From positions 2,259,001 to 2,323,000 of the forward strand of contig NZ_CP030126.1 in the NCBI RefSeq assembly GCF_003568845.1: a stretch of DNA of 64,000 bases. The letters run 5' to 3'. Source of the stretch: Indioceanicola profundi. Its GTDB lineage: Bacteria; Pseudomonadota; Alphaproteobacteria; Azospirillales; Azospirillaceae. The position numbers and the translations under genes were made by a program. Shown in pieces: positions 1 through 64,000 of this stretch (position 1 is its first letter; every line of letters begins with the position of its first letter). The notes under the pieces were generated by a model, which was given only the letters and a program-made list of their open reading frames with translations, ran no database searches and was not told where the DNA came from.

Positions 1-861
1 GTAGCTGGGGGCCTTCCAGACGCGCTGCCAGCTCGGCTGCTGGACCTGGGGATCGCGCAGGATGATCCGGCGCTCCCCTTCCGTCGGCGGCTCCGTGGTC
101 CGGACCCGCTCCGGCACCTTGCCAGCGGGAGTCTTGCCATAGGTGGACTCCGCCAGCGGCTTCAACTCGGCCGCGGTGACGTCGCCGGAGACGATCAGGA
201 TGGCGTTGTTGGGCGCGTACCAGCTCTTGTAGAAATCCAGCGCGTCCTGCTGGTCCAGCGCCGCGATTTCATGCATCCAGCCGATGATCGGCGTGCCGTA
301 GGGATGATGCACGAACAGCATGGCCCATAGCTGTTCCCGCAGGCGGGCGGCAGGGTCGTTCTCGGTGCGCTGGTTGCGCTCCTCCATCACCACCTTGATT
401 TCGGGCGCGACGATCTCCGGCGTGAGCTGGAGGTCGGTCATGCGGTCCGACTCCATCTTCATCACCAGCTCCAGCCGGTCGCGGGCGATGTTCTGGTAAT
501 AGCCGGTGTAGTCCCAGGAGGTGAAGGCGTTGTCCTGCCCTCCATTGCGGGCGATGGTGCGGGAGAACTCGCCGGGCTGGATCTCATCCGTGCCCTTGAA
601 CATCAGATGTTCCAGGACGTGGGCGATGCCGGACTTGCCCGGCGGGTCGTCGGCAGAGCCGACCTTGTACCAGACCATGTGGCTCACGACCGGAGCCCGC
701 TCGTTCGTGACCACCACCACCTTCATGCCGTTGGCCAGGGTGAAGGTTTCCGGATTGAAAATCTCGGCCCGTGCCGGCGTCGTCGCCAGCGCGGTGGCGG
801 ACAGGAACGCGGCGGCCGCCAGGGCGGCCAGCCGGTTCCGGGATCTGGGGGAACGTCGCAT
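1..861 (-). CDS. M16 family zinc metallopeptidase, C-terminal part outside the window
   Basis: Partial gene; 287 codons are visible and the reading frame runs off the left edge. Residues 1-32 look like a Sec signal peptide (basic start, Ala-rich core, ending near ARA), so the product is probably periplasmic. The inverted zinc motif HxxEH is seen as HVLEH at about residues 81-85, followed by the typical LMFKGT context and a downstream ERNQRTENDP segment where the third ligand is expected. These are hallmarks of the pitrilysin/insulinase-like M16 family (PqqL/YmxG type). It lies downstream of ileS-lspA-DUF3035, the usual alphaproteobacterial order, but a terminator separates it from DUF3035, so it probably has its own promoter at 862-1025. 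The substrate cannot be told from sequence. Confidence 0.9.
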   Translation of the reverse strand, partial: MRRSPRSRNRLAALAAAAFLSATALATTPARAEIFNPETFTLANGMKVVVVTNERAPVVSHMVWYKVGSADDPPGKSGIAHVLEHLMFKGTDEIQPGEFSRTIARNGGQDNAFTSWDYTGYYQNIARDRLELVMKMESDRMTDLQLTPEIVAPEIKVVMEERNQRTENDPAARLREQLWAMLFVHHPYGTPIIGWMHEIAALDQQDALDFYKSWYAPNNAILIVSGDVTAAELKPLAESTYGKTPAGKVPERVRTTEPPTEGERRIILRDPQVQQPSWQRVWKAPSY

Positions 862-1025
862 GGTCAAGGCCGGACCTCCGCATCTCGGGATATGCTGGGG
901 CGGGACGGCGCGGTCCGCCCCGGATCAGGTCAACAGGATGTGGTCCGGAAGTCACGCCGCGCAACGCCGAACCGCGCACCTGTCGGATTTGTAATGCAGG
1001 CCGGCGGGGCCAAGATCCGGATACG

Positions 1026-1053
1026 AAAAAGGCCCGCACTGGGGCGGGCCTTC
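1026..1053 (-). terminator. Rho-independent terminator after the lspA/DUF3035 operon
   Basis: A GGCCCGC/GCGGGCC hairpin is followed, reading the minus strand, by five T residues (AAAAA at 1026-1030 on plus). It lies about 25 bp after the DUF3035 stop and ahead of the M16 gene. Confidence 0.75.
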
Positions 1054-1077
1054 GTCGAAGAGTGCGGCAGCGGCGCC

Positions 1078-1572
1078 TTACTGGGCCGCGCTGCCTGTGC
1101 GGGCGATGGTCGGCGGGGCGCCGGTATGGGAGCTGTCGTCCGGCACATCGCCGTCCTGCCAGAACAGCAACCGGTCCAACAGGGTGCGGTTGCCGACGAC
1201 CACGCCCGGATTCTCCCGATCCACGACGGCACGGATGCTGGGATCGGCCTGATCGGCCCCGGCCTCGACCAGCAGGGCGACTTCGCCCTGGCTCTGGTAT
1301 ACGCTGCCCTGCGGGGCGGCCGCGCCGTCCGTGCCGGCCGCACCGAACAGGGTGGCGGTGGCGCGGCTCTCCTGCGCCAGCTCCTGCGGACGCGGGCTGC
1401 CGGGCTGCGGCGGACGCAGGTTGAAGTCGGGCGGCATCTCCAGCGGCGCGCGGGAGACCACGCGGAACTCGTCCGGGGTGCTCTGGTCGAAAACACTGCA
1501 CCCGGACACCAGGGCCGCCGCCGCCAGTGCCACGACCGGAGCCGCGGCACGCATCATCCTCACCTTACGCAT
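1078..1572 (-). CDS. DUF3035 family lipoprotein (BamF-like candidate)
   Basis: A 164-aa protein from the ATG at 1572. That start puts a compact lipoprotein signal first (MRKVRMMRAA..., lipobox LVSG-C), so it is probably an outer-membrane lipoprotein. A longer GTG start at 1644 overlaps the lspA stop but would bury the signal. After the lipidated Cys comes the conserved block PDEFRVVSRAPLEMPPDFNL, typical of DUF3035. From family knowledge, the Caulobacter BAM accessory lipoprotein BamF carries a related motif, so a role in outer-membrane protein assembly is plausible but inferred. The C-terminal half is variable. The gene is the last of the ribF-ileS-lspA run before a terminator. Confidence 0.8.
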   Translation of the reverse strand: MRKVRMMRAAAPVVALAAAALVSGCSVFDQSTPDEFRVVSRAPLEMPPDFNLRPPQPGSPRPQELAQESRATATLFGAAGTDGAAAPQGSVYQSQGEVALLVEAGADQADPSIRAVVDRENPGVVVGNRTLLDRLLFWQDGDVPDDSSHTGAPPTIARTGSAAQ

Positions 1573-1640
1573 GGTCGCGATCCATACCTTTCCACTACGC
1601 GGTCCCGGGCCGTGGCCCCGGTCCTTGACCCAAAGTTCCG

Positions 1641-2186
1641 TCACTGCCGGTCACGACGGTCGAACAGCCCGTCCGCCACAAGCAGCAGCACGCCGACCAC
1701 GATGCAACTGTCCGCCACGTTGAAGGCCGGCCAGTGCCAGCCCGCCACATGGACGTCCAGGAAGTCGGCCACCGCGCCGAAGCGCAGCCGGTCGATCACG
1801 TTGCCCAGCGCCCCGCCGATGACAAGGCCGATGCACACCGCCTGGAACACCCGGTCGGTCCGACGAAGCCATACCACCAGAAAGGCCGTGATCGCCAGTG
1901 CTACCGCGATCAGCACATAAGGCATCAGATCGGCCTCATGCGCGAACATGCCGAAGCTGACGCCGCGGTTCCAGGCCATGACCAGATTGAAGAAGCCGGT
2001 CACCTCGATGGGAGGGGCCTGGACCTGACACCAGGGGCCAGACGGCCCGCTGAGGCAGGGAAGCATGACGTCCAGGATCCACCATTTGCTGACCTGGTCC
2101 AGCAGCATGGCGATCACGGCGATCCCGAACCCGATGCCCAACATGCGCCGGCGAACGGCCGGCGGGGCGACGGTGTCACCGACCAT
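1641..2186 (-). CDS. lspA: Lipoprotein signal peptidase (signal peptidase II)
   Basis: An inner-membrane aspartyl protease of 181 aa that removes signal peptides from prolipoproteins. The ATG at 2186 shares one base with the ileS stop (TGATG), indicating translational coupling; the open frame further upstream lies inside ileS and is not used. The two catalytic aspartates are visible in GNVIDR (D132) and FNVADS (D159). The segment FNLVMAWNRGVSFGMF and about four hydrophobic helices fit the family. The loop at residues 42-60 (two Cys, Gly/Pro-rich) is slightly long. One substrate may be the DUF3035 lipoprotein encoded just downstream. Confidence 0.97.
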   Translation of the reverse strand: MVGDTVAPPAVRRRMLGIGFGIAVIAMLLDQVSKWWILDVMLPCLSGPSGPWCQVQAPPIEVTGFFNLVMAWNRGVSFGMFAHEADLMPYVLIAVALAITAFLVVWLRRTDRVFQAVCIGLVIGGALGNVIDRLRFGAVADFLDVHVAGWHWPAFNVADSCIVVGVLLLVADGLFDRRDRQ

Positions 2187-5032
2187 CAGAACCCCGCATC
2201 CAGATGGTCCACCGCATCGGCGCACCGCCGGCACAGGCCCGGATGGGCCGCGACGCTGCCGACCTCCGGCAGAATCCGCCAGCAGCGCTCGCACTTGCCG
2301 CCCTCGGCCGTGGCGAAGACCACGCCCACATTGGGCACGTCCGGCAGCGTGAAGGCGCCGGCCGGGGCCAGCCCCTCCTCCACCGTGATGGCGGAGGTGA
2401 TGCAGATCTCCGCCATGTCCACATCCTCCACCGCATCATGCCAGACGCTGTCGACATACACGGTGGGGGCGGCCTGGAGGGAGGAGCCGATGGCCTTCTC
2501 CGCGCGCTTCAACTCCAGCGCGCCGGTGACGACGCGGCGCACCTCGCGCACCTGCGCCCACTTGCCGGCCAGGGCGTCGTTCCGCCACTCCGCCGGGATG
2601 TCGGGGAACAGGCGCAGATGCACGCTCTCCGGTCCCGTCGCCCCGCCCTGCTTCAGCCATTCCAGCCACGCCTCCTCCGCCGTGAAGCAGAGGATGGGGG
2701 CCAGCCAGGCGGTCAGGCATTCCAGCAGATGCACCATCACCGTGCGGGTCGCCCGCCGCCGGACATCGTCCGGCCGGTCGCAGTACAGGCTGTCCTTGCG
2801 GATGTCGAAATAGAGCGCCGACAGGTCCACCGCGCAGAAATTATGAAGCTCGGTCGTCAGCCTGTGCAGGTCGTAGCCGGCGATGCAGTCCCGCACCGTG
2901 CCGTCCAGCTCCGCCAAGCGGTGCAGCACCCAGCGCTCCAGATCCGGCATCTCCCCGGCGGGCAGCCGCTCCGCCTCCTTCCAGTCCGCCAGCGCGCCCA
3001 GCAGGTAGCGGAGCGTGTTGCGCAGGCGGCGGTAGAGGTCGGCAGTGGATTTCAGGATTTCCGGCCCGATCCGCTGATCCTCGGTGAACTCCGTGTTCAT
3101 GACCCAGAGGCGCAGGATGTCGGCCCCGTACTCCTCCATCACCTTCTGCGGCGAGACCACGTTGCCCTTGGACTTGGACATCTTCTCGCCGTTCTGGTCC
3201 AGCGTGAAGCCGTGGGTCAGGACGGTGTCGTAGGGGGCGCGGCCCAGAGTGCCGCAGGCCTCCAGCAGCGAGGAGTGGAACCAGCCGCGGTGCTGGTCGG
3301 AGCCTTCCAGATAGAGGTCCGCCGGCCATTTCAGCTCCGCCCGGTCCTCCATCACGAACTGATGGCTGGAGCCACTCTCGAACCAGACGTCGACGATGTC
3401 GAACACCTGCTCGTAGTCATCCGCATTGTAGCCGTTGCCCAGGAACTCCTGCGGGTCCCTGGTGTACCAGACGTCGGCGCCGCCCTCCTCGAACGCATCC
3501 TGGATGCGCTTGCACACACCCTCGTCGCAGAGCGGCTTGCCGTCCGCCTTGGACACGAACAGCGCGATGGGCACGCCCCAGGCGCGCTGGCGGCTGATGC
3601 ACCAGTCCGGACGGCTGGAGATCATGGAATGGATGCGGTTGCGGCCCTGGGCCGGCACCCAACTGGTTTGGTCGATGGCGTCCAGCGCCTTGGCCCGCAG
3701 ATCGTTCATCTCCATGGAGATGAACCATTGCGGGGTGGTGCGGAAGATCAGCGGGGCCTTGGAACGCCAGGAGTGCGGGTAGCTGTGCTTCAGCCTGCCA
3801 TGGGCCAGCAGCTTGCCGGCGCCTTTCAGCGCATCCAGCACCCGCGGGCCGGCATCGCCATGCTTGCCGTCGGGCTTGTAGACATAGGCGCCGGCGAACA
3901 GCGGCACGCGGTCGAGATAGCGCCCGTCCGGACCCACCGTCTCCGGCACCTCCAGCCCGAATCGGCGGCCGACCTCGAAATCCTCCTCGCCGTGTCCGGG
4001 GGCGGTGTGGACGAAGCCGGTGCCGGCATCGTCGGTCACATGCTCGCCCGGCAGCAGCGGCACATCGAACTCATAGCCCTGGCCGCGTAGCGGATGGGCG
4101 CAGATGCCGCCCTGCAGGGCGCTGCCGTCCAGCGAGGCGACGAGAGTGAGGGTGGCCTTGGCGTCCTTACCCACCTGCTCCGCCAGGGCGCGGGCCAGCA
4201 CCAGCTTCTCACCGACCTGGGCAAGGCTGCCTTCCTCGGCCGCCGTGACCTCATAGACGCCGTAGCCGATCTCCGGCCCGAAGGCGACGGCGCGGTTGCC
4301 GGGCATGGTCCAGGGCGTGGTGGTCCATATCACCACGGACGCCCCCGCCAGCTCGGGCGTGGAGGGGGTGACGACGGGGAAGCGCACCCAGATCGTGGTG
4401 CTGGTCAGGTCGTGGTACTCGACCTCCGCCTCGGCCAGCGCGGTCTTCTCCACCACGCTCCACAGAACAGGCTTGGCGCCCTTGTAGAGGCCGCCATTCA
4501 GCAGGAATTTGTGGATCTCGCCGACGATGCGGGCCTCGGCCCGGAAGGTCATGGTGGTGTAGGGATTGTCCCAGTCGCCCTCGACGCCCAGACGCCGGAA
4601 CTCCTTGGACTGGATGCCGACCCATTCGGCGGCGAACTTGCGGCACTCGTCCCGGAACTGGACCAGCGGCACCTGGTCCTTGTCCTTGCCGGCGGCGCGG
4701 TACTTCTCCTCGATCTTCCACTCGATCGGCAGGCCGTGGCAGTCCCAGCCCGGAACATAGGGCGCGTTCCTGCCCAGCATCTGCTGGGACCGGTTCACCA
4801 CGTCCTTCAGGATCTTGTTCAGCGCATGGCCGATATGGATGTTGCCATTGGCGTAAGGCGGGCCGTCATGCAGCACATAGAGCGGCCGGTCCTTCGCCTC
4901 CTCCCGCATGCGGCGGTACAGGCCCATTTCGTCCCAGCGGGCCAGCAGCTCCGGCTCCTTCTTGGGCAGGCCGGCGCGCATGGGGAAATCGGTGCGCGGC
5001 AGGAAGACGGTGGATTTGTAGTCGCGGGTCAT
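2186..5032 (-). CDS. ileS: Isoleucyl-tRNA synthetase
   Basis: A cytosolic class I aminoacyl-tRNA synthetase of 948 aa charging tRNA-Ile. The HIGH motif is at residues 66-69 in DGPPYANGNIHIGH, the KMSKS loop is seen as KMSKSKGN near residue 625, and the large CP1 editing domain lies between them (VIWTTTPWTMPGNRAV). The C-terminus carries the zinc-binding CERCW ... CRRC module, marking the bacterial type. Start at ATG 5032 gives the normal N-terminus (MTRDYKSTVFLPRTDFPMRA). The stop overlaps the lspA start. In many alphaproteobacteria ileS follows ribF directly; here a toxin-antitoxin pair sits between them. The 203-bp gap upstream (5033-5235) is long enough for its own promoter. Confidence 0.98.
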   Translation of the reverse strand: MTRDYKSTVFLPRTDFPMRAGLPKKEPELLARWDEMGLYRRMREEAKDRPLYVLHDGPPYANGNIHIGHALNKILKDVVNRSQQMLGRNAPYVPGWDCHGLPIEWKIEEKYRAAGKDKDQVPLVQFRDECRKFAAEWVGIQSKEFRRLGVEGDWDNPYTTMTFRAEARIVGEIHKFLLNGGLYKGAKPVLWSVVEKTALAEAEVEYHDLTSTTIWVRFPVVTPSTPELAGASVVIWTTTPWTMPGNRAVAFGPEIGYGVYEVTAAEEGSLAQVGEKLVLARALAEQVGKDAKATLTLVASLDGSALQGGICAHPLRGQGYEFDVPLLPGEHVTDDAGTGFVHTAPGHGEEDFEVGRRFGLEVPETVGPDGRYLDRVPLFAGAYVYKPDGKHGDAGPRVLDALKGAGKLLAHGRLKHSYPHSWRSKAPLIFRTTPQWFISMEMNDLRAKALDAIDQTSWVPAQGRNRIHSMISSRPDWCISRQRAWGVPIALFVSKADGKPLCDEGVCKRIQDAFEEGGADVWYTRDPQEFLGNGYNADDYEQVFDIVDVWFESGSSHQFVMEDRAELKWPADLYLEGSDQHRGWFHSSLLEACGTLGRAPYDTVLTHGFTLDQNGEKMSKSKGNVVSPQKVMEEYGADILRLWVMNTEFTEDQRIGPEILKSTADLYRRLRNTLRYLLGALADWKEAERLPAGEMPDLERWVLHRLAELDGTVRDCIAGYDLHRLTTELHNFCAVDLSALYFDIRKDSLYCDRPDDVRRRATRTVMVHLLECLTAWLAPILCFTAEEAWLEWLKQGGATGPESVHLRLFPDIPAEWRNDALAGKWAQVREVRRVVTGALELKRAEKAIGSSLQAAPTVYVDSVWHDAVEDVDMAEICITSAITVEEGLAPAGAFTLPDVPNVGVVFATAEGGKCERCWRILPEVGSVAAHPGLCRRCADAVDHLDAGF

Positions 5033-5235
5033 TTGGGTCCGGGTGTCAGGGGCCTGCGGGCCGGCATCAAGGATGGCCCCGCGGGCAGGATGCGCGGATG
5101 AACATGGCGTTTTGACGAACGCCTCGCTTCCCGGCCCTCCTCAGAGGACCGGGCCGATAATTCGCGGGGCTGAACCCGCTATCGCGCGCAAGGCCGGCAT
5201 CATGGCCGCGGATGTTAGCAGCGAAGCCGGATGGG

Positions 5236-5673
5236 TCAAGGCGGCAGATTGGCGGGCTGCCATGGGTTGACCAGGGGAACCCCGGCCGCCTGGAAATCCC
5301 GGACGTTGCGCGTTGCCAGGACAAGGCCGTGATGCCGCGCGGTTGCGGCGATCAGAAGGTCCGTATGCCCCATGGTCCGGTTTGCGGCCCGCAATTGCTG
5401 TGCGATGCGCCGGCTCTCCAGCAGCACGTCCACATCGACCGGGAGAATGCGCCCCGCCCAGTGCGGCAGCAGCCGCTCATCAAGCCACTCGATCAGCACC
5501 TTCCGGAAATCGGCATCCGCCGCATTCTCGATCCCGTACCGGATTTCAGCAACCGTTACCGCCGACAGCCTGAGATCTTCGGCACGCAACGCACCGGACC
5601 ATTCCAGGACCGAGGGGGAACACCTGACCTTCCTGAGCTCGGAGATGACCACAGTATCCAGCAAGACGATCAT
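5236..5673 (-). CDS. PIN-domain ribonuclease toxin (VapC/FitB type)
   Basis: A 145-aa PIN domain. Acidic active-site residues are recognisable: D6 in MIVLLDT, E in TVAEIRYGIE, D in GHTDLLIAATA and D in TRNVRDF. The usual LDTNVISEL signature reads LDTVVISEL, losing the common Asn. The family comprises Mg-dependent ribonucleases acting as type II toxins. Its start overlaps the upstream antitoxin stop by 4 bp (ATGA), the classic coupled arrangement. Located between ribF and ileS, so read-through from ribF could transcribe it. The target RNA is unknown. Confidence 0.88.
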   Translation of the reverse strand: MIVLLDTVVISELRKVRCSPSVLEWSGALRAEDLRLSAVTVAEIRYGIENAADADFRKVLIEWLDERLLPHWAGRILPVDVDVLLESRRIAQQLRAANRTMGHTDLLIAATARHHGLVLATRNVRDFQAAGVPLVNPWQPANLPP

Positions 5674-5954
5674 TCGAAATCGACGTCCCGCACGGGTCCC
5701 CGCAGCCCTTCGAACTCAAAATCCAGGTCGCGCAACGGCGAATTCACCAGCACGTCGCGCAGGCTTCCCGGTTCGGCCGGCACCTGCATCCGCGGAGCGC
5801 GGGAGGATACGGCAAATCCGGTCCCGTCCTGGGTCAGGATCACCTGCGGCCCTTCCTCCTGTGCCAAGCGAAGCACTTCCTCGAGCCGCCGCGATGCTTC
5901 GGCGACAGTCCAGGTCCGCGCCGGCGATGGGCGTGGTGGCTCGTGCTGATCCAT
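5670..5954 (-). CDS. Phd/YefM-type antitoxin for the PIN toxin
   Basis: A 94-aa protein with the N-terminal Phd/YefM pattern TWTVAEASRRLEEVLRLAQEEGPQVILTQDG (quoted in part: WTVAEASRRLEEVL and QVILTQDGTGFAV), a DNA-binding antitoxin fold. The C-terminal part (about 55-94), rich in acidic and hydrophobic residues, would wrap the toxin. A good ribosome site (GAGGA) precedes ATG 5954. It overlaps the toxin by 4 bp and lies 62 bp after ribF. Antitoxins of this type autorepress their operon; no clear operator was identified. Confidence 0.82.
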   Translation of the reverse strand: MDQHEPPRPSPARTWTVAEASRRLEEVLRLAQEEGPQVILTQDGTGFAVSSRAPRMQVPAEPGSLRDVLVNSPLRDLDFEFEGLRGPVRDVDFE

Positions 5955-6016
5955 GGATCCTCGGCCCTAGGAGATGCTCGGCGCGCAAGGATACAGGATA
6001 TTCCGATTACCCTCCA

Positions 6017-6952
6017 CTACCCCAACGCAGCCCGTGCCCGCTCCGCATCCGCCGCGATCTGGGACTTGAGCTGGTCGAAGCTGTCGAACCTCATCTCCGG
6101 CCGCAGGAAGTGGTGGAGCTGGACGCGGAGGTGGCGGCCGTAGAGGTCTCCGCCGAAGTCGAACAGATGCACCTCCAACCGCTCCACCAGCCCGCCCACG
6201 GTGGGGCGGCGGCCGAGGTTGGCGACGCCCTTGTGCCAGACCGTCTCCCCACCCTGGTCGATGCCGGCCAGCACGGCGTAGACGCCGGATTTCGGGCGCT
6301 GGTACTCGCCCAGCTCCACATTGGCGGTGGGGAAGCCGATGGTGCGGCCGCGCTTGTCGCCATGCTCCACCCGCCCCTCGATCTCGAAAGGGTGGCCCAG
6401 GATGGCGGCGGCCTCGTCGGGGCGGCCCTCGGCCAGCGCCTGCCGCACGCGGGTGGAGGAGAAGACGGCGCCGGCATCGTCCTGCACCGGCACCACCTCC
6501 GTCACGCCGAAGCCGTGCCGAGCGCCAATCTCCCGTAGATAGGCGATGTCGCCGCCGCGCTTGTGTCCGAACACGAAGTCATAGCCGGCCACGACATGCC
6601 GTGCCCCCAGGTCCCGCACCAGCACCTGCTCCACGAACTGCTGCGCGGTGAGGGAGGAGAAGGCGGCGTCGAAATGCTGCACGAACAGCATGTCCAGCCC
6701 CAGCGCCTCCAGCAGCCGCGCCTTGATGCGGAAGGGAGTCAGACGGAAGGGCGGATCGTCCGGGCGGAAGACGCTACGCGGATGCGGCTCGAAGGTCAGC
6801 ACCGCCGACGGCGCGCCGATTTCCGCCGCGATCCTCTGGGCGGTGGCGATGACGGCCCGGTGACCCCGGTGCACGCCATCGAAATTACCCAGCGCGACGC
6901 AGGAGCCCCGCAGCTCGGCCGGAAGGTCGGTGGTATGGCGGAACAGCTTCAT
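6017..6952 (-). CDS. ribF: Bifunctional riboflavin kinase / FAD synthetase
   Basis: A 311-aa cytosolic enzyme making FMN and then FAD from riboflavin. The N-terminal FAD-synthetase nucleotidyltransferase motif is GNFDGVHRGH (residues 22-31). The C-terminal riboflavin-kinase domain has the motif RGRTIGFPTANV and later GVANLGRRPTVGG. ATG 6952 is chosen because the 42 residues upstream in the open frame are low-quality and the family begins MKLFRHT-like. It is first in a minus-strand run ribF / antitoxin / PIN toxin / ileS / lspA / DUF3035. Confidence 0.97.
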   Translation of the reverse strand: MKLFRHTTDLPAELRGSCVALGNFDGVHRGHRAVIATAQRIAAEIGAPSAVLTFEPHPRSVFRPDDPPFRLTPFRIKARLLEALGLDMLFVQHFDAAFSSLTAQQFVEQVLVRDLGARHVVAGYDFVFGHKRGGDIAYLREIGARHGFGVTEVVPVQDDAGAVFSSTRVRQALAEGRPDEAAAILGHPFEIEGRVEHGDKRGRTIGFPTANVELGEYQRPKSGVYAVLAGIDQGGETVWHKGVANLGRRPTVGGLVERLEVHLFDFGGDLYGRHLRVQLHHFLRPEMRFDSFDQLKSQIAADAERARAALG

Positions 6953-7079
6953 GGAGCATGGGTTTAGTCCGCCCGCGCGCCGGGGTCCAGAGGCGGCGTG
7001 CGCCGAAAAGGGGACATGCGGGCAGCAGGACAGGCGCGCTGCCCCCGTCAGACAGCGCCCCTGCCCTGCGTTTTCCACC

Positions 7080-9140
7080 CTACTGGGCCGCCACGCCCGC
7101 CGTACGGTCGCCCACCACCCGTTCGGCCATCTTGCCGGTCAACTCCGCCAGATGGGCGAAGCGCGCCGTATAGCTGCCGAGGCCAAGCGTGATGGAGCGA
7201 AGCTCCACGATCAGCTCGGCCATGTCCGCCTGGGGTATGTAGGCCTTGACCTCATCCCAGCCGGCCCAGCCGGGCCGCATGTCGAAGCCCAGGATCTGAC
7301 CGCGCCGCTGGCTGATCATGCGCTGGACCTTGGGCGTGAACTCCGTAGGCGTGGCGAAGGTCACTTCCAGAATCGGTTCCAGCAGGACCGGATCACAGCC
7401 GGGCAACGCTTCCGTCAGGGCCTGCCTCCCGGCTGTGCGGAATGCCTGCTCGGAGCTGTCCACGGAATGAAACTGGCCGTTGGTCAGGGCCACCGCGATG
7501 TCCACCACGGGGAAGCCGAAAGGTCCGGCCTGCATGGCGTCCCGCACCCCGGCCTCCACCGCCGGGATATAGGTCTTCGGGATCACGCCGCCGACGATGC
7601 GGTCCTCGAACCGGAACCCCTCGCCGCGCGAGAGCGGCCTGATCTCCACATGCACGTCGGCGAACTGGCCGTGCCCGCCGGTCTGGCGCTTGAAGCGGGA
7701 ATGCTGGCTGGCGGGCCGGCGGATGCTCTCACGATAGGGCACCTTGGGTGGCTGACCGGCCACCGGCACGTTCCAGCGTCCGCGCAGCCGGTCCAGCGCG
7801 ATGGCAAGCTGCATCGGCCCCTGCCCCGCCAGCACCAGTTGCCCCGTTTCCTGCCGGTGGCAGAAGCGCAGCGTGTCATCCTCGTCCACCAGCCTCTGCA
7901 AGGCGGCGGTCAGCTTTACCTCATCCGCCCGGTTTTCCGCCTGGAGCGCCAACTCATGGACAGGTTCGGCCGGCTCCGGCCAGTAGGGCGCACGGCCCAG
8001 ATTGGCGGACGGTGTCAGCAGGTCGCCGGCAGATGCGCCCTCCAGCTTGCCGAAACCGACGATCTCCCCGGCGACGGCGTTTCCGCGCTTGGCCGCAGCA
8101 CCGCCGATGAAGTCGTAGAGCCCGCTGGTGCGCTCACCGCCCAGGCTCATGCCGTCCTGCGCGGTTCCGCGCCAGATACGCGCCATGGACAGCTTGCCGG
8201 CATGGGCGGCGTGGAAGGTCTTGAAGACCTGCACCACGGTCTCGCCCGCCGGTATCTCCAACCGTTCGGCCGTCGTGGCCGCGTCCGGCGCTTCGTGCCG
8301 TAACGCCTTCAGAAGCCGCCGGATGCCGTTGTCGCGCTCGGCACAGCCGAGGAAGACAGGAACGATGAGATCGTTCGCCAGATCATGCTTGAGCTGGCCA
8401 TAGAGCGTCTGCGGATCGGGAACCATATCCTCCAGCAACTGCTCCAGCAGGGCATCGTCGAAATCGGCCAGCGCCTCCAGCATGGACTGGCGGGCATCGT
8501 TCTCCCGCTCCTTGACGCAGTCCGGCAGGGGAACCAGATCGCTCGCCCGGCCGGGGCGCCAGCGATAGGCGCGCTCGCTGACCAGATCGACGCAGCCGGT
8601 GATTTCGCCATTTTCGCGGATGGGAACTTGGCGCAGCACGACCGGGCGCTGGCTTACCGCCTGCAGCCCTTCCATGATGTCTCGCACGCGCAGGTCGGCG
8701 CCCTGGAGTTGGTCCATCTTGTTGATGAAGACCATATGCGGGATCGCAAGCTCGTCCAGGAAGCGCAGGGTCGGACCCAGCGCCCGGACCTTGTCCATCG
8801 CGGGCTCACAGACCACGATGACGACATCTGCCACCAGCAGCGCCCGTCCCGCCTCCGCCGCCAGTTCGACGGAGCCGGGGCAGTCGATGAAATTCCAGCG
8901 CTCGCCCAGATAGTCGGTGACGGCCAGATTCATGTCCACGCCCATGTGGCGCGCCCGCGCCTCCGGGCTGGCATCGCCGACGCTGGTGCCTTCGGCAACG
9001 CTGCCCTTGCGGTGGATGGCCCCGGTTGCCATCAGCAGGCTTTCCAGCAATGTGGTCTTGCCGCACTGATACGGGCCCACGATGGCCGCCACGCGCGGGC
9101 CGTTCCCCGCCGCTTCCCCGGTACTTCTGCCGTTGTTCAT
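7080..9140 (-). CDS. EF-G-like translational GTPase (elongation factor G paralogue)
   Basis: A 686-aa protein with the EF-G domain order: G domain, domain II, then the III-V part ending ELIVELRSITLGLGSYTARFAHLAEL. G1 is GPYQCGKT (22-29) and G4 is NKMD (140-143). G3 reads DCPGS (86-90) where canonical EF-G has DTPGH, so the catalytic His position is Ser. A strong ribosome site (GGGAGG) precedes ATG 9140; the open frame extends farther upstream but without support. It is not next to rpsL/rpsG/tuf, so this is probably the accessory paralogue (FusA2/EF-G II class) rather than the housekeeping factor. Its function is unassigned; roles in ribosome recycling or stress are possible. Confidence 0.85.
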   Translation of the reverse strand: MNNGRSTGEAAGNGPRVAAIVGPYQCGKTTLLESLLMATGAIHRKGSVAEGTSVGDASPEARARHMGVDMNLAVTDYLGERWNFIDCPGSVELAAEAGRALLVADVVIVVCEPAMDKVRALGPTLRFLDELAIPHMVFINKMDQLQGADLRVRDIMEGLQAVSQRPVVLRQVPIRENGEITGCVDLVSERAYRWRPGRASDLVPLPDCVKERENDARQSMLEALADFDDALLEQLLEDMVPDPQTLYGQLKHDLANDLIVPVFLGCAERDNGIRRLLKALRHEAPDAATTAERLEIPAGETVVQVFKTFHAAHAGKLSMARIWRGTAQDGMSLGGERTSGLYDFIGGAAAKRGNAVAGEIVGFGKLEGASAGDLLTPSANLGRAPYWPEPAEPVHELALQAENRADEVKLTAALQRLVDEDDTLRFCHRQETGQLVLAGQGPMQLAIALDRLRGRWNVPVAGQPPKVPYRESIRRPASQHSRFKRQTGGHGQFADVHVEIRPLSRGEGFRFEDRIVGGVIPKTYIPAVEAGVRDAMQAGPFGFPVVDIAVALTNGQFHSVDSSEQAFRTAGRQALTEALPGCDPVLLEPILEVTFATPTEFTPKVQRMISQRRGQILGFDMRPGWAGWDEVKAYIPQADMAELIVELRSITLGLGSYTARFAHLAELTGKMAERVVGDRTAGVAAQ

Positions 9141-9392
9141 CGTCCGCCTCCCGGTGAGCTGTCGATCCAGGGGATCGGCGTCCCGGGGCCGGCGGCCAGC
9201 GTCCGGCCGGTTGGGCCGCCCGCCGGTCCCGACCGGGGCGCCCTTTCCTCCCGCGGTTATCGAACACCCGCCCCGCACCCGAGTCGAGCGCTTTTCCGGC
9301 CAGGGAGGAACTATCCGGTTGACTCGGGCCTGCCACGGTCCAGCCTTCTTCCTGTGGCGGAGTAGCCGGACCAAGCAGCAGGAGGATAGGCG

Positions 9393-10373
9393 ATGCTGAT
9401 CAGAAGCAGGCGCGGCTGGGAAATGGCGGAGCGGGATGCCACGCCGGAAGGCGTATTCCACGACCGCCGCAGACTGCTGCGCGGCATGGGGATGCTTCCG
9501 CTGATGGCTGGAACATTGACCCTGACCGCCTGCGGCGAAGATGCAGCCGCCGTATCCAGCGACGACCCCACCGCCGGCCTGTATCCCGTCCAGCGCAACC
9601 CGACCTTCGAACTCGACCGGGCTCTGACGGACGAGGCGGAGGCGACGACCTACAACAACTACTATGAATTCGGCTCCCACAAGACGATCTGGCGCGCGGC
9701 GCAGGAGCTTCCGCTCCGCCCCTGGACCGTCCGCTTCGATGGCATGGTGGAGAAGCCGATGGACGTCGATATCGACACTTTGATCAAGGCCATGCCGCTG
9801 GAGGAGCGGCTGTATCGCTTCCGCTGCGTGGAGGCCTGGGCCATGGCCGTGCCGTGGAGCGGGTTCCCGATGGCGAAGCTGGTGGAGTATGCAAAGCCCC
9901 TCTCATCGGCCCGCTATGTGGTGATGAGCACCTTCGGCGCCGACCACTATCCGGCCCCCGGCCTGCGGCAACGCTGGTACCCCTGGCCCTATCAGGAAGG
10001 GCTGACGATCCAGGAGGCCACCAACGAGCTGGCTTTCATCGCCACCGGCCTGTACGGCAAGCCGATCCCCAAGCAGAACGGCGCGCCGCTGCGGCTGGTC
10101 GTGCCCTGGAAATACGGCTTCAAGAATGTGAAGTCGCTCGTGCGCTTCCACTTCACCGACAAGCGCCCCACCACGTTCTGGGAAGCAATCGACAGCAACG
10201 AGTACGGCTTCTGGGCCAACATCAATCCGGAAGTCCCGCACCCCCGCTGGAGCCAGGCGAGCGAGCGGTTACTGGGAACGGGCGAGACGATGCCGACCCG
10301 CATCTACAACGGATATGGTGAATATGTGGCCGATCTCTACAAGGGGTTGGAAGGGGAGCGGCTTTTCACATAA
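9393..10373 (+). CDS. msrP: Protein-methionine-sulfoxide reductase, catalytic subunit
   Basis: A periplasmic molybdopterin enzyme (formerly YedY) of 326 aa, repairing oxidised Met in envelope proteins. A twin-arginine signal is seen (DRRRLLRGMG at 24-33, then a hydrophobic stretch ending LTAC). The molybdenum-ligand cysteine is C145 in RFRCVEAWAMAVPW. The start is supported by AGGAGG about 7 bp upstream of ATG 9393. The partner haem membrane subunit MsrQ usually lies just downstream, but the next gene here encodes an unrelated coiled-coil protein, so electrons must come from an unlinked MsrQ or another donor. Confidence 0.95.
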   Translation: MLIRSRRGWEMAERDATPEGVFHDRRRLLRGMGMLPLMAGTLTLTACGEDAAAVSSDDPTAGLYPVQRNPTFELDRALTDEAEATTYNNYYEFGSHKTIWRAAQELPLRPWTVRFDGMVEKPMDVDIDTLIKAMPLEERLYRFRCVEAWAMAVPWSGFPMAKLVEYAKPLSSARYVVMSTFGADHYPAPGLRQRWYPWPYQEGLTIQEATNELAFIATGLYGKPIPKQNGAPLRLVVPWKYGFKNVKSLVRFHFTDKRPTTFWEAIDSNEYGFWANINPEVPHPRWSQASERLLGTGETMPTRIYNGYGEYVADLYKGLEGERLFT

Positions 10374-10486
10374 CCCTGACAACGGTTTGACAGGCACCGT
10401 CCCCGCCTTTCACTGGAGCTTTTCCTGCGCGCCGTTTGGTCCTATACTTTCGATTTGGATCACATGACCAGGAGCGGGCGGTCGGC

Positions 10487-11155
10487 GTGGGCAGCGGCAT
10501 CGTCGCCATATTGCAGTTCGGGCTGCTGACGTTCCTGACCGCCGTGGCGGTGGGGGTGCTGATCACCGTCTGTAGCCAGATCCAGATCAGCATCCTGCGC
10601 CATCTGGCGCGGGAGACGGAGCTGCGGGACAGGATCGCCGCCTATTCCCGCCTCATCACCGGCTTCCAGGAGCGGGTGGAGAACCGCAAGGCGGCCGCAG
10701 CCGGAGCCGCGAGCATATTGTTCGGCAGCGAGCGGCAGGAGAAGCAACTCCGGACACGGCTGCGCGAATTGGAGCGGGAGCCGCACCGCTTCGTACGCGT
10801 GGTGGGAGCCGAGCAGCTTCCGAACCGCCCGTTCGAGATCATGGCCGTCAACAGTTCCGTGGCCCACCAGGTCGCGCGCGGAGAGCGTCATGCCTTCTAC
10901 GATGGCAGCTGGGCGCGCCCCTGCCCCGTCCACGTCTGGGCCAGCGGGCCGGAGGAGGCGAAGTCGGAATTCGAGCGGGTCTTCCCCCGCACTACGGGCT
11001 TCAAGCTGCTGAGCATCCAGGCCCTGAACATCGACGGACCCGTCAGGACGGCAGACGGACAGGCGGAGGCGCCGATGGAAGACCGGGCGGGGGCGGAACG
11101 GGCGTCCAAGCCCTTCTCCCGCCGCTCCCAATCTTCGGCGGAGATGCCGGCATGA
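10487..11155 (+). CDS. Membrane-anchored coiled-coil protein of unknown function (paralogue 1)
   Basis: 222 aa from GTG 10487, which has AGGAG 12 bp upstream; a TTG at 10436 would extend it. One N-terminal transmembrane helix (IVAILQFGLLTFLTAVAVGVLITV) is followed by a charged helical region (about 35-110, many Arg/Glu, likely coiled coil), then a small C-terminal domain with PVHVWASGPEEAKSEFERVF and TTGFKLLSIQAL. The downstream gene overlaps by 4 bp (ATGA) and has the same architecture and a matching C-terminal pattern, so the two look like diverged tandem duplicates. No known domain recognised. The last 35 residues are low-complexity and polar. Confidence 0.7.
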   Translation: MGSGIVAILQFGLLTFLTAVAVGVLITVCSQIQISILRHLARETELRDRIAAYSRLITGFQERVENRKAAAAGAASILFGSERQEKQLRTRLRELEREPHRFVRVVGAEQLPNRPFEIMAVNSSVAHQVARGERHAFYDGSWARPCPVHVWASGPEEAKSEFERVFPRTTGFKLLSIQALNIDGPVRTADGQAEAPMEDRAGAERASKPFSRRSQSSAEMPA

Positions 11156-11712
11156 GCTGGTTCGCCATCCTGCTGGGCGCGATGATCGTCCTTCTGTCCG
11201 CAAAGCCCGGCATCATCCGGGCGCGCCGGCAGTTGCGGGATGCCCGGGCCGGGATCATCGACCTGAAGCGCCGTCGCCAGCTGCTGAGTCAGAAGCTGCG
11301 GGCGCTCGCCCGCGAAAGCCTCGACCAGCGCCTCACCGCCGGGGCCGACGGTACGGAATGCGAGCATCTGAACGACAGGATCGCCGTCATGATGCGCCGG
11401 GTGGAGGAGCTGGAGGCGGTCGATCGGCGCATTCTGGTCCTTGATGAGCGGCGTGGATTACAGGAAAGCGGGTGGATTCTGTTGATCCGGCGTCCGCGCT
11501 CCCATGCCCAGCCGCTGGAACCGGTTGGGGTGACCCGTCTCTGGGATGAGGGGCGGCACCTGTTCGTCTTCGCGTCCGACATGCGCAAGGCACGGCGCAA
11601 AGCTGCGGTGCGCTTTCCCCAGAGCGCCGGCTTCCAGATCGTGGAGGTTCATCCGCATGACGGGGAGCTGAGCGAGACGCCGCAGATCGGCGCAGCCGCG
11701 GGAGCCGCCTGA
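11152..11712 (+). CDS. Membrane-anchored coiled-coil protein of unknown function (paralogue 2)
   Basis: 186 aa. Residues 1-18 form a transmembrane anchor (MSWFAILLGAMIVLLSA). Residues 20-100 are Arg/Glu/Leu-rich and probably coiled coil. The C-terminal domain reads HLFVFASDMRKARRKAAVRF then SAGFQIVEV, matching the upstream protein's VWAS..EAKSEFERVFP..TGFKLLSI. ATGA overlap with the upstream gene implies co-expression and probably hetero-association at the membrane. The following gene is a sensor kinase 54 bp away. Function is unknown. Confidence 0.72.
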   Translation: MSWFAILLGAMIVLLSAKPGIIRARRQLRDARAGIIDLKRRRQLLSQKLRALARESLDQRLTAGADGTECEHLNDRIAVMMRRVEELEAVDRRILVLDERRGLQESGWILLIRRPRSHAQPLEPVGVTRLWDEGRHLFVFASDMRKARRKAAVRFPQSAGFQIVEVHPHDGELSETPQIGAAAGAA

Positions 11713-11766
11713 CTCCTGCTCCGGCAAGTCGGGAACTTCGAAGCATGCAGGCGTGTTCCGCCGGAC

Positions 11767-12981
11767 ATGGTGATGCAAGACCCCGACGGCAGCGAACCCT
11801 CCTTGGTTTCGAAGCTTCGGTCCGCACTTGAGCGCGCGGACCGCTATCAGGAGATTCTGCGGGATTTCGGGCGCTTCACCACCGGGCCGGTGACCCTGAA
11901 CCGGCTGCTGGACCACACCGTCCGTCTGCTCTCCCGCGCCACGGGCGTAGCTCATACCAAAGTGATGCGCTACCGGCCTGATAATGGCGATCTCCTGGTG
12001 ATCGCAGGGGTCGGTTGGCAGGAGGGCGTGGTCGGCAACTGCCGGATCGGCATCGACATGGCATCGCCGGCGGGCCGCGCGCTTCAGACCGGCCAGCCCG
12101 TCCTCCTGGCCGACAACCGTTCCGCTCCGGGCTTCCGCTACTCTCCAGTGCTGAACGAGCATGGGATAGCAGCCGTTCTGAACGCGCCTGTCCCCGTCAA
12201 CGGCGCGATCTGGGGCGTCGTGGAGCTGGACAGCGAGACCCCCGGCGCTTTCAACCAGCGTGACCAGCTCTTCCTTGAGAGCTTCGCCGTACAGCTCGGC
12301 ACCGCCATCCGGCATATCTGCGACAAGGAGGCGCTGGTCGCTGAGACAGAGGCGGCGGCCCGGCGGCTCGCCCAGCGGGACCTGCTGGCCCGTGAGGAGC
12401 ATCACCGGGTCAAGAACTACTTTCAGACGATCCTGGCCGCCCTGAACCTGAAGGCCAGCGCCGGGACTCCCGCTCTAACAGCAGCGATCCAGGACGTGAT
12501 GGATCGGGTCATGGCCATTGCCCTTGCCCACGATCTTCTGATCCCGCGCGATGGCCCGGCTCTACTGAACACCGCCGACTATATCCGGGCGCTGAGCTCT
12601 GCAGTCGAGACCGCGAGCGCCAATCTGCGGATCGAGGTCAAGGCGGCCCCTGTCGATCTGCGATCGGAGCAGGCCGTGCCCCTGGGCTTGATCCTGAACG
12701 AGCTGCTGACCAACGCCGTCAAATACGCCTTGCCGGATCAGCGGCCGGACGAAGCCGCCCCGCCTGCGTCGATCGTGCGGGTAGACTTCTCCTCCACATT
12801 CGCTGGGGAGGCCCTGCTGCGGGTTCTGGATAATGGCCCCGGCATGACCGCGCCTCCGCGTCCCGGCTCCGCCGGCCTCAGCCTCGTCCGAGGTCTGGCG
12901 GCACAGCTCGGCGGCACGCTGGAGGTGGACAGCTCCAGCCAGGGCACGGCGGTGTCAGTGCGCTTCCCCCTGATCTGCTGA
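11767..12981 (+). CDS. GAF-domain sensor histidine kinase, HisKA_2/HWE class
   Basis: A 404-aa cytosolic kinase. A GAF sensor domain spans about residues 45-185 (RATGVAHTKVMRYRP ... GVVELDS ... FLESFAVQLGTAI). The phosphoacceptor motif is REEHHRVKN (H212/H213), typical of the HisKA_2 class common in alphaproteobacteria. The ATP-binding part has the N box NELLTNAVKYA and the G box DNGPGM. There is no transmembrane segment. No response regulator is adjacent; such kinases often feed general-stress (PhyR) or unlinked regulators, which is inference. It follows the two coiled-coil genes in the same direction. Confidence 0.92.
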   Translation: MVMQDPDGSEPSLVSKLRSALERADRYQEILRDFGRFTTGPVTLNRLLDHTVRLLSRATGVAHTKVMRYRPDNGDLLVIAGVGWQEGVVGNCRIGIDMASPAGRALQTGQPVLLADNRSAPGFRYSPVLNEHGIAAVLNAPVPVNGAIWGVVELDSETPGAFNQRDQLFLESFAVQLGTAIRHICDKEALVAETEAAARRLAQRDLLAREEHHRVKNYFQTILAALNLKASAGTPALTAAIQDVMDRVMAIALAHDLLIPRDGPALLNTADYIRALSSAVETASANLRIEVKAAPVDLRSEQAVPLGLILNELLTNAVKYALPDQRPDEAAPPASIVRVDFSSTFAGEALLRVLDNGPGMTAPPRPGSAGLSLVRGLAAQLGGTLEVDSSSQGTAVSVRFPLIC

Positions 12982-13105
12982 GCTGCCGATGCTTCCGCCG
13001 GCCGCTGCCGATGCGCCATCGCACCGTGTGATCGTACGCGGCTCCTGGAAATGATTTCCGCAGTTCATTGTTTCAGATTCGTCCAGTCGAAAGGAGAAGC
13101 CGCAG

Positions 13106-13975
13106 GTGTCCAGCACGGCGGAAGCCAATCGCCGTCAGAATGGGGAACGGCACGAATCCGACGTTCCAGTCCGGAACCAACGCTTCTTTATCGGCTTGGC
13201 CCGCGCCTTCGCCGGAAGTCTCATCTTTGCCCTGCCGATGCTGATGACCATGGAGATGTGGTGGATCGGCTTCTACATCGATCCTTGGAAGCTGATCCTG
13301 CTTCTCATCATCCAGGTTCCCCTGCTGATCGGTCTGGCGCGCTTCGGCGGATTCCAGCATACGGCCTGTCTGCGCGACGACGTCGTTGACGCCTTCGTCG
13401 CCATTGCCGTCGCCCTCGTGATGGCGGCCAGCGTCCTCTACCTCTTCAAGGTCCTGACGCCGGACATGCCGCCCAGCGAGATCATCGGGAAGATCGCCCT
13501 CCAGGCCTTTCCCGGCAGCTTCGGCGCCATCCTGGCCAGGGCGCAGACCGGCGACAAGACCGTGGGCGAGAGCGACACCGACCCGAGCTATCCGGCCGAG
13601 CTTCTGCTCATGGCCGCCGGCGCGCTGTTCCTGGGCCTGAATGTCGCGCCGACGGAGGAGATGATCCTGATCTCCTACATGATGGAGCCGTGGCGCGAGA
13701 TTGCGCTGGCCCTCGTCTCCCTGCTCCTCATGCACGCCTTCGTCTATTCCGTCGACTTTCCGGGCGAGGCGCAGCCCAGAAGCTGGGCAGAGGTGGCCAG
13801 CCTGTTCGTTCGCTTCACCGTGGTCGGATACGTCATCGTACTGATCATCTGTCTTTATCTGCTGTGGACCTTCGGCCGGACGGAAGGGGTCGGAGTCGAG
13901 GAAGTCCTCAGCGCCTGCATCGTGCTGGGCTTCCCCTGCGCAATCGGGGCGGCGGCGGCACGGATCATTCTGTGA
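13106..13975 (+). CDS. TIGR02587 (DUF2391) family integral membrane protein
   Basis: 289 aa from GTG 13106, with AAGGAG well placed upstream. Seven to eight hydrophobic segments are visible, preceded by a polar N-terminus of about 30 residues. Signature stretches such as FAGSLIFALPMLMTMEMWW and LNVAPTEEMILISYMM match the TIGR02587 family from memory. Members are typically encoded immediately before a TIGR02588 protein, as here (16-bp gap), so they probably form a membrane complex. No biochemical role is established. Confidence 0.82.
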   Translation: MSSTAEANRRQNGERHESDVPVRNQRFFIGLARAFAGSLIFALPMLMTMEMWWIGFYIDPWKLILLLIIQVPLLIGLARFGGFQHTACLRDDVVDAFVAIAVALVMAASVLYLFKVLTPDMPPSEIIGKIALQAFPGSFGAILARAQTGDKTVGESDTDPSYPAELLLMAAGALFLGLNVAPTEEMILISYMMEPWREIALALVSLLLMHAFVYSVDFPGEAQPRSWAEVASLFVRFTVVGYVIVLIICLYLLWTFGRTEGVGVEEVLSACIVLGFPCAIGAAAARIIL

Positions 13976-13991
13976 GCGAAGGAGCTGTTCC

Positions 13992-14402
13992 ATGGGCCGG
14001 GCATCCATCCCCGAGAGGATTCAGGGTTCCAGCACCTCTCCCTGGGAGTGGGCGGTGGGCCTGCTGGGCCTTGCCGCGCTCGCCGGCATCATCGGCTATA
14101 TGGCCTGGTTCGCGCTGTCCAGCCGATCCTACGTACCTGCCATCACGGTTGAGAAGGTTCATATCCAGCAAAGCGGCAACAGCTTCGTCGTCCAGTTCAT
14201 GGCCAGGAACGACAGCGCTGCAACGGCGGCATCCTTGAAGATTGAAGGGGAGCTGCATCGGGACGGGAAGGTGGTCGAAACGGCGGAGACGGAGATCGAT
14301 TACCTGCCCCCCTACTCCCGGCGCGAGGCCGGCCTCTTCTTTCAGGAGGACCCGACCCTGTACGAGTTGCGGCTCATTCCGAAGGGCTATGACGCACCCT
14401 GA
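13992..14402 (+). CDS. TIGR02588 family single-pass membrane protein
   Basis: 136 aa. One transmembrane helix (about 20-42, WAVGLLGLAALAGIIGYMAW) is followed by a beta-rich, probably periplasmic domain (VEKVHIQQSGNSFVVQFMARN ... YELRLIPKGYD, quoted in part). Start at ATG 13992 with GGAG upstream. Paired with the TIGR02587 protein and likely functioning with it. It is convergent with the acyltransferase gene, whose stop is 33 bp away. Confidence 0.8.
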   Translation: MGRASIPERIQGSSTSPWEWAVGLLGLAALAGIIGYMAWFALSSRSYVPAITVEKVHIQQSGNSFVVQFMARNDSAATAASLKIEGELHRDGKVVETAETEIDYLPPYSRREAGLFFQEDPTLYELRLIPKGYDAP

Positions 14403-14434
14403 CCGGCTCCGATGCCGGACCGCCCGGGACCTTC

Positions 14435-15544
14435 CTAGCTCCCGGCCATAGCCGCCGATTTCTGCCTGGGCAGGCTGCGCGATCCAAGAATGGCGCTCAG
14501 GAGTTGGGGCGTGCGCTGGCGCAACGCCCGATGGATCAGCAGAAGAAGCGTCACGGCGACCGGAACGACCAGCAGATAGTACAGCTCATAAGGCCAGCCC
14601 GTCCGTCCCCACAGCATGAAGAGCAGCGTCAGGAACGGCACATGTGTGCAGAAGAGCCAGAAAGCCTTGTGCCCATTGCGCGCCAGCCACTTTCCGATCC
14701 CGGACCGGACCAGCGGGGATGAGATGATCCAGACGGAAAGGCTGATCGCCGCCTTGGTGGACAGGAGCAGCGCCTGCCGGACCGGAGTCGAGACTTCAAG
14801 CTCGACGATCAAGGCGGAAACCGCTCCGCCCAGGATACCGATCGCCAGGGCCGGGCCGAGATAGCGATCGAAGGCGGTGGCGTCCAGTCCGCGGATTCTG
14901 ACGACGATGCCGATATAGAAGAACAGCAGGATGTCCGGACGGATGATGAACAGGAAATACTCCTGCACGCCGTCCGGCATCAGCGCCCTTGGCCCCGCCA
15001 GGGAGAACAGCAGGATCGGGACCAGCACGGCCATCGGCGCGTTCCGCGCGCCCCAGAATAGGATCGGGGCCAGAAGAACGCATGCCATCATGTCGCGCAG
15101 GAAATATAGGGCGATATTGATGGGCGGAGCACTCAACCCGAAGAGCATGTTGAGAAGCTCGGACGTATCGGCCTCGTCGATCGGCTCCCAGTAGGTCCCC
15201 GCCCCGGCAACCTGCATGGCGAGAACCGCGCAGAATGTCAGCAGGTTGAAGCAGAGATAGGGGACCATCAAGGTTCTGAACTTCTTCTTCACCAGCGCCG
15301 GATAGCCACGGTCGGCCTGGCGCGCCAGGAGCCAGCCGGAGATGACGCTGAGACAGGGAACGCCCGCCCGGAAGAAACCCTCGCGCAGATAGAGGATGAG
15401 CCACTCGAAGGCGGCGCGTCCCTTCTCATAGGGGTTGTGCTCCATGTCATACGGGATATGGATGATCATGATCCCGATGATGAGGGCGATGCGGAGCAGT
15501 TCGATCCGTTCGGACAGAAGCCGGTCGAGACTGGCGGTCTGCAT
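14435..15544 (-). CDS. Acyltransferase family 3 membrane protein
   Basis: 369 aa from ATG 15544; an alternative ATG at 15652 adds 36 residues of poor quality, and neither start has a strong ribosome site. About ten hydrophobic segments run the whole length. The N-terminal pattern (RIELLRIALIIGIMIIHI) with a conserved His in the first helix, and FREGFFRAGVPCLSVISGWL (in part: RAGVPCLSVISGWLLA), match the Acyltransferase_3 (OafA/OpgC) superfamily. Members O-acetylate or O-succinylate surface polysaccharides. The substrate is unknown and no polysaccharide genes adjoin it. Confidence 0.85.
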   Translation of the reverse strand: MQTASLDRLLSERIELLRIALIIGIMIIHIPYDMEHNPYEKGRAAFEWLILYLREGFFRAGVPCLSVISGWLLARQADRGYPALVKKKFRTLMVPYLCFNLLTFCAVLAMQVAGAGTYWEPIDEADTSELLNMLFGLSAPPINIALYFLRDMMACVLLAPILFWGARNAPMAVLVPILLFSLAGPRALMPDGVQEYFLFIIRPDILLFFYIGIVVRIRGLDATAFDRYLGPALAIGILGGAVSALIVELEVSTPVRQALLLSTKAAISLSVWIISSPLVRSGIGKWLARNGHKAFWLFCTHVPFLTLLFMLWGRTGWPYELYYLLVVPVAVTLLLLIHRALRQRTPQLLSAILGSRSLPRQKSAAMAGS

Positions 15545-15652
15545 CGGTGACGCGGAATCGCGCCCGTGAAGCGTAGTGATGGTCAAGCTCGCTTGCTCCT
15601 GCTCGTATCCATCCGATTCCGCCAGCAAGGCGGGCAGGCATGGCGACGCCAT

Positions 15653-16052
15653 AGATCGAAGTGAGCACGATCTTCGACACCGATCGGGAAAGTACAGGGA
15701 TTTGAATAGCTCAGCCTGACCAAGCGCAAGGAAAACACAGGGTTAGCCCCGGCGCACCCAGTCCATTATCCAGCTATCAAAGATATATGTGAGTTTACCC
15801 AAAAGTCCGGGCAACGGACTTCCTATAAGATAGGCTCGAACCCTTCGCAGCCATGAAGCGCCCCAGATATTTACTTATTTATGTCACAGCTGGTAACTGG
15901 CAACAATCGCTCCTTTCGAAGCGCTGCAATTTCGGTTCGCGCTTTGCGCGCTGGCAGGCGCCTGGGTACGCACGACATAGAATACAGGAACCGCTGTGGC
16001 CGCCCCGCGGAACCCCCATGCCCGCGGCCGGTTGCAGCCGCCGGAGGACCCC
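15653..16052 (+). other. Intergenic stretch without a supported gene
   Basis: No open frame here has convincing coding character. A small perfect hairpin (AAGTCCG/CGGACTT, 15803-15821) with four T residues following on the minus strand could be a terminator. Base composition is more AT-rich around 15760-15900, as expected of promoter DNA. Confidence 0.5.
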
Positions 16053-16247
16053 ATGCGAACCTGTATTCTCATCCTTGGCATTGGCCTGCTGGCGGGCGGG
16101 TGCAGCTATGAACAGACATCTACTGCGGAACAGGCCGATGCGGACCGGACAGCAGCGGATGCGTTGCGCAGACATCAGGATGCGCTTCCCGCTGGGCAGG
16201 CTCCGCAGAGCAGCGGAAGTCAGGCGGCTGCCGGACTGCTGCGTTAG
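16053..16247 (+). CDS. Small lipoprotein of unknown function
   Basis: 64 aa. The start is supported by GGAGG about 8 bp before ATG 16053. The signal MRTCILILGIGLLAGG-C is a clear lipobox; after the Cys the mature protein is only about 47 residues, hydrophilic and Ala/Gln-rich (SYEQTSTAEQADADRTAADA). It is probably an entericidin-like small envelope lipoprotein in general character, but no family is recognised. The gene is isolated. Confidence 0.6.
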   Translation: MRTCILILGIGLLAGGCSYEQTSTAEQADADRTAADALRRHQDALPAGQAPQSSGSQAAAGLLR

Positions 16248-16270
16248 CCCCGGCCTGTACGCCTGCCCCG

Positions 16271-16307
16271 AAAAAAAACTGCCCGGAAAACCAGAGGCTT
16301 TCCGGGC
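16271..16307 (-). terminator. Strong Rho-independent terminator on the minus strand
   Basis: A perfect 9-bp stem GCCCGGAAA/TTTCCGGGC (16281-16289 with 16299-16307) is followed on the minus strand by eight T residues (A tract 16271-16278 on plus). No minus-strand protein gene ends here; the LysR gene has its own terminator at 16524-16555. It therefore most likely ends the candidate sRNA. Confidence 0.85.
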
Positions 16308-16390
16308 GAGTTGAACAGGGAGGCTTCACGTCTGGGAGACGTAGGGCCAGAGGCCCAACCTCGGACGGGTATCCGAGGTGAAGTGTCAGC
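16271..16390 (-). ncRNA. Candidate structured small RNA with anti-Shine-Dalgarno motif
   Basis: Reading the minus strand, three consecutive perfect hairpins are enclosed by a CTTC/GAAG closing pair (16324-16327 with 16380-16383): CCTCGGA/TCCGAGG (7 bp), GGGCC/GGCCC (5 bp) and ACGTCT/AGACGT (6 bp, loop CCC). An unpaired linker containing CCTCCC (complement of GGGAGG, 16318-16323) follows, then the strong terminator. This is the layout of a trans-acting alphaproteobacterial sRNA that pairs with ribosome sites. The 5' end is a guess; no convincing promoter was identified. The family was not recognised. Confidence 0.5.
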
Positions 16391-16476
16391 CGCGCGGCAC
16401 ATTGTGCGATGCAGCAGCCGACAGCCGCAAAGATATGCAGCCGCGCTGCGGTTTCCAGAGTCATTCGCATAGCGGA

Positions 16477-16497
16477 GCCATGCGTCATACGCATGGC
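16477..16497. repeat. Perfect 9-bp inverted repeat
   Basis: GCCATGCGT, a 3-bp loop, then ACGCATGGC. It lies between the LysR terminator and the sRNA candidate. It could be a regulator-binding palindrome for the sRNA promoter region or a weak hairpin. Confidence 0.55.
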
Positions 16498-16523
16498 TTT
16501 GTCAGGAACGCTCCGGAAAAGAG

Positions 16524-16555
16524 AGGGGCGCTGCTCCGTCCGGACCAGCGCCCCT
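16524..16555 (-). terminator. Rho-independent terminator of the LysR gene
   Basis: 10-bp perfect stem AGGGGCGCTG/CAGCGCCCCT with a 12-nt loop, followed on the minus strand by CTCTTTTCC. It lies 35 bp after the LysR stop. Confidence 0.75.
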
Positions 16556-16590
16556 GAAATCCTATTGCCTGCAGCTAGAGGGTTCGGCCC

Positions 16591-17496
16591 TCAGGCTCCG
16601 GCACCGTTCGGGAAGGTTTCCGCCACTTTCTTGATCAGAAAATCGCGGAACACGGCAATGCGCTTGGAATGGCGCAGTTCCTCGGCATAGACGAAGTAGG
16701 CGTCGATGCGGGGGCCGTTGACGTCGGGAAGGATGCGGACCACGTCCGTCAGCCCTTCCACGACATAGTCCGGCAGCGAACCAATGCCAAGACCGCTCTG
16801 CACCGCACGGGAAATGGCATAGAGGCTGTTCACACGAAGGGTCGTGCGCCGCTCGCCCCCTGGCGGCTCACCCACATGCAGCAGCCAGTTGATGTTCGGC
16901 ACCGGCGCTTTGGTATCGTTCGGATAGGCGATGATGTCGTGCGAGTCGAGGTCTGCCAGGGTCTGCGGCATGCCCCGCTTCTCGATATAGGATTTATGGG
17001 CGTAGAGGTGGACGCGCACGGTCATCAGGTGCCGCTGGATCAGGTCCGGCTGGCGCGGCGCGGTCATGCGGATGGCGATATCCGCCTCACGCATCGACAG
17101 GTCGAGTTCATTGTCGTCCAGCAGCAAAGTAAGCTGCACGTCGGGATAAAGGCCGAGGAACTCACGCACCCGCGGCGTCAGCCAGGTGGAACCGAAGGCG
17201 ACGGTAGTGGTCACCTTCAGCGGCCCCTTCGGATGCTCCTTCGATTCGGAGAGCATTGCCTCCGTCATCGAGAGCTTGGCGAACACCTCGCGCGCGGTAC
17301 GGTACAGCAGTTCGCCCTGTTCGGTCAGGATCAGGCCGCGCGCATGGCGGTGGAACAGCGGCACATGGAGGCTTTCCTCCAACGCGCTGATCTGCCGGCT
17401 GACCGCCGACTGGCTGAGGTTCAGAGTTTCACCGGCGTGCGTGAAGCTGCCGGCTTCGGCCACCGCGTGGAACACGCGCAGCTTATCCCAATCCAT
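16591..17496 (-). CDS. LysR-type transcriptional regulator
   Basis: 301 aa, normal family length. The N-terminal winged HTH is MDWDKLRVFHAVAEAGSFTH ... LNLSQSAVSRQISALEESL (in part), followed by a substrate-binding domain from about residue 90 (GPLKVTTTVAFGSTWLTPRV). It lies downstream of trxB on the same strand with a 293-bp gap that holds a trxB terminator-like hairpin, so it is probably transcribed on its own. LysR proteins usually regulate a divergent gene, but none is divergent here; the target is unknown. Confidence 0.92.
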   Translation of the reverse strand: MDWDKLRVFHAVAEAGSFTHAGETLNLSQSAVSRQISALEESLHVPLFHRHARGLILTEQGELLYRTAREVFAKLSMTEAMLSESKEHPKGPLKVTTTVAFGSTWLTPRVREFLGLYPDVQLTLLLDDNELDLSMREADIAIRMTAPRQPDLIQRHLMTVRVHLYAHKSYIEKRGMPQTLADLDSHDIIAYPNDTKAPVPNINWLLHVGEPPGGERRTTLRVNSLYAISRAVQSGLGIGSLPDYVVEGLTDVVRILPDVNGPRIDAYFVYAEELRHSKRIAVFRDFLIKKVAETFPNGAGA

Positions 17497-17723
17497 GTCC
17501 TATCCCTAGGAATGGCCCGGCCGGCGGACTCCAGCCGTGCATGCTTGGCCGGGTGCAGGATGCACCCGGCGCATGGATGATATACTGAGTTTTGCCTGGA
17601 CGCTACGGGTAGTGGGCAGGCTGCGGCAAACGACCATAATGATGGCCGGAGGTGTGGTTCCTTGGCAACCACCCCGGATGCAGGGAACATGCAAAAGGAG
17701 GCGCACCTGACTTTGCCCCGAAA

Positions 17724-17745
17724 CCGACGCCATTCCAGGCGTCGG
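17724..17745 (-). terminator. Terminator-like hairpin after trxB
   Basis: 8-bp perfect stem CCGACGCC/GGCGTCGG with loop attcca, followed on the minus strand by TTTC. The T run is short, so it is weak. No gene was seen in the rest of the 17497-17789 gap. Confidence 0.45.
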
Positions 17746-17789
17746 CCGTCCGCGGAACCAGGAGCGCCCCCTACCCGATTACAGGCCCG

Positions 17790-18803
17790 TTACCACGCCC
17801 CGATCATGTCCGGGCGGGAGGCCTCGGCGAAGGCGGCCTCCGGGCCGGCCTCGATGGTGGCGAGCCACTTCTCCACCTCGAGTGCCGCCATGCAGCCCAT
17901 GCCAGCTGCGGTGACGGCCTGACGGAAGACCTTGTCCTTCACGTCGCCGGCGGCGAACACGCCGGGCACGCTGGTCTTGGTGCTGTCGGGCTTGGTCATG
18001 ATGTAGCCCTCATCATCCATCTGCACATGGCCCTTGAAGACCTTGGTGGCCGGGTCGTGGCCGATGGCGACGAAGACGCCGTCCAGCTTCAGCTCCTGCG
18101 TCTCACCGGTCTGGCTGTGCTTCAGGCGCACGCCGGTCACGCGCTTCGGATTCTCGAAGCTCTCCCCGCCCTCGCCCAGGATCTCGTCCACCATGTGGTT
18201 CCAGACCACCTCGATCTTCGGGTTGTTCAGCACCCGGTCCTGAAGGATCTTCTCGCCGCGGAAGCTGTCGCGGCGGTGGATCATCGTCACCTTGCTGGCA
18301 TGGTGGGTGAGGTACAGCGCCTCCTCCATCGCGGAGTTGCCGCCGCCGACGATCGCCACCTCCTTGCCGCGGAAGAAGAAGCCGTCGCAGGTGGCGCAGG
18401 CGGAGACGCCGGCGCCCTGGAAATGCTGCTCGCCCGGAATGCCCAGCCAGCGGGCCTGGGCGCCGGTGGCGATGATGACGGCGTCGGCCACGTACTCATC
18501 CCCGCTGTCCGCCTTGCAGACGAAGGGCCGCTTTGAGAAATCCACGTCGGTGATCAGGTCGAAGATCATCTTGGTGCCGACATGCTCCGCCTGCCGGGCC
18601 ATCTGCTCCATCAGCCAGGGGCCCTGCACCGCCTCCGCGAAGCCGGGATAGTTCTCCACCTCCGTGGTGATCATCAACTGACCACCGGGCTGCATGCCCT
18701 GGACCAGCGTGGGCTGCATATTGGCGCGGGCGGCATAGATGGCGGCGGTGTAGCCGGCCGGGCCGGCGCCGATGATCAGGACCTTGGTGCGGTGGGTGGC
18801 CAT
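17790..18803 (-). CDS. trxB: Thioredoxin reductase
   Basis: A cytosolic NADPH-dependent flavoenzyme (337 aa) that reduces thioredoxin. The FAD-binding GAGPAGYTAA is at 12-21, the redox pair CATC at 136-139 (SACATCDGFF), the NADPH site GGGNSAMEEA, and the C-terminal FAD motif GVFAAGDVKD. ATG 18803 fits the family N-terminus; the open frame upstream adds 17 spurious residues. Divergent with the DsbD-like reductase gene: electrons from TrxB-reduced thioredoxin are what DsbD-family proteins pass across the membrane, a sensible functional pairing. Confidence 0.96.
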   Translation of the reverse strand: MATHRTKVLIIGAGPAGYTAAIYAARANMQPTLVQGMQPGGQLMITTEVENYPGFAEAVQGPWLMEQMARQAEHVGTKMIFDLITDVDFSKRPFVCKADSGDEYVADAVIIATGAQARWLGIPGEQHFQGAGVSACATCDGFFFRGKEVAIVGGGNSAMEEALYLTHHASKVTMIHRRDSFRGEKILQDRVLNNPKIEVVWNHMVDEILGEGGESFENPKRVTGVRLKHSQTGETQELKLDGVFVAIGHDPATKVFKGHVQMDDEGYIMTKPDSTKTSVPGVFAAGDVKDKVFRQAVTAAGMGCMAALEVEKWLATIEAGPEAAFAEASRPDMIGAW

Positions 18804-19042
18804 GGAAATCTTCCTTCGAACTCCGCCCGGATCGGGGTCCGGGGCTACAGGCATTGGATATCGTACCGGCTGGCGGGGTTTGGACCGTACCCGTCCGGGA
18901 GGCTGCCTTCAACTCCGTGCATGCGTGCCAAGAGCGCCGGAAAGCGATACAATGTCACAAGGCTGCGCGCCCTGGTGGCGGCGGAGCCCTGGCGACCCTA
19001 CATTCAGCCCTGCCGAGGACGCTTCAAGGACCCGAATCCGCC

Positions 19043-21232
19043 ATGCTGGACCTCACCGCACGCCGCCGGGCCGGCCTTATACTTGCCGGAGCCCTGATCG
19101 CCACCGCCACGACGGCGCTGGCCGCCAATCCCGTGCGGACGGAGAATGTGGAGGCGGAGCTGACGGCGGAAGGGGCGGCCGTTCCGGGCCAGACCCTGTG
19201 GATCGCCAAGACCCAGCGCATCCGGTCCGGCTGGCATACCTACTGGATCAATCCCGGCGACAGCGGCATTGCCACCAGCATCAATTGGGAACTGCCGGAG
19301 GGCTGGCAGGCCGGCGACATCGTCTGGCCGGCGCCGGAGCGCTTCCCCATCGGGCCGCTGGTGAATTTCGGCTACAAGGACGAGGTGCATCTGCTGGTCC
19401 CCGTCACCGTGCCGGAAACGGCCGTGCCGGGCGAGACGGTGACCCTGACCGCCAATGCCGACTGGCTGGTCTGCGAGGATATCTGCATCCCCGAATCCGC
19501 GGTGCTGACCCTGGACGTGCCGGTCGCGGCGGAGCCGGCGCAGCCCTCGCCGGAGGCTGCCGCCCTATTCGCGGAAGCCCGCGCCAGCCTGCCCGTGCCG
19601 AGCCCGGTGCAAGCCAATTTCACGGCCGGACCGGACGCGCATGAGTTGCGCCTGGAACTGCCGGACCTTGGCAGCGGGCGGGTGGAGAGCGCCTTCTTCT
19701 TCCCCGAGCACTGGGCCGTCACCCCCGCCAATGGGGAACAGAGCTTCGAGGCCGGCCCCGATGGGCTGCGCCTCACCATGCCCGCCCTGCCCGGCACGGA
19801 GATGCCGGAGACGGTAACGGGCGTGCTGGTGCTGACCGAGAATCTGGATGGGGGGCAGCCGGTACGGCAGGCCCTGGCCATCAGCGCCCCCGTCCGGAAG
19901 GATGCGGCCGCGGCGGCCTCTCCCGCGGGCGGCGCCACCGGCGGTGCGTCGGGCGGCGGGGAGCCTGCGATGACGCAGGCGGCCATGGATACCGCGGCAA
20001 CCGGGCTGCTGGGCGCCCTTCTGCTGGCCATGCTGGGCGGAGCGCTGCTGAACCTGATGCCCTGCGTGTTCCCGGTCCTGAGCATGAAGGCGCTGGCGCT
20101 GATCCGGCATGATGCCGCGCACGCCAGGACGCACGGTCTGGCCTATACGGCCGGCGTGTTGGTCTGCTTCGCCGCCGTGGCCGGCGCGCTGATCGCGCTG
20201 CGGGCCGGCGGGGCGCAGATCGGTTGGGGCTTCCAGCTTCAGGACCCGCTGGTGGTGGGCATCCTGGCCTATGTGATGTTCCTGCTGGGCCTGTGGATGA
20301 GCGGGGTCTACAGCCTGGGCGGCCGGGTCCAGGGCGTCGGCCATTCGCTGGCCACGCGCGGCGGCTATGCCGGCAGCTTCTTCACGGGCGTGCTGGCGAC
20401 CGTGGTGGCCACCCCCTGCACCGCCCCCTTCATGGGCACGGCCATCGGCTTCGCCCTGTTGCAGCCCTGGGCCGTGTCGCTGTCCGTGTTCCTGGCGCTG
20501 GGCCTGGGCATGGCCCTGCCCTTCCTGGCCCTGACCTGGAGCCCGGCGCTGCTGCGCCGCCTGCCCCGGCCGGGCCTATGGATGGACCGGGTGAAGCAGG
20601 CCCTGGCCTTCCCGCTCTACGCCACCGCCGTGTGGCTGGTCTGGGTGCTGTCCATCCAGGCCGGGCCGAACGCGGTGGCGGCGGTGCTGGGCGGCATGGT
20701 GCTGCTGGGCTTCGGGGCTTGGCTGTTCGGCGTCACGCGGGAAAGCCCCGGCATGTGGCGCACCGGCGGCAGCGTGCTGGCCGGCATCGCCCTGGTGCTG
20801 GCGCTGGTCACCACCGCCCAGGTGCCGGCCGTGGCGACCCCGGCCAGCGGCCTCACGCCCGGCGTCAAGGATGCCAAGGCAGATCACGAGCCCTTCAGCG
20901 AGGCGCGGCTGGAAGAGCTGCGGGCGGAAGGCCGGCCGGTGTTCGTCAATTTCACCGCCGCCTGGTGCATCACCTGCCTGGTGAACGAGAACACCTCTCT
21001 AGGCAGCGCCTCGGTCAAGCAGGCCATGGCGGAGCGGGGCGTGGTCTATCTGAAGGGCGACTGGACCAACCGCGATGCGGAGATTGCCCGCGTGCTGGAG
21101 CGGTTCGGCCGCAACGGCGTGCCCCTCTACCTGCTCTATCGGCCCGGCGAGGCCGAACCGGAAGTGCTGCCCCAGCTCCTGACGGAGGGGATCGTGCTGG
21201 AGGCGCTGGCGAAGGCGCCGGCGGGGGCCTGA
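19043..21232 (+). CDS. DsbD/ScsB-like transmembrane thiol-disulfide reductase
   Basis: 729 aa. A Sec signal (1-28, ending TTALA-A) is followed by a periplasmic domain containing CEDIC (C144, C148), as in ScsB-type proteins. A Gly/Ala-rich linker (about 298-320) leads to an eight-helix DsbD membrane domain with the paired cysteines LMPCVFPVL and ATPCTAPFMG. The C-terminal thioredoxin domain contains WCITC. It moves electrons from cytosolic thioredoxin to periplasmic thiol proteins. ATG 19043 is chosen as the start of the signal peptide; the longer upstream frame lacks support. The transcript ends at the palindrome 21237-21330. Confidence 0.9.
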   Translation: MLDLTARRRAGLILAGALIATATTALAANPVRTENVEAELTAEGAAVPGQTLWIAKTQRIRSGWHTYWINPGDSGIATSINWELPEGWQAGDIVWPAPERFPIGPLVNFGYKDEVHLLVPVTVPETAVPGETVTLTANADWLVCEDICIPESAVLTLDVPVAAEPAQPSPEAAALFAEARASLPVPSPVQANFTAGPDAHELRLELPDLGSGRVESAFFFPEHWAVTPANGEQSFEAGPDGLRLTMPALPGTEMPETVTGVLVLTENLDGGQPVRQALAISAPVRKDAAAAASPAGGATGGASGGGEPAMTQAAMDTAATGLLGALLLAMLGGALLNLMPCVFPVLSMKALALIRHDAAHARTHGLAYTAGVLVCFAAVAGALIALRAGGAQIGWGFQLQDPLVVGILAYVMFLLGLWMSGVYSLGGRVQGVGHSLATRGGYAGSFFTGVLATVVATPCTAPFMGTAIGFALLQPWAVSLSVFLALGLGMALPFLALTWSPALLRRLPRPGLWMDRVKQALAFPLYATAVWLVWVLSIQAGPNAVAAVLGGMVLLGFGAWLFGVTRESPGMWRTGGSVLAGIALVLALVTTAQVPAVATPASGLTPGVKDAKADHEPFSEARLEELRAEGRPVFVNFTAAWCITCLVNENTSLGSASVKQAMAERGVVYLKGDWTNRDAEIARVLERFGRNGVPLYLLYRPGEAEPEVLPQLLTEGIVLEALAKAPAGA

Positions 21233-21236
21233 TGCC

Positions 21237-21330
21237 CCCGTAGGTCGGATTAGCGGCGCCAGCCGCGTAATCCGACACTTCCCGGGACCCGTCGGATTAC
21301 GGCGCTCTCGCGCCTGATCCGACCTACGGG
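21237..21330. repeat. REP-like paired palindrome (two inverted units)
   Basis: Outer 14-bp arms CCCGTAGGTCGGAT (21237-21250) and ATCCGACCTACGGG (21317-21330) are perfect complements. Inner 10-bp arms GTAATCCGAC and GTCGGATTAC also match perfectly. Each half can fold alone as a hairpin (GTCGGATTA... with ...TAATCCGAC), so this is two REP-like units head to head. It separates the convergent DsbD-like and thiolase genes and may act as a bidirectional terminator. The core GTAGGTCGGATTA...TAATCCGAC resembles dispersed repeats of many proteobacteria. Confidence 0.8.
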
Positions 21331-21366
21331 ATCGGCAGAACGGAGAAGCCGGCTGCCGCCCCGCCC

Positions 21367-22554
21367 TCAGTGCACCCGCTCCACCGCCATGGCGGTGGCC
21401 TCGCCGCCGCCGATGCAGAGGGAGGCGACGCCGCGCTTGAGGTCGTACTTCTCCATCGCGTTCAGCAGGGTGACCAGGATACGCGCGCCGCTGGCCCCGA
21501 TCGGGTGGCCCAGCGCGCAGGCGCCGCCATGGACATTCACCTTGTCGCGCGGCAGGTCGAACTCCCGCATCGCCGCCATGGTGACCACGGCGAAGGCCTC
21601 GTTGATCTCATAGAGATCGACATCCTTGGCCTGCCAGCCGGTCTTGTCGAACAGCTTCTGCATGGCCCCGATGGGGGCGGTGGTGAACCAGTTCGGCTCG
21701 CGGGCGTGGCTGGTATGGCCCTTGATCTCCGCCAGGATCCTGAGCCCCCGCTTCTCCGCCTCGCTCCGCTTCATCAGCACCAGCGCCGCCGCTCCGTCGG
21801 AGATGGAGGAGGAGTTGGCGGCCGTCACCGTTCCGCCCTTGGCGAAGGCGGGCTTCAGAGTGGGGATTTTCTCCGGCTTGGCCTTCAGCGGCTGCTCATC
21901 CCGCTCCACCACCGTCTCGCCCTTGCGGTCCTTGACGGTGACCGGCACCACCTCGGCCGCGAAAGTGCCGTCCTCAATGGCGGCCTTGGCGCGCCGCAGG
22001 GATTCCAGCGCGTATTCGTCCTGCATCTCGCGGGTGAACTGGTAGTGGGTCGCCGTCTCCTCCGCGAAGGTGCCCATGGCCCGGCCTCGGTCATAGGCAT
22101 CCTCCAGCCCGTCCAGCGCCATGTGGTCGTAGACGGTGGAATGGCCGTAGCGGTAGCCGCTGCGCGCCCGGTCCAGCAGGTAGGGCGCGTTGGACATGCT
22201 CTCCATCCCCGCCGCGATGCCGACATCGATGCTGCCGGCCGCGATCAGGTCATGGATCATCATGGCGGCCTTCATGCCGCTGCCGCACATCTTGTTGATG
22301 GTGGTTGCCGGCACGCCCAGCGGCAGGCCGGCGGCCAGGGCTGCCTGACGGCCGGGAGCCTGCCCCTGGCCGGCCTGCAGCACATTGCCCATGATGACTT
22401 CGTCGATCTCTTCCGGCCTCACACCGGCCCGCTCTACCGCCGCACGGACGGCGGCAGCGCCGAGCTGGGCCGCCGGCACGGCGGAGAGATCGCCCAGCAT
22501 GCCGCCCATGGCGGTGCGGGCGGCGGAGACGATGACGATCGAATCGCTCGACAT
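21367..22554 (-). CDS. Acetyl-CoA acetyltransferase (thiolase)
   Basis: 395 aa, standard thiolase length. The acyl-accepting Cys is C90 in NKMCGSG; the second active-site block is GGACALGHPIGASGARI, and the C-terminal catalytic Cys lies in CIGGGEA. It condenses or cleaves acetoacetyl-CoA (PHB synthesis or beta-oxidation). No phaB, paaH or scoAB neighbours, so its pathway is not shown here. It is 12 bp upstream of a stop-to-start region leading to the MAPEG gene on the same strand only in the reverse order (MAPEG lies upstream), suggesting possible cotranscription. Confidence 0.93.
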   Translation of the reverse strand: MSSDSIVIVSAARTAMGGMLGDLSAVPAAQLGAAAVRAAVERAGVRPEEIDEVIMGNVLQAGQGQAPGRQAALAAGLPLGVPATTINKMCGSGMKAAMMIHDLIAAGSIDVGIAAGMESMSNAPYLLDRARSGYRYGHSTVYDHMALDGLEDAYDRGRAMGTFAEETATHYQFTREMQDEYALESLRRAKAAIEDGTFAAEVVPVTVKDRKGETVVERDEQPLKAKPEKIPTLKPAFAKGGTVTAANSSSISDGAAALVLMKRSEAEKRGLRILAEIKGHTSHAREPNWFTTAPIGAMQKLFDKTGWQAKDVDLYEINEAFAVVTMAAMREFDLPRDKVNVHGGACALGHPIGASGARILVTLLNAMEKYDLKRGVASLCIGGGEATAMAVERVH

Positions 22555-22589
22555 GGATTCACTCCCGTAGATTTATCGTTCTGCGGCCT

Positions 22590-23009
22590 TCAGGCCGCGG
22601 TCATCCTGATGATGGACCAGACGATGAGCTTGAGGGACGCCAGCAGGATCACCAGCCAGGTCAGCACTGTACCCCACATCCGCCCGAAGCTTTTGCCGCC
22701 CGGATGGGTGGAGATGCCGTACGCATGGAGAAACCGCCCCAACACCAGAGCGGCCCCCATCAGATGAACTGTCAATTCGGCCTGATCGGCCATTTCCACC
22801 AGGAGGATCAGGACCAGGGCGAGCGGCACATACTCCACAAAGTTCCCATGCGCCCGGACGGCGCCGGCCAGGGCCGGAATGCCGCCGTCGCCGGTCGAGA
22901 CCTTGCTCCGCAACCGCTGACGCGAGACCAGAAAGCTGAGCCCCAGCAGCAACAGTCCGCACAGCCCGGCATAAAGCGGCGTGATTACAGGCATGATGAA
23001 TTGGTGCAC
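22590..23009 (-). CDS. MAPEG family membrane protein
   Basis: 139 aa with four hydrophobic helices. The family signature is visible in RAHGNFVEYVPLALVLILL (RxHxNxxE..P) and GRFLHAYGIS. MAPEG proteins include glutathione transferases and leukotriene synthases; bacterial members are mostly uncharacterised and sit in the inner membrane. Start may be ATG 23009 or 22994. It lies 35 bp upstream of the thiolase on the same strand. Confidence 0.88.
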   Translation of the reverse strand: MHQFIMPVITPLYAGLCGLLLLGLSFLVSRQRLRSKVSTGDGGIPALAGAVRAHGNFVEYVPLALVLILLVEMADQAELTVHLMGAALVLGRFLHAYGISTHPGGKSFGRMWGTVLTWLVILLASLKLIVWSIIRMTAA

Positions 23010-23092
23010 GATCCTCTTCCCTTCCGCAGACTTTGAGCCTGTCTGTTATCCAGTCCTGGCCTGATGCGCCGAACACTTGCCGAGCCGCAGCC

Positions 23093-23968
23093 CTAGGTCG
23101 ATGGTCCGCTCATCCAATCCACTACATCCTGCACCACGCCGGGATCTGAGAGCAGACGGCGGTGGCCCAGCCCGTCGACCAGATGCAGGCGTGCGCCCGG
23201 CCAGCTTCCCGCCGTTTCCAGCGCATCGGCCACCGGCACGATCCGGTCCTCGGCGGAATGCACCACCATGCCGCGCGCGGACAGGCCGGCCGCAATGGCC
23301 GGCAGCGAGACGGCTTCGACCCGCCGGCCGGCGGCCTTTCCGATCAGGCGCAGCATCTCTCCGGTCTGATCCGCATCCAGCCGGTGGCGACGGGCGGTGC
23401 CTAGCGCGAAGCGCAGCGGGTGGGCCGGCGCGCCAATCAGCGCCAATCGGGGAATATGCGCCCCCTCCTCGGCCGCCAGCGCCAGCGCGGTTCCGCCAAG
23501 CGAATGGCCGATCGCACCGGCCAGCGGGCCTACAATGGCGGCGACCGCCACCGCGGCACGGGCAAAATCGGTAAGGGTGGCGGTCTCGCCAGAGGATCGG
23601 CCGTGCGCCGGCGCATCCAGGGCCACGACACGGTATCCCCGGTCCAGCAACGGCTGGACGAAGCCCACCATATCGTACATCTGCCCTTCCCACCCATGCA
23701 GCAGCAGCACCGTCGGCGCGCCGTGCAGATGCCCGCCCCAGAGCCGGGCCGCCAGATGCGGCGACCACCCCGGAACGGCGAGCACCGTGCCGCCGGAAGG
23801 TTCCGGCAGCATGGGCGGAGCCACATGCCGTTCCGGCGTGATGAAGTCCAGCGCCGCCGTTTCGGCTGGAGAGGCGGCCCGCCCCTCTTCCGCTAAGGCG
23901 TCGAGCAGCCAACTGATTACATTAGCTCGAACGTTCGTGCTATTTTCAGAACCCAGAAGACTTACCAT
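23093..23968 (-). CDS. Alpha/beta-hydrolase
   Basis: 291 aa. The strand-helix core reads VLLLHGWEGQMYDMVGF, then GHSLGGTALAL with nucleophile Ser, an acid in VVHSAEDRIVP, and the catalytic His in VDGLGHRRLL. It is a serine hydrolase of unknown substrate, cytosolic (no signal). The ATG overlaps the TetR stop by 7 bp, so regulator and enzyme form one operon, and the TetR protein presumably senses a compound related to the substrate. A palindrome CGAACGTTCG lies within its first 15 codons. Confidence 0.87.
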   Translation of the reverse strand: MVSLLGSENSTNVRANVISWLLDALAEEGRAASPAETAALDFITPERHVAPPMLPEPSGGTVLAVPGWSPHLAARLWGGHLHGAPTVLLLHGWEGQMYDMVGFVQPLLDRGYRVVALDAPAHGRSSGETATLTDFARAAVAVAAIVGPLAGAIGHSLGGTALALAAEEGAHIPRLALIGAPAHPLRFALGTARRHRLDADQTGEMLRLIGKAAGRRVEAVSLPAIAAGLSARGMVVHSAEDRIVPVADALETAGSWPGARLHLVDGLGHRRLLSDPGVVQDVVDWMSGPST

Positions 23969-24627
23969 TGCTCGGTCCTCCAGAAGCGCCCGGCGGCATC
24001 CCTGCCGTCCCAGGCGAAGGGATCAAGGGAAACGGGACGAAGCCTTGCCCGGTCCAGGATGTCGGCAAAGGCCTTGCGCGCCATTTCTTCAGCCCGCGGG
24101 TGATGCATCAGACGGTAGGTCAGGCCGAAACCGTAAGACAGGGAGACAAACTCGAACGCGAACCGCTCCACATCCATATCGGGACGCAGATGCCCCGCAT
24201 CTATCGCCCGTTGGACAGCCCCGCCGATGGCCTTCATCAGCCGTTCCTGCGTCAAGGCCAGGAAATCGCGGATTGGACCGGGTCGGTCGTCGAACTCGAT
24301 CGACGCGCCCTGGATGGGGCATCCGCCCGGTAGCTTGGAACTCTTGCTCCAGGCGATCCAGTTGTCGAACAGCGCCTCGATCCGCGGCAGTCCGGTAGGT
24401 TGCGCCAGGGCCGGGCGGAACACCTCCTCGGTGAACACTTCCGCCGCATGCTCCAGCACGGCCAGCTGCAACTGCTCCTTGGAACCGAAGTGGGCGAACA
24501 GCCCGCTCTTGGACATGCGCAGCCGGTCTGCCAAGCTGCCGATGGTTAGACCGGTCAGCCCTTCGGTGCTGGTCATGTCCAGCGCCTCGTCCAGAATTGC
24601 CGCGCGTGTGCGTTCGCCCTTGCTCAT
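23962..24627 (-). CDS. TetR/AcrR family transcriptional regulator
   Basis: 221 aa. The N-terminal HTH is seen in ILDEALDMTSTEGLTGLTIG then LADRLRMSKSGLFAHFGSKE. A ligand-binding C-terminal domain follows (LPGGCPIQGASIEFDDRPG, as in TetR_C_6-like members). ATG 24627 is chosen because the family starts at MSKGERTR; upstream residues overlap the operator. First gene of a two-gene operon with the hydrolase; the operator at 24640-24653 suggests autorepression. Confidence 0.92.
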   Translation of the reverse strand: MSKGERTRAAILDEALDMTSTEGLTGLTIGSLADRLRMSKSGLFAHFGSKEQLQLAVLEHAAEVFTEEVFRPALAQPTGLPRIEALFDNWIAWSKSSKLPGGCPIQGASIEFDDRPGPIRDFLALTQERLMKAIGGAVQRAIDAGHLRPDMDVERFAFEFVSLSYGFGLTYRLMHHPRAEEMARKAFADILDRARLRPVSLDPFAWDGRDAAGRFWRTEQW

Positions 24628-24639
24628 AGCGGGAATAAA

Positions 24640-24653
24640 AACGAACGGTCGTT
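24640..24653. promoter_or_regulatory. Probable TetR operator
   Basis: The imperfect palindrome AACGAACGGTCGTT lies 13 bp upstream of the TetR start codon, in an A/T-rich setting. The form AACGA-N4-TCGTT is a common TetR-family operator. Confidence 0.6.
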
Positions 24654-24754
24654 CTTTTGTCAAGCCCGTTCTGCACAAGGCCTGTAATCTTGTGCGGCGC
24701 GGGAATTCCGGCAGCCGTGCGCCGTTTTCAGACTATCGCCGCCCGATCCTGGAG

Positions 24755-25624
24755 ATGCCGTTGACCGAGCTCAGGATTCATCACAGGACCACTTACCGGT
24801 ATCACCGAGCCGTAGAGCTGGGACCGCACCGGCTGATGCTACGCCCGCGGGAGAGCCCGGAACTGCGCCTCATCTCCCATATGCTGACGGTGACGCCGGG
24901 CGGGATGGTGAACTGGGCACAGGATGTTTTCGGCAATGCGGTGGCGACGGCCAGTTTCCAGGGCATGACCGATGTCCTGGTCGTCGACAGCACCTCGGTA
25001 CTCCAGCTTCATGCCGCGGCCTGGCCGATTTTCTCCATCGCGGCGTCCGCCATCTCCTATCCCTTCCGCTATTCCGATGAGGAGTGGACCGATCTCGGCG
25101 CGCTGGCGGCTCCGCAACATCCGGACACGGCCGGGCGGCTGCGCAGTTGGGCGTTCGGCTTCGTCCGGGGCGATGTGACGGACACGCTTTCCCTTCTGAA
25201 GGACGTGAACAGCGGCGTCGCGGATTGGATCAGCTACCAATCCCGGGAGGAGGAAGGAACCCAGTCCCCGATTCACACGCTGGACCGCGGCTGGGGATCG
25301 TGCCGTGATCTGGCCGTCCTGTTCGTCGAGGCGGTCCGCTGCCTGGGCTTCGGCGCCAGGATCGTTTCCGGCTATTTCCATGATCCGGATCAGAGCTGGG
25401 CGGGAGCGGGAAGCCCCGGTTCCACCCATGCCTGGGCGGAAGTCTATGTGCCCGGGGCCGGCTGGATCACCTTCGACCCGACGAACCGCCGGGTCGGCGG
25501 CTTCAACCTGATTCCCGTCGCAGTCGCCCGCGATATCCGCCAGGTCATCCCGGTTGCCGGCAGCTTTGTCGGCATGAACGACGCCTTCGCCGGCATGCAG
25601 GTGGAGGTTTCCGTCACCGGCTGA
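24755..25624 (+). CDS. Transglutaminase-like cysteine protease family protein
   Basis: 289 aa. The bacterial transglutaminase N-terminal domain begins LRIHHRTTYRYHRAVELGPH. The catalytic triad of the core is recognisable: Cys in GWGSCRDLA, His in STHAWAEVYVPG and Asp in FDPTNRR. Proteins of this type (COG1305) are cytosolic peptidase- or transglutaminase-like enzymes, often next to alpha-E and circularly permuted ATP-grasp genes; those partners are absent here. Divergent from the TetR gene, sharing the 24628-24754 region, so it could also be under TetR control. Confidence 0.9.
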   Translation: MPLTELRIHHRTTYRYHRAVELGPHRLMLRPRESPELRLISHMLTVTPGGMVNWAQDVFGNAVATASFQGMTDVLVVDSTSVLQLHAAAWPIFSIAASAISYPFRYSDEEWTDLGALAAPQHPDTAGRLRSWAFGFVRGDVTDTLSLLKDVNSGVADWISYQSREEEGTQSPIHTLDRGWGSCRDLAVLFVEAVRCLGFGARIVSGYFHDPDQSWAGAGSPGSTHAWAEVYVPGAGWITFDPTNRRVGGFNLIPVAVARDIRQVIPVAGSFVGMNDAFAGMQVEVSVTG

Positions 25625-25827
25625 ATGCCCGGACGCGGCCCCATCTTTTCGGATGAAGAGGTTTTCCGCTTGCATATGCCTGTCCGCCCTCCCATCTGGA
25701 GGTGGTCGAGGTTACTCTGGGCTACGTGTTCGCCAGCCCCATCCGTGGGTCTGGGTCTCTTCCCGAAGTGAATTTGATGCCCCCGTGCATCTTGTGTGTG
25801 GGGCAACGCCAGAAAGGGAACTGACCC

Positions 25828-26037
25828 ATGGCTATCGGTACTGTTAAGTGGTTCAACCCCACCAAGGGTTTTGGCTTCATCCAGCCGGAAGACGGCTCGT
25901 CCGACGTGTTCGTCCACATCTCCGCCGTTGAGCGTGCCGGCATCGGCAACCTCAATGAGGGCCAGAAGGTCTCCTTCGAGGCCGTGCGCGACCCGCGCAA
26001 GGGCAAGACCTCTGCCGAGGATCTGCGCGCGCTTTGA
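25828..26037 (+). CDS. Cold-shock domain protein
   Basis: 69 aa, a single cold-shock domain. RNP1 is KGFGFIQ and RNP2 is VFVHISAV; it begins [10 protein letters not shown]. It is a single-stranded nucleic-acid chaperone. A strong GGGAA site precedes the ATG. The 200-bp upstream gap contains a G/C-rich hairpin just before the gene (TGCCCCC ... GGGGCA), plausible as a structured cold-shock leader, but its function is not demonstrable here. A terminator follows at once, so it is monocistronic. Confidence 0.96.
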
Positions 26038-26059
26038 GCGCCGCGGACCTGGCACCGAG

Positions 26060-26089
26060 AAAGGGCAGCTTCGGCTGCCCTTTTTCATT
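26060..26089 (+). terminator. Rho-independent terminator of the cold-shock gene
   Basis: Stem AAAGGGCAGC/GCTGCCCTTT with a TTCG tetraloop, then TTTTC. It lies 23 bp after the stop. Confidence 0.92.
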
Positions 26090-26153
26090 TCCGACCGGTC
26101 ATGGCGCAGGTTTGCGCTGTTGAAGGCATCCAAACCCAAAAAGGACGAACCCG

Positions 26154-26357
26154 ATGGACCTGATCGAAAAGCTGCCGGCGATGACGGACGCCTCGCTGAC
26201 GAACCTGCAGGCCAATGCAGTCCGCCTGTCCCAGTCCGGCAGCGCCAAGCAGCAGGCCGCCGCCGCCGCGCTGTTGCCGGCCGTCCAGGCGGAGATTTCA
26301 TCCCGCAAGGTTGAAAAGCCCGTCCGCGCGCCGCGCGCCAGGAAGAAGGCGGTCTGA
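26154..26357 (+). CDS. Small conserved-looking protein of unknown function
   Basis: 67 aa; AAGGA upstream of ATG 26154. Residues 1-45 are helical and Leu/Ala/Gln-rich (LTNLQANAVRLSQSGSAKQQ), followed by a basic tail (VRAPRARKKAV), suggesting nucleic-acid contact. Similar short proteins exist in alphaproteobacteria, from memory, but no function is known. Confidence 0.6.
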   Translation: MDLIEKLPAMTDASLTNLQANAVRLSQSGSAKQQAAAAALLPAVQAEISSRKVEKPVRAPRARKKAV

Positions 26358-26430
26358 GCGACCACAGGGCACAAGCCGTCTGCACGGCTGTTGGTCCGGC
26401 ATCGTTCTGGACTCGGCCGGAGAAATGGTC

Positions 26431-27066
26431 ATGTCCCATGTCGTACTGCTCGGCGACTCCATTTTCGACAATGCGGCCTATGTGGCCGGCGGCCCGGATG
26501 TCAGGGCGCAACTGGAACGGAGCCTGCCCGCGGGATGGCGGGTGACGCTTCTGGCACGCGACGGCGCCGTAACCGGCGGCGTCGCGCAGCAGATGCTGCG
26601 TCTGCCCCGCGATGCGACCCATCTGGTGGTGAGCGCCGGCGGCAACGATGCGCTGGGGGCCTCCGGCATCCTTGACCAGGCGGCCCGGTCGGTGGCGGAG
26701 GCCGTTGGGCAGCTGGCGGAAATCCGCGCCCGATTCCAGCAAGGCTATGACGCCATGCTCGGGTCCGTGCTGGAGCCGGGCCTCCCTACGGCCGTCTGCA
26801 CCATCTACGATGCGAATTATCCCGATCCGCTTCGCCAGCGGCTGGTGACCACCGGGCTTGCCCTGTTCAATGACGTCATCACGCGGGCCGCCTTCAGGCG
26901 CGGGCTTCCCCTGCTCGACCTTCGCCTGATCTGTGACAGCCCCCGCGATTATGCCAACCCCATCGAACCATCGGTGGAAGGCGGCGAAAAGATCGCGGCT
27001 GCGATTACCGGGCTCGTGACCGCACAGGACCGGGGCTATCCGCACAGCACTGTCATCGCCCGCTGA
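26431..27066 (+). CDS. SGNH/GDSL hydrolase family protein
   Basis: 211 aa. Block I GDS is at residues 8-10 (VVLLGDSIFDN), block III GGND is in VVSAGGNDALG, but the block V DxxH equivalent near the C-terminus is not clearly conserved (PIEPSVEGGEKIA). It is probably a cytosolic esterase-like enzyme. GGAGAA upstream supports ATG 26431; ATG 26425 is an alternative. Confidence 0.8.
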   Translation: MSHVVLLGDSIFDNAAYVAGGPDVRAQLERSLPAGWRVTLLARDGAVTGGVAQQMLRLPRDATHLVVSAGGNDALGASGILDQAARSVAEAVGQLAEIRARFQQGYDAMLGSVLEPGLPTAVCTIYDANYPDPLRQRLVTTGLALFNDVITRAAFRRGLPLLDLRLICDSPRDYANPIEPSVEGGEKIAAAITGLVTAQDRGYPHSTVIAR

Positions 27067-27160
27067 CCACCCCGCCGGAGGTTCTCTGCTCCCCTCGCCG
27101 CAACGCCACGCCTGAATTGCTGTTTGACAGTTCCGTGACGAAGGCAAGAGGTCTGCGGAC

Positions 27161-27640
27161 ATGTCGAAGAGCAAGAGTAAAAGCAAAAAAGCCAAATTTC
27201 CCAAGAAGATCGCCGGGATCAAGGTCCCGAAGGTCCTGCGCAAGTCCGGCGGCTCTCTGGCGGAGCTTCTGGAGACCCCCACCGGTCGGGAGGTGGTGGC
27301 CGGGGCGCTGGTCGCAGTGGCCGGCTCGCTGGTGGGCAGCGAGAAGGTCCGGGATGTACTGGCAAGCGGCGGCCACAATCTTGCCCAGTCGGGCCGGGAG
27401 GCGGGCCATGCCGGCTCCGACCTTGTAAGCAGCGCCGTGCGCGGTGTGGCGGAGGTTGCGACGGGAGCCGTGGTCGAAGCCGCACGCCATGTCCTGCCCG
27501 GCGCAAGCGATAAGGACAGCGGCGAGAAGCGCCAGCCCACACGCCGCTCTGGCGGAGGCCGCCGCGGGAACGGCGCCGGCGAGGATGGGGAGGCTGCCCG
27601 CCCCGCCCCCGGCCTTCCCGTCGCCATCCGGGAGAGCTGA
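27161..27640 (+). CDS. Basic, low-complexity protein of unknown function
   Basis: 159 aa. The N-terminus is strongly lysine-rich (MSKSKSKSKKAKFPKKIAG, then KVPKVLRKSGG), reminiscent of DNA-binding tails. The middle (50-115) is an Ala/Val/Gly amphipathic helix region (GREVVAGALVAVAGSLVG), and the end is polar and Arg/Gly-rich. Similar layouts occur in alphaproteobacterial proteins from memory. It could associate with nucleoid or membrane; undecided. Confidence 0.6.
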   Translation: MSKSKSKSKKAKFPKKIAGIKVPKVLRKSGGSLAELLETPTGREVVAGALVAVAGSLVGSEKVRDVLASGGHNLAQSGREAGHAGSDLVSSAVRGVAEVATGAVVEAARHVLPGASDKDSGEKRQPTRRSGGGRRGNGAGEDGEAARPAPGLPVAIRES

Positions 27641-27660
27641 ACGGCTGGCCCGTCCGCCTG

Positions 27661-28599
27661 CTATGCCTGCGGAGCGTTGTAGCGGACGGCCCCGTGACCG
27701 GAGAGGTCATACCCTTCCAGCGCTGCCGCCTTCGCCCGTGCGGCATCGCTCCGGGCGAAGGTCATCAGCGCCTGGACCGGCGGCTCGAAATAATGCCAGC
27801 GGCGCACCACGAGGTCGAACCGCTCCCAGGCGAGCGGCACAAAACCGAGGCGGAGACGCGTTGCGACGGCACGGGTGGCGAGCCCCACATCGGCAGCCCC
27901 CTCCAGCACGGCCAACCCGACATCGAATCCGGTCCGCGCCGGCGGACCCGATAGATTCAGCGTCCCGATGGACAGGCCGTGCTCCGCCAGCAGGTGGCGC
28001 AGCAGAATGTGCGCGCCGCTGCCTTCCGGACGCACGGCGACCCGGAGGCCGGACCTTGCAAGGTCCCCTGCCCCTGTGAGGCCCAGCGGGTTTCCGGGGG
28101 CAAGCACCAGCCCCTGCTCCCGCCGGACCCATTCCACCGCGACGACATCCAGATCCGCCAACTCTTCCAGGATTGCCGCTTCGTTGTAGCGGCCGGTGGC
28201 CGGGTCGAGCATGTGTATGCCGCAGGCAACCGCCTCCCCCGCCGCCATCTGGCGCAGGCCGGACAGGCTGCCGCCGCCGGACAGGGCTAGCCCGCTTCCC
28301 GACTCCCCCACGCACCAGTCCAGGAACGGATCGCGGCTGCCGGCCAGCACATTGGGAACCCTGGCCGGAGCGGGCGTGGGACCGGTCTCCCGCCGCCCCT
28401 CCACCCAGCGATCGATTTCAGCGACGGGGAAGAGCCATTTTCCGGCAACCTTGACACAGGGAATGCGCCTGGACTGGACCAGATCGTAGATCGTCCTCTC
28501 CCCCATGCGCAGATATACGGCCACCTCGCGCGTACTCATATAGGGGCCTGCCGGCGGCGTGGCGGGGCCGTCGGGGTTCTGGGCCCTTCTGCCCGTCAT
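27661..28599 (-). CDS. One-component regulator: excisionase-type HTH fused to a periplasmic-binding-protein-like domain
   Basis: 312 aa. Residues 20-68 are an HTH_17/excisionase-type DNA-binding domain (MSTREVAVYLRMGERTIYDL ... GKWLFPVAEIDRWV). From about residue 85 there is a PBP_like domain (molybdate-binding-like): GSGLALSGGGSLSGLRQMAAGE, VAVRPEGSGAHILLRHLL. The architecture is that of ModE-like one-component regulators sensing an oxyanion or a small molecule. No mod transporter or molybdoenzyme operon is adjacent (MsrP is 18 kb away), so the target is unknown. It is convergent with the basic protein gene. Confidence 0.82.
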   Translation of the reverse strand: MTGRRAQNPDGPATPPAGPYMSTREVAVYLRMGERTIYDLVQSRRIPCVKVAGKWLFPVAEIDRWVEGRRETGPTPAPARVPNVLAGSRDPFLDWCVGESGSGLALSGGGSLSGLRQMAAGEAVACGIHMLDPATGRYNEAAILEELADLDVVAVEWVRREQGLVLAPGNPLGLTGAGDLARSGLRVAVRPEGSGAHILLRHLLAEHGLSIGTLNLSGPPARTGFDVGLAVLEGAADVGLATRAVATRLRLGFVPLAWERFDLVVRRWHYFEPPVQALMTFARSDAARAKAAALEGYDLSGHGAVRYNAPQA

Positions 28600-28688
28600 C
28601 GATGCGCTCTCTTCCTCGAAGCTGGAACGCGCATCGTAGGGCGGCGGCGCTGCCGGGCCAAGACTCCTCGTCTCCCCGCCGCATGGGC

Positions 28689-29183
28689 TCAGCTTCCCGC
28701 TAGCGTATCCACCAGCCGCCCCTCGATCTGGAAGCGGCAGGTCATCGGGGCGGCGTTGCCGGCCGGCAATTCCACCACGGCGGTCAGCACAGCGCCGGGC
28801 GATACCGTAACCGGCCGGGACAGTTCGGCCGAGAAGTAGCGGCGGGCGGCATTGACGTATCCGACGGTCAGCGCGTGATTGGTGGAGTGTCCGGAGCTGG
28901 TGCTGGTCATGACGAAGCGGGGCAGTTCACCCTTGACCTCGGCACGGCTGAACCCGTGGCCGCGCACAGCCTCCACCAGCAGCGTCTTGCCTTTCGGGGC
29001 GGCGATGGTGAGGTCGGCGGTGCAGACGCCGCTTTCGGCGGGCGAGATGCCGGCCACGCGGTGAACGACGAGATCGGCCCCGGTGAAAGCGACGCTATCG
29101 GCGCGGACGGAGGTGGAGGCGATGGCTACGGCCACCAGCACGGTGCCGGCGGCGATCAGGCGGGTCGTGTCGGGCATGAACAT
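28689..29183 (-). CDS. Secreted protein of unknown function
   Basis: 164 aa from ATG 29183 (or 29177). A signal peptide is clear (LIAAGTVLVAVAIASTSVRA-D). The mature part is beta-rich with two Cys (SGVCTADLTIAAPKG and MTCRFQIEGR) likely to form a disulfide across the domain. It is probably periplasmic. No family is recognised. Divergent from the cyclic-nucleotide-binding gene, with a 222-bp gap. Confidence 0.72.
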   Translation of the reverse strand: MFMPDTTRLIAAGTVLVAVAIASTSVRADSVAFTGADLVVHRVAGISPAESGVCTADLTIAAPKGKTLLVEAVRGHGFSRAEVKGELPRFVMTSTSSGHSTNHALTVGYVNAARRYFSAELSRPVTVSPGAVLTAVVELPAGNAAPMTCRFQIEGRLVDTLAGS

Positions 29184-29405
29184 AGCGGGCTTCCGGTTCG
29201 GCGGTTGCTTTCGATGGCCGGACCCTAGTGGCCCGCGGTTGCCGCCGGATGTCGTCCGCGTAATTGTTGTTTCAGTCCCGTTCCGGCCCGGTGTTCGCAC
29301 CATGCCGGAATCCGCCCCTATGGCGGCGAGCCGGTGCGAGCCGTGACAGGCCGCCCGGGCGGGTGTACAGACAGGGCGTTCCGTCCGCAGGAGAGGAGCC
29401 GCCAT

Positions 29406-29804
29406 ATGTCCGCAGCCTTCCAGCGCCGCCCCTATGAGACGGGCGAGCCGGTCTTCCAGGAAGGGGATCCCGGCGACAGCCTGTACGTGGTCGAGAAGGG
29501 GCGGGTGCGGATCTGGACCGGCGACCCCGAGCGCCCCACCATCCTGGGCATCGTCGAAGAAGGCGGCGTGTTCGGCGAGATGGCCATCTTCGACAAGAAG
29601 CCGCGCATGGCGAACGCCTCCGCCGATGCCGAGTCGGTGCTGATGCGCATGCCGGCCACGGTGATGCGGGAAAGCCTGTACGGGGCGGACCCGCTGCTGC
29701 GCCAGCTCGTTCAGATCCTGATCGACAATGTGCGCAACATGGCCCGCCGCATCGACGAGCTGGAGGGCCGCTGCACGCCCGGCGGCTGCACGCGCCCGGA
29801 CTGA
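29406..29804 (+). CDS. Cyclic-nucleotide-binding domain protein
   Basis: 132 aa, essentially a single CNMP domain: GDSLYVVEKGRVRIW, then EGGVFGEMAIFDKKPRMANA where the phosphate-binding cassette is expected (FGEMA..., Arg present). No HTH follows, so it is a stand-alone binder rather than a Crp-type regulator. Two Cys occur near the end (RCTPGGC). A good AGGAG site precedes the ATG. It lies 76 bp upstream of the AI-2E transporter in the same direction. Confidence 0.87.
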   Translation: MSAAFQRRPYETGEPVFQEGDPGDSLYVVEKGRVRIWTGDPERPTILGIVEEGGVFGEMAIFDKKPRMANASADAESVLMRMPATVMRESLYGADPLLRQLVQILIDNVRNMARRIDELEGRCTPGGCTRPD

Positions 29805-29880
29805 GCAGGTCCGGAAAAGCCGGAACCGCGCCGAGGGTCCGGCGGTTTTCCCCGGTGGAGCGCCACACCGGGGATTGTGA

Positions 29881-31128
29881 ATGTTCAGCGAATCTACGCC
29901 GCACGGCGGCATCAGCGACCGCACCTTTGTCCGGCGCGCCCTGATCCTGTTCCTGATGGGGGTGGTCGCGACTGTACTCTGGATCGCATCGCATGCGCTG
30001 GTGCTGCTGTTCGGGGCCATTCTGTTCGCAGTGATCTTCCGCGGATTGGCGAACCTGCTGACCCGCTGGACCGGTCTGCCGGACACGCCGGCGGTCGCCG
30101 CCGTGCTGGTGCTCCTGCTGGCTGTGCTGGCGGGGTTCGGCTGGCTGTTCGGCTCCCAGGTTTCGAACCAGTTCAGCCAGCTCGCCGAGCGCATCCCCAC
30201 CAGCCTGTCCCAGATCGAGCGGCAGATCGGCTCCACCCAGTGGGGGCGGGAGCTGCTGGAGCGCACCGGCGGGCTGGAAAGCCTTCGGAGCGGCGGCCAG
30301 CAACAGAATGGCGGCAGCCCGCCCCAGGGCGCGCCCCAAGGCCAGGGCGGCGGGCAGGAGGAGGGCAACGGCGCACCGCCACAACCCGCAGCCGGCGGCA
30401 GCGGCCAGCCGAAGGGCGCACAGCCGCAGGGCGGCTCCCCGGCCGCCGGCGACGGCGTCATTCCGGACGGTGCGGCCAGCAGCATCGGTTGGCTGGTCCG
30501 TCAGGCAGGTTCACTGCTGATGACCATCGTCGACGGCGCCACCCAGTTCGTGCTGGTCCTGTTCGGGGCGATTTTCCTGGCCTTCCAGCCGGGGCTCTAC
30601 CGCGCCGGCGTGGCCAAGCTGGTGCCTCATGATGAGACGAACGAGGTGCGCAAGGTATTGGACCGCACCGGCGATACGCTCTGGCTATGGGCGGCCGGGC
30701 AACTGGCGGAGATGGTGATCATCGGCATCCTGACCGGCGTCGGCCTGTGGCTCATGGGCGTGCCGGCGCCATTGGCGCTCGGCCTCATCGCAGGTCTGCT
30801 GGAATTCATTCCCTTCGCCGGACCGATCCTGGCGGCCATACCGGGCGTGCTGCTGGCACTGACCGTCAGCCCGACGCTCGCCCTCTGGACGATCCTCTTC
30901 TACCTCTTCCTTCAGCAACTCGAGGGCAATGTGATCATGCCGGTGGTCCAGAGGAAGGCTGTATCCCTGCCTCCTGTCGTCGGCATCTTCGCCCTGCTGG
31001 TATTCGGCTCCCTGTTCGGTCCCATCGGGGTCCTGTTCGCGGTTCCCATGGCCGTGGCCGTGATGACCATCGTGCAGGTCGTCTATGTGAAGGACACGCT
31101 GCACAAGGATGTGGAGATCGGGGGCTAA
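29881..31128 (+). CDS. AI-2E family transporter (PerM-like) with a Q/G-rich insert
   Basis: 415 aa, longer than the usual 340-370. Hydrophobic helices match the family: N-terminal pairs (about 20-95), then after residue 205 LMTIVDGATQFVLVLFGAIF, and the conserved tail PLALGLIAGLLEFIPFAGPI (quoted in part) and VVGIFALLVFGSLFG. Residues 138-205 are a low-complexity Gln/Gly/Pro/Ala insert (GGQQQNGGSPPQGAPQGQ) in the central soluble region, presumably disordered. Transport substrate is unknown; 'AI-2' is historical for most members. Confidence 0.9.
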   Translation: MFSESTPHGGISDRTFVRRALILFLMGVVATVLWIASHALVLLFGAILFAVIFRGLANLLTRWTGLPDTPAVAAVLVLLLAVLAGFGWLFGSQVSNQFSQLAERIPTSLSQIERQIGSTQWGRELLERTGGLESLRSGGQQQNGGSPPQGAPQGQGGGQEEGNGAPPQPAAGGSGQPKGAQPQGGSPAAGDGVIPDGAASSIGWLVRQAGSLLMTIVDGATQFVLVLFGAIFLAFQPGLYRAGVAKLVPHDETNEVRKVLDRTGDTLWLWAAGQLAEMVIIGILTGVGLWLMGVPAPLALGLIAGLLEFIPFAGPILAAIPGVLLALTVSPTLALWTILFYLFLQQLEGNVIMPVVQRKAVSLPPVVGIFALLVFGSLFGPIGVLFAVPMAVAVMTIVQVVYVKDTLHKDVEIGG

Positions 31129-31140
31129 CCGGAAGGGCAG

Positions 31141-31174
31141 AAAAAACCCGGGCGCCCTTGATGGGCAGCCCGGG
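31141..31174 (-). terminator. Rho-independent terminator on the minus strand
   Basis: Stem CCCGGGC/GCCCGGG (31147-31153 with 31168-31174); on the minus strand it is followed by TTTTTT. It terminates the sulfotransferase transcript and may also stop the convergent transporter transcript. Confidence 0.75.
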
Positions 31175-31289
31175 GCCTAGTCACGGAAAGGGCCGGAACC
31201 GGCAGACAATCGGTCCCGGCGAACGGCGGGGCCAAGTCCCGCCGCACCACGGGATATAGGTGGTCTCTCCGGTTACGGAACCCATTGTT

Positions 31290-31985
31290 TCAGCAGAACC
31301 GCTCCCGCGCGGCTGAATAAAACCGCATCTCTTCCGCTGCGGCGGCTTCCAGTCGGGCCATCAGGGCGGGATCGCCCTTGATCCGCGCCACCTCGTCCGC
31401 ATAGGCAGGGAAGTCGTTGATATTCTGGACCGGCATTGCGAGATCGCGGCCCAGCAGGCGGGACAGGCGCGATATCCCCTCCCCCATCTCCTCGTGGAAG
31501 CCGATGAAGTCGAAATCCGCGGGCGTGACGTTGCGGAAGAACCGGCGGGTCAGGTCGGCCCTGATCCATTCCATATTGGCGAAGGCCGCGATGTCCGGCT
31601 GATGCTGGGCGATGTAGCGGACCATAGGATGGTCCGGGTCCTGCACGCTGCGCCAGTAGAAATAGAGGGAGATGATCCGGTCCACCGGATGGCGCAGGAA
31701 GGTGATCCGGGCGGCATTGGTCAGCCGGTCGTACTTACGCAGCCAGAAATGCCCATGCACCGCCTGCTTCCCGGCCAGCCAGGGATAGCCGCTGGCGAGC
31801 GCATCCTGCAAGAAGCCGTCCGGGTCCAGATGCATCCTCGCGGTCGGGCTGGCCGGGAAATCCTGATAATCCTGGAACAGCCCCCTGCCATAGGTGCCCT
31901 TCAGTGCCGAGAGCAGAGAAATGCCGCCGCATTTGGGCGTATGGACGGAAATCAGCTCGATCCCGCCCGATCCGGTATCCGACAT
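31290..31985 (-). CDS. Sulfotransferase family protein
   Basis: 231 aa from ATG 31985, which has GGGAAGGGTGG upstream; ATG 32009 would add eight residues. The 5'-phosphosulfate loop is HTPKCGGIS near the N-terminus, and the 3'-phosphate-binding motif is FLRHPVDRIISLYFYW. This matches PAPS-dependent Sulfotransfer_2-like enzymes. It would sulfate a carbohydrate or lipid acceptor; the acceptor cannot be inferred. The gene is isolated between two convergent or unrelated genes. Confidence 0.85.
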   Translation of the reverse strand: MSDTGSGGIELISVHTPKCGGISLLSALKGTYGRGLFQDYQDFPASPTARMHLDPDGFLQDALASGYPWLAGKQAVHGHFWLRKYDRLTNAARITFLRHPVDRIISLYFYWRSVQDPDHPMVRYIAQHQPDIAAFANMEWIRADLTRRFFRNVTPADFDFIGFHEEMGEGISRLSRLLGRDLAMPVQNINDFPAYADEVARIKGDPALMARLEAAAAEEMRFYSAARERFC

Positions 31986-32070
31986 GAAAAAGGCCACCCT
32001 TCCCGACATGCACGCAACCCGTGCGCGGCGGGAGGATGGCCCTGGTCCTATGACCCCTGCAAGTGATCAA

Positions 32071-33243
32071 TCAGTGCGTTTCGCGGAACAGCTCCCGCCC
32101 GATCAGCATGCGGCGGATTTCGCTGGTGCCGGCGCCGATCTCATACAGCTTGGCGTCGCGCAGCAGGCGGCCTGTGGGGTAGTCGTTGATATAGCCGTTG
32201 CCGCCCAGGATCTGGATGGCGTCCAGCGCCACCTGAGTGGCCTTTTCCGCCGCCAGCAGGATGGCCCCGGCGGCGTCCTTGCGGGTGATGCGCTTGGAAT
32301 CCGCCGCCCGTCCCACGGCATAGACATAGGCGCGGCAGGAGTTCAGCGCGACATACATGTCCGCCACCTTGCCCTGGATGAGCTGGAATTCCCCGATGCT
32401 CTGCCCGAACTGCTTGCGCTCGTGGATGTAGGGCACGACGATGTCGAGGGCGGCCTGCATGATGCCCAGCGGCCCGGCCGCCAGCACGGCCCGCTCATAA
32501 TCCAGGCCGGACATCAGCACGCGGACGCCGCCATTGAGCTGGCCCAGCACATTCTCCTCCGGCACCTCGCAATCCTGGAAGACCAGCTCGCCGGTGTGGC
32601 TGCCGCGCATGCCGAGCTTGTCCAGCTTCTGCGCGCAGGAGAAGCCCTTGAAGCCCTTCTCGATCAGGAAGGCTGTGATGCCCTTCGGCCCGGCCTCCGG
32701 ATCGGTCTTGGCATAGACCACCAGCGTATCGGCGTCCGGCCCGTTGGTGATCCACATCTTGGTGCCGTTCAGCACATAGCGGTCGCCCCGCTTCTCCGCC
32801 CGCAGCTTCATGGAGACCACGTCGGACCCCGCCCCCGGCTCCGACATGGCCAGCGCCCCCACATGCTCGCCGGAGATCAGCTTGGGAAGATAGCGACGGC
32901 GCTGCTCGTCGGTGCCGTTCAGGCGGATCTGGTTGACGCAGAGGTTGGAGTGCGCGCCGTAGGAGAGGCCGACGGAGGCGCTGGCGCGGCTGATCTCCTC
33001 CATCGCCACCATGTGCTCCACATAGCCCATGCCGGCCCCGCCCCATTCCTCCTCCACCGTGACGCCCAGCACGCCCAGGCTGCCCATCTTGGGCCAGAGG
33101 TCCATGGGGAACTGGTCGGTGCGGTCGATCTGCTCGGCGCGCGGCGCGATCTCGTCGGCCGCGAAGGTGCGCACGGCGTCGCGCAGCATGTCGGCCGTTT
33201 CGCCAAGGCCGAAATCGAACATGGGCAGGCTGTTTGAAAGCAT
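32071..33243 (-). CDS. ivd: Isovaleryl-CoA dehydrogenase
   Basis: 390 aa FAD-dependent acyl-CoA dehydrogenase of leucine degradation. Acyl-CoA dehydrogenase signatures are [16 protein letters not shown] and [13 protein letters not shown]; the catalytic base position characteristic of isovaleryl-CoA dehydrogenases lies in [16 protein letters not shown]. The N-terminus [15 protein letters not shown] and start at 33243 fit the family. The other leucine genes (mccA/mccB, gnyL, mgm) are not adjacent in the window. Divergent from the GNAT gene. Confidence 0.93.
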
Positions 33244-33420
33244 CTCGGGATCGTCCTCGCCTCTGGTCCGGATCGTCTCATCCGGAACGAATTTTCCGGC
33301 ACAGTACCGGGGCGGACGATGCAGGGGAAGCCTGTTACAGATGCCGCACGGAAGCAGTTTCCGACTGTGCGCCGCCTCACCCATAGTACAGTCTGGGCGC
33401 ACGATCTGGCAGGTGTTGCA

Positions 33421-33912
33421 ATGACGGAGCGCGCTCCCTCCTCGATCCGACTGGCAGGCCTGGAAGATGCGCCTGCTCTGTTCGGTCTGCACAAGGATTG
33501 TGTCCGCACCCTGTGCGCCGATGCCTACTCCCCGCTGCACATCGACAGATGGTTCGAGGAGCGGACGCCCGACATCTACGCCCCCTGGCTGAAAGCCGGA
33601 AGGATTTGGCTGGCCGAGACCGGGGGAGAGATGGCCGGCTTCACCGGCGCTGTCGCTGGCGAAATCACATTGCTTTTCGTCCGGCCCGATCTGGCCGGGC
33701 GCGGGCTCGGCCGGCTGCTGTTCGAATTCGCATTGATGCGGGCAGCGGAGGATTTCGACGGCCCGATCACCGTGGTCGCCACGTTGAACGCCGTACCCTT
33801 CTACCAGCGCCACGGATTCCTAGCCGAGAAGGAAACCTTCTTCGAGCGTGGTGGGCTGCGCTACCCCGTGGTCAGGACGCGGCGCTGCCTTGCCGAAGCG
33901 GCGCCCCGGTAA
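33421..33912 (+). CDS. GNAT family N-acetyltransferase
   Basis: 163 aa. The acetyl-CoA site is seen as [21 protein letters not shown] (Q/RxxGxG/A pattern RGLGRLL), with the C-terminal block [16 protein letters not shown]. The substrate is unknown. Start ATG 33421; the longer frame upstream overlaps the promoter of the divergent ivd gene. Confidence 0.9.
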
Positions 33913-33932
33913 CGGAGCACCGGGCAAACGAA

Positions 33933-33958
33933 AAGGGCGGTGGTTTCCCACCGCCCTT
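33933..33958. terminator. Bidirectional terminator between GNAT and acnA
   Basis: 11-bp perfect stem AAGGGCGGTGG/CCACCGCCCTT with a 4-nt loop; four T on the minus strand, so best for acnA, which ends 38 bp away. Confidence 0.8.
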
Positions 33959-33995
33959 CCGTACCGCTCGGCAAAGCGCCGGGATGTCCCGCCGC

Positions 33996-36701
<2,706 letters not shown>

Positions 36702-37237
36702 GGGGACTCCTCCATCGGGGTCGGATCGTCACCTGGGACCGGCTTGATGCCCGTCGTTGGCCCGGCTCCAGCGTCCGGGGCGCGGGCAGTGCGCCGGGGT
36801 GGCATTTCGGGGCGTGGTTTAGCGCGTTTTCCGGGCGGGATCAAATGCGGCGCGGGCATGGCCGCGCGGTAAGCCTTCGGCGGCGCAGCACGCTGGTCCG
36901 GATGAACCTCGCTGCATTGCAATAATCCTTTCGACCTAGAAGCATGCGGATGCCTGCCCGATAGCCCGACCCGGCGGTCATGGCCGCCTGTATCCGGCCC
37001 ATACTCCACAACCCGCGCCGAAGAGATTTGCGACTCAGAAACTTGCGCCTGATGGCGGGATTCGCTGCTTCCGTTGCGCCCGCGCGAAGGTGGTCGCTAA
37101 TAATCTCTCTTTGATGGGGCCGCGGTTGACAGCACCGTTTTTTTCACAGAAACGTCATGCCCGGCCGAGCGGGTTGCGCCCTGGGCATGGCTCGTTTGTG
37201 CGGAACGCCAGGGCGCGGGTTGGAGGGAATCCTTCGA
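36702..37237. other. Divergent promoter region between acnA and oppB, no gene seen
   Basis: No frame here looks coding. TTGACA at 37126-37131 followed by an A/T-rich stretch (seven T at 37138-37144) is a possible -35 element for the opp operon, but a clear -10 was not found. Confidence 0.4.
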
Positions 37238-38161
37238 ATGTTGTCTTATGCTGTCCGGCGCCTGCTGGAAGCGATCCCCACATTGTTGGTGATCGTCGCC
37301 CTGGCGTTTTTCCTGATGCATGCCGCTCCCGGCGGCCCGTTCGACAGCGAGCGGGTGCTGCCGCCGGAGATCGAGGCCAACCTGAAGGCCGCCTACAACC
37401 TGGACAAGCCGGTCTGGCAACAGTTCCTGATCTATCTCGGGAACGCGGTGCAGGGTGATTTCGGCCCCTCCTTCACTTATAAGGACTTCACGGTCAGCGA
37501 GTTGCTCGGCACCGGGCTTCCCGTGTCCATGCGCCTTGGCCTGACCGCCATCCTGCTGGCGGTGATCGTGGGCTGCACCATGGGCATCATCGCTTCCATG
37601 CGTCAGAACACGGCGGCCGACTATACGGTGATGGGCTTCGCCATGGTCGGCATCACCATCCCGAACTTCGTGATGGCGCCGCTTCTGACCCTGATCTTCG
37701 GCATCTATCTGGGCCTGCTGCCGGTGGCCGGCTGGGGCGGCGGGTCGATCCAGAACATGATCCTGCCGGTGATCGCGCTGGCCCTGCCCCAGATCGCCAT
37801 CATCAGCCGCCTGACCCGCGGCGGCATGATCGAGGTGCTGCGCAGCAACTTCGTCCGCACCGCCCATGCCAAGGGCCTGCCGGAACGGCTGATCATCTGG
37901 CGGCACACGATGCGCGCCGCACTGCTGCCCGTCGTCTCGTATCTCGGCCCGGCCATCGCCGGCCTGGTCACCGGCTCCGTGGTGATCGAGCAGATCTTCG
38001 GCCTGCCCGGCATCGGCCGCTACTTCATCCAGGGCGCCATCAACCGCGACTATACGCTGGTGATGGGCACGGTGATCACCTACGGCTCGCTCATCGTGAT
38101 CATGAACCTGCTCGTGGACCTGATCTACGGGCTGCTCGATCCGCGCGTCCGCTACGACTGA
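37238..38161 (+). CDS. oppB: Oligopeptide-type ABC transporter permease (OppB-like)
   Basis: 307 aa with six hydrophobic helices. The start MLSYAVRRLLEAIPTLLVIV and the hallmark APGGPFDSERVLPPE are typical of OppB (LPPE...). The EAA loop for contact with the ATPases is in FVRTAHAKGLPERLIIWRH. GGAGG upstream supports ATG 37238. First gene of oppBCDF; the substrate-binding protein that normally delivers peptides is missing from the window. Confidence 0.92.
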   Translation: MLSYAVRRLLEAIPTLLVIVALAFFLMHAAPGGPFDSERVLPPEIEANLKAAYNLDKPVWQQFLIYLGNAVQGDFGPSFTYKDFTVSELLGTGLPVSMRLGLTAILLAVIVGCTMGIIASMRQNTAADYTVMGFAMVGITIPNFVMAPLLTLIFGIYLGLLPVAGWGGGSIQNMILPVIALALPQIAIISRLTRGGMIEVLRSNFVRTAHAKGLPERLIIWRHTMRAALLPVVSYLGPAIAGLVTGSVVIEQIFGLPGIGRYFIQGAINRDYTLVMGTVITYGSLIVIMNLLVDLIYGLLDPRVRYD

Positions 38162-38177
38162 CAGGTTGGACCCTCCA

Positions 38178-39092
38178 ATGGTGCATCAGATCACCGGGGG
38201 CGCGGACCGCTCCCAGCTCATCGAAAAGGCCTCCGAGGAGGTCCAGGGCCGTTCGCTCTGGGACGATGCCCGCCGTCGCCTCTTCGCCAACAAGATGGCC
38301 GTCGCCAGCATGATCGTGCTGGGCATCATCGCGCTGATGGCGATCTTCGCCGACGCGCTGAGCCCGCACGATTACGACGCGGTCTACTGGGAAGCCATTG
38401 GCATCCCGCCGACTTTCGAGAACAGCCACTGGTTCGGCACCGACGCCAACGGCCGCGACCTGTTCATCCGCACGCTCTACGGCGCGCGGGTGTCGCTGAT
38501 GGTGGGCATCGTGACCACCTTCGTGGCGCTGATCATCGGCGTGACCTACGGCGCAATCGCAGGATATGTGGGCGGTCGGGTCGATGCGATCATGATGCGC
38601 ATCGTGGACGTCATCTACTCCATGCCGCTGATGTTCTTCGTCATTATCCTGGTGGTGGTGTTCGGGCGGAACATCCTGCTGGTCTTCGCCGCCATCGGCT
38701 GCGTCGAGTGGCTGACCATGGCGCGCATCGTGCGCGGCCAGACCCTGTCGGTGAAGCGCAAGGAGTTCATCGAGGCGGCGCGGGCGGCCGGCGTGTCCAA
38801 CGGCGCCATCATCCGCCGCCACGTCATCCCCAACGTCATCGGCCCGGTCATCGTCTTCATGACCCTGCTGGTGCCGGTGGTGATCCTGGTGGAAAGCTTC
38901 CTGTCCTTCCTGGGCCTGGGCGTGCAGGAGCCGATGACGAGCTGGGGGGTTCTAATCTCCGAGGGTGCGGCCCAGATGGAGAATGCGCCCTGGATGCTGA
39001 TCTTCCCGGCAGTCTTCCTGGCCGTGACGCTGTTCTGCTTCAACTTCATCGGTGACGGTCTGCGCGACGCGCTGGACCCGAAAGACCGGTGA
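38178..39092 (+). CDS. oppC: Oligopeptide-type ABC transporter permease (OppC-like)
   Basis: 304 aa from ATG 38178 (16 bp after oppB). An N-terminal soluble stretch ([20 protein letters not shown]) leads into six helices; the EAA loop is [20 protein letters not shown]. Conserved [20 protein letters not shown] is the dipeptide/oligopeptide permease signature. It pairs with OppB to form the channel. Confidence 0.92.
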
Positions 39093-39112
39093 CCGGGAGG
39101 ACGTATCAGGAC

Positions 39113-40165
39113 ATGACCCCAGTTATCGAAGTCCGCGACCTCCGCGTCCGGTTTTCCACCCCCGACGGCGAGGTTTCGGCCGTCAACGGCGTTTCCTTCG
39201 ACGTGAATGAGAGCGAGTGCGTCGGCATCGTCGGCGAGTCCGGCTCCGGCAAGAGCCAGCTCTTCATGGCCATCATGGGCCTGCTGGCTAAGAACGGCAA
39301 AGCCACCGGTTCCGCCAAGTTCCGCGGGACCGAGCTGATCGGCATGCCGGTTGCCAAGCTGAACAAGATCCGTGGCGAGAAGATCGCCATGATCTTCCAG
39401 GACAGCATGACCAGCCTGACGCCGCATCTGAAGATCGGCCGTCAGATGACCGAAGTGCTGATCGAGCACAAGGCCATGTCCGAGGCCGATGCTCGCAAGC
39501 GCGCGCTGGAAATGCTGGACCTGGTCCGCATTCCGGAGGCCGCCCGCCGCCTGAACCAGTATCCGCATGAGCTGTCGGGCGGCATGCGCCAGCGCATCAT
39601 GATCGCCATGGCGCTGCTGTGCGAGCCGGACATGCTGATCGCGGACGAGCCGACCACCGCGCTGGACGTGACCGTGCAGGCCCAGATCCTGGACCTGATG
39701 GCCGATCTGAAGCGGGTCACCAAGGCCGCCATTGTGCTGATCACCCACGATCTCGGCACCGTGGCCGGTCTCTGCGACCGGGTGCAGGTGATGTATGGCG
39801 GCCGGTTCATGGAGACCGGCGACGTCCGGCAGATCTTCTACACGCCGCGGCACCCCTACACCGCCGGCCTGCTGCGCTCCATGCCGCGCCTGACTGAGGA
39901 CCGCCGGGACACGCTGTACGCCATTCCGGGCCAGCCGCCGAACCTCCAGCGCCTGCCCTCCGGCTGCCCCTTCCAGGAGCGTTGCGAGTTCGTGCACCAG
40001 CGCTGCGTGGATGAGCTGCCGATCCTGCGCGAGGTGGGCGGCGGCCAGACCAAGGCCTGCCATCTGGAAAGCCTGGAGAACCCGGTGACCGATCCCGCCG
40101 CCCCGTCCGTGCCGGTGCGGGAACTGGCAGGGTTCGTCGAAGGCCGTCAGTCGAAGACCGCGTGA
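39113..40165 (+). CDS. oppD: Oligopeptide ABC transporter ATP-binding protein (OppD-like)
   Basis: 350 aa from ATG 39113, with GGGAGGA upstream; a GTG at 39089 that overlaps the oppC stop is an alternative. Walker [10 protein letters not shown], signature LSGGMRQR, Walker [13 protein letters not shown]. The C-terminal oligopeptide-transporter extension includes the Cys-rich motif [14 protein letters not shown], which binds an Fe-S cluster in some family members. The Thr common after GKS is Gln here. Confidence 0.93.
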
Positions 40166-41175
40166 TGGGACACATGAGCACCGAACTGCTGCGCGTTGAG
40201 GACCTGAAGGTCCATTTCCCCATCCGCACCGGCGGAGTCGTCTTTGGCAAGTTCACCCCGCTGAAGGCCGTGGACGGCGTCTCCTTCACCCTGATGGCGG
40301 GCGAGACGCTGGGCATCGTCGGCGAGTCCGGCTGTGGCAAGTCCACGCTGGGCCGCGGCATCCTGAGCCTGATCAAGCCGACTGACGGCAAGGTCGTGTT
40401 CATGGGGTCCGAGCTGACCAGCGTGGCGGCGGAGACGCTGCGCCGGCACCGGGCGGACATGCAGATCGTCTTCCAGGACCCGCTGGCCAGCCTGAACCCG
40501 CGCATGACGGTGGGCGACATCATCGCCGAGCCGCTGACCGTGTTCGAGCCCAAGCTGACCGGGGAGCAGCGCAAGGCCAAGGTCAAGGACATCATGTCCA
40601 AGGTCGGCCTGCTGCCGCAGATGATCAACCGCTACCCGCACGAGTTCAGCGGCGGACAATGCCAGCGCATCGGCATCGCCCGGGCGATGATCCTGAACCC
40701 GAAGCTTGTGGTCTGCGACGAGCCGGTGTCGGCGCTGGACGTGTCGATCCAGGCGCAGATCGTGAACCTGCTGATGCAGTTGCAGGAGGAGTTCAACCTC
40801 TCCCTCCTCTTCATCAGCCACGACCTCTCCGTGGTGCGCCATGTCAGCCACCGGGTGATGGTGCTGTATCTGGGCAAGGTGATGGAGATCGCCGACCGCG
40901 ACGCCATCTACGCCCAGCCGCTGCACCCTTACACCCAGGCCCTGATCAGCGCCGTGCCGGTGCCCGACCCGGATCTGGAGAAGAACAAGCAGCGCATCGT
41001 TCTGGGCGGCGACCTCCCCTCCCCCATGAACCCGCCGTCGGGCTGCGTCTTCCGTACCCGCTGCCCTCGCGCCACGGACATCTGCGCCCAGGTGGTCCCG
41101 CCGCTGGAGGAGAAGGCTCCCGGCCATCAGGCCGCCTGCCACCATTGGGGCCCGCCGGGCGCCCGGCAGGCGTAA
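40165..41175 (+). CDS. oppF: Oligopeptide ABC transporter ATP-binding protein (OppF-like)
   Basis: 336 aa. ATG 40165 shares a base with the oppD stop; GTG 40162 or ATG 40174 are alternatives. Walker A GESGCGKST, signature FSGGQCQRI, Walker B VVCDEPVSALD. The C-terminal extension has PSGCVFRTRCPRATDIC. Last gene of the operon, followed by a terminator. Confidence 0.94.
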   Translation: MGHMSTELLRVEDLKVHFPIRTGGVVFGKFTPLKAVDGVSFTLMAGETLGIVGESGCGKSTLGRGILSLIKPTDGKVVFMGSELTSVAAETLRRHRADMQIVFQDPLASLNPRMTVGDIIAEPLTVFEPKLTGEQRKAKVKDIMSKVGLLPQMINRYPHEFSGGQCQRIGIARAMILNPKLVVCDEPVSALDVSIQAQIVNLLMQLQEEFNLSLLFISHDLSVVRHVSHRVMVLYLGKVMEIADRDAIYAQPLHPYTQALISAVPVPDPDLEKNKQRIVLGGDLPSPMNPPSGCVFRTRCPRATDICAQVVPPLEEKAPGHQAACHHWGPPGARQA

Positions 41176-41199
41176 AGGCCGGGGTTCCTGTGGAATGGA

Positions 41200-41235
41200 A
41201 AAGGGCGGTGCCGGTGGTGCCGCCCTTTCTGTTTT
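41200..41235 (+). terminator. Terminator of the opp operon
   Basis: 9-bp stem AAAGGGCGG/CCGCCCTTT followed by CTGTTTT. It begins 24 bp after the oppF stop. Confidence 0.85.
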
Positions 41236-41364
41236 GGCCCCGACCGTTGCGCAGGTCGGTGCGAGGCAAAGCCGAGGGTCGACACCTGCCATGCCCTCCG
41301 GTCCAGGAACCCTGCCCACCCAAGGTCGTTGCGAATTAACGACTTCGAATGCAGGAGATTTCCC

Positions 41365-41823
41365 ATGTCCGGGTACGGCAGATTTGCGGCGATGATCGCC
41401 ACCTCGACCGTGGTGATGCTGGGGCTGATGTACCTCAACACCTATTCCATCGAACATGTCCGCTGGAGCGAGACGCGGCTGTACATGGCATTGGTGATGG
41501 GAGCCGCAATGGCGGTCATCATGCTTTCCTACATGCTGCACATGTACAAGAACCGGACCGCCAATATCGGCATCTTCGCAGGCAGCATCCTGGTGTTCGC
41601 CGTGGCCCTCTGGCTGGTGCGCAGCCAGGAGACGGTACAGGATGTGGCCTATATGAAGGCGATGATCCCGCACCATTCCATCGCGATCATGACCAGCGAA
41701 AGAGCCGAAATCACCGACCCCCGCGTCCGCGCCCTGGCGGATGAGATCATCGAAGCCCAGAAGCGGGAGATTGCCGAGATGGAGGCTTTGATCGCCGAGC
41801 TGGAAGCCGCGGGACGATCATGA
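41365..41823 (+). CDS. DUF305 domain membrane protein
   Basis: 152 aa with AGGAG before ATG 41365. Three hydrophobic helices (about 8-26, 37-55, 63-80) precede a DUF305 region: VAYMKAMIPHHSIAIMTSER, with the characteristic MIPHHSxAIxMS pattern. DUF305 proteins are ferritin-like-fold envelope proteins often linked to copper; the His/Met residues could bind metal. No metal transport genes adjoin. Confidence 0.85.
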   Translation: MSGYGRFAAMIATSTVVMLGLMYLNTYSIEHVRWSETRLYMALVMGAAMAVIMLSYMLHMYKNRTANIGIFAGSILVFAVALWLVRSQETVQDVAYMKAMIPHHSIAIMTSERAEITDPRVRALADEIIEAQKREIAEMEALIAELEAAGRS

Positions 41824-41944
41824 TGATGAGAGGCCGGGGCATTCGGCCGAAAGGGCCGTGATGAGGCAGACCGGTGGAGTCGGCGGCGAAAGCTGGAAGC
41901 TGTCGAGCCTCGCTTCGCTCAATCCGAGCTACGGGCCTGTGCCC

Positions 41945-42154
41945 TCAATAATGCGGCGGCGGCCGGTCGTCGGCCGGAGAAGGTCGCCAGGACTCCAGCT
42001 CGCGGACGCGCTCGGTCAGCAGGCGCACGCGTTCGGTGAGGAGGTCGACGGCGCGGCCCTGGGTGGCCACGACATCGGACAGCTCCTCAATGGTCCGCTC
42101 CTGGTGGGCCAGACGGATTTCCAGATCGGTGAGGCGGGCGGAATCGTCGCTCAT
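41945..42154 (-). CDS. slyX: SlyX family protein
   Basis: 69 aa, a short coiled coil: LEIRLAHQERTIEELSDVVA then a basic/acidic heptad region, ending with the family-typical PPPHY. Function unknown. It lies 40 bp after the periplasmic protein gene and ends the purC-purS run. Confidence 0.9.
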   Translation of the reverse strand: MSDDSARLTDLEIRLAHQERTIEELSDVVATQGRAVDLLTERVRLLTERVRELESWRPSPADDRPPPHY

Positions 42155-42194
42155 GGCAGGGCCTGCGAACCGCTGAATGGGAAAGACCGGCGGA

Positions 42195-42788
42195 TCACTG
42201 GACCCGGCGGACCTTCAGGATGAGCTTGGACCCGGCGCGCGTCAGCTTGTAGCTGCCCAGAATGGCGGGCTTGATCACCACGGTGTCGCCGGCTTTGAGC
42301 TGGAACTGCTTGCTTTCCCGCTGTGCCCAGACCTGACCATTGTCCAGGGTGATGAGCAGGCGACTGGGCTGGTCCGGCACGGTGCCGAGCTTGGCAACCT
42401 TGGCGGTCAGCTCTTCCGGCTCCTCCCCCTCTCCGCTGCCGCGGGTCCGGGCAAGCTGTTCGGCACCGAAACCCTTGGCCGCTACCTCCGCAGACTCGGC
42501 TTCCGCACGGGCCTGCGGAAGCTGCTCCGCCCCGAAGCGTTCGGCCGGAGCCGCGGCTACGGCGGGCGGCGTGGGAGCCGCGGGCGGACGCGCCGCCTGC
42601 ACCGAAGGAGCAGCGCCGCGCAGGGCGGGCACGGTGCGGTCGAAGCAGGCCAGCCGCTCCGCCGCATCCGCAACGCCGGTGCAGGCCAGCACCGCATCGG
42701 CCGGAGCCGCCTGGGCTACCGGGGCAGTAAGGAGAAGCGCCGACAGCAGGGCCGCCGGAAGGATCAGGGTCACGGCTGCGCGGCGCAT
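42195..42788 (-). CDS. Periplasmic protein of unknown function with repeated FGAEQL motif
   Basis: 197 aa from ATG 42788. Signal peptide 1-27 (ending PVAQA-A). After it comes LACTGVADAAERLACFDRTV, a two-Cys motif seen near the start of many small proteobacterial secreted proteins. The motif FGAEQL occurs twice (ERFGAEQLPQAR and KGFGAEQLARTR) within a Pro/Ala-rich linker. A C-terminal beta domain (LLITLDNGQVWAQRESKQFQ ... ILKVRRV) follows. It starts 11 bp after purS, so it is cotranscribed. Function unknown. Confidence 0.75.
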   Translation of the reverse strand: MRRAAVTLILPAALLSALLLTAPVAQAAPADAVLACTGVADAAERLACFDRTVPALRGAAPSVQAARPPAAPTPPAVAAAPAERFGAEQLPQARAEAESAEVAAKGFGAEQLARTRGSGEGEEPEELTAKVAKLGTVPDQPSRLLITLDNGQVWAQRESKQFQLKAGDTVVIKPAILGSYKLTRAGSKLILKVRRVQ

Positions 42789-42799
42789 GGGCAAGGTCC

Positions 42800-43042
42800 T
42801 CAGTCGACCAGTTCGATCGAGTAGTTCTCGATCACCGTGTTGGCCAGGAGCTTGCGGCACATGGCGTCGATGGTGGCGGTAGCCGCCTCCCGGTCGGTCT
42901 CGTCGATCTCCAGCTCGATCAGCTTGCCCTGCCGGACCTCTCCGACCGAGAGGAACCCCAGCGTGTGCAGGGCATGGCCGATGGCCTTACCCTGGGGATC
43001 GAGGACGCCGTTCTTCAGCGTGACGGTGACTCTGGCTTTCAT
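42800..43042 (-). CDS. purS: Phosphoribosylformylglycinamidine synthase subunit PurS
   Basis: 80 aa. Full-length family pattern: MKARVTVTLKNGVLDPQGKA, then GFLSVGEVRQGKLIELEID. It is the small assembly subunit of the PurL-PurQ-PurS FGAM synthase. It lies 16 bp after purC. purQ and purL, usually next, are not in the window; the following gene is a periplasmic protein. Confidence 0.95.
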   Translation of the reverse strand: MKARVTVTLKNGVLDPQGKAIGHALHTLGFLSVGEVRQGKLIELEIDETDREAATATIDAMCRKLLANTVIENYSIELVD

Positions 43043-43058
43043 CGGTCCTGTTCCCGCG

Positions 43059-43823
43059 TTACTGGACGAGCTTGGGCGGGGCGTGGTCGCCGGGGCCGGC
43101 CTCGGGCAGGATGCCGAGACGGCGGGCCACTTCCTGATAGGCCTCGGCCACATTGCCCAGATCCTGGCGGAAGCGGTCCTTGTCCAGCTTCTCGTTGGTC
43201 TTGGCGTCCCAGAGGCGGCAATTGTCCGGGCTGATCTCGTCGGCCAGGATGATGCGCATCTCGTCATTGTCGTAGAGCCGGCCGAACTCCAGCTTGAAGT
43301 CCACCAGCTTGAGCCCGATGCCAAGGAACAGCCCCGACAGATAGTCGTTGACGCGCAGCGCCAGGCTCATCATGTCGTCCAGGTCGGCGGGAGCGGCCCA
43401 GCCGAAGGCGGTGATGTGCTCCTCCGACACCATCGGATCGCCGAGCTCATCGTTCTTGTAGTACCACTCGACGATGGAGCGGGGCAGCGGCGTGCCCTCC
43501 GGGATGCCGAAGCGCTTGGTCAGCGAACCGGCCGCCACGTTCCGGACCACCACCTCGATCGGGATGATCTCCACCTCGCGCACGAGCTGCTCGCGCATGT
43601 TCAGGCGGCGGACGAAGTGGGTCGGGATGCCGATCTCCGCCAGCTTGGTCATCAGATATTCGCTGATGCGGTTGTTCAGCACGCCCTTGCCGGTGATGGT
43701 GCCCTTCTTCTGGGCATTGAAGGCGGTGGCATCGTCCTTGAAGTACTGAACCAGGGTGCCCGGCTCCGGACCCTCGAAGAGGATCTTCGCCTTGCCCTCG
43801 TAAATCCGCCGGCGTCGCGTCAT
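43059..43823 (-). CDS. purC: SAICAR synthase
   Basis: 254 aa; ATP-dependent joining of CAIR and aspartate in purine synthesis. ATG 43823 gives the canonical N-terminus [19 protein letters not shown]. Signature blocks: [27 protein letters not shown] and [15 protein letters not shown]. It is upstream of purS in the same operon. A 202-bp gap precedes it. Confidence 0.97.
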
Positions 43824-44025
43824 GGGATGGCGTCCAGGTGGTCGTTGCGTCACGAGGCCGCCGGATCCGTATGGACCCATTGGCCGATGAAATGCTTCCA
43901 ACCGGTGGAAAGCATGAATGACCCGCGCAGCGCCGGGCCGCGCGGGTCCCCCCTCCTATAGCAAGCTGCGGGGCAACGCACAATGCGGGTAGCCCTGCGG
44001 CGCACGGAGGGAAGGGGTGCGGCGC

Positions 44026-44784
44026 CTATAGCGGCACGTCCTGAAACGGGGTGCGGTCCGGACGGCCGGGAGCAAAGCGGAAGATCGGCGGCGTGCCCAG
44101 CCGCTCCGCCGAGGGCAGCGCGATCAGGGCGGAGGACACGGTCTCGAAGCCCACATCCGTGACGACGCACATGGCCCCCCGCGGCCCGACACTGAGTCCG
44201 CCCTCCCAGATTCGGCTGCCCAGCAGCTCCTCCCAGGCTTTCCAGTCGCCCTTCTCCGGCTCGGGAGCGGCGGCCTGGGCGAAGAGCGGGGTATAGAATC
44301 GCTGGCGCGGGCTGGACGCTGGATCATTCAGGTCATGGGCGGTCAGCATGGACAGGCCCGGCGGCACCGGCTGCACCCGGATGCGACCATCGCCCCGGTG
44401 GGCCAGCCAGAAGGCGTCACGATTGTCCGCCACCACCAGGTTGAAGGGGCGGTAGGCGCCGGGATCGAGGTGGGTCAAGGCCTTCGCCGCCTCCGCCGCG
44501 TCGGCATGGTCGAGGCTCTCCAGCACCAGCTCCCCGCGGGAGCGCTTGCCGGACTGCGGCCCCAGCGTGCCCTGGCGGTTCAGAATGGCAGCTACCACGC
44601 CGGCATCGTTCAGCCCCAGCCAGGTACCGCCCGCCGACTCGTCCAGCCCGGCCACCACGTCCGGCCGGTCGGGCCAGTGCCGGGCCGGCGGCTTCCAGGG
44701 ACGGTCCACCATCTCGTCCCGATTGCCGGCCAGGATCAGCGGCCAGTCATGGCCGGGACGGCGGAGAAGGATGGTGCTGCACAT
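44026..44784 (-). CDS. NRDE (TANGO2-like) family protein
   Basis: 252 aa. C2 is the predicted Ntn-hydrolase-like nucleophile, and the NRDE motif is at residues 21-24 (LILAGNRDEMVDRP). GTWLGLNDAGVVAAILNR is the second family block. No signal peptide. The human homologue TANGO2 affects lipid/haem handling; the bacterial role is uncertain. Divergent from DUF1476. Confidence 0.9.
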   Translation of the reverse strand: MCSTILLRRPGHDWPLILAGNRDEMVDRPWKPPARHWPDRPDVVAGLDESAGGTWLGLNDAGVVAAILNRQGTLGPQSGKRSRGELVLESLDHADAAEAAKALTHLDPGAYRPFNLVVADNRDAFWLAHRGDGRIRVQPVPPGLSMLTAHDLNDPASSPRQRFYTPLFAQAAAPEPEKGDWKAWEELLGSRIWEGGLSVGPRGAMCVVTDVGFETVSSALIALPSAERLGTPPIFRFAPGRPDRTPFQDVPL

Positions 44785-44953
44785 GGGAATTCCTTGCTGC
44801 TCCGGTTTTCAGGGGGATGCCCCCGGCGCTCCGGCCGTTATTGATCTGTCTCATAGTTCGGGCCTTGAACCAGTATTATAAGGTTCGCCGGAGGAATGGC
44901 TCCAGCAGTGCGCCATGACCAGACCCGAATCCACAGGGCAAGCACAGGGGAAG

Positions 44954-45277
44954 ATGATGACCACTTTCGACGAGCGCGAACAGGCATTCGAGAACAAGTT
45001 CAAGCACGATGAGGAGCAGCTGTTCCGCATCTATGCGCGTCGCGCCAAGCTGATGGGGCTCTGGGCTGCCGAAAAGATGGGCATCACCGACGAGGCCGCC
45101 GATTCCTATGCCAAGCAGATGGTCGCCGGGGAGATCGATGATCCGGGCCACGAGGCCATCTTCCGTCGCATCCGCACCGATTTCGACGCCAAGGGCGTGG
45201 CATGCTCCGATCATGCCATTGAAAAGCAGATGGCCGAGATGCTGGACGAAGCCCGCCGTCAGGTGATGGAGCAGTAA
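44954..45277 (+). CDS. DUF1476 protein, ATP-synthase zeta (inhibitor) subunit family
   Basis: 107 aa from ATG 44954 (44957 alternative). The pattern MMTTFDEREQAFENKFKHDE at the N-terminus is diagnostic of DUF1476. In Paracoccus this family is the zeta subunit that inhibits F1 ATPase by inserting its N-terminus; that role here is inferred from the family. Expected four-helix fold from residue 20 on. Not linked to atp genes here, which is usual. Confidence 0.9.
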   Translation: MMTTFDEREQAFENKFKHDEEQLFRIYARRAKLMGLWAAEKMGITDEAADSYAKQMVAGEIDDPGHEAIFRRIRTDFDAKGVACSDHAIEKQMAEMLDEARRQVMEQ

Positions 45278-45314
45278 CCCGGAGTGAAAGGCGATGGGGC
45301 CGGCCGGCCCCTCC

Positions 45315-46079
45315 CTACTCCGCCGCGTCCGCCTGCCGCCGGTCGCGGGCGATGTCGAGGAAGACCTCCTCCAGGTTGGCGCGGCCGAAGCGGGTCAGCA
45401 GGTCTGCCGGGGCGCCGCGATCCACGATCCGCCCGCCCTTCATCATCAGAACGTCGTGGCAGAGCCGCTCCACCTCCGCCATGTTGTGGCTGGCGAGCAG
45501 GATGGTGGCGCCGGTGCGGTCGCGGAAGCGTTCCAGATAGGTCCTGATCCAGTCCGCCGTATCGGGGTCCAGGCTGGCCGTGGGCTCATCCAGCAGCAGC
45601 ACTTCCGGTTCGTTCAGCAGGGCCTTGGCCAAGGCCACGCGCGTCTTCTGCCCGGCGGACAGAGCGCCCGACGGGCGGTCCAGCAGGCCGGTGAACTCCA
45701 ACTCCTCCGCCATCTGCCGAATTCGGCGCTTCACACCGGTCAGCCCGTAGAGATGGGCATAGACGGTCAGGTTCTCCTCCACCGTGAGCCGGTGCGGCAG
45801 GTCCACATAAGGGCTGGAGAAGTTCATACGGGGAAGCACGCGGTAGCGGCCGCTCAGCATATCGTGCCCCAGCACCTCGATCCGGCCGGAGGTCGGGAGA
45901 AGCAGCCCCAGCAGCATGGAGATGGTGGTGGTCTTGCCCGCCCCATTGCCGCCCAGCAGCGCCACCGTATGGCCGGCCGCCACCTCGAAGCTGATGCCGT
46001 CCACGGCGGTGACCGCGCCATAGCGCTTGGTCAGGGACTCGACACGGATGGAATGATGGCTGGTGGATGGGGTCGACAT
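45315..46079 (-). CDS. ABC transporter ATP-binding protein
   Basis: 254 aa. Walker A GGNGAGKTT, signature LSAGQKTRVALAKALL, Walker B VLLLDEPTASLD, H-loop ASHNM. It resembles ABC-2/export-type ATPases (CcmA/NatA class), with SGRIEVLGHDML. A permease is not adjacent: the flanking genes (DUF1476 on plus, RegB on plus) are unrelated. It may serve a distant membrane partner. Confidence 0.9.
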   Translation of the reverse strand: MSTPSTSHHSIRVESLTKRYGAVTAVDGISFEVAAGHTVALLGGNGAGKTTTISMLLGLLLPTSGRIEVLGHDMLSGRYRVLPRMNFSSPYVDLPHRLTVEENLTVYAHLYGLTGVKRRIRQMAEELEFTGLLDRPSGALSAGQKTRVALAKALLNEPEVLLLDEPTASLDPDTADWIRTYLERFRDRTGATILLASHNMAEVERLCHDVLMMKGGRIVDRGAPADLLTRFGRANLEEVFLDIARDRRQADAAE

Positions 46080-46168
46080 GCAGTCAATATGGGGCGCCGC
46101 GGGTCCATGCCTAGAGTCCGCCTGTCCGGCGGCGCCGTCTTTCCCGCAAGGGCCCGCTAGAGAGCATC

Positions 46169-47491
46169 ATGACCGAGGCAGTTCTCCGTCCCGTTCCCGC
46201 CCGCATGCCGGGCGACACCATTCCTTCGGCCGAGGGGCGGGTCAGCGCCCGCACGCTGATCACCATCCGCTGGATCGCCGTGGCGGGGCAGTTGCTGACC
46301 CTGATGGTGGTCGAGCTGCTGCTTGCCGTGTCTCTGCCGCTGCTGCATGCGCTGGCCGCGGTCTTCGCGTCGGTGGCGCTGAACCTCTACGCCGCGCGGC
46401 GTCTGGCGCGGCAGCCCTTCCTGGGCGACCGGGACGCCGGGCTGTACCTGGCCTACGACATGCTCCAGCTCACGCTGCTGCTGTTCCTGACCGGCGGGCT
46501 GGAGAACCCGTTCGCAGTGTTGATGCTGGCGCCGCTGACCGTGGCGGCCAGTTCACTGGGGCTGATGCCGGTGATCCTGCTGACGGGGCTGGCGGTGGCG
46601 GGCTTCACGGGGCTGGCCGTGTTCTCCCTTCCCCTGCCCTGGCCGGGCCACGGCGTGCAGCTTGCGCCGCTGTACCGGCTGGGCATCTGGGCCTCGCTGA
46701 CCCTGTCGGCGGGGTTCATCGCCGGTTACCTGTTCCAGGTGGCGCAGGGCGCCCGGCGGCTGTCCGGCGCGCTGACGGCCAGCCAGATGGCCCTGGCACG
46801 CGCCCAGCGCGCCACCGCCGTCGGCGCGCTGGCCGCCGCGGCGGCCCATGAGCTGGGGACCCCGCTGGGCACCATCGCCGTCGTCGCCAAGGAGCTGGGC
46901 CGCGACATCCCGCCGGACAGCCACCTGTCTGAAGATGTGCAGCTCCTGCAGAGCCAGGTCGCCCGCTGCCGCGACATCCTGGCCGAGCTGGCGCGGCGGC
47001 CGGGCGATACCGACAGCGGGTCCGACTTCGCGCCGGTGCCGCTGCCGGCCTTGATCGAAACGGTCAGCGCACCCTACCGGCGGCAGGAGATCGACCTCAG
47101 GATCGTAGTGGCGAACGAGCCGGAGGATGGCGCCCCGCGGGTGCAGGAGAGTCCGGAGATGGTGCACGGGCTGGCCAACATCCTTCAGAACGCGATGCAG
47201 TTCGCCCGCACCGCCGTCACGGTCACCATCGACTGGAGCCCGCCGGGCGTCACTGTGACCATTGCCGACGATGGCCCCGGCTTCCCGCCCATGCTGCTGG
47301 GACGGCTGGGCGAGCCCTATCTGTCCGGCCGGAGCGCGGCGGCACGGGAAGCGGGCGGCAACATGGGACTCGGCGTGTTCATCGCCCAGACTTTACTTGA
47401 ACGATCGGGAGCGGAACTGCGCTATGCGAACGGGCGCGGCGGCGGTGCAATGGTTGCCATTCGCTGGAAATCGCCCATGTTTACGGTGTAA
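46169..47491 (+). CDS. regB: Redox-sensing histidine kinase RegB (PrrB/ActS)
   Basis: 440 aa. Six N-terminal helices (about 30-190) include the quinone-sensing heptad GGLENPF (109-115, GGxxNPF). The H box is AAAAHELGTPLGTIAVVAKE with phospho-His H227. The redox-active cysteine of RegB is present as C267 in QVARCRDILAEL. The N and G boxes are LANILQNAMQF and ADDGPGF. It controls photosynthesis, nitrogen fixation, respiration or hydrogenase genes in response to redox state in relatives. RegA follows; senC/prrC is not between them. Confidence 0.95.
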   Translation: MTEAVLRPVPARMPGDTIPSAEGRVSARTLITIRWIAVAGQLLTLMVVELLLAVSLPLLHALAAVFASVALNLYAARRLARQPFLGDRDAGLYLAYDMLQLTLLLFLTGGLENPFAVLMLAPLTVAASSLGLMPVILLTGLAVAGFTGLAVFSLPLPWPGHGVQLAPLYRLGIWASLTLSAGFIAGYLFQVAQGARRLSGALTASQMALARAQRATAVGALAAAAAHELGTPLGTIAVVAKELGRDIPPDSHLSEDVQLLQSQVARCRDILAELARRPGDTDSGSDFAPVPLPALIETVSAPYRRQEIDLRIVVANEPEDGAPRVQESPEMVHGLANILQNAMQFARTAVTVTIDWSPPGVTVTIADDGPGFPPMLLGRLGEPYLSGRSAAAREAGGNMGLGVFIAQTLLERSGAELRYANGRGGGAMVAIRWKSPMFTV

Positions 47492-47667
47492 TCCAGGACC
47501 GGTCCTCCCGCATGCACCGCTTGCACGGCATTGACGCTGGACTTGCCGCAGCTTCCGGAATACCCCGTTTCTGATTGCTGCGTTGTTGCGGCTCGCTTGG
47601 TTCGCGCCTCCGTGCGATCCTGGTCCGGCCGTCCGATGCCCCCGGTCCAGCAAGAAGAGAAGCCAGG

Positions 47668-48252
47668 ATGATGAGCGACGATCTTACCCAGGGGCAGGAC
47701 CAGCCGAAGCTTACCTTCTCCGGCGACGCCTCGCGCAGCTTGCTGATCGTCGATGACGATACGCCGTTCCGTACCCGTCTCGCCCGCGCCATGGAACGGC
47801 GGGGCTTCGACGTGGTGGCGGTGGACAGCGTTAATCTCGGGGTGGAGGTCGCCCATGAGTCGGCCCCCCGCTTCGCGGTGGTGGATCTGCGCCTGGGCGA
47901 CGGGTCGGGGCTGGATGTGGTGAAGGCCCTGCGCGACGCCCGGCCCGATTCGCGCATCGTCATGCTGACCGGCTACGGCAATATCGCCACGGCCGTGGCG
48001 GCGGTGAAGTTCGGGGCCGTGGACTACCTGACCAAGCCGGCGGATGCCGATGCTGTCGAGTCGGCTCTTCTGGCCGAAGGCCCGCTGCCGCCCCCGCCGG
48101 AAAACCCGATGTCCGCCGACCGCGTCCGCTGGGAGCATATCCAGCGCGTCTTCGAGCAGTGCGAGCGCAACGTGTCCGAAACTGCCCGCCGGCTGAAGAT
48201 GCATCGCCGCACCCTGCAGCGCATCCTGAACAAGCACGCGCCCCGCGCCTGA
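47668..48252 (+). CDS. regA: Response regulator RegA (PrrA/ActR)
   Basis: 194 aa. Receiver domain with acidic pocket VDDD and phospho-Asp D73 in VVDLRLGDGSG, then K in LTKPADAD. The C-terminal Fis-type HTH is NVSETARRLKMHRRTLQRIL, the strongly conserved RegA DNA-binding helix. ATG 47668 or 47671. It partners the upstream RegB and binds promoters of redox-regulated genes. Two GC hairpins follow. Confidence 0.96.
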   Translation: MMSDDLTQGQDQPKLTFSGDASRSLLIVDDDTPFRTRLARAMERRGFDVVAVDSVNLGVEVAHESAPRFAVVDLRLGDGSGLDVVKALRDARPDSRIVMLTGYGNIATAVAAVKFGAVDYLTKPADADAVESALLAEGPLPPPPENPMSADRVRWEHIQRVFEQCERNVSETARRLKMHRRTLQRILNKHAPRA

Positions 48253-48265
48253 ACATACGCGATTG

Positions 48266-48311
48266 CCCCCTGCTTCGGGGGGTGTCATGGGGGGCAGGAC
48301 TACCCCCCCTT
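48266..48311 (+). terminator. Tandem G/C hairpins after regA
   Basis: CCCCC/GGGGG (48266-48282) and GGGGGG/CCCCCC with an 8-nt loop (48289-48309), then TTGCTT. It is plausible as a terminator, though the T run is short. The unusual G and C runs stand out. Confidence 0.45.
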
Positions 48312-48430
48312 GCTTCTGGAACTCCGTAGCCTTTCCGCCGTTCGATCTTTGTCAGCAACACCCTTCCGCGGAGCCCGCCAAGATCGGGACCCGACCTAGC
48401 CGCAAGGGGTGACGAACGGGGATACGCCAG

Positions 48431-49456
48431 GTGAACAGAAAGCCGGCCAGCTACCGCCAGATCCGCCCCGTCCACGAACTGGACGGACCGGATATCACGG
48501 CCATCGTCTGCACCGGCGGCGGCAGCCCCTGGCTGGAACGGTCGCTGTCCAGCCTGATGCATCAGGCGATGCCGCCAGGATTGCTGGAAATCATTGTCGT
48601 GGATACCGCCCCGGACGGGGGCGGACATGTCCAGCGGCTGACCGAACGGCTGGCTGGCGGCGACGGACGGGTGCGCTACCTGCACGACCCTGCCTCCGGG
48701 GCCGCGCGGGCGTTCAATACCGGCTGGCAGGCTGCCCGATCCCCCATCGTCGCCTATCTGGGAGAGGAGGCCATCGCGCACCCGGCCTGGCTGGCAGAGC
48801 TGTTCGGCGCTTTCGCCGACATGCGGACCAAGCCCGGCGTCGTCGGCGGCAAGGTGGAAGGCGACTGGACGGTGGAATGCCCCGGCTGGCTGCCGAAGTC
48901 GCTGTTGCCCTGGCTGCCCGTGCTGGACCTGGGCGACCGCAGCTATGCCCTGTCCGCACCGGACGTATTGAGCGCCACCAATCTTGCATTCCGCCGCGAC
49001 CTGCTGGTCCGCATCGGCGGGTTCCGCGAGACTGCGCCGGACGGCGGAGCGGATGCGGAAGAACTGCTGCACGATGCCGCCGGGCGGATCGGCGAACTGA
49101 ACGCGATCTACTACTGTCCGCGCGCCGTGACCCGCCACCGCGTCGGGCATGACCGGGTCAACAAGGAATGGTTCCTCGCCCAGGCCGCGCGCCGGGGCCG
49201 GGCGGAGGCGCTGGCCGAGCTGGACGGGCGCGACCTTCCCAGGGCGGAGCGGGAAGCGCTGGCCCGCCGCCGGCTGCGGCAGTTCCGGCTGCTTCGGGAC
49301 CGTCTACGCATCCTGTTGAGCCGGGAGGATCAGCCCGCCACCTTCCAGGCACGGTGCGAGGTCGCCCGCGCCCGCGGATATGCCGAAGCCATGCGCGGAG
49401 CCGTGCCGCAATCCCCCCTCCCCTCCAGGCCGGAAGCGGAACCGGCGGATTTCTGA
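48431..49456 (+). CDS. Family 2 glycosyltransferase-like protein
   Basis: 341 aa from GTG 48431, preceded by CCAG and a weak site. The GT-A start is DITAIVCTGGGSPWLERSLS with LLEIIVVDTAPDGG and RYLHDPASGAARAFNTGWQ; later GGFRETAPDGGADAEELLHD is the usual GGFDE..GEDxEL block. The canonical DxD is degenerate (GEEAIAHPAW). The C-terminal third (about 225-341) is Arg-rich helical. It may act on lipopolysaccharide or capsule, like hldE downstream, but this is inference. Confidence 0.8.
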   Translation: MNRKPASYRQIRPVHELDGPDITAIVCTGGGSPWLERSLSSLMHQAMPPGLLEIIVVDTAPDGGGHVQRLTERLAGGDGRVRYLHDPASGAARAFNTGWQAARSPIVAYLGEEAIAHPAWLAELFGAFADMRTKPGVVGGKVEGDWTVECPGWLPKSLLPWLPVLDLGDRSYALSAPDVLSATNLAFRRDLLVRIGGFRETAPDGGADAEELLHDAAGRIGELNAIYYCPRAVTRHRVGHDRVNKEWFLAQAARRGRAEALAELDGRDLPRAEREALARRRLRQFRLLRDRLRILLSREDQPATFQARCEVARARGYAEAMRGAVPQSPLPSRPEAEPADF

Positions 49457-49782
49457 CCCGCTGCAGGCGGCCGCTCGAGCATTGCTTCACGGTGCCAGCC
49501 GTGGCGGAGAATGGCCGCCGCAGCCCGCAGAAGCAGCGCCGCGAACCCGGTCGAAGAGGGCTGCCGCGCGGCTGGGGTCAAATTCACCTTCTGCATGTCC
49601 CGTCTCCCATGACGCCGAGGTGCCGATCGGCTCCGTTCGTGCCCTGAGAGTGCTGCGTGATCTGGCAGTCGACAAACGAGCTTTCTCGGCGCAACGCATA
49701 AGCGGAACTTGTCCGTCCGGCTTGCTGCGGGCCGGCGCGCGGCCACTGGCGCGATAGCCGGGCAGCGGCTACAACCGTGCCC
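49457..49782. other. Intergenic region between the glycosyltransferase and hldE
   Basis: No well-supported gene. A minus-strand frame from ATG 49596 (good GGGAGA site; MQKVNLTPAARQPSS, then a Leu/Ala helix) runs 88 aa to 49330 but overlaps the glycosyltransferase 3' end, so it is left as unsupported. Confidence 0.4.
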
Positions 49783-51312
49783 ATGACTGCCAACTCCGAC
49801 AGCACCGCCGCCGCGCCAGGAGCCGCCTTGACCGCACATTCCGCCGACGCGGATCTGACCGCCTTGATCGATGTTCTGGGCAAGGCCCGCGTGCTGGTCC
49901 TCGGGGACGTCATGCTGGACCGCTTCACCTATGGGCGTGTGGACCGCATCTCGCCGGAAGCGCCGATCCCCGTCCTGCGGGTCGAGCGGGAAAGCGCCAT
50001 GCTGGGCGGGGCCGGCAACGTGGCCAGCAATCTGGCGGCGTTGGGCGCCACGGTGAAGCTGCTCTCGGTCTGCGGGGCGGATGAGGCCGGGGCGGAGGTG
50101 CGCCGGCTGTTGATGGACAAGCTGGGCGATACCGAGGGGCTGGTGCCGGAAGCCGGACGCCAGACCACCACCAAAATCCGCTTCATGGCCGGGGGGCAGC
50201 AACTTCTGCGGGCCGACAAGGAAAGCGTCGTCCCCGTCGGCCACGTCCATGGGGAACTGCTGATCGAGTTGGCCCAGGGCTGGATCACGGAGGTGGATGT
50301 CGTCGTCCTGTCCGACTACGGCAAGGGCGTGCTGACCGACGAAGTCGTGCGGCGGGTTATCGCCGCCGCCAATGCTTCCGGCAAGCCGGTGGTGGTCGAT
50401 CCCAAGGGCCGGGACTATGCCCGCTATCGCGGAGCAACCGCAATCACCCCCAACCGCCGCGAGCTGTCCGAGGCCAGCGGGATTGCCGTCACGGACGATA
50501 CGAGCGCGGTGGCGGCGGCCGGCACCGTCATCGCCAAGGCCGGCATCGGGGCCGTGATCGCCACCCGCAGCGAGGAAGGCATGTCCGTGGTCACGGCCGG
50601 CCCCGACGGCAGCCCCGCGGCCACCCACCTGCGGGCCGAGGCTCGGGAAGTGTTCGATGTCTCCGGAGCTGGCGACACCGTGGTCGCGGCCCTGGCGGCA
50701 GCCCTGGGCGCCGGCGCCGACCTGACCATGGCCGCCCGCCTGGCCAATGTCGCCGCCGGCATCGTCGTGGCGAAGGTCGGCACGGCCGTGGTCCGGCCGG
50801 AGGAGCTGCGCGCCGCCTGCAACCGCCGGGTCCTTGAAACGACCAGCAGCAAGGTGGCCGGCCTGGATGCGGCGATGGAACAGATCGCCCGCTGGCGGCG
50901 GATGGGTCAGAGGATCGGATTCACCAATGGCTGCTTCGACCTGCTGCACCCTGGCCATGTCTCCCTGCTGGCCCAGGCCCGGGCCGCCTGCGACCGGCTG
51001 GTGGTCGGTCTGAACAGCGACGCCTCCGTCCGGCGGCTGAAAGGAGAGACGCGGCCGGTCCAGGAACAGACCGCCCGCGCAACCGTGCTGGCCTCCCTCG
51101 GCGCGGTGGATCTGGTCATCCTGTTCGAGGAGGACACGCCCCTGCGCCTGATCGAGTCGATCCGCCCGGATGTGCTGGTCAAGGGGGCCGACTACACCGT
51201 CGAAACCGTGGTGGGGGCGGATATCGTCCAGTCCTATGGCGGCCGCGTCATGCTGGCTGAGCTGACCCAGGGCCAGAGCACCACCCGGATGGTGGAGCGG
51301 ATGAAGGGCTGA
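49783..51312 (+). CDS. hldE: Bifunctional heptose-7-phosphate kinase / heptose-1-phosphate adenylyltransferase
   Basis: 509 aa cytosolic enzyme (RfaE) making ADP-heptose for LPS inner core. N-terminal PfkB-type kinase: [14 protein letters not shown] and the ATP motif [14 protein letters not shown]-terminal nucleotidyltransferase: [17 protein letters not shown] (HxGH-type site), then [17 protein letters not shown] 49783 is preferred to GTG 49777. The fused form is common; here it lacks linked gmhA/hldD genes. Confidence 0.96.
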
Positions 51313-51455
51313 GCGGCAGCCGCCGGCTCTGTTAACTGGCTGTTAAACTCTTGATCAGACAAGACTTTGCGCATACCGGGCGATGATTAGGCTCTTCCGT
51401 CGGAGCCCCACATACAATAACATCCCAAAGAGGTAAGAACTCGTTCCTTCGGGGT

Positions 51456-52601
51456 ATGCGAATGCATAGCACGGTTCGACTGGCGGATTCCGGCTCTTCC
51501 GCCCGCCCGGCACTTTCCAATGCATCGCGCTCCGGTGCCGCGACGGCCTCCGGCCTTGCAGGCGAGGATTCGACGCCGGAGACCATCATCCATCTTGCCG
51601 CCCAGGTCTCCGAGGTGGCGTCGCAGAAAACCAACGAGATCGCCGACATCACGCGGCGGATCAAGATGCTGGCCCTCAACGCCAAGATCGAGGCGGCGCG
51701 GGCTGGGCAGCACGGAGCCGGCTTCGGCGTGGTGGCGGGGGAAGTGCAGTCCATCTCCACCCAGATCGCGGAGATCACCAGCGGCATGCAGGCGGAGATC
51801 GTCGGCACCGCGAACCGGCTCCACCGGTTGGGCGATGCGCTGGTCCAGTCCATGCGCGGCCAGCGGATGGCCGACATGGCCCTGAACATGATCGATATCA
51901 TCGACCGGAACCTCTATGAGCGCTCCTGCGATGTGCGTTGGTGGGCGACGGACAGCGCCGTGGTCGATTGCCTGGAGAAGGGCACAGAGGAGGCGCGGAG
52001 CTGGGCCAGCCGCCGGCTGGGCGTCATCCTGAATTCCTACACCGTCTATCTGGACCTCTGGATCGCCGACCTGGACGGTCGTGTCGTCGCCAGCGGCCGA
52101 CCCGGCCAGTATCCGGGCGTGATCGGCTCGTCCGTGAAAGCGGAGGGCTGGTTCCGCAACGCATTGAGCACGCGGGACGGCACGGAATTCGCCGTCGCGG
52201 ACATTGCACGCTGCCCCGCCCTGAACAACAGGGCCGTCGCGACATATGCCACCGCCATCCGCGAGGGCGGGATGGAGAATGGCCGCCCCCTCGGCGTTCT
52301 GGGCATCCAGTTCGACTGGGAGCCGCAGGCCATGGCGGTGGTGAAATCCGTGCGGTTGACCGAGGATGAGCAGCGGGAGGGCCGGACCCGGTGCCTGCTG
52401 CTGGACAGCACCCACCGGATCATCGCCGCCTCCGACGGGGCCGGGCTGCTGGACGGTCGCTACCCGTTGAGGACGGGCGGCAAGGATACGGGCCATTATC
52501 AGGCGGAGGACGGCACCAGCGTGGGCTTCGCCCTGACGCCCGGCTATGAGACCTACAAGGGGCTGGGCTGGTACGGGCTGATCCTTCAGCGCGCGGTCTG
52601 A
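51456..52601 (+). CDS. Soluble MCP-like protein: signalling domain first, Cache-like sensor last
   Basis: 381 aa from ATG 51456 (51462 alternative with better spacing to CGGGG). Residues 40-145 hold a short methyl-accepting-type signalling hairpin: EIADITRRIKMLALNAKIEA then ARAGQHGAGFGVVAGEVQ. Residues 160-381 look like a Cache/PAS-like ligand domain (YLDLWIADLDGRVVASGRPG, LGVLGIQFDWEP). No transmembrane helix. The order is inverted relative to normal chemoreceptors, and the hairpin tip (RRIKMLALNAKIEAARAG) differs from the classic QTNLLALNA. A cytosolic receptor or phospho-signal adaptor is plausible. Confidence 0.8.
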   Translation: MRMHSTVRLADSGSSARPALSNASRSGAATASGLAGEDSTPETIIHLAAQVSEVASQKTNEIADITRRIKMLALNAKIEAARAGQHGAGFGVVAGEVQSISTQIAEITSGMQAEIVGTANRLHRLGDALVQSMRGQRMADMALNMIDIIDRNLYERSCDVRWWATDSAVVDCLEKGTEEARSWASRRLGVILNSYTVYLDLWIADLDGRVVASGRPGQYPGVIGSSVKAEGWFRNALSTRDGTEFAVADIARCPALNNRAVATYATAIREGGMENGRPLGVLGIQFDWEPQAMAVVKSVRLTEDEQREGRTRCLLLDSTHRIIAASDGAGLLDGRYPLRTGGKDTGHYQAEDGTSVGFALTPGYETYKGLGWYGLILQRAV

Positions 52602-52611
52602 GGCTGCTGCC

Positions 52612-53685
52612 TCAGGACAGCTTAGGGTCCAGGTCCACGCTCTGCCCTTCCCGCAAGCGCTCCGCCCCCCGGACCACAAGCCGGTCGCCCGGCGACAGCT
52701 CCCCTTCCACCGCGATCCATTCCCCCTGGGACAGGGCGGTGCGGACCGGTACGCGCTCGGCCGTGTTGTCGGACTTGATCCGATAGACATAGCTGCCGCC
52801 GCCGCGCAGCAGCAGCGCGTCGCGATGGATGGCCACCGCCTCCATCTCCGGCGCGGAGGGCAGCGCCACCTTCACGGCGGCGCCGACGATCCAGGCGCTG
52901 TCATCAGGCAGGTCCACCCGCACCTCGAAGGTGCGCGAGCGCTGTTCCCCGATCGGGATGATGCGGGAGATGCGCCCCTCCGCCGGGCCGCGGCTGCCCA
53001 CCAGTTGGACGGTCATGCCCTCCCGCAGGTTCGGTGCGATGGAGACCGGGGCCTGCACCCGCACTTCCAGATCGTCCACCGCCACCAGCCGGGCGATGCG
53101 GGCGCCGGGGCTGGAATATTCGCCGACCTCGATCATGCGCGCGGCGACCTGCCCGGCGAAGGGGGCCTTCACCACCGTCCGCTCCAGCTCCAGCGCTGTG
53201 CGCTCATGCGCGACCCGGGCCTGCACCAACTCCTGGGCCAGCACGTCGCGGCGGCTGGTGGCCTCCTCGAGCCGGCTCTGTGGGGCGCTGCCCCTCTTCG
53301 CCAGCTCCACCAGTCGGGTGACCTCGCGGGACTGGAAGTCGAGCTGCGCCTCCAGGCTGCGGATCTGGGCTTCCAGCCCCTGCAGTTCCAGCGCCAGGAC
53401 CCGGTCGTCCAGGCGCGCCACCGGCTCCCCTGCCGCGACCCGGGTTCCGGCCTCCGCTACCCAGACCACGCGACCCGACACCTCCGCCGCGATGGCCGCA
53501 TCCTGGCGGGAATGCACCGCGCCCGGCATTTCGATCTGCGGAGCCATGGTCCGGACCGCCACGGGCTGGACCACCACCTTGGCCGGGGGCGGCGCGCCCT
53601 GCGCCAACGCCGTGTTGGAGAGCGGCAGGCTGAGCGTCAGGGCGATGACGGCGACGGCCCCCAGGTTCGGGCGGTACTGCGGCAT
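52612..53685 (-). CDS. RND efflux periplasmic adaptor (membrane fusion protein)
   Basis: 357 aa. GGAGG sits 8 bp ahead of ATG 53685. Signal peptide 1-29 (ending NTALA-Q). Barrel-sandwich halves GAVHSRQDAAIAAEVSGRVV and VVKAPFAGQVAARMIEVGEY flank a coiled-coil hairpin (about 95-165). The beta-barrel and membrane-proximal parts follow. It links an RND permease to an outer-membrane channel; the permease gene is at 55179-58292 and no TolC-like gene is in the window. Confidence 0.92.
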   Translation of the reverse strand: MPQYRPNLGAVAVIALTLSLPLSNTALAQGAPPPAKVVVQPVAVRTMAPQIEMPGAVHSRQDAAIAAEVSGRVVWVAEAGTRVAAGEPVARLDDRVLALELQGLEAQIRSLEAQLDFQSREVTRLVELAKRGSAPQSRLEEATSRRDVLAQELVQARVAHERTALELERTVVKAPFAGQVAARMIEVGEYSSPGARIARLVAVDDLEVRVQAPVSIAPNLREGMTVQLVGSRGPAEGRISRIIPIGEQRSRTFEVRVDLPDDSAWIVGAAVKVALPSAPEMEAVAIHRDALLLRGGGSYVYRIKSDNTAERVPVRTALSQGEWIAVEGELSPGDRLVVRGAERLREGQSVDLDPKLS

Positions 53686-53763
53686 GTCGGGCGTCCTCCG
53701 GGAGGCTGGGGCGCATCGGCCCCCAATTGTTTCCGGATGCTTACCGGAAATCCCGTATCCGGG

Positions 53764-53794
53764 GCTTTTCACTTTGTAACCGGCGGGTAAATCC
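53764..53794. promoter_or_regulatory. Shared 31-bp element upstream of the RND adaptor
   Basis: Matches 26 of 31 positions with 58446-58476 upstream of the RND permease gene. Core GTAACnGnCGGGTAAATCC contains a GTAA direct repeat spaced 11 bp (one DNA turn). It lies 79-109 bp before the adaptor start, also upstream of the divergent DUF445 gene. Confidence 0.6.
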
Positions 53795-53866
53795 AACCCT
53801 TGGCCCTTTCGCCGCGCGGCGTGTTGGTGCTGTGATGGCCCCACCCGGAAGAATCACGGCGAGCCG

Positions 53867-55165
53867 ATGCCTACTGCGAATCTCCCCACCCTTCACCGTT
53901 CAATCGACGACGAAAACACCCGTGTGCTGGAGCAGGAACTGCGGCGCGACAAGCTGCTGGCAGGAAGCTGCCTGGGGCTGGCCGCCGCCGCCTGGGGCGC
54001 CACCCATGCGGTGGACCTGCCGCCCGGCTGGGCCGGCGCCCTGCGCGCGATGGCGGAGGCGGGGCTGGTCGGCGGGCTGGCCGACTGGTTCGCCGTCACC
54101 GCCCTGTTCCGTCGGCCGCTGGGCCTGCCCATTCCCCATACCGCGCTGATCCCCCGCAACCGCGACCGCATCGCCGATGGTATCGCCAATTACATCGACA
54201 ACGAGTTCCTTGCCCCCGACATGCTGGTGGAGCAGCTTCGCCGCATGGATTTGGCCGCACGTCTGGCCACGCTCCTGCATGACGAGGCCAGCCGCAACCG
54301 TGTGACGGAGCTGGCCATGCGCATGCTGCCCGGCATGATGGCGGAGGAGAAGGACGCCGCCATCCGAGGCGCGCTCACCCGCGCCGTGCAGGATGCCGTC
54401 AAGCAGGTGGACCTCCGCCGGCCATTGGCCCGCGTGCTGCGGGCCGTGGTGGAGAGCGACGCGCTGGAAGCCCTGCTGGGGGAGATGAGCGACAGGCTGA
54501 TCATGATGGTGCAGGACCGCCGCGCCTGGCTGCAGGAGGCGGTGGAGAAGCGGTCGCGCTGGTGGATTCCCTCTTCCGTCGACAAGCGGGTTGCCGGCAA
54601 CCTGGCCGATGCGGCGGTGGAGCACCTGTACGATCTGCGCAGCCCGCACAGCGATGTCGGCAAGGATCTGCGCCGCTGGCTGGCCGACCTGCCGGAGGAG
54701 GTGGAGCGCGGCGGCCCGATCGGGGAGCGGCTGACCAGCGTGGTCGGCGCGGCCCTGAACGACGCCAATTTCCAGCAGCTCGTGGACCGGGCCGTCGGCA
54801 CCATGCGCCGCATCGCGCTGGAGGATATGGAGCGGGATGACAGCCGCATCCGGGAGGTGATCGGCGCTGCCGTCGCCTCCCTCGCCGCGCAGCTTGACGA
54901 TGCGGAGCTGCGCGCCCGCATCAATGCCAGCCTGGAGGATGCCTTCGTCGCCGCCATCCCCCGCTGGCGGGAGAAGATCCGCACCTTCATCAGCGGCACG
55001 CTGCGCAGCCAGGATGTGGAGGACTTCACCCGCCGGCTGGAGCTGCGCGTCGGTCGGGACCTCCAGTATATCCGCATCAACGGCACCATCCTGGGGGCCG
55101 CCATCGGCGGGGTGCTGTGGCTGCTGAACGGATGGCTGGAGGGCGGCGGCCCGCTGTTCGGCTGA
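53867..55165 (+). CDS. DUF445 family membrane protein
   Basis: 432 aa. N-terminal hydrophobic segments (KLLAGSCLGLAAAAWGATHA, ALRAMAEAGLVGGLADWFAV) contain the family motif GGLADWFAVTALFRRPLGLP followed by IPHTALIPRNRDRIADGI. A long helical middle and a C-terminal hydrophobic segment (LGAAIGGVLWLLNGWL) complete it. Function unknown; some bacterial members are linked to envelope or phosphate phenotypes. It lies between the RND adaptor and permease genes on the opposite strand. Confidence 0.92.
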   Translation: MPTANLPTLHRSIDDENTRVLEQELRRDKLLAGSCLGLAAAAWGATHAVDLPPGWAGALRAMAEAGLVGGLADWFAVTALFRRPLGLPIPHTALIPRNRDRIADGIANYIDNEFLAPDMLVEQLRRMDLAARLATLLHDEASRNRVTELAMRMLPGMMAEEKDAAIRGALTRAVQDAVKQVDLRRPLARVLRAVVESDALEALLGEMSDRLIMMVQDRRAWLQEAVEKRSRWWIPSSVDKRVAGNLADAAVEHLYDLRSPHSDVGKDLRRWLADLPEEVERGGPIGERLTSVVGAALNDANFQQLVDRAVGTMRRIALEDMERDDSRIREVIGAAVASLAAQLDDAELRARINASLEDAFVAAIPRWREKIRTFISGTLRSQDVEDFTRRLELRVGRDLQYIRINGTILGAAIGGVLWLLNGWLEGGGPLFG

Positions 55166-55178
55166 CCGCCCCCGCTCC

Positions 55179-58100
55179 CTACTCCGCCGCCAGCAGCCCG
55201 GCCCCGTCATCCACCGGCCGGGCCTGTGCGCCCGGCAGGCTCTCGCCCAGGCGCAACAAAGCGGGCAGCAGCACCAGGGTGAAGATGGTGCTGACCGACA
55301 GGCCGCCCACGATCACCGCCGCGATGCCGCGGTAGATCACGCTGCCCTCGCCCGGCATGACCAGCAGCGGAAGCATGCCGGCGATGGTGGTCAGCGTGCT
55401 CATGAAGATCGGCCGGATGCGGGCGCGTAGCGCCTGCTCCACGGCATCCTTGCGGCTGAAGCCGTCGCGCTGGCAGGCGCGGGTCTCATCCACCAGCAGG
55501 ATGGCGTTGTTGACCACGATGCCGAGCAGGATGATGAAGCCGATCATCGTCAGCAGGTCCAACGGCTGGAAGGTCACCAGGTTGACGATGTCCAGCAGGG
55601 CCAACCCGCCTACCGTGGCCAGCGGGATGGAGATCATCACCAGCATGCTGTCCTTGGCTGAGCGGAAGACCAGCGCCATGAGCAGGAACAGGAGAGCCAG
55701 TGCGATCAGGAAATTCTGACCCATGGCCGCCACCGTCTCATCCAGCCGGTCGGCACTGCCGCCATAGGAGATGACGCCATCCGCCGGAAGGAAGCCGCGG
55801 AGCTGCGGTTCCGCTTCTTCCCGCAGCTTGGTCAGCACCTCTTCCAGTGCGATGCCCTCCTGCGGATCGAGGTTCAGGGTGATGGTGCGGCGGCCGTCGA
55901 TGCGCTGGATGTTGGAGGGGCCGACGGTGCGGGTCACGTCCACCAGCTCGCCCAGGGGAACGATCCCGCCCTCCGGCGTAGCCACGGGAATCGCCTCCAG
56001 CTCCTCCGGCCCGGTCCAGGACGGCGCGCGCAGAATGATGTCGAGCCGCTTGGCGCCGTCGAAATGCTCCCCGAGCCACAGCCCGTCGCCCAGAGCCCGA
56101 ACCACCTGCCCCACCTGCGGACGGGTCCAGCCCGCCTCCTGGATGCGGCGGTCGTTGGGCAGGATGTCGAGTTGGGGCTGCGACATCTCCGGATTGGGGT
56201 TGGCGAAGACGTTGACGCCGGGGAACATGTCGCGCAGGAGCTGCTGACCCTTCTCCGCCGCCTCCGCCAACGCCTCCGGGTCGCCGGCCTGGAGGTGGAC
56301 GGACACATTGCCCTCCGCCCCCAGCCCGCCGAACAGGTTGCCGCGGTTCGGGAAGGCGCCGACGTCGGGGAAGCCGGCCAGGATTTCGTTGCGGACGATT
56401 TCCATCATCTCGTCCAGGCGGCTTTCATCCTCCAGCCGCACGGCGAAGCTGCCGCCGCCGGGCCAGCCCAGCATGTAGAAGTTCTTGGCCTTGGGCTGCT
56501 TCTCGCCCGTGTAGTAGGGCATCATCCGGTCGACGATGACCTTCGCCACCTCGTCCCGCGACAGGTCGACGGAGGTGCCGACGGGGAAGTTCAGGAAGGC
56601 GTCCACGCTGTCGCGCTTCACCGGCGGCAGATAGGACAGGCTGGGGAACAGCAGCCAGGAACCGCCCAGGCTGGCCGCGATCAGCAGGCCGATCACCGCG
56701 ACGCGCCGCTTGGCATCGGCTGTCAGCCCCATGATCCGGCGGGTCAGCCACTCCACCCAGCGGGCATCCTCCGCATCCATCCGCGGCGTGACCTTCATCC
56801 AGCGCGCGGTCGCCACAGGCAGCACCGTGAGGCAGATCAGCAGCGACACCGACACGCCCACCGCGATGGTCAGCGCCAGATCGGCGAAGATCTGCCCCTC
56901 CACCTCGCGCATGAAGACGATGGGGACGAAGGTGATGACCGTGGTGGCGGTGGAGGCGACCAGGGCGGCCGTGACGCGGGACGCGCCGGAGAGGGATGCC
57001 TCGTCCGCCCCCTCCCCCCTGTCGCGGCGCTTCACGATGGCCTCCAGCACCACGATGGCGCTGTCGATCACCATGCCGACGCCGAAGGCCAGGCCGGCCA
57101 GGCTGATGACGTTGATCGACCGGCCGGTGAGCGACAGCAGGAAGAACAGGGCCAGCAGCGTGATCGGAATGACCATGCCGATCAGGAGGGTGAGCTGGGT
57201 TCGGCGCAGGAACAGCCAGAGCACGCCCACCGCCAGCACGATGCCGGCCAGCAGGTTGCCGGTCAGCAGCCCGATGGCGTTGTTGATGTAGACGCTGGGA
57301 TCGAAGGACTGGTTGTTGGTGAGGCCGCGCTCCGCCATCGGGCCGTCGCGCAGGCTCTCCATCAGCGCCTTCACCTCGGTCAGGGTGGCCAGCACATTGG
57401 CCCCGCTTTCCCGCATGATGCGCAGGCCGATGGCCTCGTTCCCGTTCTGGAAGGAATAAGTCCACTGGCGGCCCAGCGCCACCTTCACCTCCGCCACGTC
57501 GCCCAGCCGCACCGGGCGCCCTTCGCGCCATTCCAGCACCAGATCCGATAGCTGGTCGGGCTGGAAGCGACCCTTGAAGCGGACAGTGTAGATGCGGCGG
57601 CCATCATCCACGAAGCCGCCGGTCACGTCCTGCGCCCGTCCGACGAGCTGGGAGATGTGGGGGATGGTGATGCCGTACTGCGCGGCGCGGATGGGATCGA
57701 AGACGACCTGCACCTCCTCTTCCGGCGCGCCGAAGCCGCCGCCGAAATCCACGTCGGCAACGCCGTCGATGGCCTCGATCCGGGGAATCACCTCGTCCTG
57801 GAGCCATTGATAACTGTCCGCCAGCTCGCCCGGCGTGCCGGGAAGCTTCTGGACGAAGTAGTAGATCAGCGTGTCGTTGGCATTCCCGCCCCCCTGACCG
57901 CCGCCCATGATGATCCGCGGCGGATCGGCGTCGGCCGGCAGGGTCGGCATGCGGTTCAGGCGGCTGATCACCTCCAGCAGGGTTTCCTGCATGTCGGTGC
58001 CGATGTTGAACGTCAGGCTGACGAAGGCGGAGCCGGGATTGGCGAAACCCGCCATCTCATCCACGCCGGGCAGCCCATCCAGCACATCCTCCATGGGCTC

Positions 58101-58292
58101 GAGCAACTCCCGCTCGACCTCCTGGGGAGAGGCGGCGCGCCAGGACGCCTCGATGCCGATCTGCGGCTGCTCGATATCAGGGAAGAGCTGGACCGGAAGG
58201 GTCAGCACGCTCCAGATGCCCGCCACGGCCACCACCAGCACGGCGACCAGTAGGGCGGCCGGATTGCGCAGTCCCAGCCTGACAATGGACAT
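55179..58292 (-). CDS. RND efflux transporter permease
   Basis: 1037 aa with the 12-helix RND layout. The N-terminus MSIVRLGLRNPAALLVAVLV suits the HAE1/CzcA-like group; conserved GMVIDSAIVVLEAI (proton-relay region) and GIVVNNAILLVDET are present, along with periplasmic porter repeats (GVADVDFGGGFGAPEEEVQV). It probably exports drugs or other small toxic compounds with the adaptor above. It is preceded by 311 bp (58293-58603) shared with the divergent HAD gene; that gap holds the second copy of the 31-bp element. Confidence 0.94.
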   Translation of the reverse strand: MSIVRLGLRNPAALLVAVLVVAVAGIWSVLTLPVQLFPDIEQPQIGIEASWRAASPQEVERELLEPMEDVLDGLPGVDEMAGFANPGSAFVSLTFNIGTDMQETLLEVISRLNRMPTLPADADPPRIIMGGGQGGGNANDTLIYYFVQKLPGTPGELADSYQWLQDEVIPRIEAIDGVADVDFGGGFGAPEEEVQVVFDPIRAAQYGITIPHISQLVGRAQDVTGGFVDDGRRIYTVRFKGRFQPDQLSDLVLEWREGRPVRLGDVAEVKVALGRQWTYSFQNGNEAIGLRIMRESGANVLATLTEVKALMESLRDGPMAERGLTNNQSFDPSVYINNAIGLLTGNLLAGIVLAVGVLWLFLRRTQLTLLIGMVIPITLLALFFLLSLTGRSINVISLAGLAFGVGMVIDSAIVVLEAIVKRRDRGEGADEASLSGASRVTAALVASTATTVITFVPIVFMREVEGQIFADLALTIAVGVSVSLLICLTVLPVATARWMKVTPRMDAEDARWVEWLTRRIMGLTADAKRRVAVIGLLIAASLGGSWLLFPSLSYLPPVKRDSVDAFLNFPVGTSVDLSRDEVAKVIVDRMMPYYTGEKQPKAKNFYMLGWPGGGSFAVRLEDESRLDEMMEIVRNEILAGFPDVGAFPNRGNLFGGLGAEGNVSVHLQAGDPEALAEAAEKGQQLLRDMFPGVNVFANPNPEMSQPQLDILPNDRRIQEAGWTRPQVGQVVRALGDGLWLGEHFDGAKRLDIILRAPSWTGPEELEAIPVATPEGGIVPLGELVDVTRTVGPSNIQRIDGRRTITLNLDPQEGIALEEVLTKLREEAEPQLRGFLPADGVISYGGSADRLDETVAAMGQNFLIALALLFLLMALVFRSAKDSMLVMISIPLATVGGLALLDIVNLVTFQPLDLLTMIGFIILLGIVVNNAILLVDETRACQRDGFSRKDAVEQALRARIRPIFMSTLTTIAGMLPLLVMPGEGSVIYRGIAAVIVGGLSVSTIFTLVLLPALLRLGESLPGAQARPVDDGAGLLAAE

Positions 58293-58445
58293 GGCCTGGT
58301 CTCCCCCGGACGGCCCGGGGTCCCGTCGCCGCGGGCGGCGGCGCACTTCTGAGGAGGACCGTCGGGCACGGTCGGGCGGGTCCGGCGGGCAGAGCCCCGG
58401 TGGCCGTCCGACCGCACCGACACTAGGCCGCTTCCCGCAACGTGA

Positions 58446-58476
58446 GCGTTTCAGTATGTAACGGCCGGGTAAATCC
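58446..58476. promoter_or_regulatory. Shared 31-bp element upstream of the RND permease
   Basis: Second copy of the element at 53764-53794, same orientation, 154-184 bp before the permease start. Five mismatches lie outside or within the central G/C spacer; TTTCA, GTAAC and CGGGTAAATCC are kept. Confidence 0.6.
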
Positions 58477-58603
58477 CGGCTGCACCGCCCTGCACCCCAG
58501 AACCCGCCGAACCGGGACGGATCGGCGCAGCCCCCTTCCCGCCCCGGCCCTACCAGGGCACCATACCTGCCCGCACCAGCAGGAAGGACGGCCCGGAACA
58601 GCC

Positions 58604-59209
58604 ATGTTGGACATTGAAGCACTGTTGCGGCAGAGCCGCGCCATCATCTTCGACTGCGACGGCACGCTGATCGACACGCTGCCGGTCTACGCCCGCGCCT
58701 GGGGCATCGGCCTCGGCTCATCCGGCACGGAGATGCCGCCGGACTGGTATCTGAGCCGCGCCGGCAACTCCGAATATGTGCTGATGGACCAGTTCGAGAC
58801 ATATGCCGGGGTGAAGCTGGACCGCGGAGAAGTCATCCGCCTGATGCGGGCCGCCTTCCTGGAGGGGCTGGACCAGGTCCGTGAGATCGGGGCGGTGGCC
58901 GCCATCGCCCGCCGGCACCATGGCCGCCTGCCCATGGCCGTGGCCTCCGGCGGGTCCCGCGCCATCGTCACCGCCAGCCTGGAGGCAACCGGCCTGACCA
59001 CCCTGTTCGACGCCGTGGTCACCATCGACGATGTCGGCCGCTCCAAGCCCGAACCCGACCTCTTCCTGGAAGCCGCCCGCCGCCTGGGCGTTTCCCCGTC
59101 GGATTGCCTGGTGTTCGAGGACACCAGGGAGGGCCTGGAGGCCGCCCATCGCGCCGGCATGAGGGCGGTGGACGTGGCGGATGTGCTGAGTGTGAACGGC
59201 CGAGCCTGA
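58604..59209 (+). CDS. HAD superfamily hydrolase (beta-phosphoglucomutase-like)
   Basis: 201 aa. Motif I FDCDGTLID with D17/D19, motif II AVASGGS, motif III K in GRSKPEPD and motif IV VFEDTREG. Cap domain between motif I and II (about 25-90). Typical HAD-IA phosphatases remove phosphate from sugars or by-products; the substrate is unknown. Start ATG 58604. It is the last core gene before the accessory segment. Confidence 0.9.
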   Translation: MLDIEALLRQSRAIIFDCDGTLIDTLPVYARAWGIGLGSSGTEMPPDWYLSRAGNSEYVLMDQFETYAGVKLDRGEVIRLMRAAFLEGLDQVREIGAVAAIARRHHGRLPMAVASGGSRAIVTASLEATGLTTLFDAVVTIDDVGRSKPEPDLFLEAARRLGVSPSDCLVFEDTREGLEAAHRAGMRAVDVADVLSVNGRA

Positions 59210-59281
59210 TACAGGCGATTTACACTGCCAGCGCAGAACGGCCTCTCACACCTTCAAGTAGCTGAACAAGAAGAGCGGCTT

Positions 59282-59360
59282 TCAGTTGGCATACACAGCA
59301 GCCGTTTCCTTTAGACGATCTGCAAAGCCGTAAAGCTCGTCGATATTGTCGATTCTTATT
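59282..59360 (-). pseudogene. Severed 3' end of the PD-(D/E)XK nuclease gene
   Basis: Read on the minus strand, this remnant continues the frame of the nuclease gene at 61276-62290 once the IS1595 element and one target copy are removed. It encodes 23 further residues, starting IDNIDELY and ending AAVYAN, then TGA (59282-59284). It is no longer translated as part of that protein. The tail IDxxDELYxFAxxLKE is typical of HSDR_N_2-type nuclease C-termini. The rest of 59210-59281 shows no gene. Confidence 0.85.
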
Positions 59361-59405
59361 AAGGCTTATCCCGTTCCGTCCGGTGAACCCAACCCATAGA
59401 ATCGC

Positions 59406-59434
59406 TTGACATTCGATTGCATTGTACATACATT
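59406..59434 (+). promoter_or_regulatory. Promoter of the transposon-borne toxin-antitoxin pair
   Basis: TTGACA (59406-59411), a 17-bp spacer and TACATT (59429-59434), 26 bp before the antitoxin ATG. The palindrome TGTACA overlapping the -10 (59424-59429 region) could be the antitoxin's own operator. Confidence 0.6.
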
Positions 59435-59460
59435 GGGTTACGCCAACACGGAGGTGTTCC

Positions 59461-59730
59461 ATGCGTCAGTCAGTCACCATGCGGCTTGATCCCAGCGTGT
59501 TGAGTGCGGCCCGCAACAAGGCAACGCACGATAACCGCAGCCTCACGAATTACGTAGAAACGCTCATGCGGAAAGACCTTCAGATGCGACCCGATGAGCC
59601 TTCAATCGAAGTTATCGCGCCGCCCGACATCCGCCGGGCCGTTGCTGTTCCATTGCCGGGCGAGACCGAAGAAGAACGTCAGCGCCGTGACGCGATCTTC
59701 CATGCGGTGCTCGATGCTGGCGGCTACTGA
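59461..59730 (+). CDS. Ribbon-helix-helix antitoxin-like protein (transposon cargo)
   Basis: 89 aa. GGAGG is 9 bp upstream of ATG 59461. The N-terminal RHH fold is visible in SVTMRLDPSVLSAARNKATH and NRSLTNYVETLMRKDL (strand then two helices). The C-terminal half is acidic and Pro-rich (PLPGETEEERQRRDAIFHAV), as in antitoxins that neutralise a partner. Its stop overlaps the next gene's start (TGATG). The composition is lower in G+C than the core genes. Likely represses its own promoter. Confidence 0.75.
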   Translation: MRQSVTMRLDPSVLSAARNKATHDNRSLTNYVETLMRKDLQMRPDEPSIEVIAPPDIRRAVAVPLPGETEEERQRRDAIFHAVLDAGGY

Positions 59731-60236
59731 TGCAGCCGCCCTTTGAGCCTCGTCAATTCGTCTGGTGTCAGTTCCCCTACTCTGAAGAACCCCTTCGGCC
59801 GGGACCCGATGAGCATGTTGGATATGTGGCCGACATCCGGCGGATCGACGGCAACGCCCACTTAACGGTCATGTCTCTCTACACGACGACCACCAAATGG
59901 GAACCTGGTGTGCGGCTTCCTCTCGGCGTAATCCCCGTCGATCCCGCATTGGCCGCGAAGATGAACCAGAAGGGGTTCGTCATGGACGCGCGGCGAGTTG
60001 CTTTCATTCCCGTGAACAACGGGTTCTTCCCTCGTTTGAAGAACCCGGACAAGGGTATCGTTCACACGGCGTCGCTGAAGTTTCATACGCTCGTAGAGAA
60101 CACGCTGATGGAATTGGCAAAACGCCCGGAACTTATCATCAAGCTCGGGCCTGATGTACCGGGAATGGCACGTCGCCCCTCACGCTCTCAACGAGATGAG
60201 GATAGTGGTCCGTCGGGTCCATCTGGCATGTTCTAG
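59730..60236 (+). CDS. PemK/MazF-like toxin candidate (transposon cargo)
   Basis: 168 aa, longer than the usual 105-120 of MazF. Residues 8-55 (FVWCQFPYSEEPLRPGPDEH, then HLTVMSLYTTTTKW) resemble the MazF/PemK SH3-like barrel start; GFVMDARRVAFIPVNNGFF matches the block that usually reads 's-v--dqir-vd'. The last 25 residues are polar and may be altered by the element's own evolution. By analogy an mRNA endonuclease; catalytic residues are not certain. The start overlaps the antitoxin stop, supporting a TA operon. Confidence 0.6.
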   Translation: MQPPFEPRQFVWCQFPYSEEPLRPGPDEHVGYVADIRRIDGNAHLTVMSLYTTTTKWEPGVRLPLGVIPVDPALAAKMNQKGFVMDARRVAFIPVNNGFFPRLKNPDKGIVHTASLKFHTLVENTLMELAKRPELIIKLGPDVPGMARRPSRSQRDEDSGPSGPSGMF

Positions 60237-60237
60237 C

Positions 60238-61179
60238 TCAAGCCACTCTGGCCCTGATGTCGTCGTAGGTCGCTGGTCCAACCGCCACGCCAATCCCAAT
60301 CAGTCGCTCGAAGGCCGAGCGGTAGCTGTGACGCCGGTTCCAGCGAAACACGAACTCGTTCAGATAGGCGTCCAGATACTTCCGCCGGAAGCCATGGAAG
60401 ACGCCGATACCCCAGCGTTTCAGGTTCGAGAAGACGCGATGAATCCACGGCATGATGATGTGTGCAGCCATCTTGCCGATGACGCGCGGCGTGTGATCGA
60501 AGCCGTTCAGCCCGTAGTAGCTCTTGTTGTCATCGGTCCAGATGTGGCTACCGCCCTCGATGTGGTCTTGAATGAAGCCTTTCAAGGTCTCGCCTCGATA
60601 GTCCGGGATGACCTTCAGCCTGATGCGGCCGGGCTTGTTGCCCGCCTCCAGTTCGACAGCACCGACGACGGCGATCTTGCCGATGGGGCTCCGGCCCTGG
60701 CCGCCGCCGATGGGGTCGTCGAGCGTGCGGAAGGGCAGTGTCGTCTCATCGACCTCGACATCGCCGGACAACATCGTGCGGTCAGGATCGATCATGGCCC
60801 GGCGCAGCTTGTGCAGCAGCAGCCAGGCCGTCTTATAGGAGCCGAGATCCAGCTTTGCCTGTAGCTGGAGGGCGGACATCCCGTTCGAGTGCGTCGCCAT
60901 CAGGTGTGCCGCCAGAAACCATGTGCGCAGCGGCACCTTGGTGCCGTGCATGAAGGTTCCGGCCGTCACGGAAGTTTGCTGCCCGCAATCTCGGCATTCC
61001 CAGGTCCATCGCTTGGTCTGGAGCTTCCACCCGCAAACGGAGGCGCACTCCGGGCAGATGAAGCCATCAGGCCAGCGGCGCTGCTCCAGATAGGCGGCGC
61101 AAGCGTCGTCATCCGGGAACCGGTCCTTGAAGGATTGGAGCGATGGCGGCCGGTTCGTGCTGTTCCAACGGGCTGGCAT
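60238..61179 (-). CDS. IS1595-family (ISXO2-like) transposase
   Basis: 313 aa from ATG 61179 (a TTG at 61194 is an alternative). N-terminal zinc ribbon FICPEC ... WECRDCGQQTS, then the ISXO2-like DDE domain: VEVDETTLPF, HIWTDDNKSYYG and YLNEFVFRWNRRHSYRSAFE, where the third catalytic residue of the family lies. Full length without frameshifts. It is convergent with the toxin gene and within IRs at 59361 and 61275. Confidence 0.93.
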   Translation of the reverse strand: MPARWNSTNRPPSLQSFKDRFPDDDACAAYLEQRRWPDGFICPECASVCGWKLQTKRWTWECRDCGQQTSVTAGTFMHGTKVPLRTWFLAAHLMATHSNGMSALQLQAKLDLGSYKTAWLLLHKLRRAMIDPDRTMLSGDVEVDETTLPFRTLDDPIGGGQGRSPIGKIAVVGAVELEAGNKPGRIRLKVIPDYRGETLKGFIQDHIEGGSHIWTDDNKSYYGLNGFDHTPRVIGKMAAHIIMPWIHRVFSNLKRWGIGVFHGFRRKYLDAYLNEFVFRWNRRHSYRSAFERLIGIGVAVGPATYDDIRARVA

Positions 61180-61228
61180 AGCCAAAGCCTGCAATTCCCG
61201 GCGCGGAGAGTCAATCAGCCTGCCGAGG

Positions 61229-62290
61229 TCATCCGACTAGGGATGGTGGGCACCGGAAGGAACGGGATAAGCCTTTTCTTATTTTATCCTCCGACTTATC
61301 GGGTCCGAAGATCGTAATGTACCGAACAGACTTGCTGTTGAAGTGAAGCCGTGCGAGGGGGCGACGATTGTTGTCGTCAACCAGAATAGCGCAATAGGAC
61401 TTGGCATCGCGCATCACTACCCTATCTGCTTTGATCACACTCCTTACAACGGCCTTGATAATGTGGAAGCCTTCCAGCTCCTCTTCCGTTGTTACTATTT
61501 CCGGGTCTACCTCTGTAGGCGCAACGGCAGGCGAAGAGGTGGGAGTTGAGATAGTGCGGGAAGTTGGAGCAGCCCCTGTAGCTTCGAGGGCGGATGTGAG
61601 CCTTTGGCTTACCAAGTCACGTATCGCATCGTTGAAAGCGGACGCGACCAAGGGAGCGAAATCGTCGCGGACCTTCTGTGTATAACGCCCATCAAATACA
61701 CGACCTACCAACATCCTGATTATTTCCTCTGAAGGAGCATCAAACTCCTTCATCAGCTCCATTTTAATCGCGCTGCTGTATTTGAGATTGCTTGCGGTCG
61801 ACAGGATAACGTCAACATCAAAGCTGCTGAATGCGAATTTTTGGAGTTCGGTGAGATCGCTGGCCCGATGGTCAAGAACGTTGAACTGGAAGAACGGTCG
61901 TTGATCCATCTTATTGGGCGCGTCCAGATCCGTATAGAACCAGTAATCGATTCCATTTGTCAGGATGGCGAACCGCGACTCCGTCACGGAAAAATACCTG
62001 TATAATTGTGACATGTGGGCGCCTGCCAGATTTGCGCCGCAGCCCTTACATTCAATCAGGATCGAGATGCTTCCGCCAATTTTAATAGCGTAACCAACTT
62101 TTTCACCCTTCTTTGTTCCCACATCTGCCGTGAATTCAGGAACCACAACGCCTGGATCGAAGACATCGTATCCAAGTGCGCTCAGGAAGGGCATGACAAA
62201 GGCTGTCTTACACGCTTCCTCCGTCAGAACGCTTTCCTTTTGTTTCTCGATACGGCCTGCAAGCGCCTTGATCTTTTCAACAGTGTCCAT
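61229..62290 (-). CDS. Solitary PD-(D/E)XK nuclease-like protein (HSDR_N_2-like), C-terminus replaced by IS insertion
   Basis: 353 aa as it now reads; ATG 62290 has GGGGAGAAGCAG upstream. Residues 1-338 are original; the last 15 (KGLSRSFRCPPSLVG) are read from the IS end. The nuclease core is visible: D56 in EFTADV, E80 and K82 in ILIECKG, a D-ExK pattern as in type I restriction R-subunit N-domains. Residues 95-180 (MSQLYRYFSVTESRFAILTN) fit the same domain. A linker (about 245-275, Thr/Pro-rich) leads to a second domain. No hsdM/hsdS or helicase is adjacent, so it may be a stand-alone defence nuclease. Lower G+C than the surroundings suggests transfer. Confidence 0.8.
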   Translation of the reverse strand: MDTVEKIKALAGRIEKQKESVLTEEACKTAFVMPFLSALGYDVFDPGVVVPEFTADVGTKKGEKVGYAIKIGGSISILIECKGCGANLAGAHMSQLYRYFSVTESRFAILTNGIDYWFYTDLDAPNKMDQRPFFQFNVLDHRASDLTELQKFAFSSFDVDVILSTASNLKYSSAIKMELMKEFDAPSEEIIRMLVGRVFDGRYTQKVRDDFAPLVASAFNDAIRDLVSQRLTSALEATGAAPTSRTISTPTSSPAVAPTEVDPEIVTTEEELEGFHIIKAVVRSVIKADRVVMRDAKSYCAILVDDNNRRPLARLHFNSKSVRYITIFGPDKSEDKIRKGLSRSFRCPPSLVG

Positions 62291-62764
62291 CTGCTTCTCC
62301 CCGCGCAACTCAGGCAGCAATCCTATCTAAAGAGGTAAGCGGACGCCAGGGCGCATTTTCTGCGCGAGTGTGGGCAACTGGAATATGCGCATTGTCGATG
62401 CTGTCATCCCATCAGCCTGGAAAGGGAACAGTGTGCGGAAACCGTCGCTGCACGCCTTGCTCTTGAACCCTTTAAACTGGATAAGTGCGATGATGGTCCT
62501 GTCTACGGATATGCCCCCCGCATAGAAACCGACTTCCCACACAGGCCAGGAAGAGCTAACTTTTTAGTTATAGTTTTCTCCAAGTGCTGTAATCTGCCGT
62601 AGCAGAATGAGCTTTGGCATTCACCTATGGTCAAGATTTTGCGCATATTCCGAAACTGCTTCGGCTGCAAAATCTTGCGTTGGGCGGGTGGTTGAGAGCG
62701 TCGCTTCGGGTCGGACAGGTGCAAGTCGTCGGGTGAATTGCCGGCGGGGTCGGGACGGGTCGGG
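62291..62764. other. Intergenic region of the accessory segment
   Basis: No gene supported; the minus-strand frame 62327-62542 (71 aa) has no recognisable domain. Composition is mixed, lower in G+C than core genes. A strong hairpin lies at 62632-62677. The nuclease promoter must lie at 62291-62400. Confidence 0.45.
62632..62677. repeat. Long two-tier hairpin upstream of the diguanylate cyclase
   Basis: 11-bp perfect outer arms CAAGATTTTGC (62632-62642) and GCAAAATCTTG (62667-62677), with inner arms CCGAA and TTCGG. It lies about 90-130 bp before the GGDEF start. It could be a terminator remnant, an operator or part of a leader RNA. Confidence 0.65.
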
Positions 62765-63934
62765 ATGAAGTATGAGCGCAGGGTCCGCTGGTTCATGGTT
62801 GCGATGTTCGCGGTCACCGCAGCCGTCTTCATCGGCGAAGGCGCTGCGTTCAAGCAGACCCATCAGGACTATGTCGATACCGTGGATCAGGTCGACCGGA
62901 TCACCGAGCGTATCCGCATCTCCCGCCGCGTCTATCTTGACCTGCTGAACGCGGAAACCGGCCAGCGCGGTTTTCTTCTCACCAACAATCCCGCCTATCT
63001 TCAGCCCTTCGAACACGGCATCAGCCAGCTCTCCGACGATCTCAACGCCTTCCGGCAAACCCAGCCTGCCCGGCGCGCCGCCCTGGTCGCGGAGGTGGAG
63101 CAGCTCAGCCAGGCCAAGGTGGATGAGCTGCGGAAGACCATCGCCCTGCTGCAGGTCGAGGGCTTCTCCGCAGCACAGGCTGTCGTCCATGCCGATGAGG
63201 GCCGGATCTATATGGAAGGCATCCGGACCATACTGGAATCCGTCATCATTGAGGATGAACAGCAGCGCACCGAGCTGAACTCCGGGATGGGGGATAGCAT
63301 CAAGTCCAGTTCCTTGAGCTGGCGCATCGGGTCGGCAGCGGTGCTGATCGCGCTGACCCTGGGCACGATCGGGTTCTGGCGCGTCTCTGCCCGCAATGCC
63401 CGCCTGAATGAGCGGCTGTACCACGAATCGAAGCATGACAGCCTGACCGACCTGCCCAACCGCAGCTATTTCCGCCAGACGCTGGACTACATGCTGGCGG
63501 TGGCGAAGCGGGAAAGGCTGCGCACCGCCGTGCTGTACCTGGACCTGGACGGGTTCAAGGCCATCAATGACGAGATGGGACACGACAAGGGCGACGTGGC
63601 TCTGGTGGAAGTGGCGAATACCCTGCGCGAACTGATGCGGGAGTCGGACTTCGTGGCCCGGCTGGGTGGCGACGAGTTCGCCATTCTGGTGCCTACTGCC
63701 GATGGCGACCTAATCCCCATGTGCCAGCGCATCCAGGCCGCGATCCAGGCCCTGACCCCGCCGGCCCTGGAGGGCCGCCGTCTGGGGGCCAGCGTGGGCG
63801 TCGCCATGTATCCGCAGGACGGCGACACGGCCGACCGGCTGCTGGAGGTCGCCGACCAGCGCATGTTCGAGCGCAAGCGGGCGACGAAGGCGCATGCCCA
63901 GCACCGTGGCGCGCCCGTGGCGGCGCACGGATAA
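62765..63934 (+). CDS. CHASE3-GGDEF diguanylate cyclase
   Basis: 389 aa. An N-terminal helix (about 10-28) and a second one at about 193-212 bracket a periplasmic CHASE3 domain (DLLNAETGQRGFLLTNNPAY). The cytosolic GGDEF domain has DSLTDLPNRSYF, YLDLDGFKAINDEMGHDKGD and an intact active site RLGGDEF. The product-inhibition I-site RxxD is present (RESD, five residues before GGDEF), so it should make c-di-GMP under feedback. ATG 62765; a TTG at 62738 is the alternative. No EAL domain. Nothing seen in 63935-64000. Confidence 0.93.
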   Translation: MKYERRVRWFMVAMFAVTAAVFIGEGAAFKQTHQDYVDTVDQVDRITERIRISRRVYLDLLNAETGQRGFLLTNNPAYLQPFEHGISQLSDDLNAFRQTQPARRAALVAEVEQLSQAKVDELRKTIALLQVEGFSAAQAVVHADEGRIYMEGIRTILESVIIEDEQQRTELNSGMGDSIKSSSLSWRIGSAAVLIALTLGTIGFWRVSARNARLNERLYHESKHDSLTDLPNRSYFRQTLDYMLAVAKRERLRTAVLYLDLDGFKAINDEMGHDKGDVALVEVANTLRELMRESDFVARLGGDEFAILVPTADGDLIPMCQRIQAAIQALTPPALEGRRLGASVGVAMYPQDGDTADRLLEVADQRMFERKRATKAHAQHRGAPVAAHG

Positions 63935-64000
63935 GCCGCACGACAGGCCCATGGTCGCGTCGCGCCGTTCCGTCTGTGTCCGGTCACCGGCCCCGAAGGA

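Follow-up and report, generated by a model that had tools for sequence, protein, structure and literature searches.

Response-regulator boxes at efflux pumps are well known as a kind of system. In the EnvZ/OmpR system of enterobacteria, TTTAC/GXXAC half-sites are arranged in tandem, with copies in series upstream of the promoters of envelope genes (PMC5559549; PMC3050692); the E. coli OmpR consensus is reported as TTTTACTTTTTG(A/T)AACATAT with a central GXXAC (PMC5559549), and the OmpR site as 20 bp made up of two 10-bp sub-elements in tandem (PMC3050692). OmpR is also described as controlling AcrAB in Yersinia enterocolitica (PMC4403819). In Pseudomonas, CpxR is reported to activate MexAB-OprM and to be able to act regardless of the orientation of its site, the box GTAAA-N4-8-GTAAA being found at muxA and, with a spacer of N6, at mexA (PMC5063474). 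An alphaproteobacterial case is the CpxR homologue SMb21561 of Sinorhizobium meliloti, which has a match to GTAAA-N5-GTAAA before its own operon and shows raised expression in a tolC mutant; its targets are called unknown in the passages concerned with it, which draw no link to RND pumps or to DUF445 (PMC2912261). CenR, with the motif TGA-N8-TGA (PMC9275681), and ChvI of Caulobacter, with the motif TTGC-N3-GCAA (PMC9731502), are likewise alphaproteobacterial, both being OmpR-family regulators with envelope regulons.

The element described here stands at the two separated genes of an RND efflux pump and at the DUF445 gene between them. It shares with the EnvZ/OmpR boxes the tandem half-sites, the copies in series upstream of a promoter and the envelope targets, and differs from them in its 11-10-11 spacing (consensus 10), its G+C-rich spacers and its set of only about three targets; with a first spacing of 11 and a G+C-rich spacer, it does not match the 20-bp OmpR consensus of two 10-bp units (PMC5559549; PMC3050692). 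A target set this small is unusual for a global OmpR. It resembles the Pseudomonas CpxR box in the form GTAAC/A-N6-GTAAA, and has in common with it the place at RND pump promoters and the discovery by comparison of promoters between species (PMC5063474), the form being GTAAC-N6-GTAAA in 19 of 20 collected sites and GTTAC-N6-GTAAA in one, partly by construction, with a first unit that ends in C and not in A. Unlike that system, DUF445 is an extra target here and all 15 of the regulators scored fall under the CpxR cut-off. The element is not classed as an OmpR box because of its spacing, nor as a CpxR box because no orthologue lies above the cut-off among the 15 of 17 regulators scored, and by analogy it would nevertheless work like one. 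The Yersinia case likewise places an RND pump under OmpR, with another pump in another organism, and the relevant passages of that report do not mention a split pump (PMC4403819). A CenR or Caulobacter ChvI regulon was rejected, the two motifs being unlike TTTAC-N6-GTTACA and at odds with the invariant columns of the five-genome alignment described below (PMC9275681; PMC9731502). No report of DUF445-efflux co-regulation, or of pump regulation in these genera, was found among the open-access papers listed, judged mostly by titles, and the target set and the DUF445 link seem to be new.

Two copies of a half-site array at a split pump

The window, which is the whole stretch of 64,000 nucleotides of the Indioceanicola profundi genome that was analyzed, encodes an RND efflux pump, as recognized from a HlyD-type adaptor and an ACR_tran permease. 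The RND periplasmic adaptor subunit (52612–53685, minus strand; HlyD_D23/HlyD_3 and RND_mfp) and the RND permease of 1037 aa (55179–58292, minus strand; ACR_tran by domain matches) are set apart by an opposite-strand gene for a DUF445 membrane protein of 432 aa (53867–55165, plus strand; PF04286, E 1.7e-83), an arrangement that the initial annotation had reported and for which Pfam now provides the identities. A HAD hydrolase gene (58604–59209, plus strand; Pfam) is divergent to the permease, which itself scores below every NCBIfam subfamily cut-off, and the predicted structure of the DUF445 protein has a pTM of 0.32.

Two 31-bp elements (53764–53794 and 58446–58476, plus strand) had been noted in the divergent intergenic regions of these genes, the first between the adaptor (minus) and DUF445 (plus) and the second between the permease (minus) and the HAD gene (plus), and, compared in the same orientation, they do agree at 26 of their 31 positions. 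When these intergenic regions, of 181 and 311 bp, were shuffled with dinucleotides preserved and compared in both orientations, the top 31-base match in 1000 trials was 23, versus the 26 observed. The half-sites of element 1 are TTTTC (53766–53770), GTAAC (53776–53780) and GTAAA (53787–53791) and those of element 2 are GTTTC (58448–58452), GTAAC (58458–58462) and GTAAA (58469–58473), the starts of GTAAC and GTAAA lying 11 bp apart at both, as originally described.

Judged from the sequence, the two GTAA units of the initial annotation are the first two of a four-unit array with a phase of one helical turn. Toward the adaptor, on the minus strand, the extended block (53740–53794) is TTTAC(+11)GTTAC(+10)GAAAA(+11)GATAC, followed by the putative −10-like sequence CGGTAAG (53740–53746), and the permease-ward array (58420–58476, minus strand) is TTTAC(+11)GTTAC(+10)GAAAC(+11)GTTGC, with GTTGC as its fourth unit (58437–58441), followed by the putative −10-like sequence CCTAGTGT (58420–58427); we infer that both of these sequences are −10 elements. 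The conserved block runs about 22 bp past the 31-bp element 1 on the pump side, to 53742. In an alignment of the region beside DUF445 in five genomes (G000, which is the genome of the window, G027, G009, G002, and G032), 26 of the 35 invariant columns lie within the 53 positions 53742–53794, covering the array and the −10-like sequence. Two of the aligned genomes, G002 and G032, are without an adaptor orthologue at E ≤ 1e-50.

Occurrence of the element in related genomes

Adaptor orthologues were found in eight of 82 family genomes (E ≤ 1e-50) and permease orthologues in nine (E ≤ 1e-200). All eight adaptors have TTTAC-N6-GTTAC upstream as part of the pump-strand array TTTAC-(11)-GTTAC-(10)-GAAAM-(11)-GWWAC, in which units 1 and 2 were the search pattern and hence match by construction, and the third unit (GAAAA or GAAAC) and the fourth (GATAC, GTAAC or GTTAC) follow at identical offsets; GXXAC/TTTAC half-sites about one helical turn apart, as in a tandem operator, are thereby present in 8/8 adaptor arrays. 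Scored against the window core, five of the eight adaptor loci reach at least 14, and those of G104, G018, and G101 reach only 12–13, a level also seen in the background, so that these three sites are recognized because of the array. No such GTAA/TTAC pair was seen in the 500 bp upstream of the match for the adaptor homologues of Gammaproteobacteria (L102–L106).

The permease carries the same element in G000 and in G027, where the later units are GTAAC and GTTTC and there is no clear −10. The other seven of the nine permeases have a different element, a palindromic TGTAAC-N5-GTTACA within 450 bp upstream, and hence the same element stands at both pump halves only in the genome of the window and in one relative. 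This palindrome, with at most one mismatch, was found in six of 13 genomes searched (G103 being outside the search), every time at the permease, and it is a form that the sequence model R1, described below, does not pick up. Gene order also varies. The order adaptor-DUF445-permease of the window recurs in G009; G027 has the adaptor and DUF445 in divergent orientation close to the end of one contig and the permease in the interior of another; in G012, G018, and G104 the permease and adaptor are same-strand neighbors separated by an element, DUF445 being encoded elsewhere, and overlapping contig ends suggest the same adjacency in G105. The adjacent permease and adaptor of G012, G018, and G104 each have their own element, that of the permease being of the TGTAAC-N5-GTTACA form, and since adjacent pump genes still have separate elements, the presence of two elements is not explained simply as a remedy for the separation of the genes.

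The DUF445 gene is present in 28 of the 82 family genomes. When its upstream loci were scored against a 17-position core derived solely from the window, 14 or more positions matched in all DUF445 genomes of genera g1, g3, g10, and g13 except G100 (13 of 14, the genome of the window included), and in none of the 14 that belong to other genera. Among unrelated loci totaling 467,704 strand-bases, none scored 14 or more, 37 scored 12 and four scored 13. The DUF445 ATG lies 92 bp from TGTAAC in the genome of the window and 57 bp from the start of TGTAAC in six relatives (G012, G018, G101, G103, G104, and G105), and in these six the upstream gene, read by eye, is co-directional with DUF445 and has its stop codon inside the element, which makes DUF445 the evident target there. 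The DUF445 arrays of the same six relatives have a third unit, GACAC or GATAC, one base further and a fourth unit GTCTC or GACTC; third and fourth units were not recognizable in those of G022 and G102. Four genomes in which neither pump gene was detected retain the element: G002, G022, G032, and G102 gave no adaptor orthologue at E ≤ 1e-50 (up to 25 candidates scored per genome) and no permease orthologue at E ≤ 1e-200 (up to 9). By this comparison of sequences, DUF445 is the most consistent owner of the element, not a bystander.

The genome-wide motif scan that the initial annotation had called for was carried out in several forms. Its own pattern, at three mismatches or fewer, has two matches in the window versus 0.04 expected, and in the 5.37-Mb genome two perfect matches, one with two mismatches and ten with three, compared with five for the reversed control; at two mismatches or fewer it matched in 16 of 59 genomes (G000 and relatives), the control matching in 14. 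Because such loose matches are near chance level, the evidence rests on the position of the element and on its fuller array. A sequence-only model (R1) was built from 20 sites gathered with the pattern TTTAC-N6-GT[TA]AC, and the invariance of the TTTAC and GT[TA]AC letters in it is therefore partly by construction. In the genome of the window it found only elements 1 and 2 at E ≤ 10 (150 of 787 candidates scored), at 29.0 and 30.3 bits, respectively, each site being itself part of the model. Across 12 genomes (150 of 491–1569 first-look candidates scored per genome) every hit of 21.5 bits or more, 17 in number, lay at one of the three genes (adaptor, permease or DUF445), and the next best had 17.8 bits; across the 82 family genomes, with stricter filters and 86 of 328–1531 candidates scored per genome, 13 had matches at E ≤ 0.05, which comprise 21 sites of at least 21.5 bits and three weaker ones. 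All 21 strong sites, one of them counted twice through overlapping contig ends in G105, stand before an adaptor, permease or DUF445 gene.

Because only some of the candidates were scored, these searches may have overlooked weak sites. Since the model was built from sites at the target genes, high scores there are to be expected and the absence of other sites is the informative part; it is this absence, the window-core scoring and the five-region alignment that lend the element independent support at the level of sequence. Weaker model matches were seen upstream of an M13 peptidase gene in G101 (17.8 bits), between convergent genes in G018 (16.5 bits), near a gene in G103 that looks by eye like fabD (16.4 bits) and between ilvC-like and peptidase-like genes in G002 (15.9 bits). 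A further pattern search of 13 genomes placed three of 18 matches elsewhere (G018:C29, G102:C1, and G002:C1:2030400), with one control match. Within the candidates scored, the genome scan and the model searches of the genome of the window and of the 82 family genomes rule out a dispersed repeat, one of the two outcomes that the initial annotation had named as refuting its proposal; the other, lack of conservation in related strains, is countered by an element kept at the same genes. Its linkage to the pump genes and DUF445 is near-exclusive.

The HAD gene was rejected as a co-target, since tblastn of the HAD protein against the permease loci of 8/8 relatives, with up to 1.5 kb of flank, gave a best E of 0.67. 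A RidA-like protein (PF01042) with, by eye, a signal-like start is encoded in three of 13 genomes at E ≤ 1e-30, and all three genes have a model match upstream (14.3–14.7 bits), each at chance level when taken alone (E 0.18–0.25) and amounting to about two independent cases because G012 and G101 have nearly identical sequences upstream of the gene. The RidA-like protein is a possible further target in some relatives.

Candidate regulators and alternative explanations

The explanation that we favor, and hold to be somewhat probable, is that elements 1 and 2 represent the same operator in two copies, a phased half-site array for a response regulator of the OmpR/PhoB family, this family being proposed because the array resembles the tandem half-sites of OmpR and CpxR type. 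The phosphorylated regulator would occupy the half-sites in tandem along a single face of the helix, up to a point a little upstream of the putative −10, and once bound would activate the adaptor and permease promoters; activation is suggested because the array ends where the −35 would lie, and repression in its place is possible. The same array, upstream of the divergent DUF445 gene, would regulate that gene from the other side. The outcome would be a small envelope regulon of adaptor, permease, DUF445 and, perhaps in some relatives, the RidA-like protein.

Binding of the element by some OmpR-family regulator is, from its sequence, fairly probable, and the genome encodes 17 PF00486 proteins as candidates. 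Six of them (L110, L114, L115, L118, L119, and L121) are conserved as reciprocal best matches throughout the five relatives tested that bear the element, and G100, which is without it, has all six as well. A phylogenetic profile to single out the regulator was hence given up, with six candidates left and no discrimination by G100; it was made by tblastn and drew on 88 of 102 PF00486 places listed for six relatives, and each of the remaining 14 has an open frame of at least 465 codons. Among the six is L114, an OmpR-like protein encoded at about G000:C1:1269.4–1270.1 kb, where the next gene is a histidine kinase (HAMP, HisKA, HATPase_c). It is the top scorer with both the NCBIfam OmpR (279.6 versus a cut-off of 331 bits) and CpxR (191.5 versus 341 bits) models among 15 of the 17 PF00486 proteins scored, a set that included L115 as a truncated protein and had L122 and L123 outside it, and in which no CpxR orthologue lies above the cut-off. 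The best PDB matches to the L114 DNA-binding domain are OmpR structures, RSIDVQISRLRR identical, and the closest chains are presumably those of E. coli OmpR; only L114 was compared with the PDB, and other regulators might match OmpR equally. L119 scores above the CtrA cut-off, as does L109, outside the six, above that of PhoB. An autoregulated regulator gene as a clue was also rejected, no GTAA/TTAC pair of the element spacing being present in the 300 bp upstream of any OmpR-family gene of this genome with starts taken as the first ATG, which is wrong at least for the truncated L115. On this evidence L114 is the leading candidate, and that it in particular is the regulator is a plausible suggestion, on the doubtful side of even.

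The element could also be the operator of a dedicated dimeric repressor of TetR/MarR-like type, in which case the palindrome TGTAAC-N5-GTTACA at the permeases would be ancestral and TTTAC-N6-GTTACA would have degenerated from it. This seems unlikely, as the adaptor/DUF445 pair TTTAC-N6-GTTACA is a direct and not an inverted repeat and is followed by more half-sites at 10–11 bp, and as no regulator gene was recognized by eye directly beside the pump genes in the loci of G000, G009, and G027; it does have in its favor that seven of nine permease elements are perfect TGTAAC/GTTACA inverted repeats, that the palindrome at up to one mismatch is confined to permeases in the six of 13 genomes that have it, and that a very small target set fits.

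A reading in which the element belongs to the DUF445 gene, the pump copies being a by-product of the divergent adaptor-DUF445 layout and of promoter copying with no joint control of the pump, draws on the occurrence of the element at DUF445 in 13 of 14 genomes of g1, g3, g10, and g13, four of them with no pump detected. We regard it as improbable, because adaptors away from DUF445 (G012, G018, G101, G104, and G105) have four half-sites of their own and a conserved −10-like sequence, and because in G000 and G027 a separate copy stands at the permease. Chance similarity, or again a dispersed repeat, would account for the near-control level of loose pattern matches elsewhere, and is scarcely credible given that shuffled sequences peak at 23 in 1000 trials compared with 26 observed and that the element is kept at the same genes across four genera. 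As for the favored phased array, the initial suggestion that one regulator keeps the two halves of the pump co-expressed, and perhaps the divergent genes as well, divides accordingly into co-regulation of adaptor, permease and DUF445, which comparison of sequences supports, and co-regulation of the HAD gene, which is unsupported, no HAD match having been found in the permease loci of 8/8 relatives.

Implications for the DUF445 family

Pfam lists DUF445 as a family of unknown function. That it shares a conserved, near-exclusive operator with an RND pump gives a concrete pointer to its function, and we tentatively propose that a dedicated micro-regulon ties the pump to DUF445, which may work with the pump or answer the same envelope stress, and that the arrays evolve semi-independently. 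Such semi-independent evolution would explain how the pump genes could separate and be interrupted without loss of joint control, and the locus would then neatly illustrate how separate operators can maintain co-regulation after the genes of a pump have split.

Surroundings of the HAD hydrolase gene

Beyond the HAD hydrolase gene lie a pair of small genes (59422-60236 in the window) and, ~1 kb past the HAD gene, an IS1595-type transposase on the reverse strand (60238-61194; PF12762, PF12760). A second small gene pair is found upstream of the permease in another genome of the family, G027 (locus L015, 1535-2262), and one member of each pair carries, by eye, the common stretch VIAPPDIR...AGGY. 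That these are toxin-antitoxin pairs is a guess, because none of the four proteins matched a Pfam family above the cut-off.

Array sites away from the pump genes

All four half-sites of the array are present in genome G002 (L132/L033), oriented towards a gene ~330 bp away that reads like one for a CBS-domain protein; a search of this locus for an adaptor remnant found none. A weak copy of the array stands upstream of a RidA-like gene (PF01042) in all three carrier genomes (L149/L252 in G027, L150/L253 in G012 and L254 in G101; 13 genomes searched). In G101 the sequence TTTAC-N6-GTTACA (L147, C29:269189-269214), which scores 17.8 bits with the site model, precedes an M13 peptidase gene (PF05649) by some tens of bp.

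Permease upstream regions in one genus

Within genus g13, the permease upstream regions (L070, L072-L075 and L077) are strongly similar over the ~60 bp that follow the palindromic element TGTAAC-N5-GTTACA, reading ATTAACCAAGCCCAACGGACAGGTTACA and continuing to TATGGTG.
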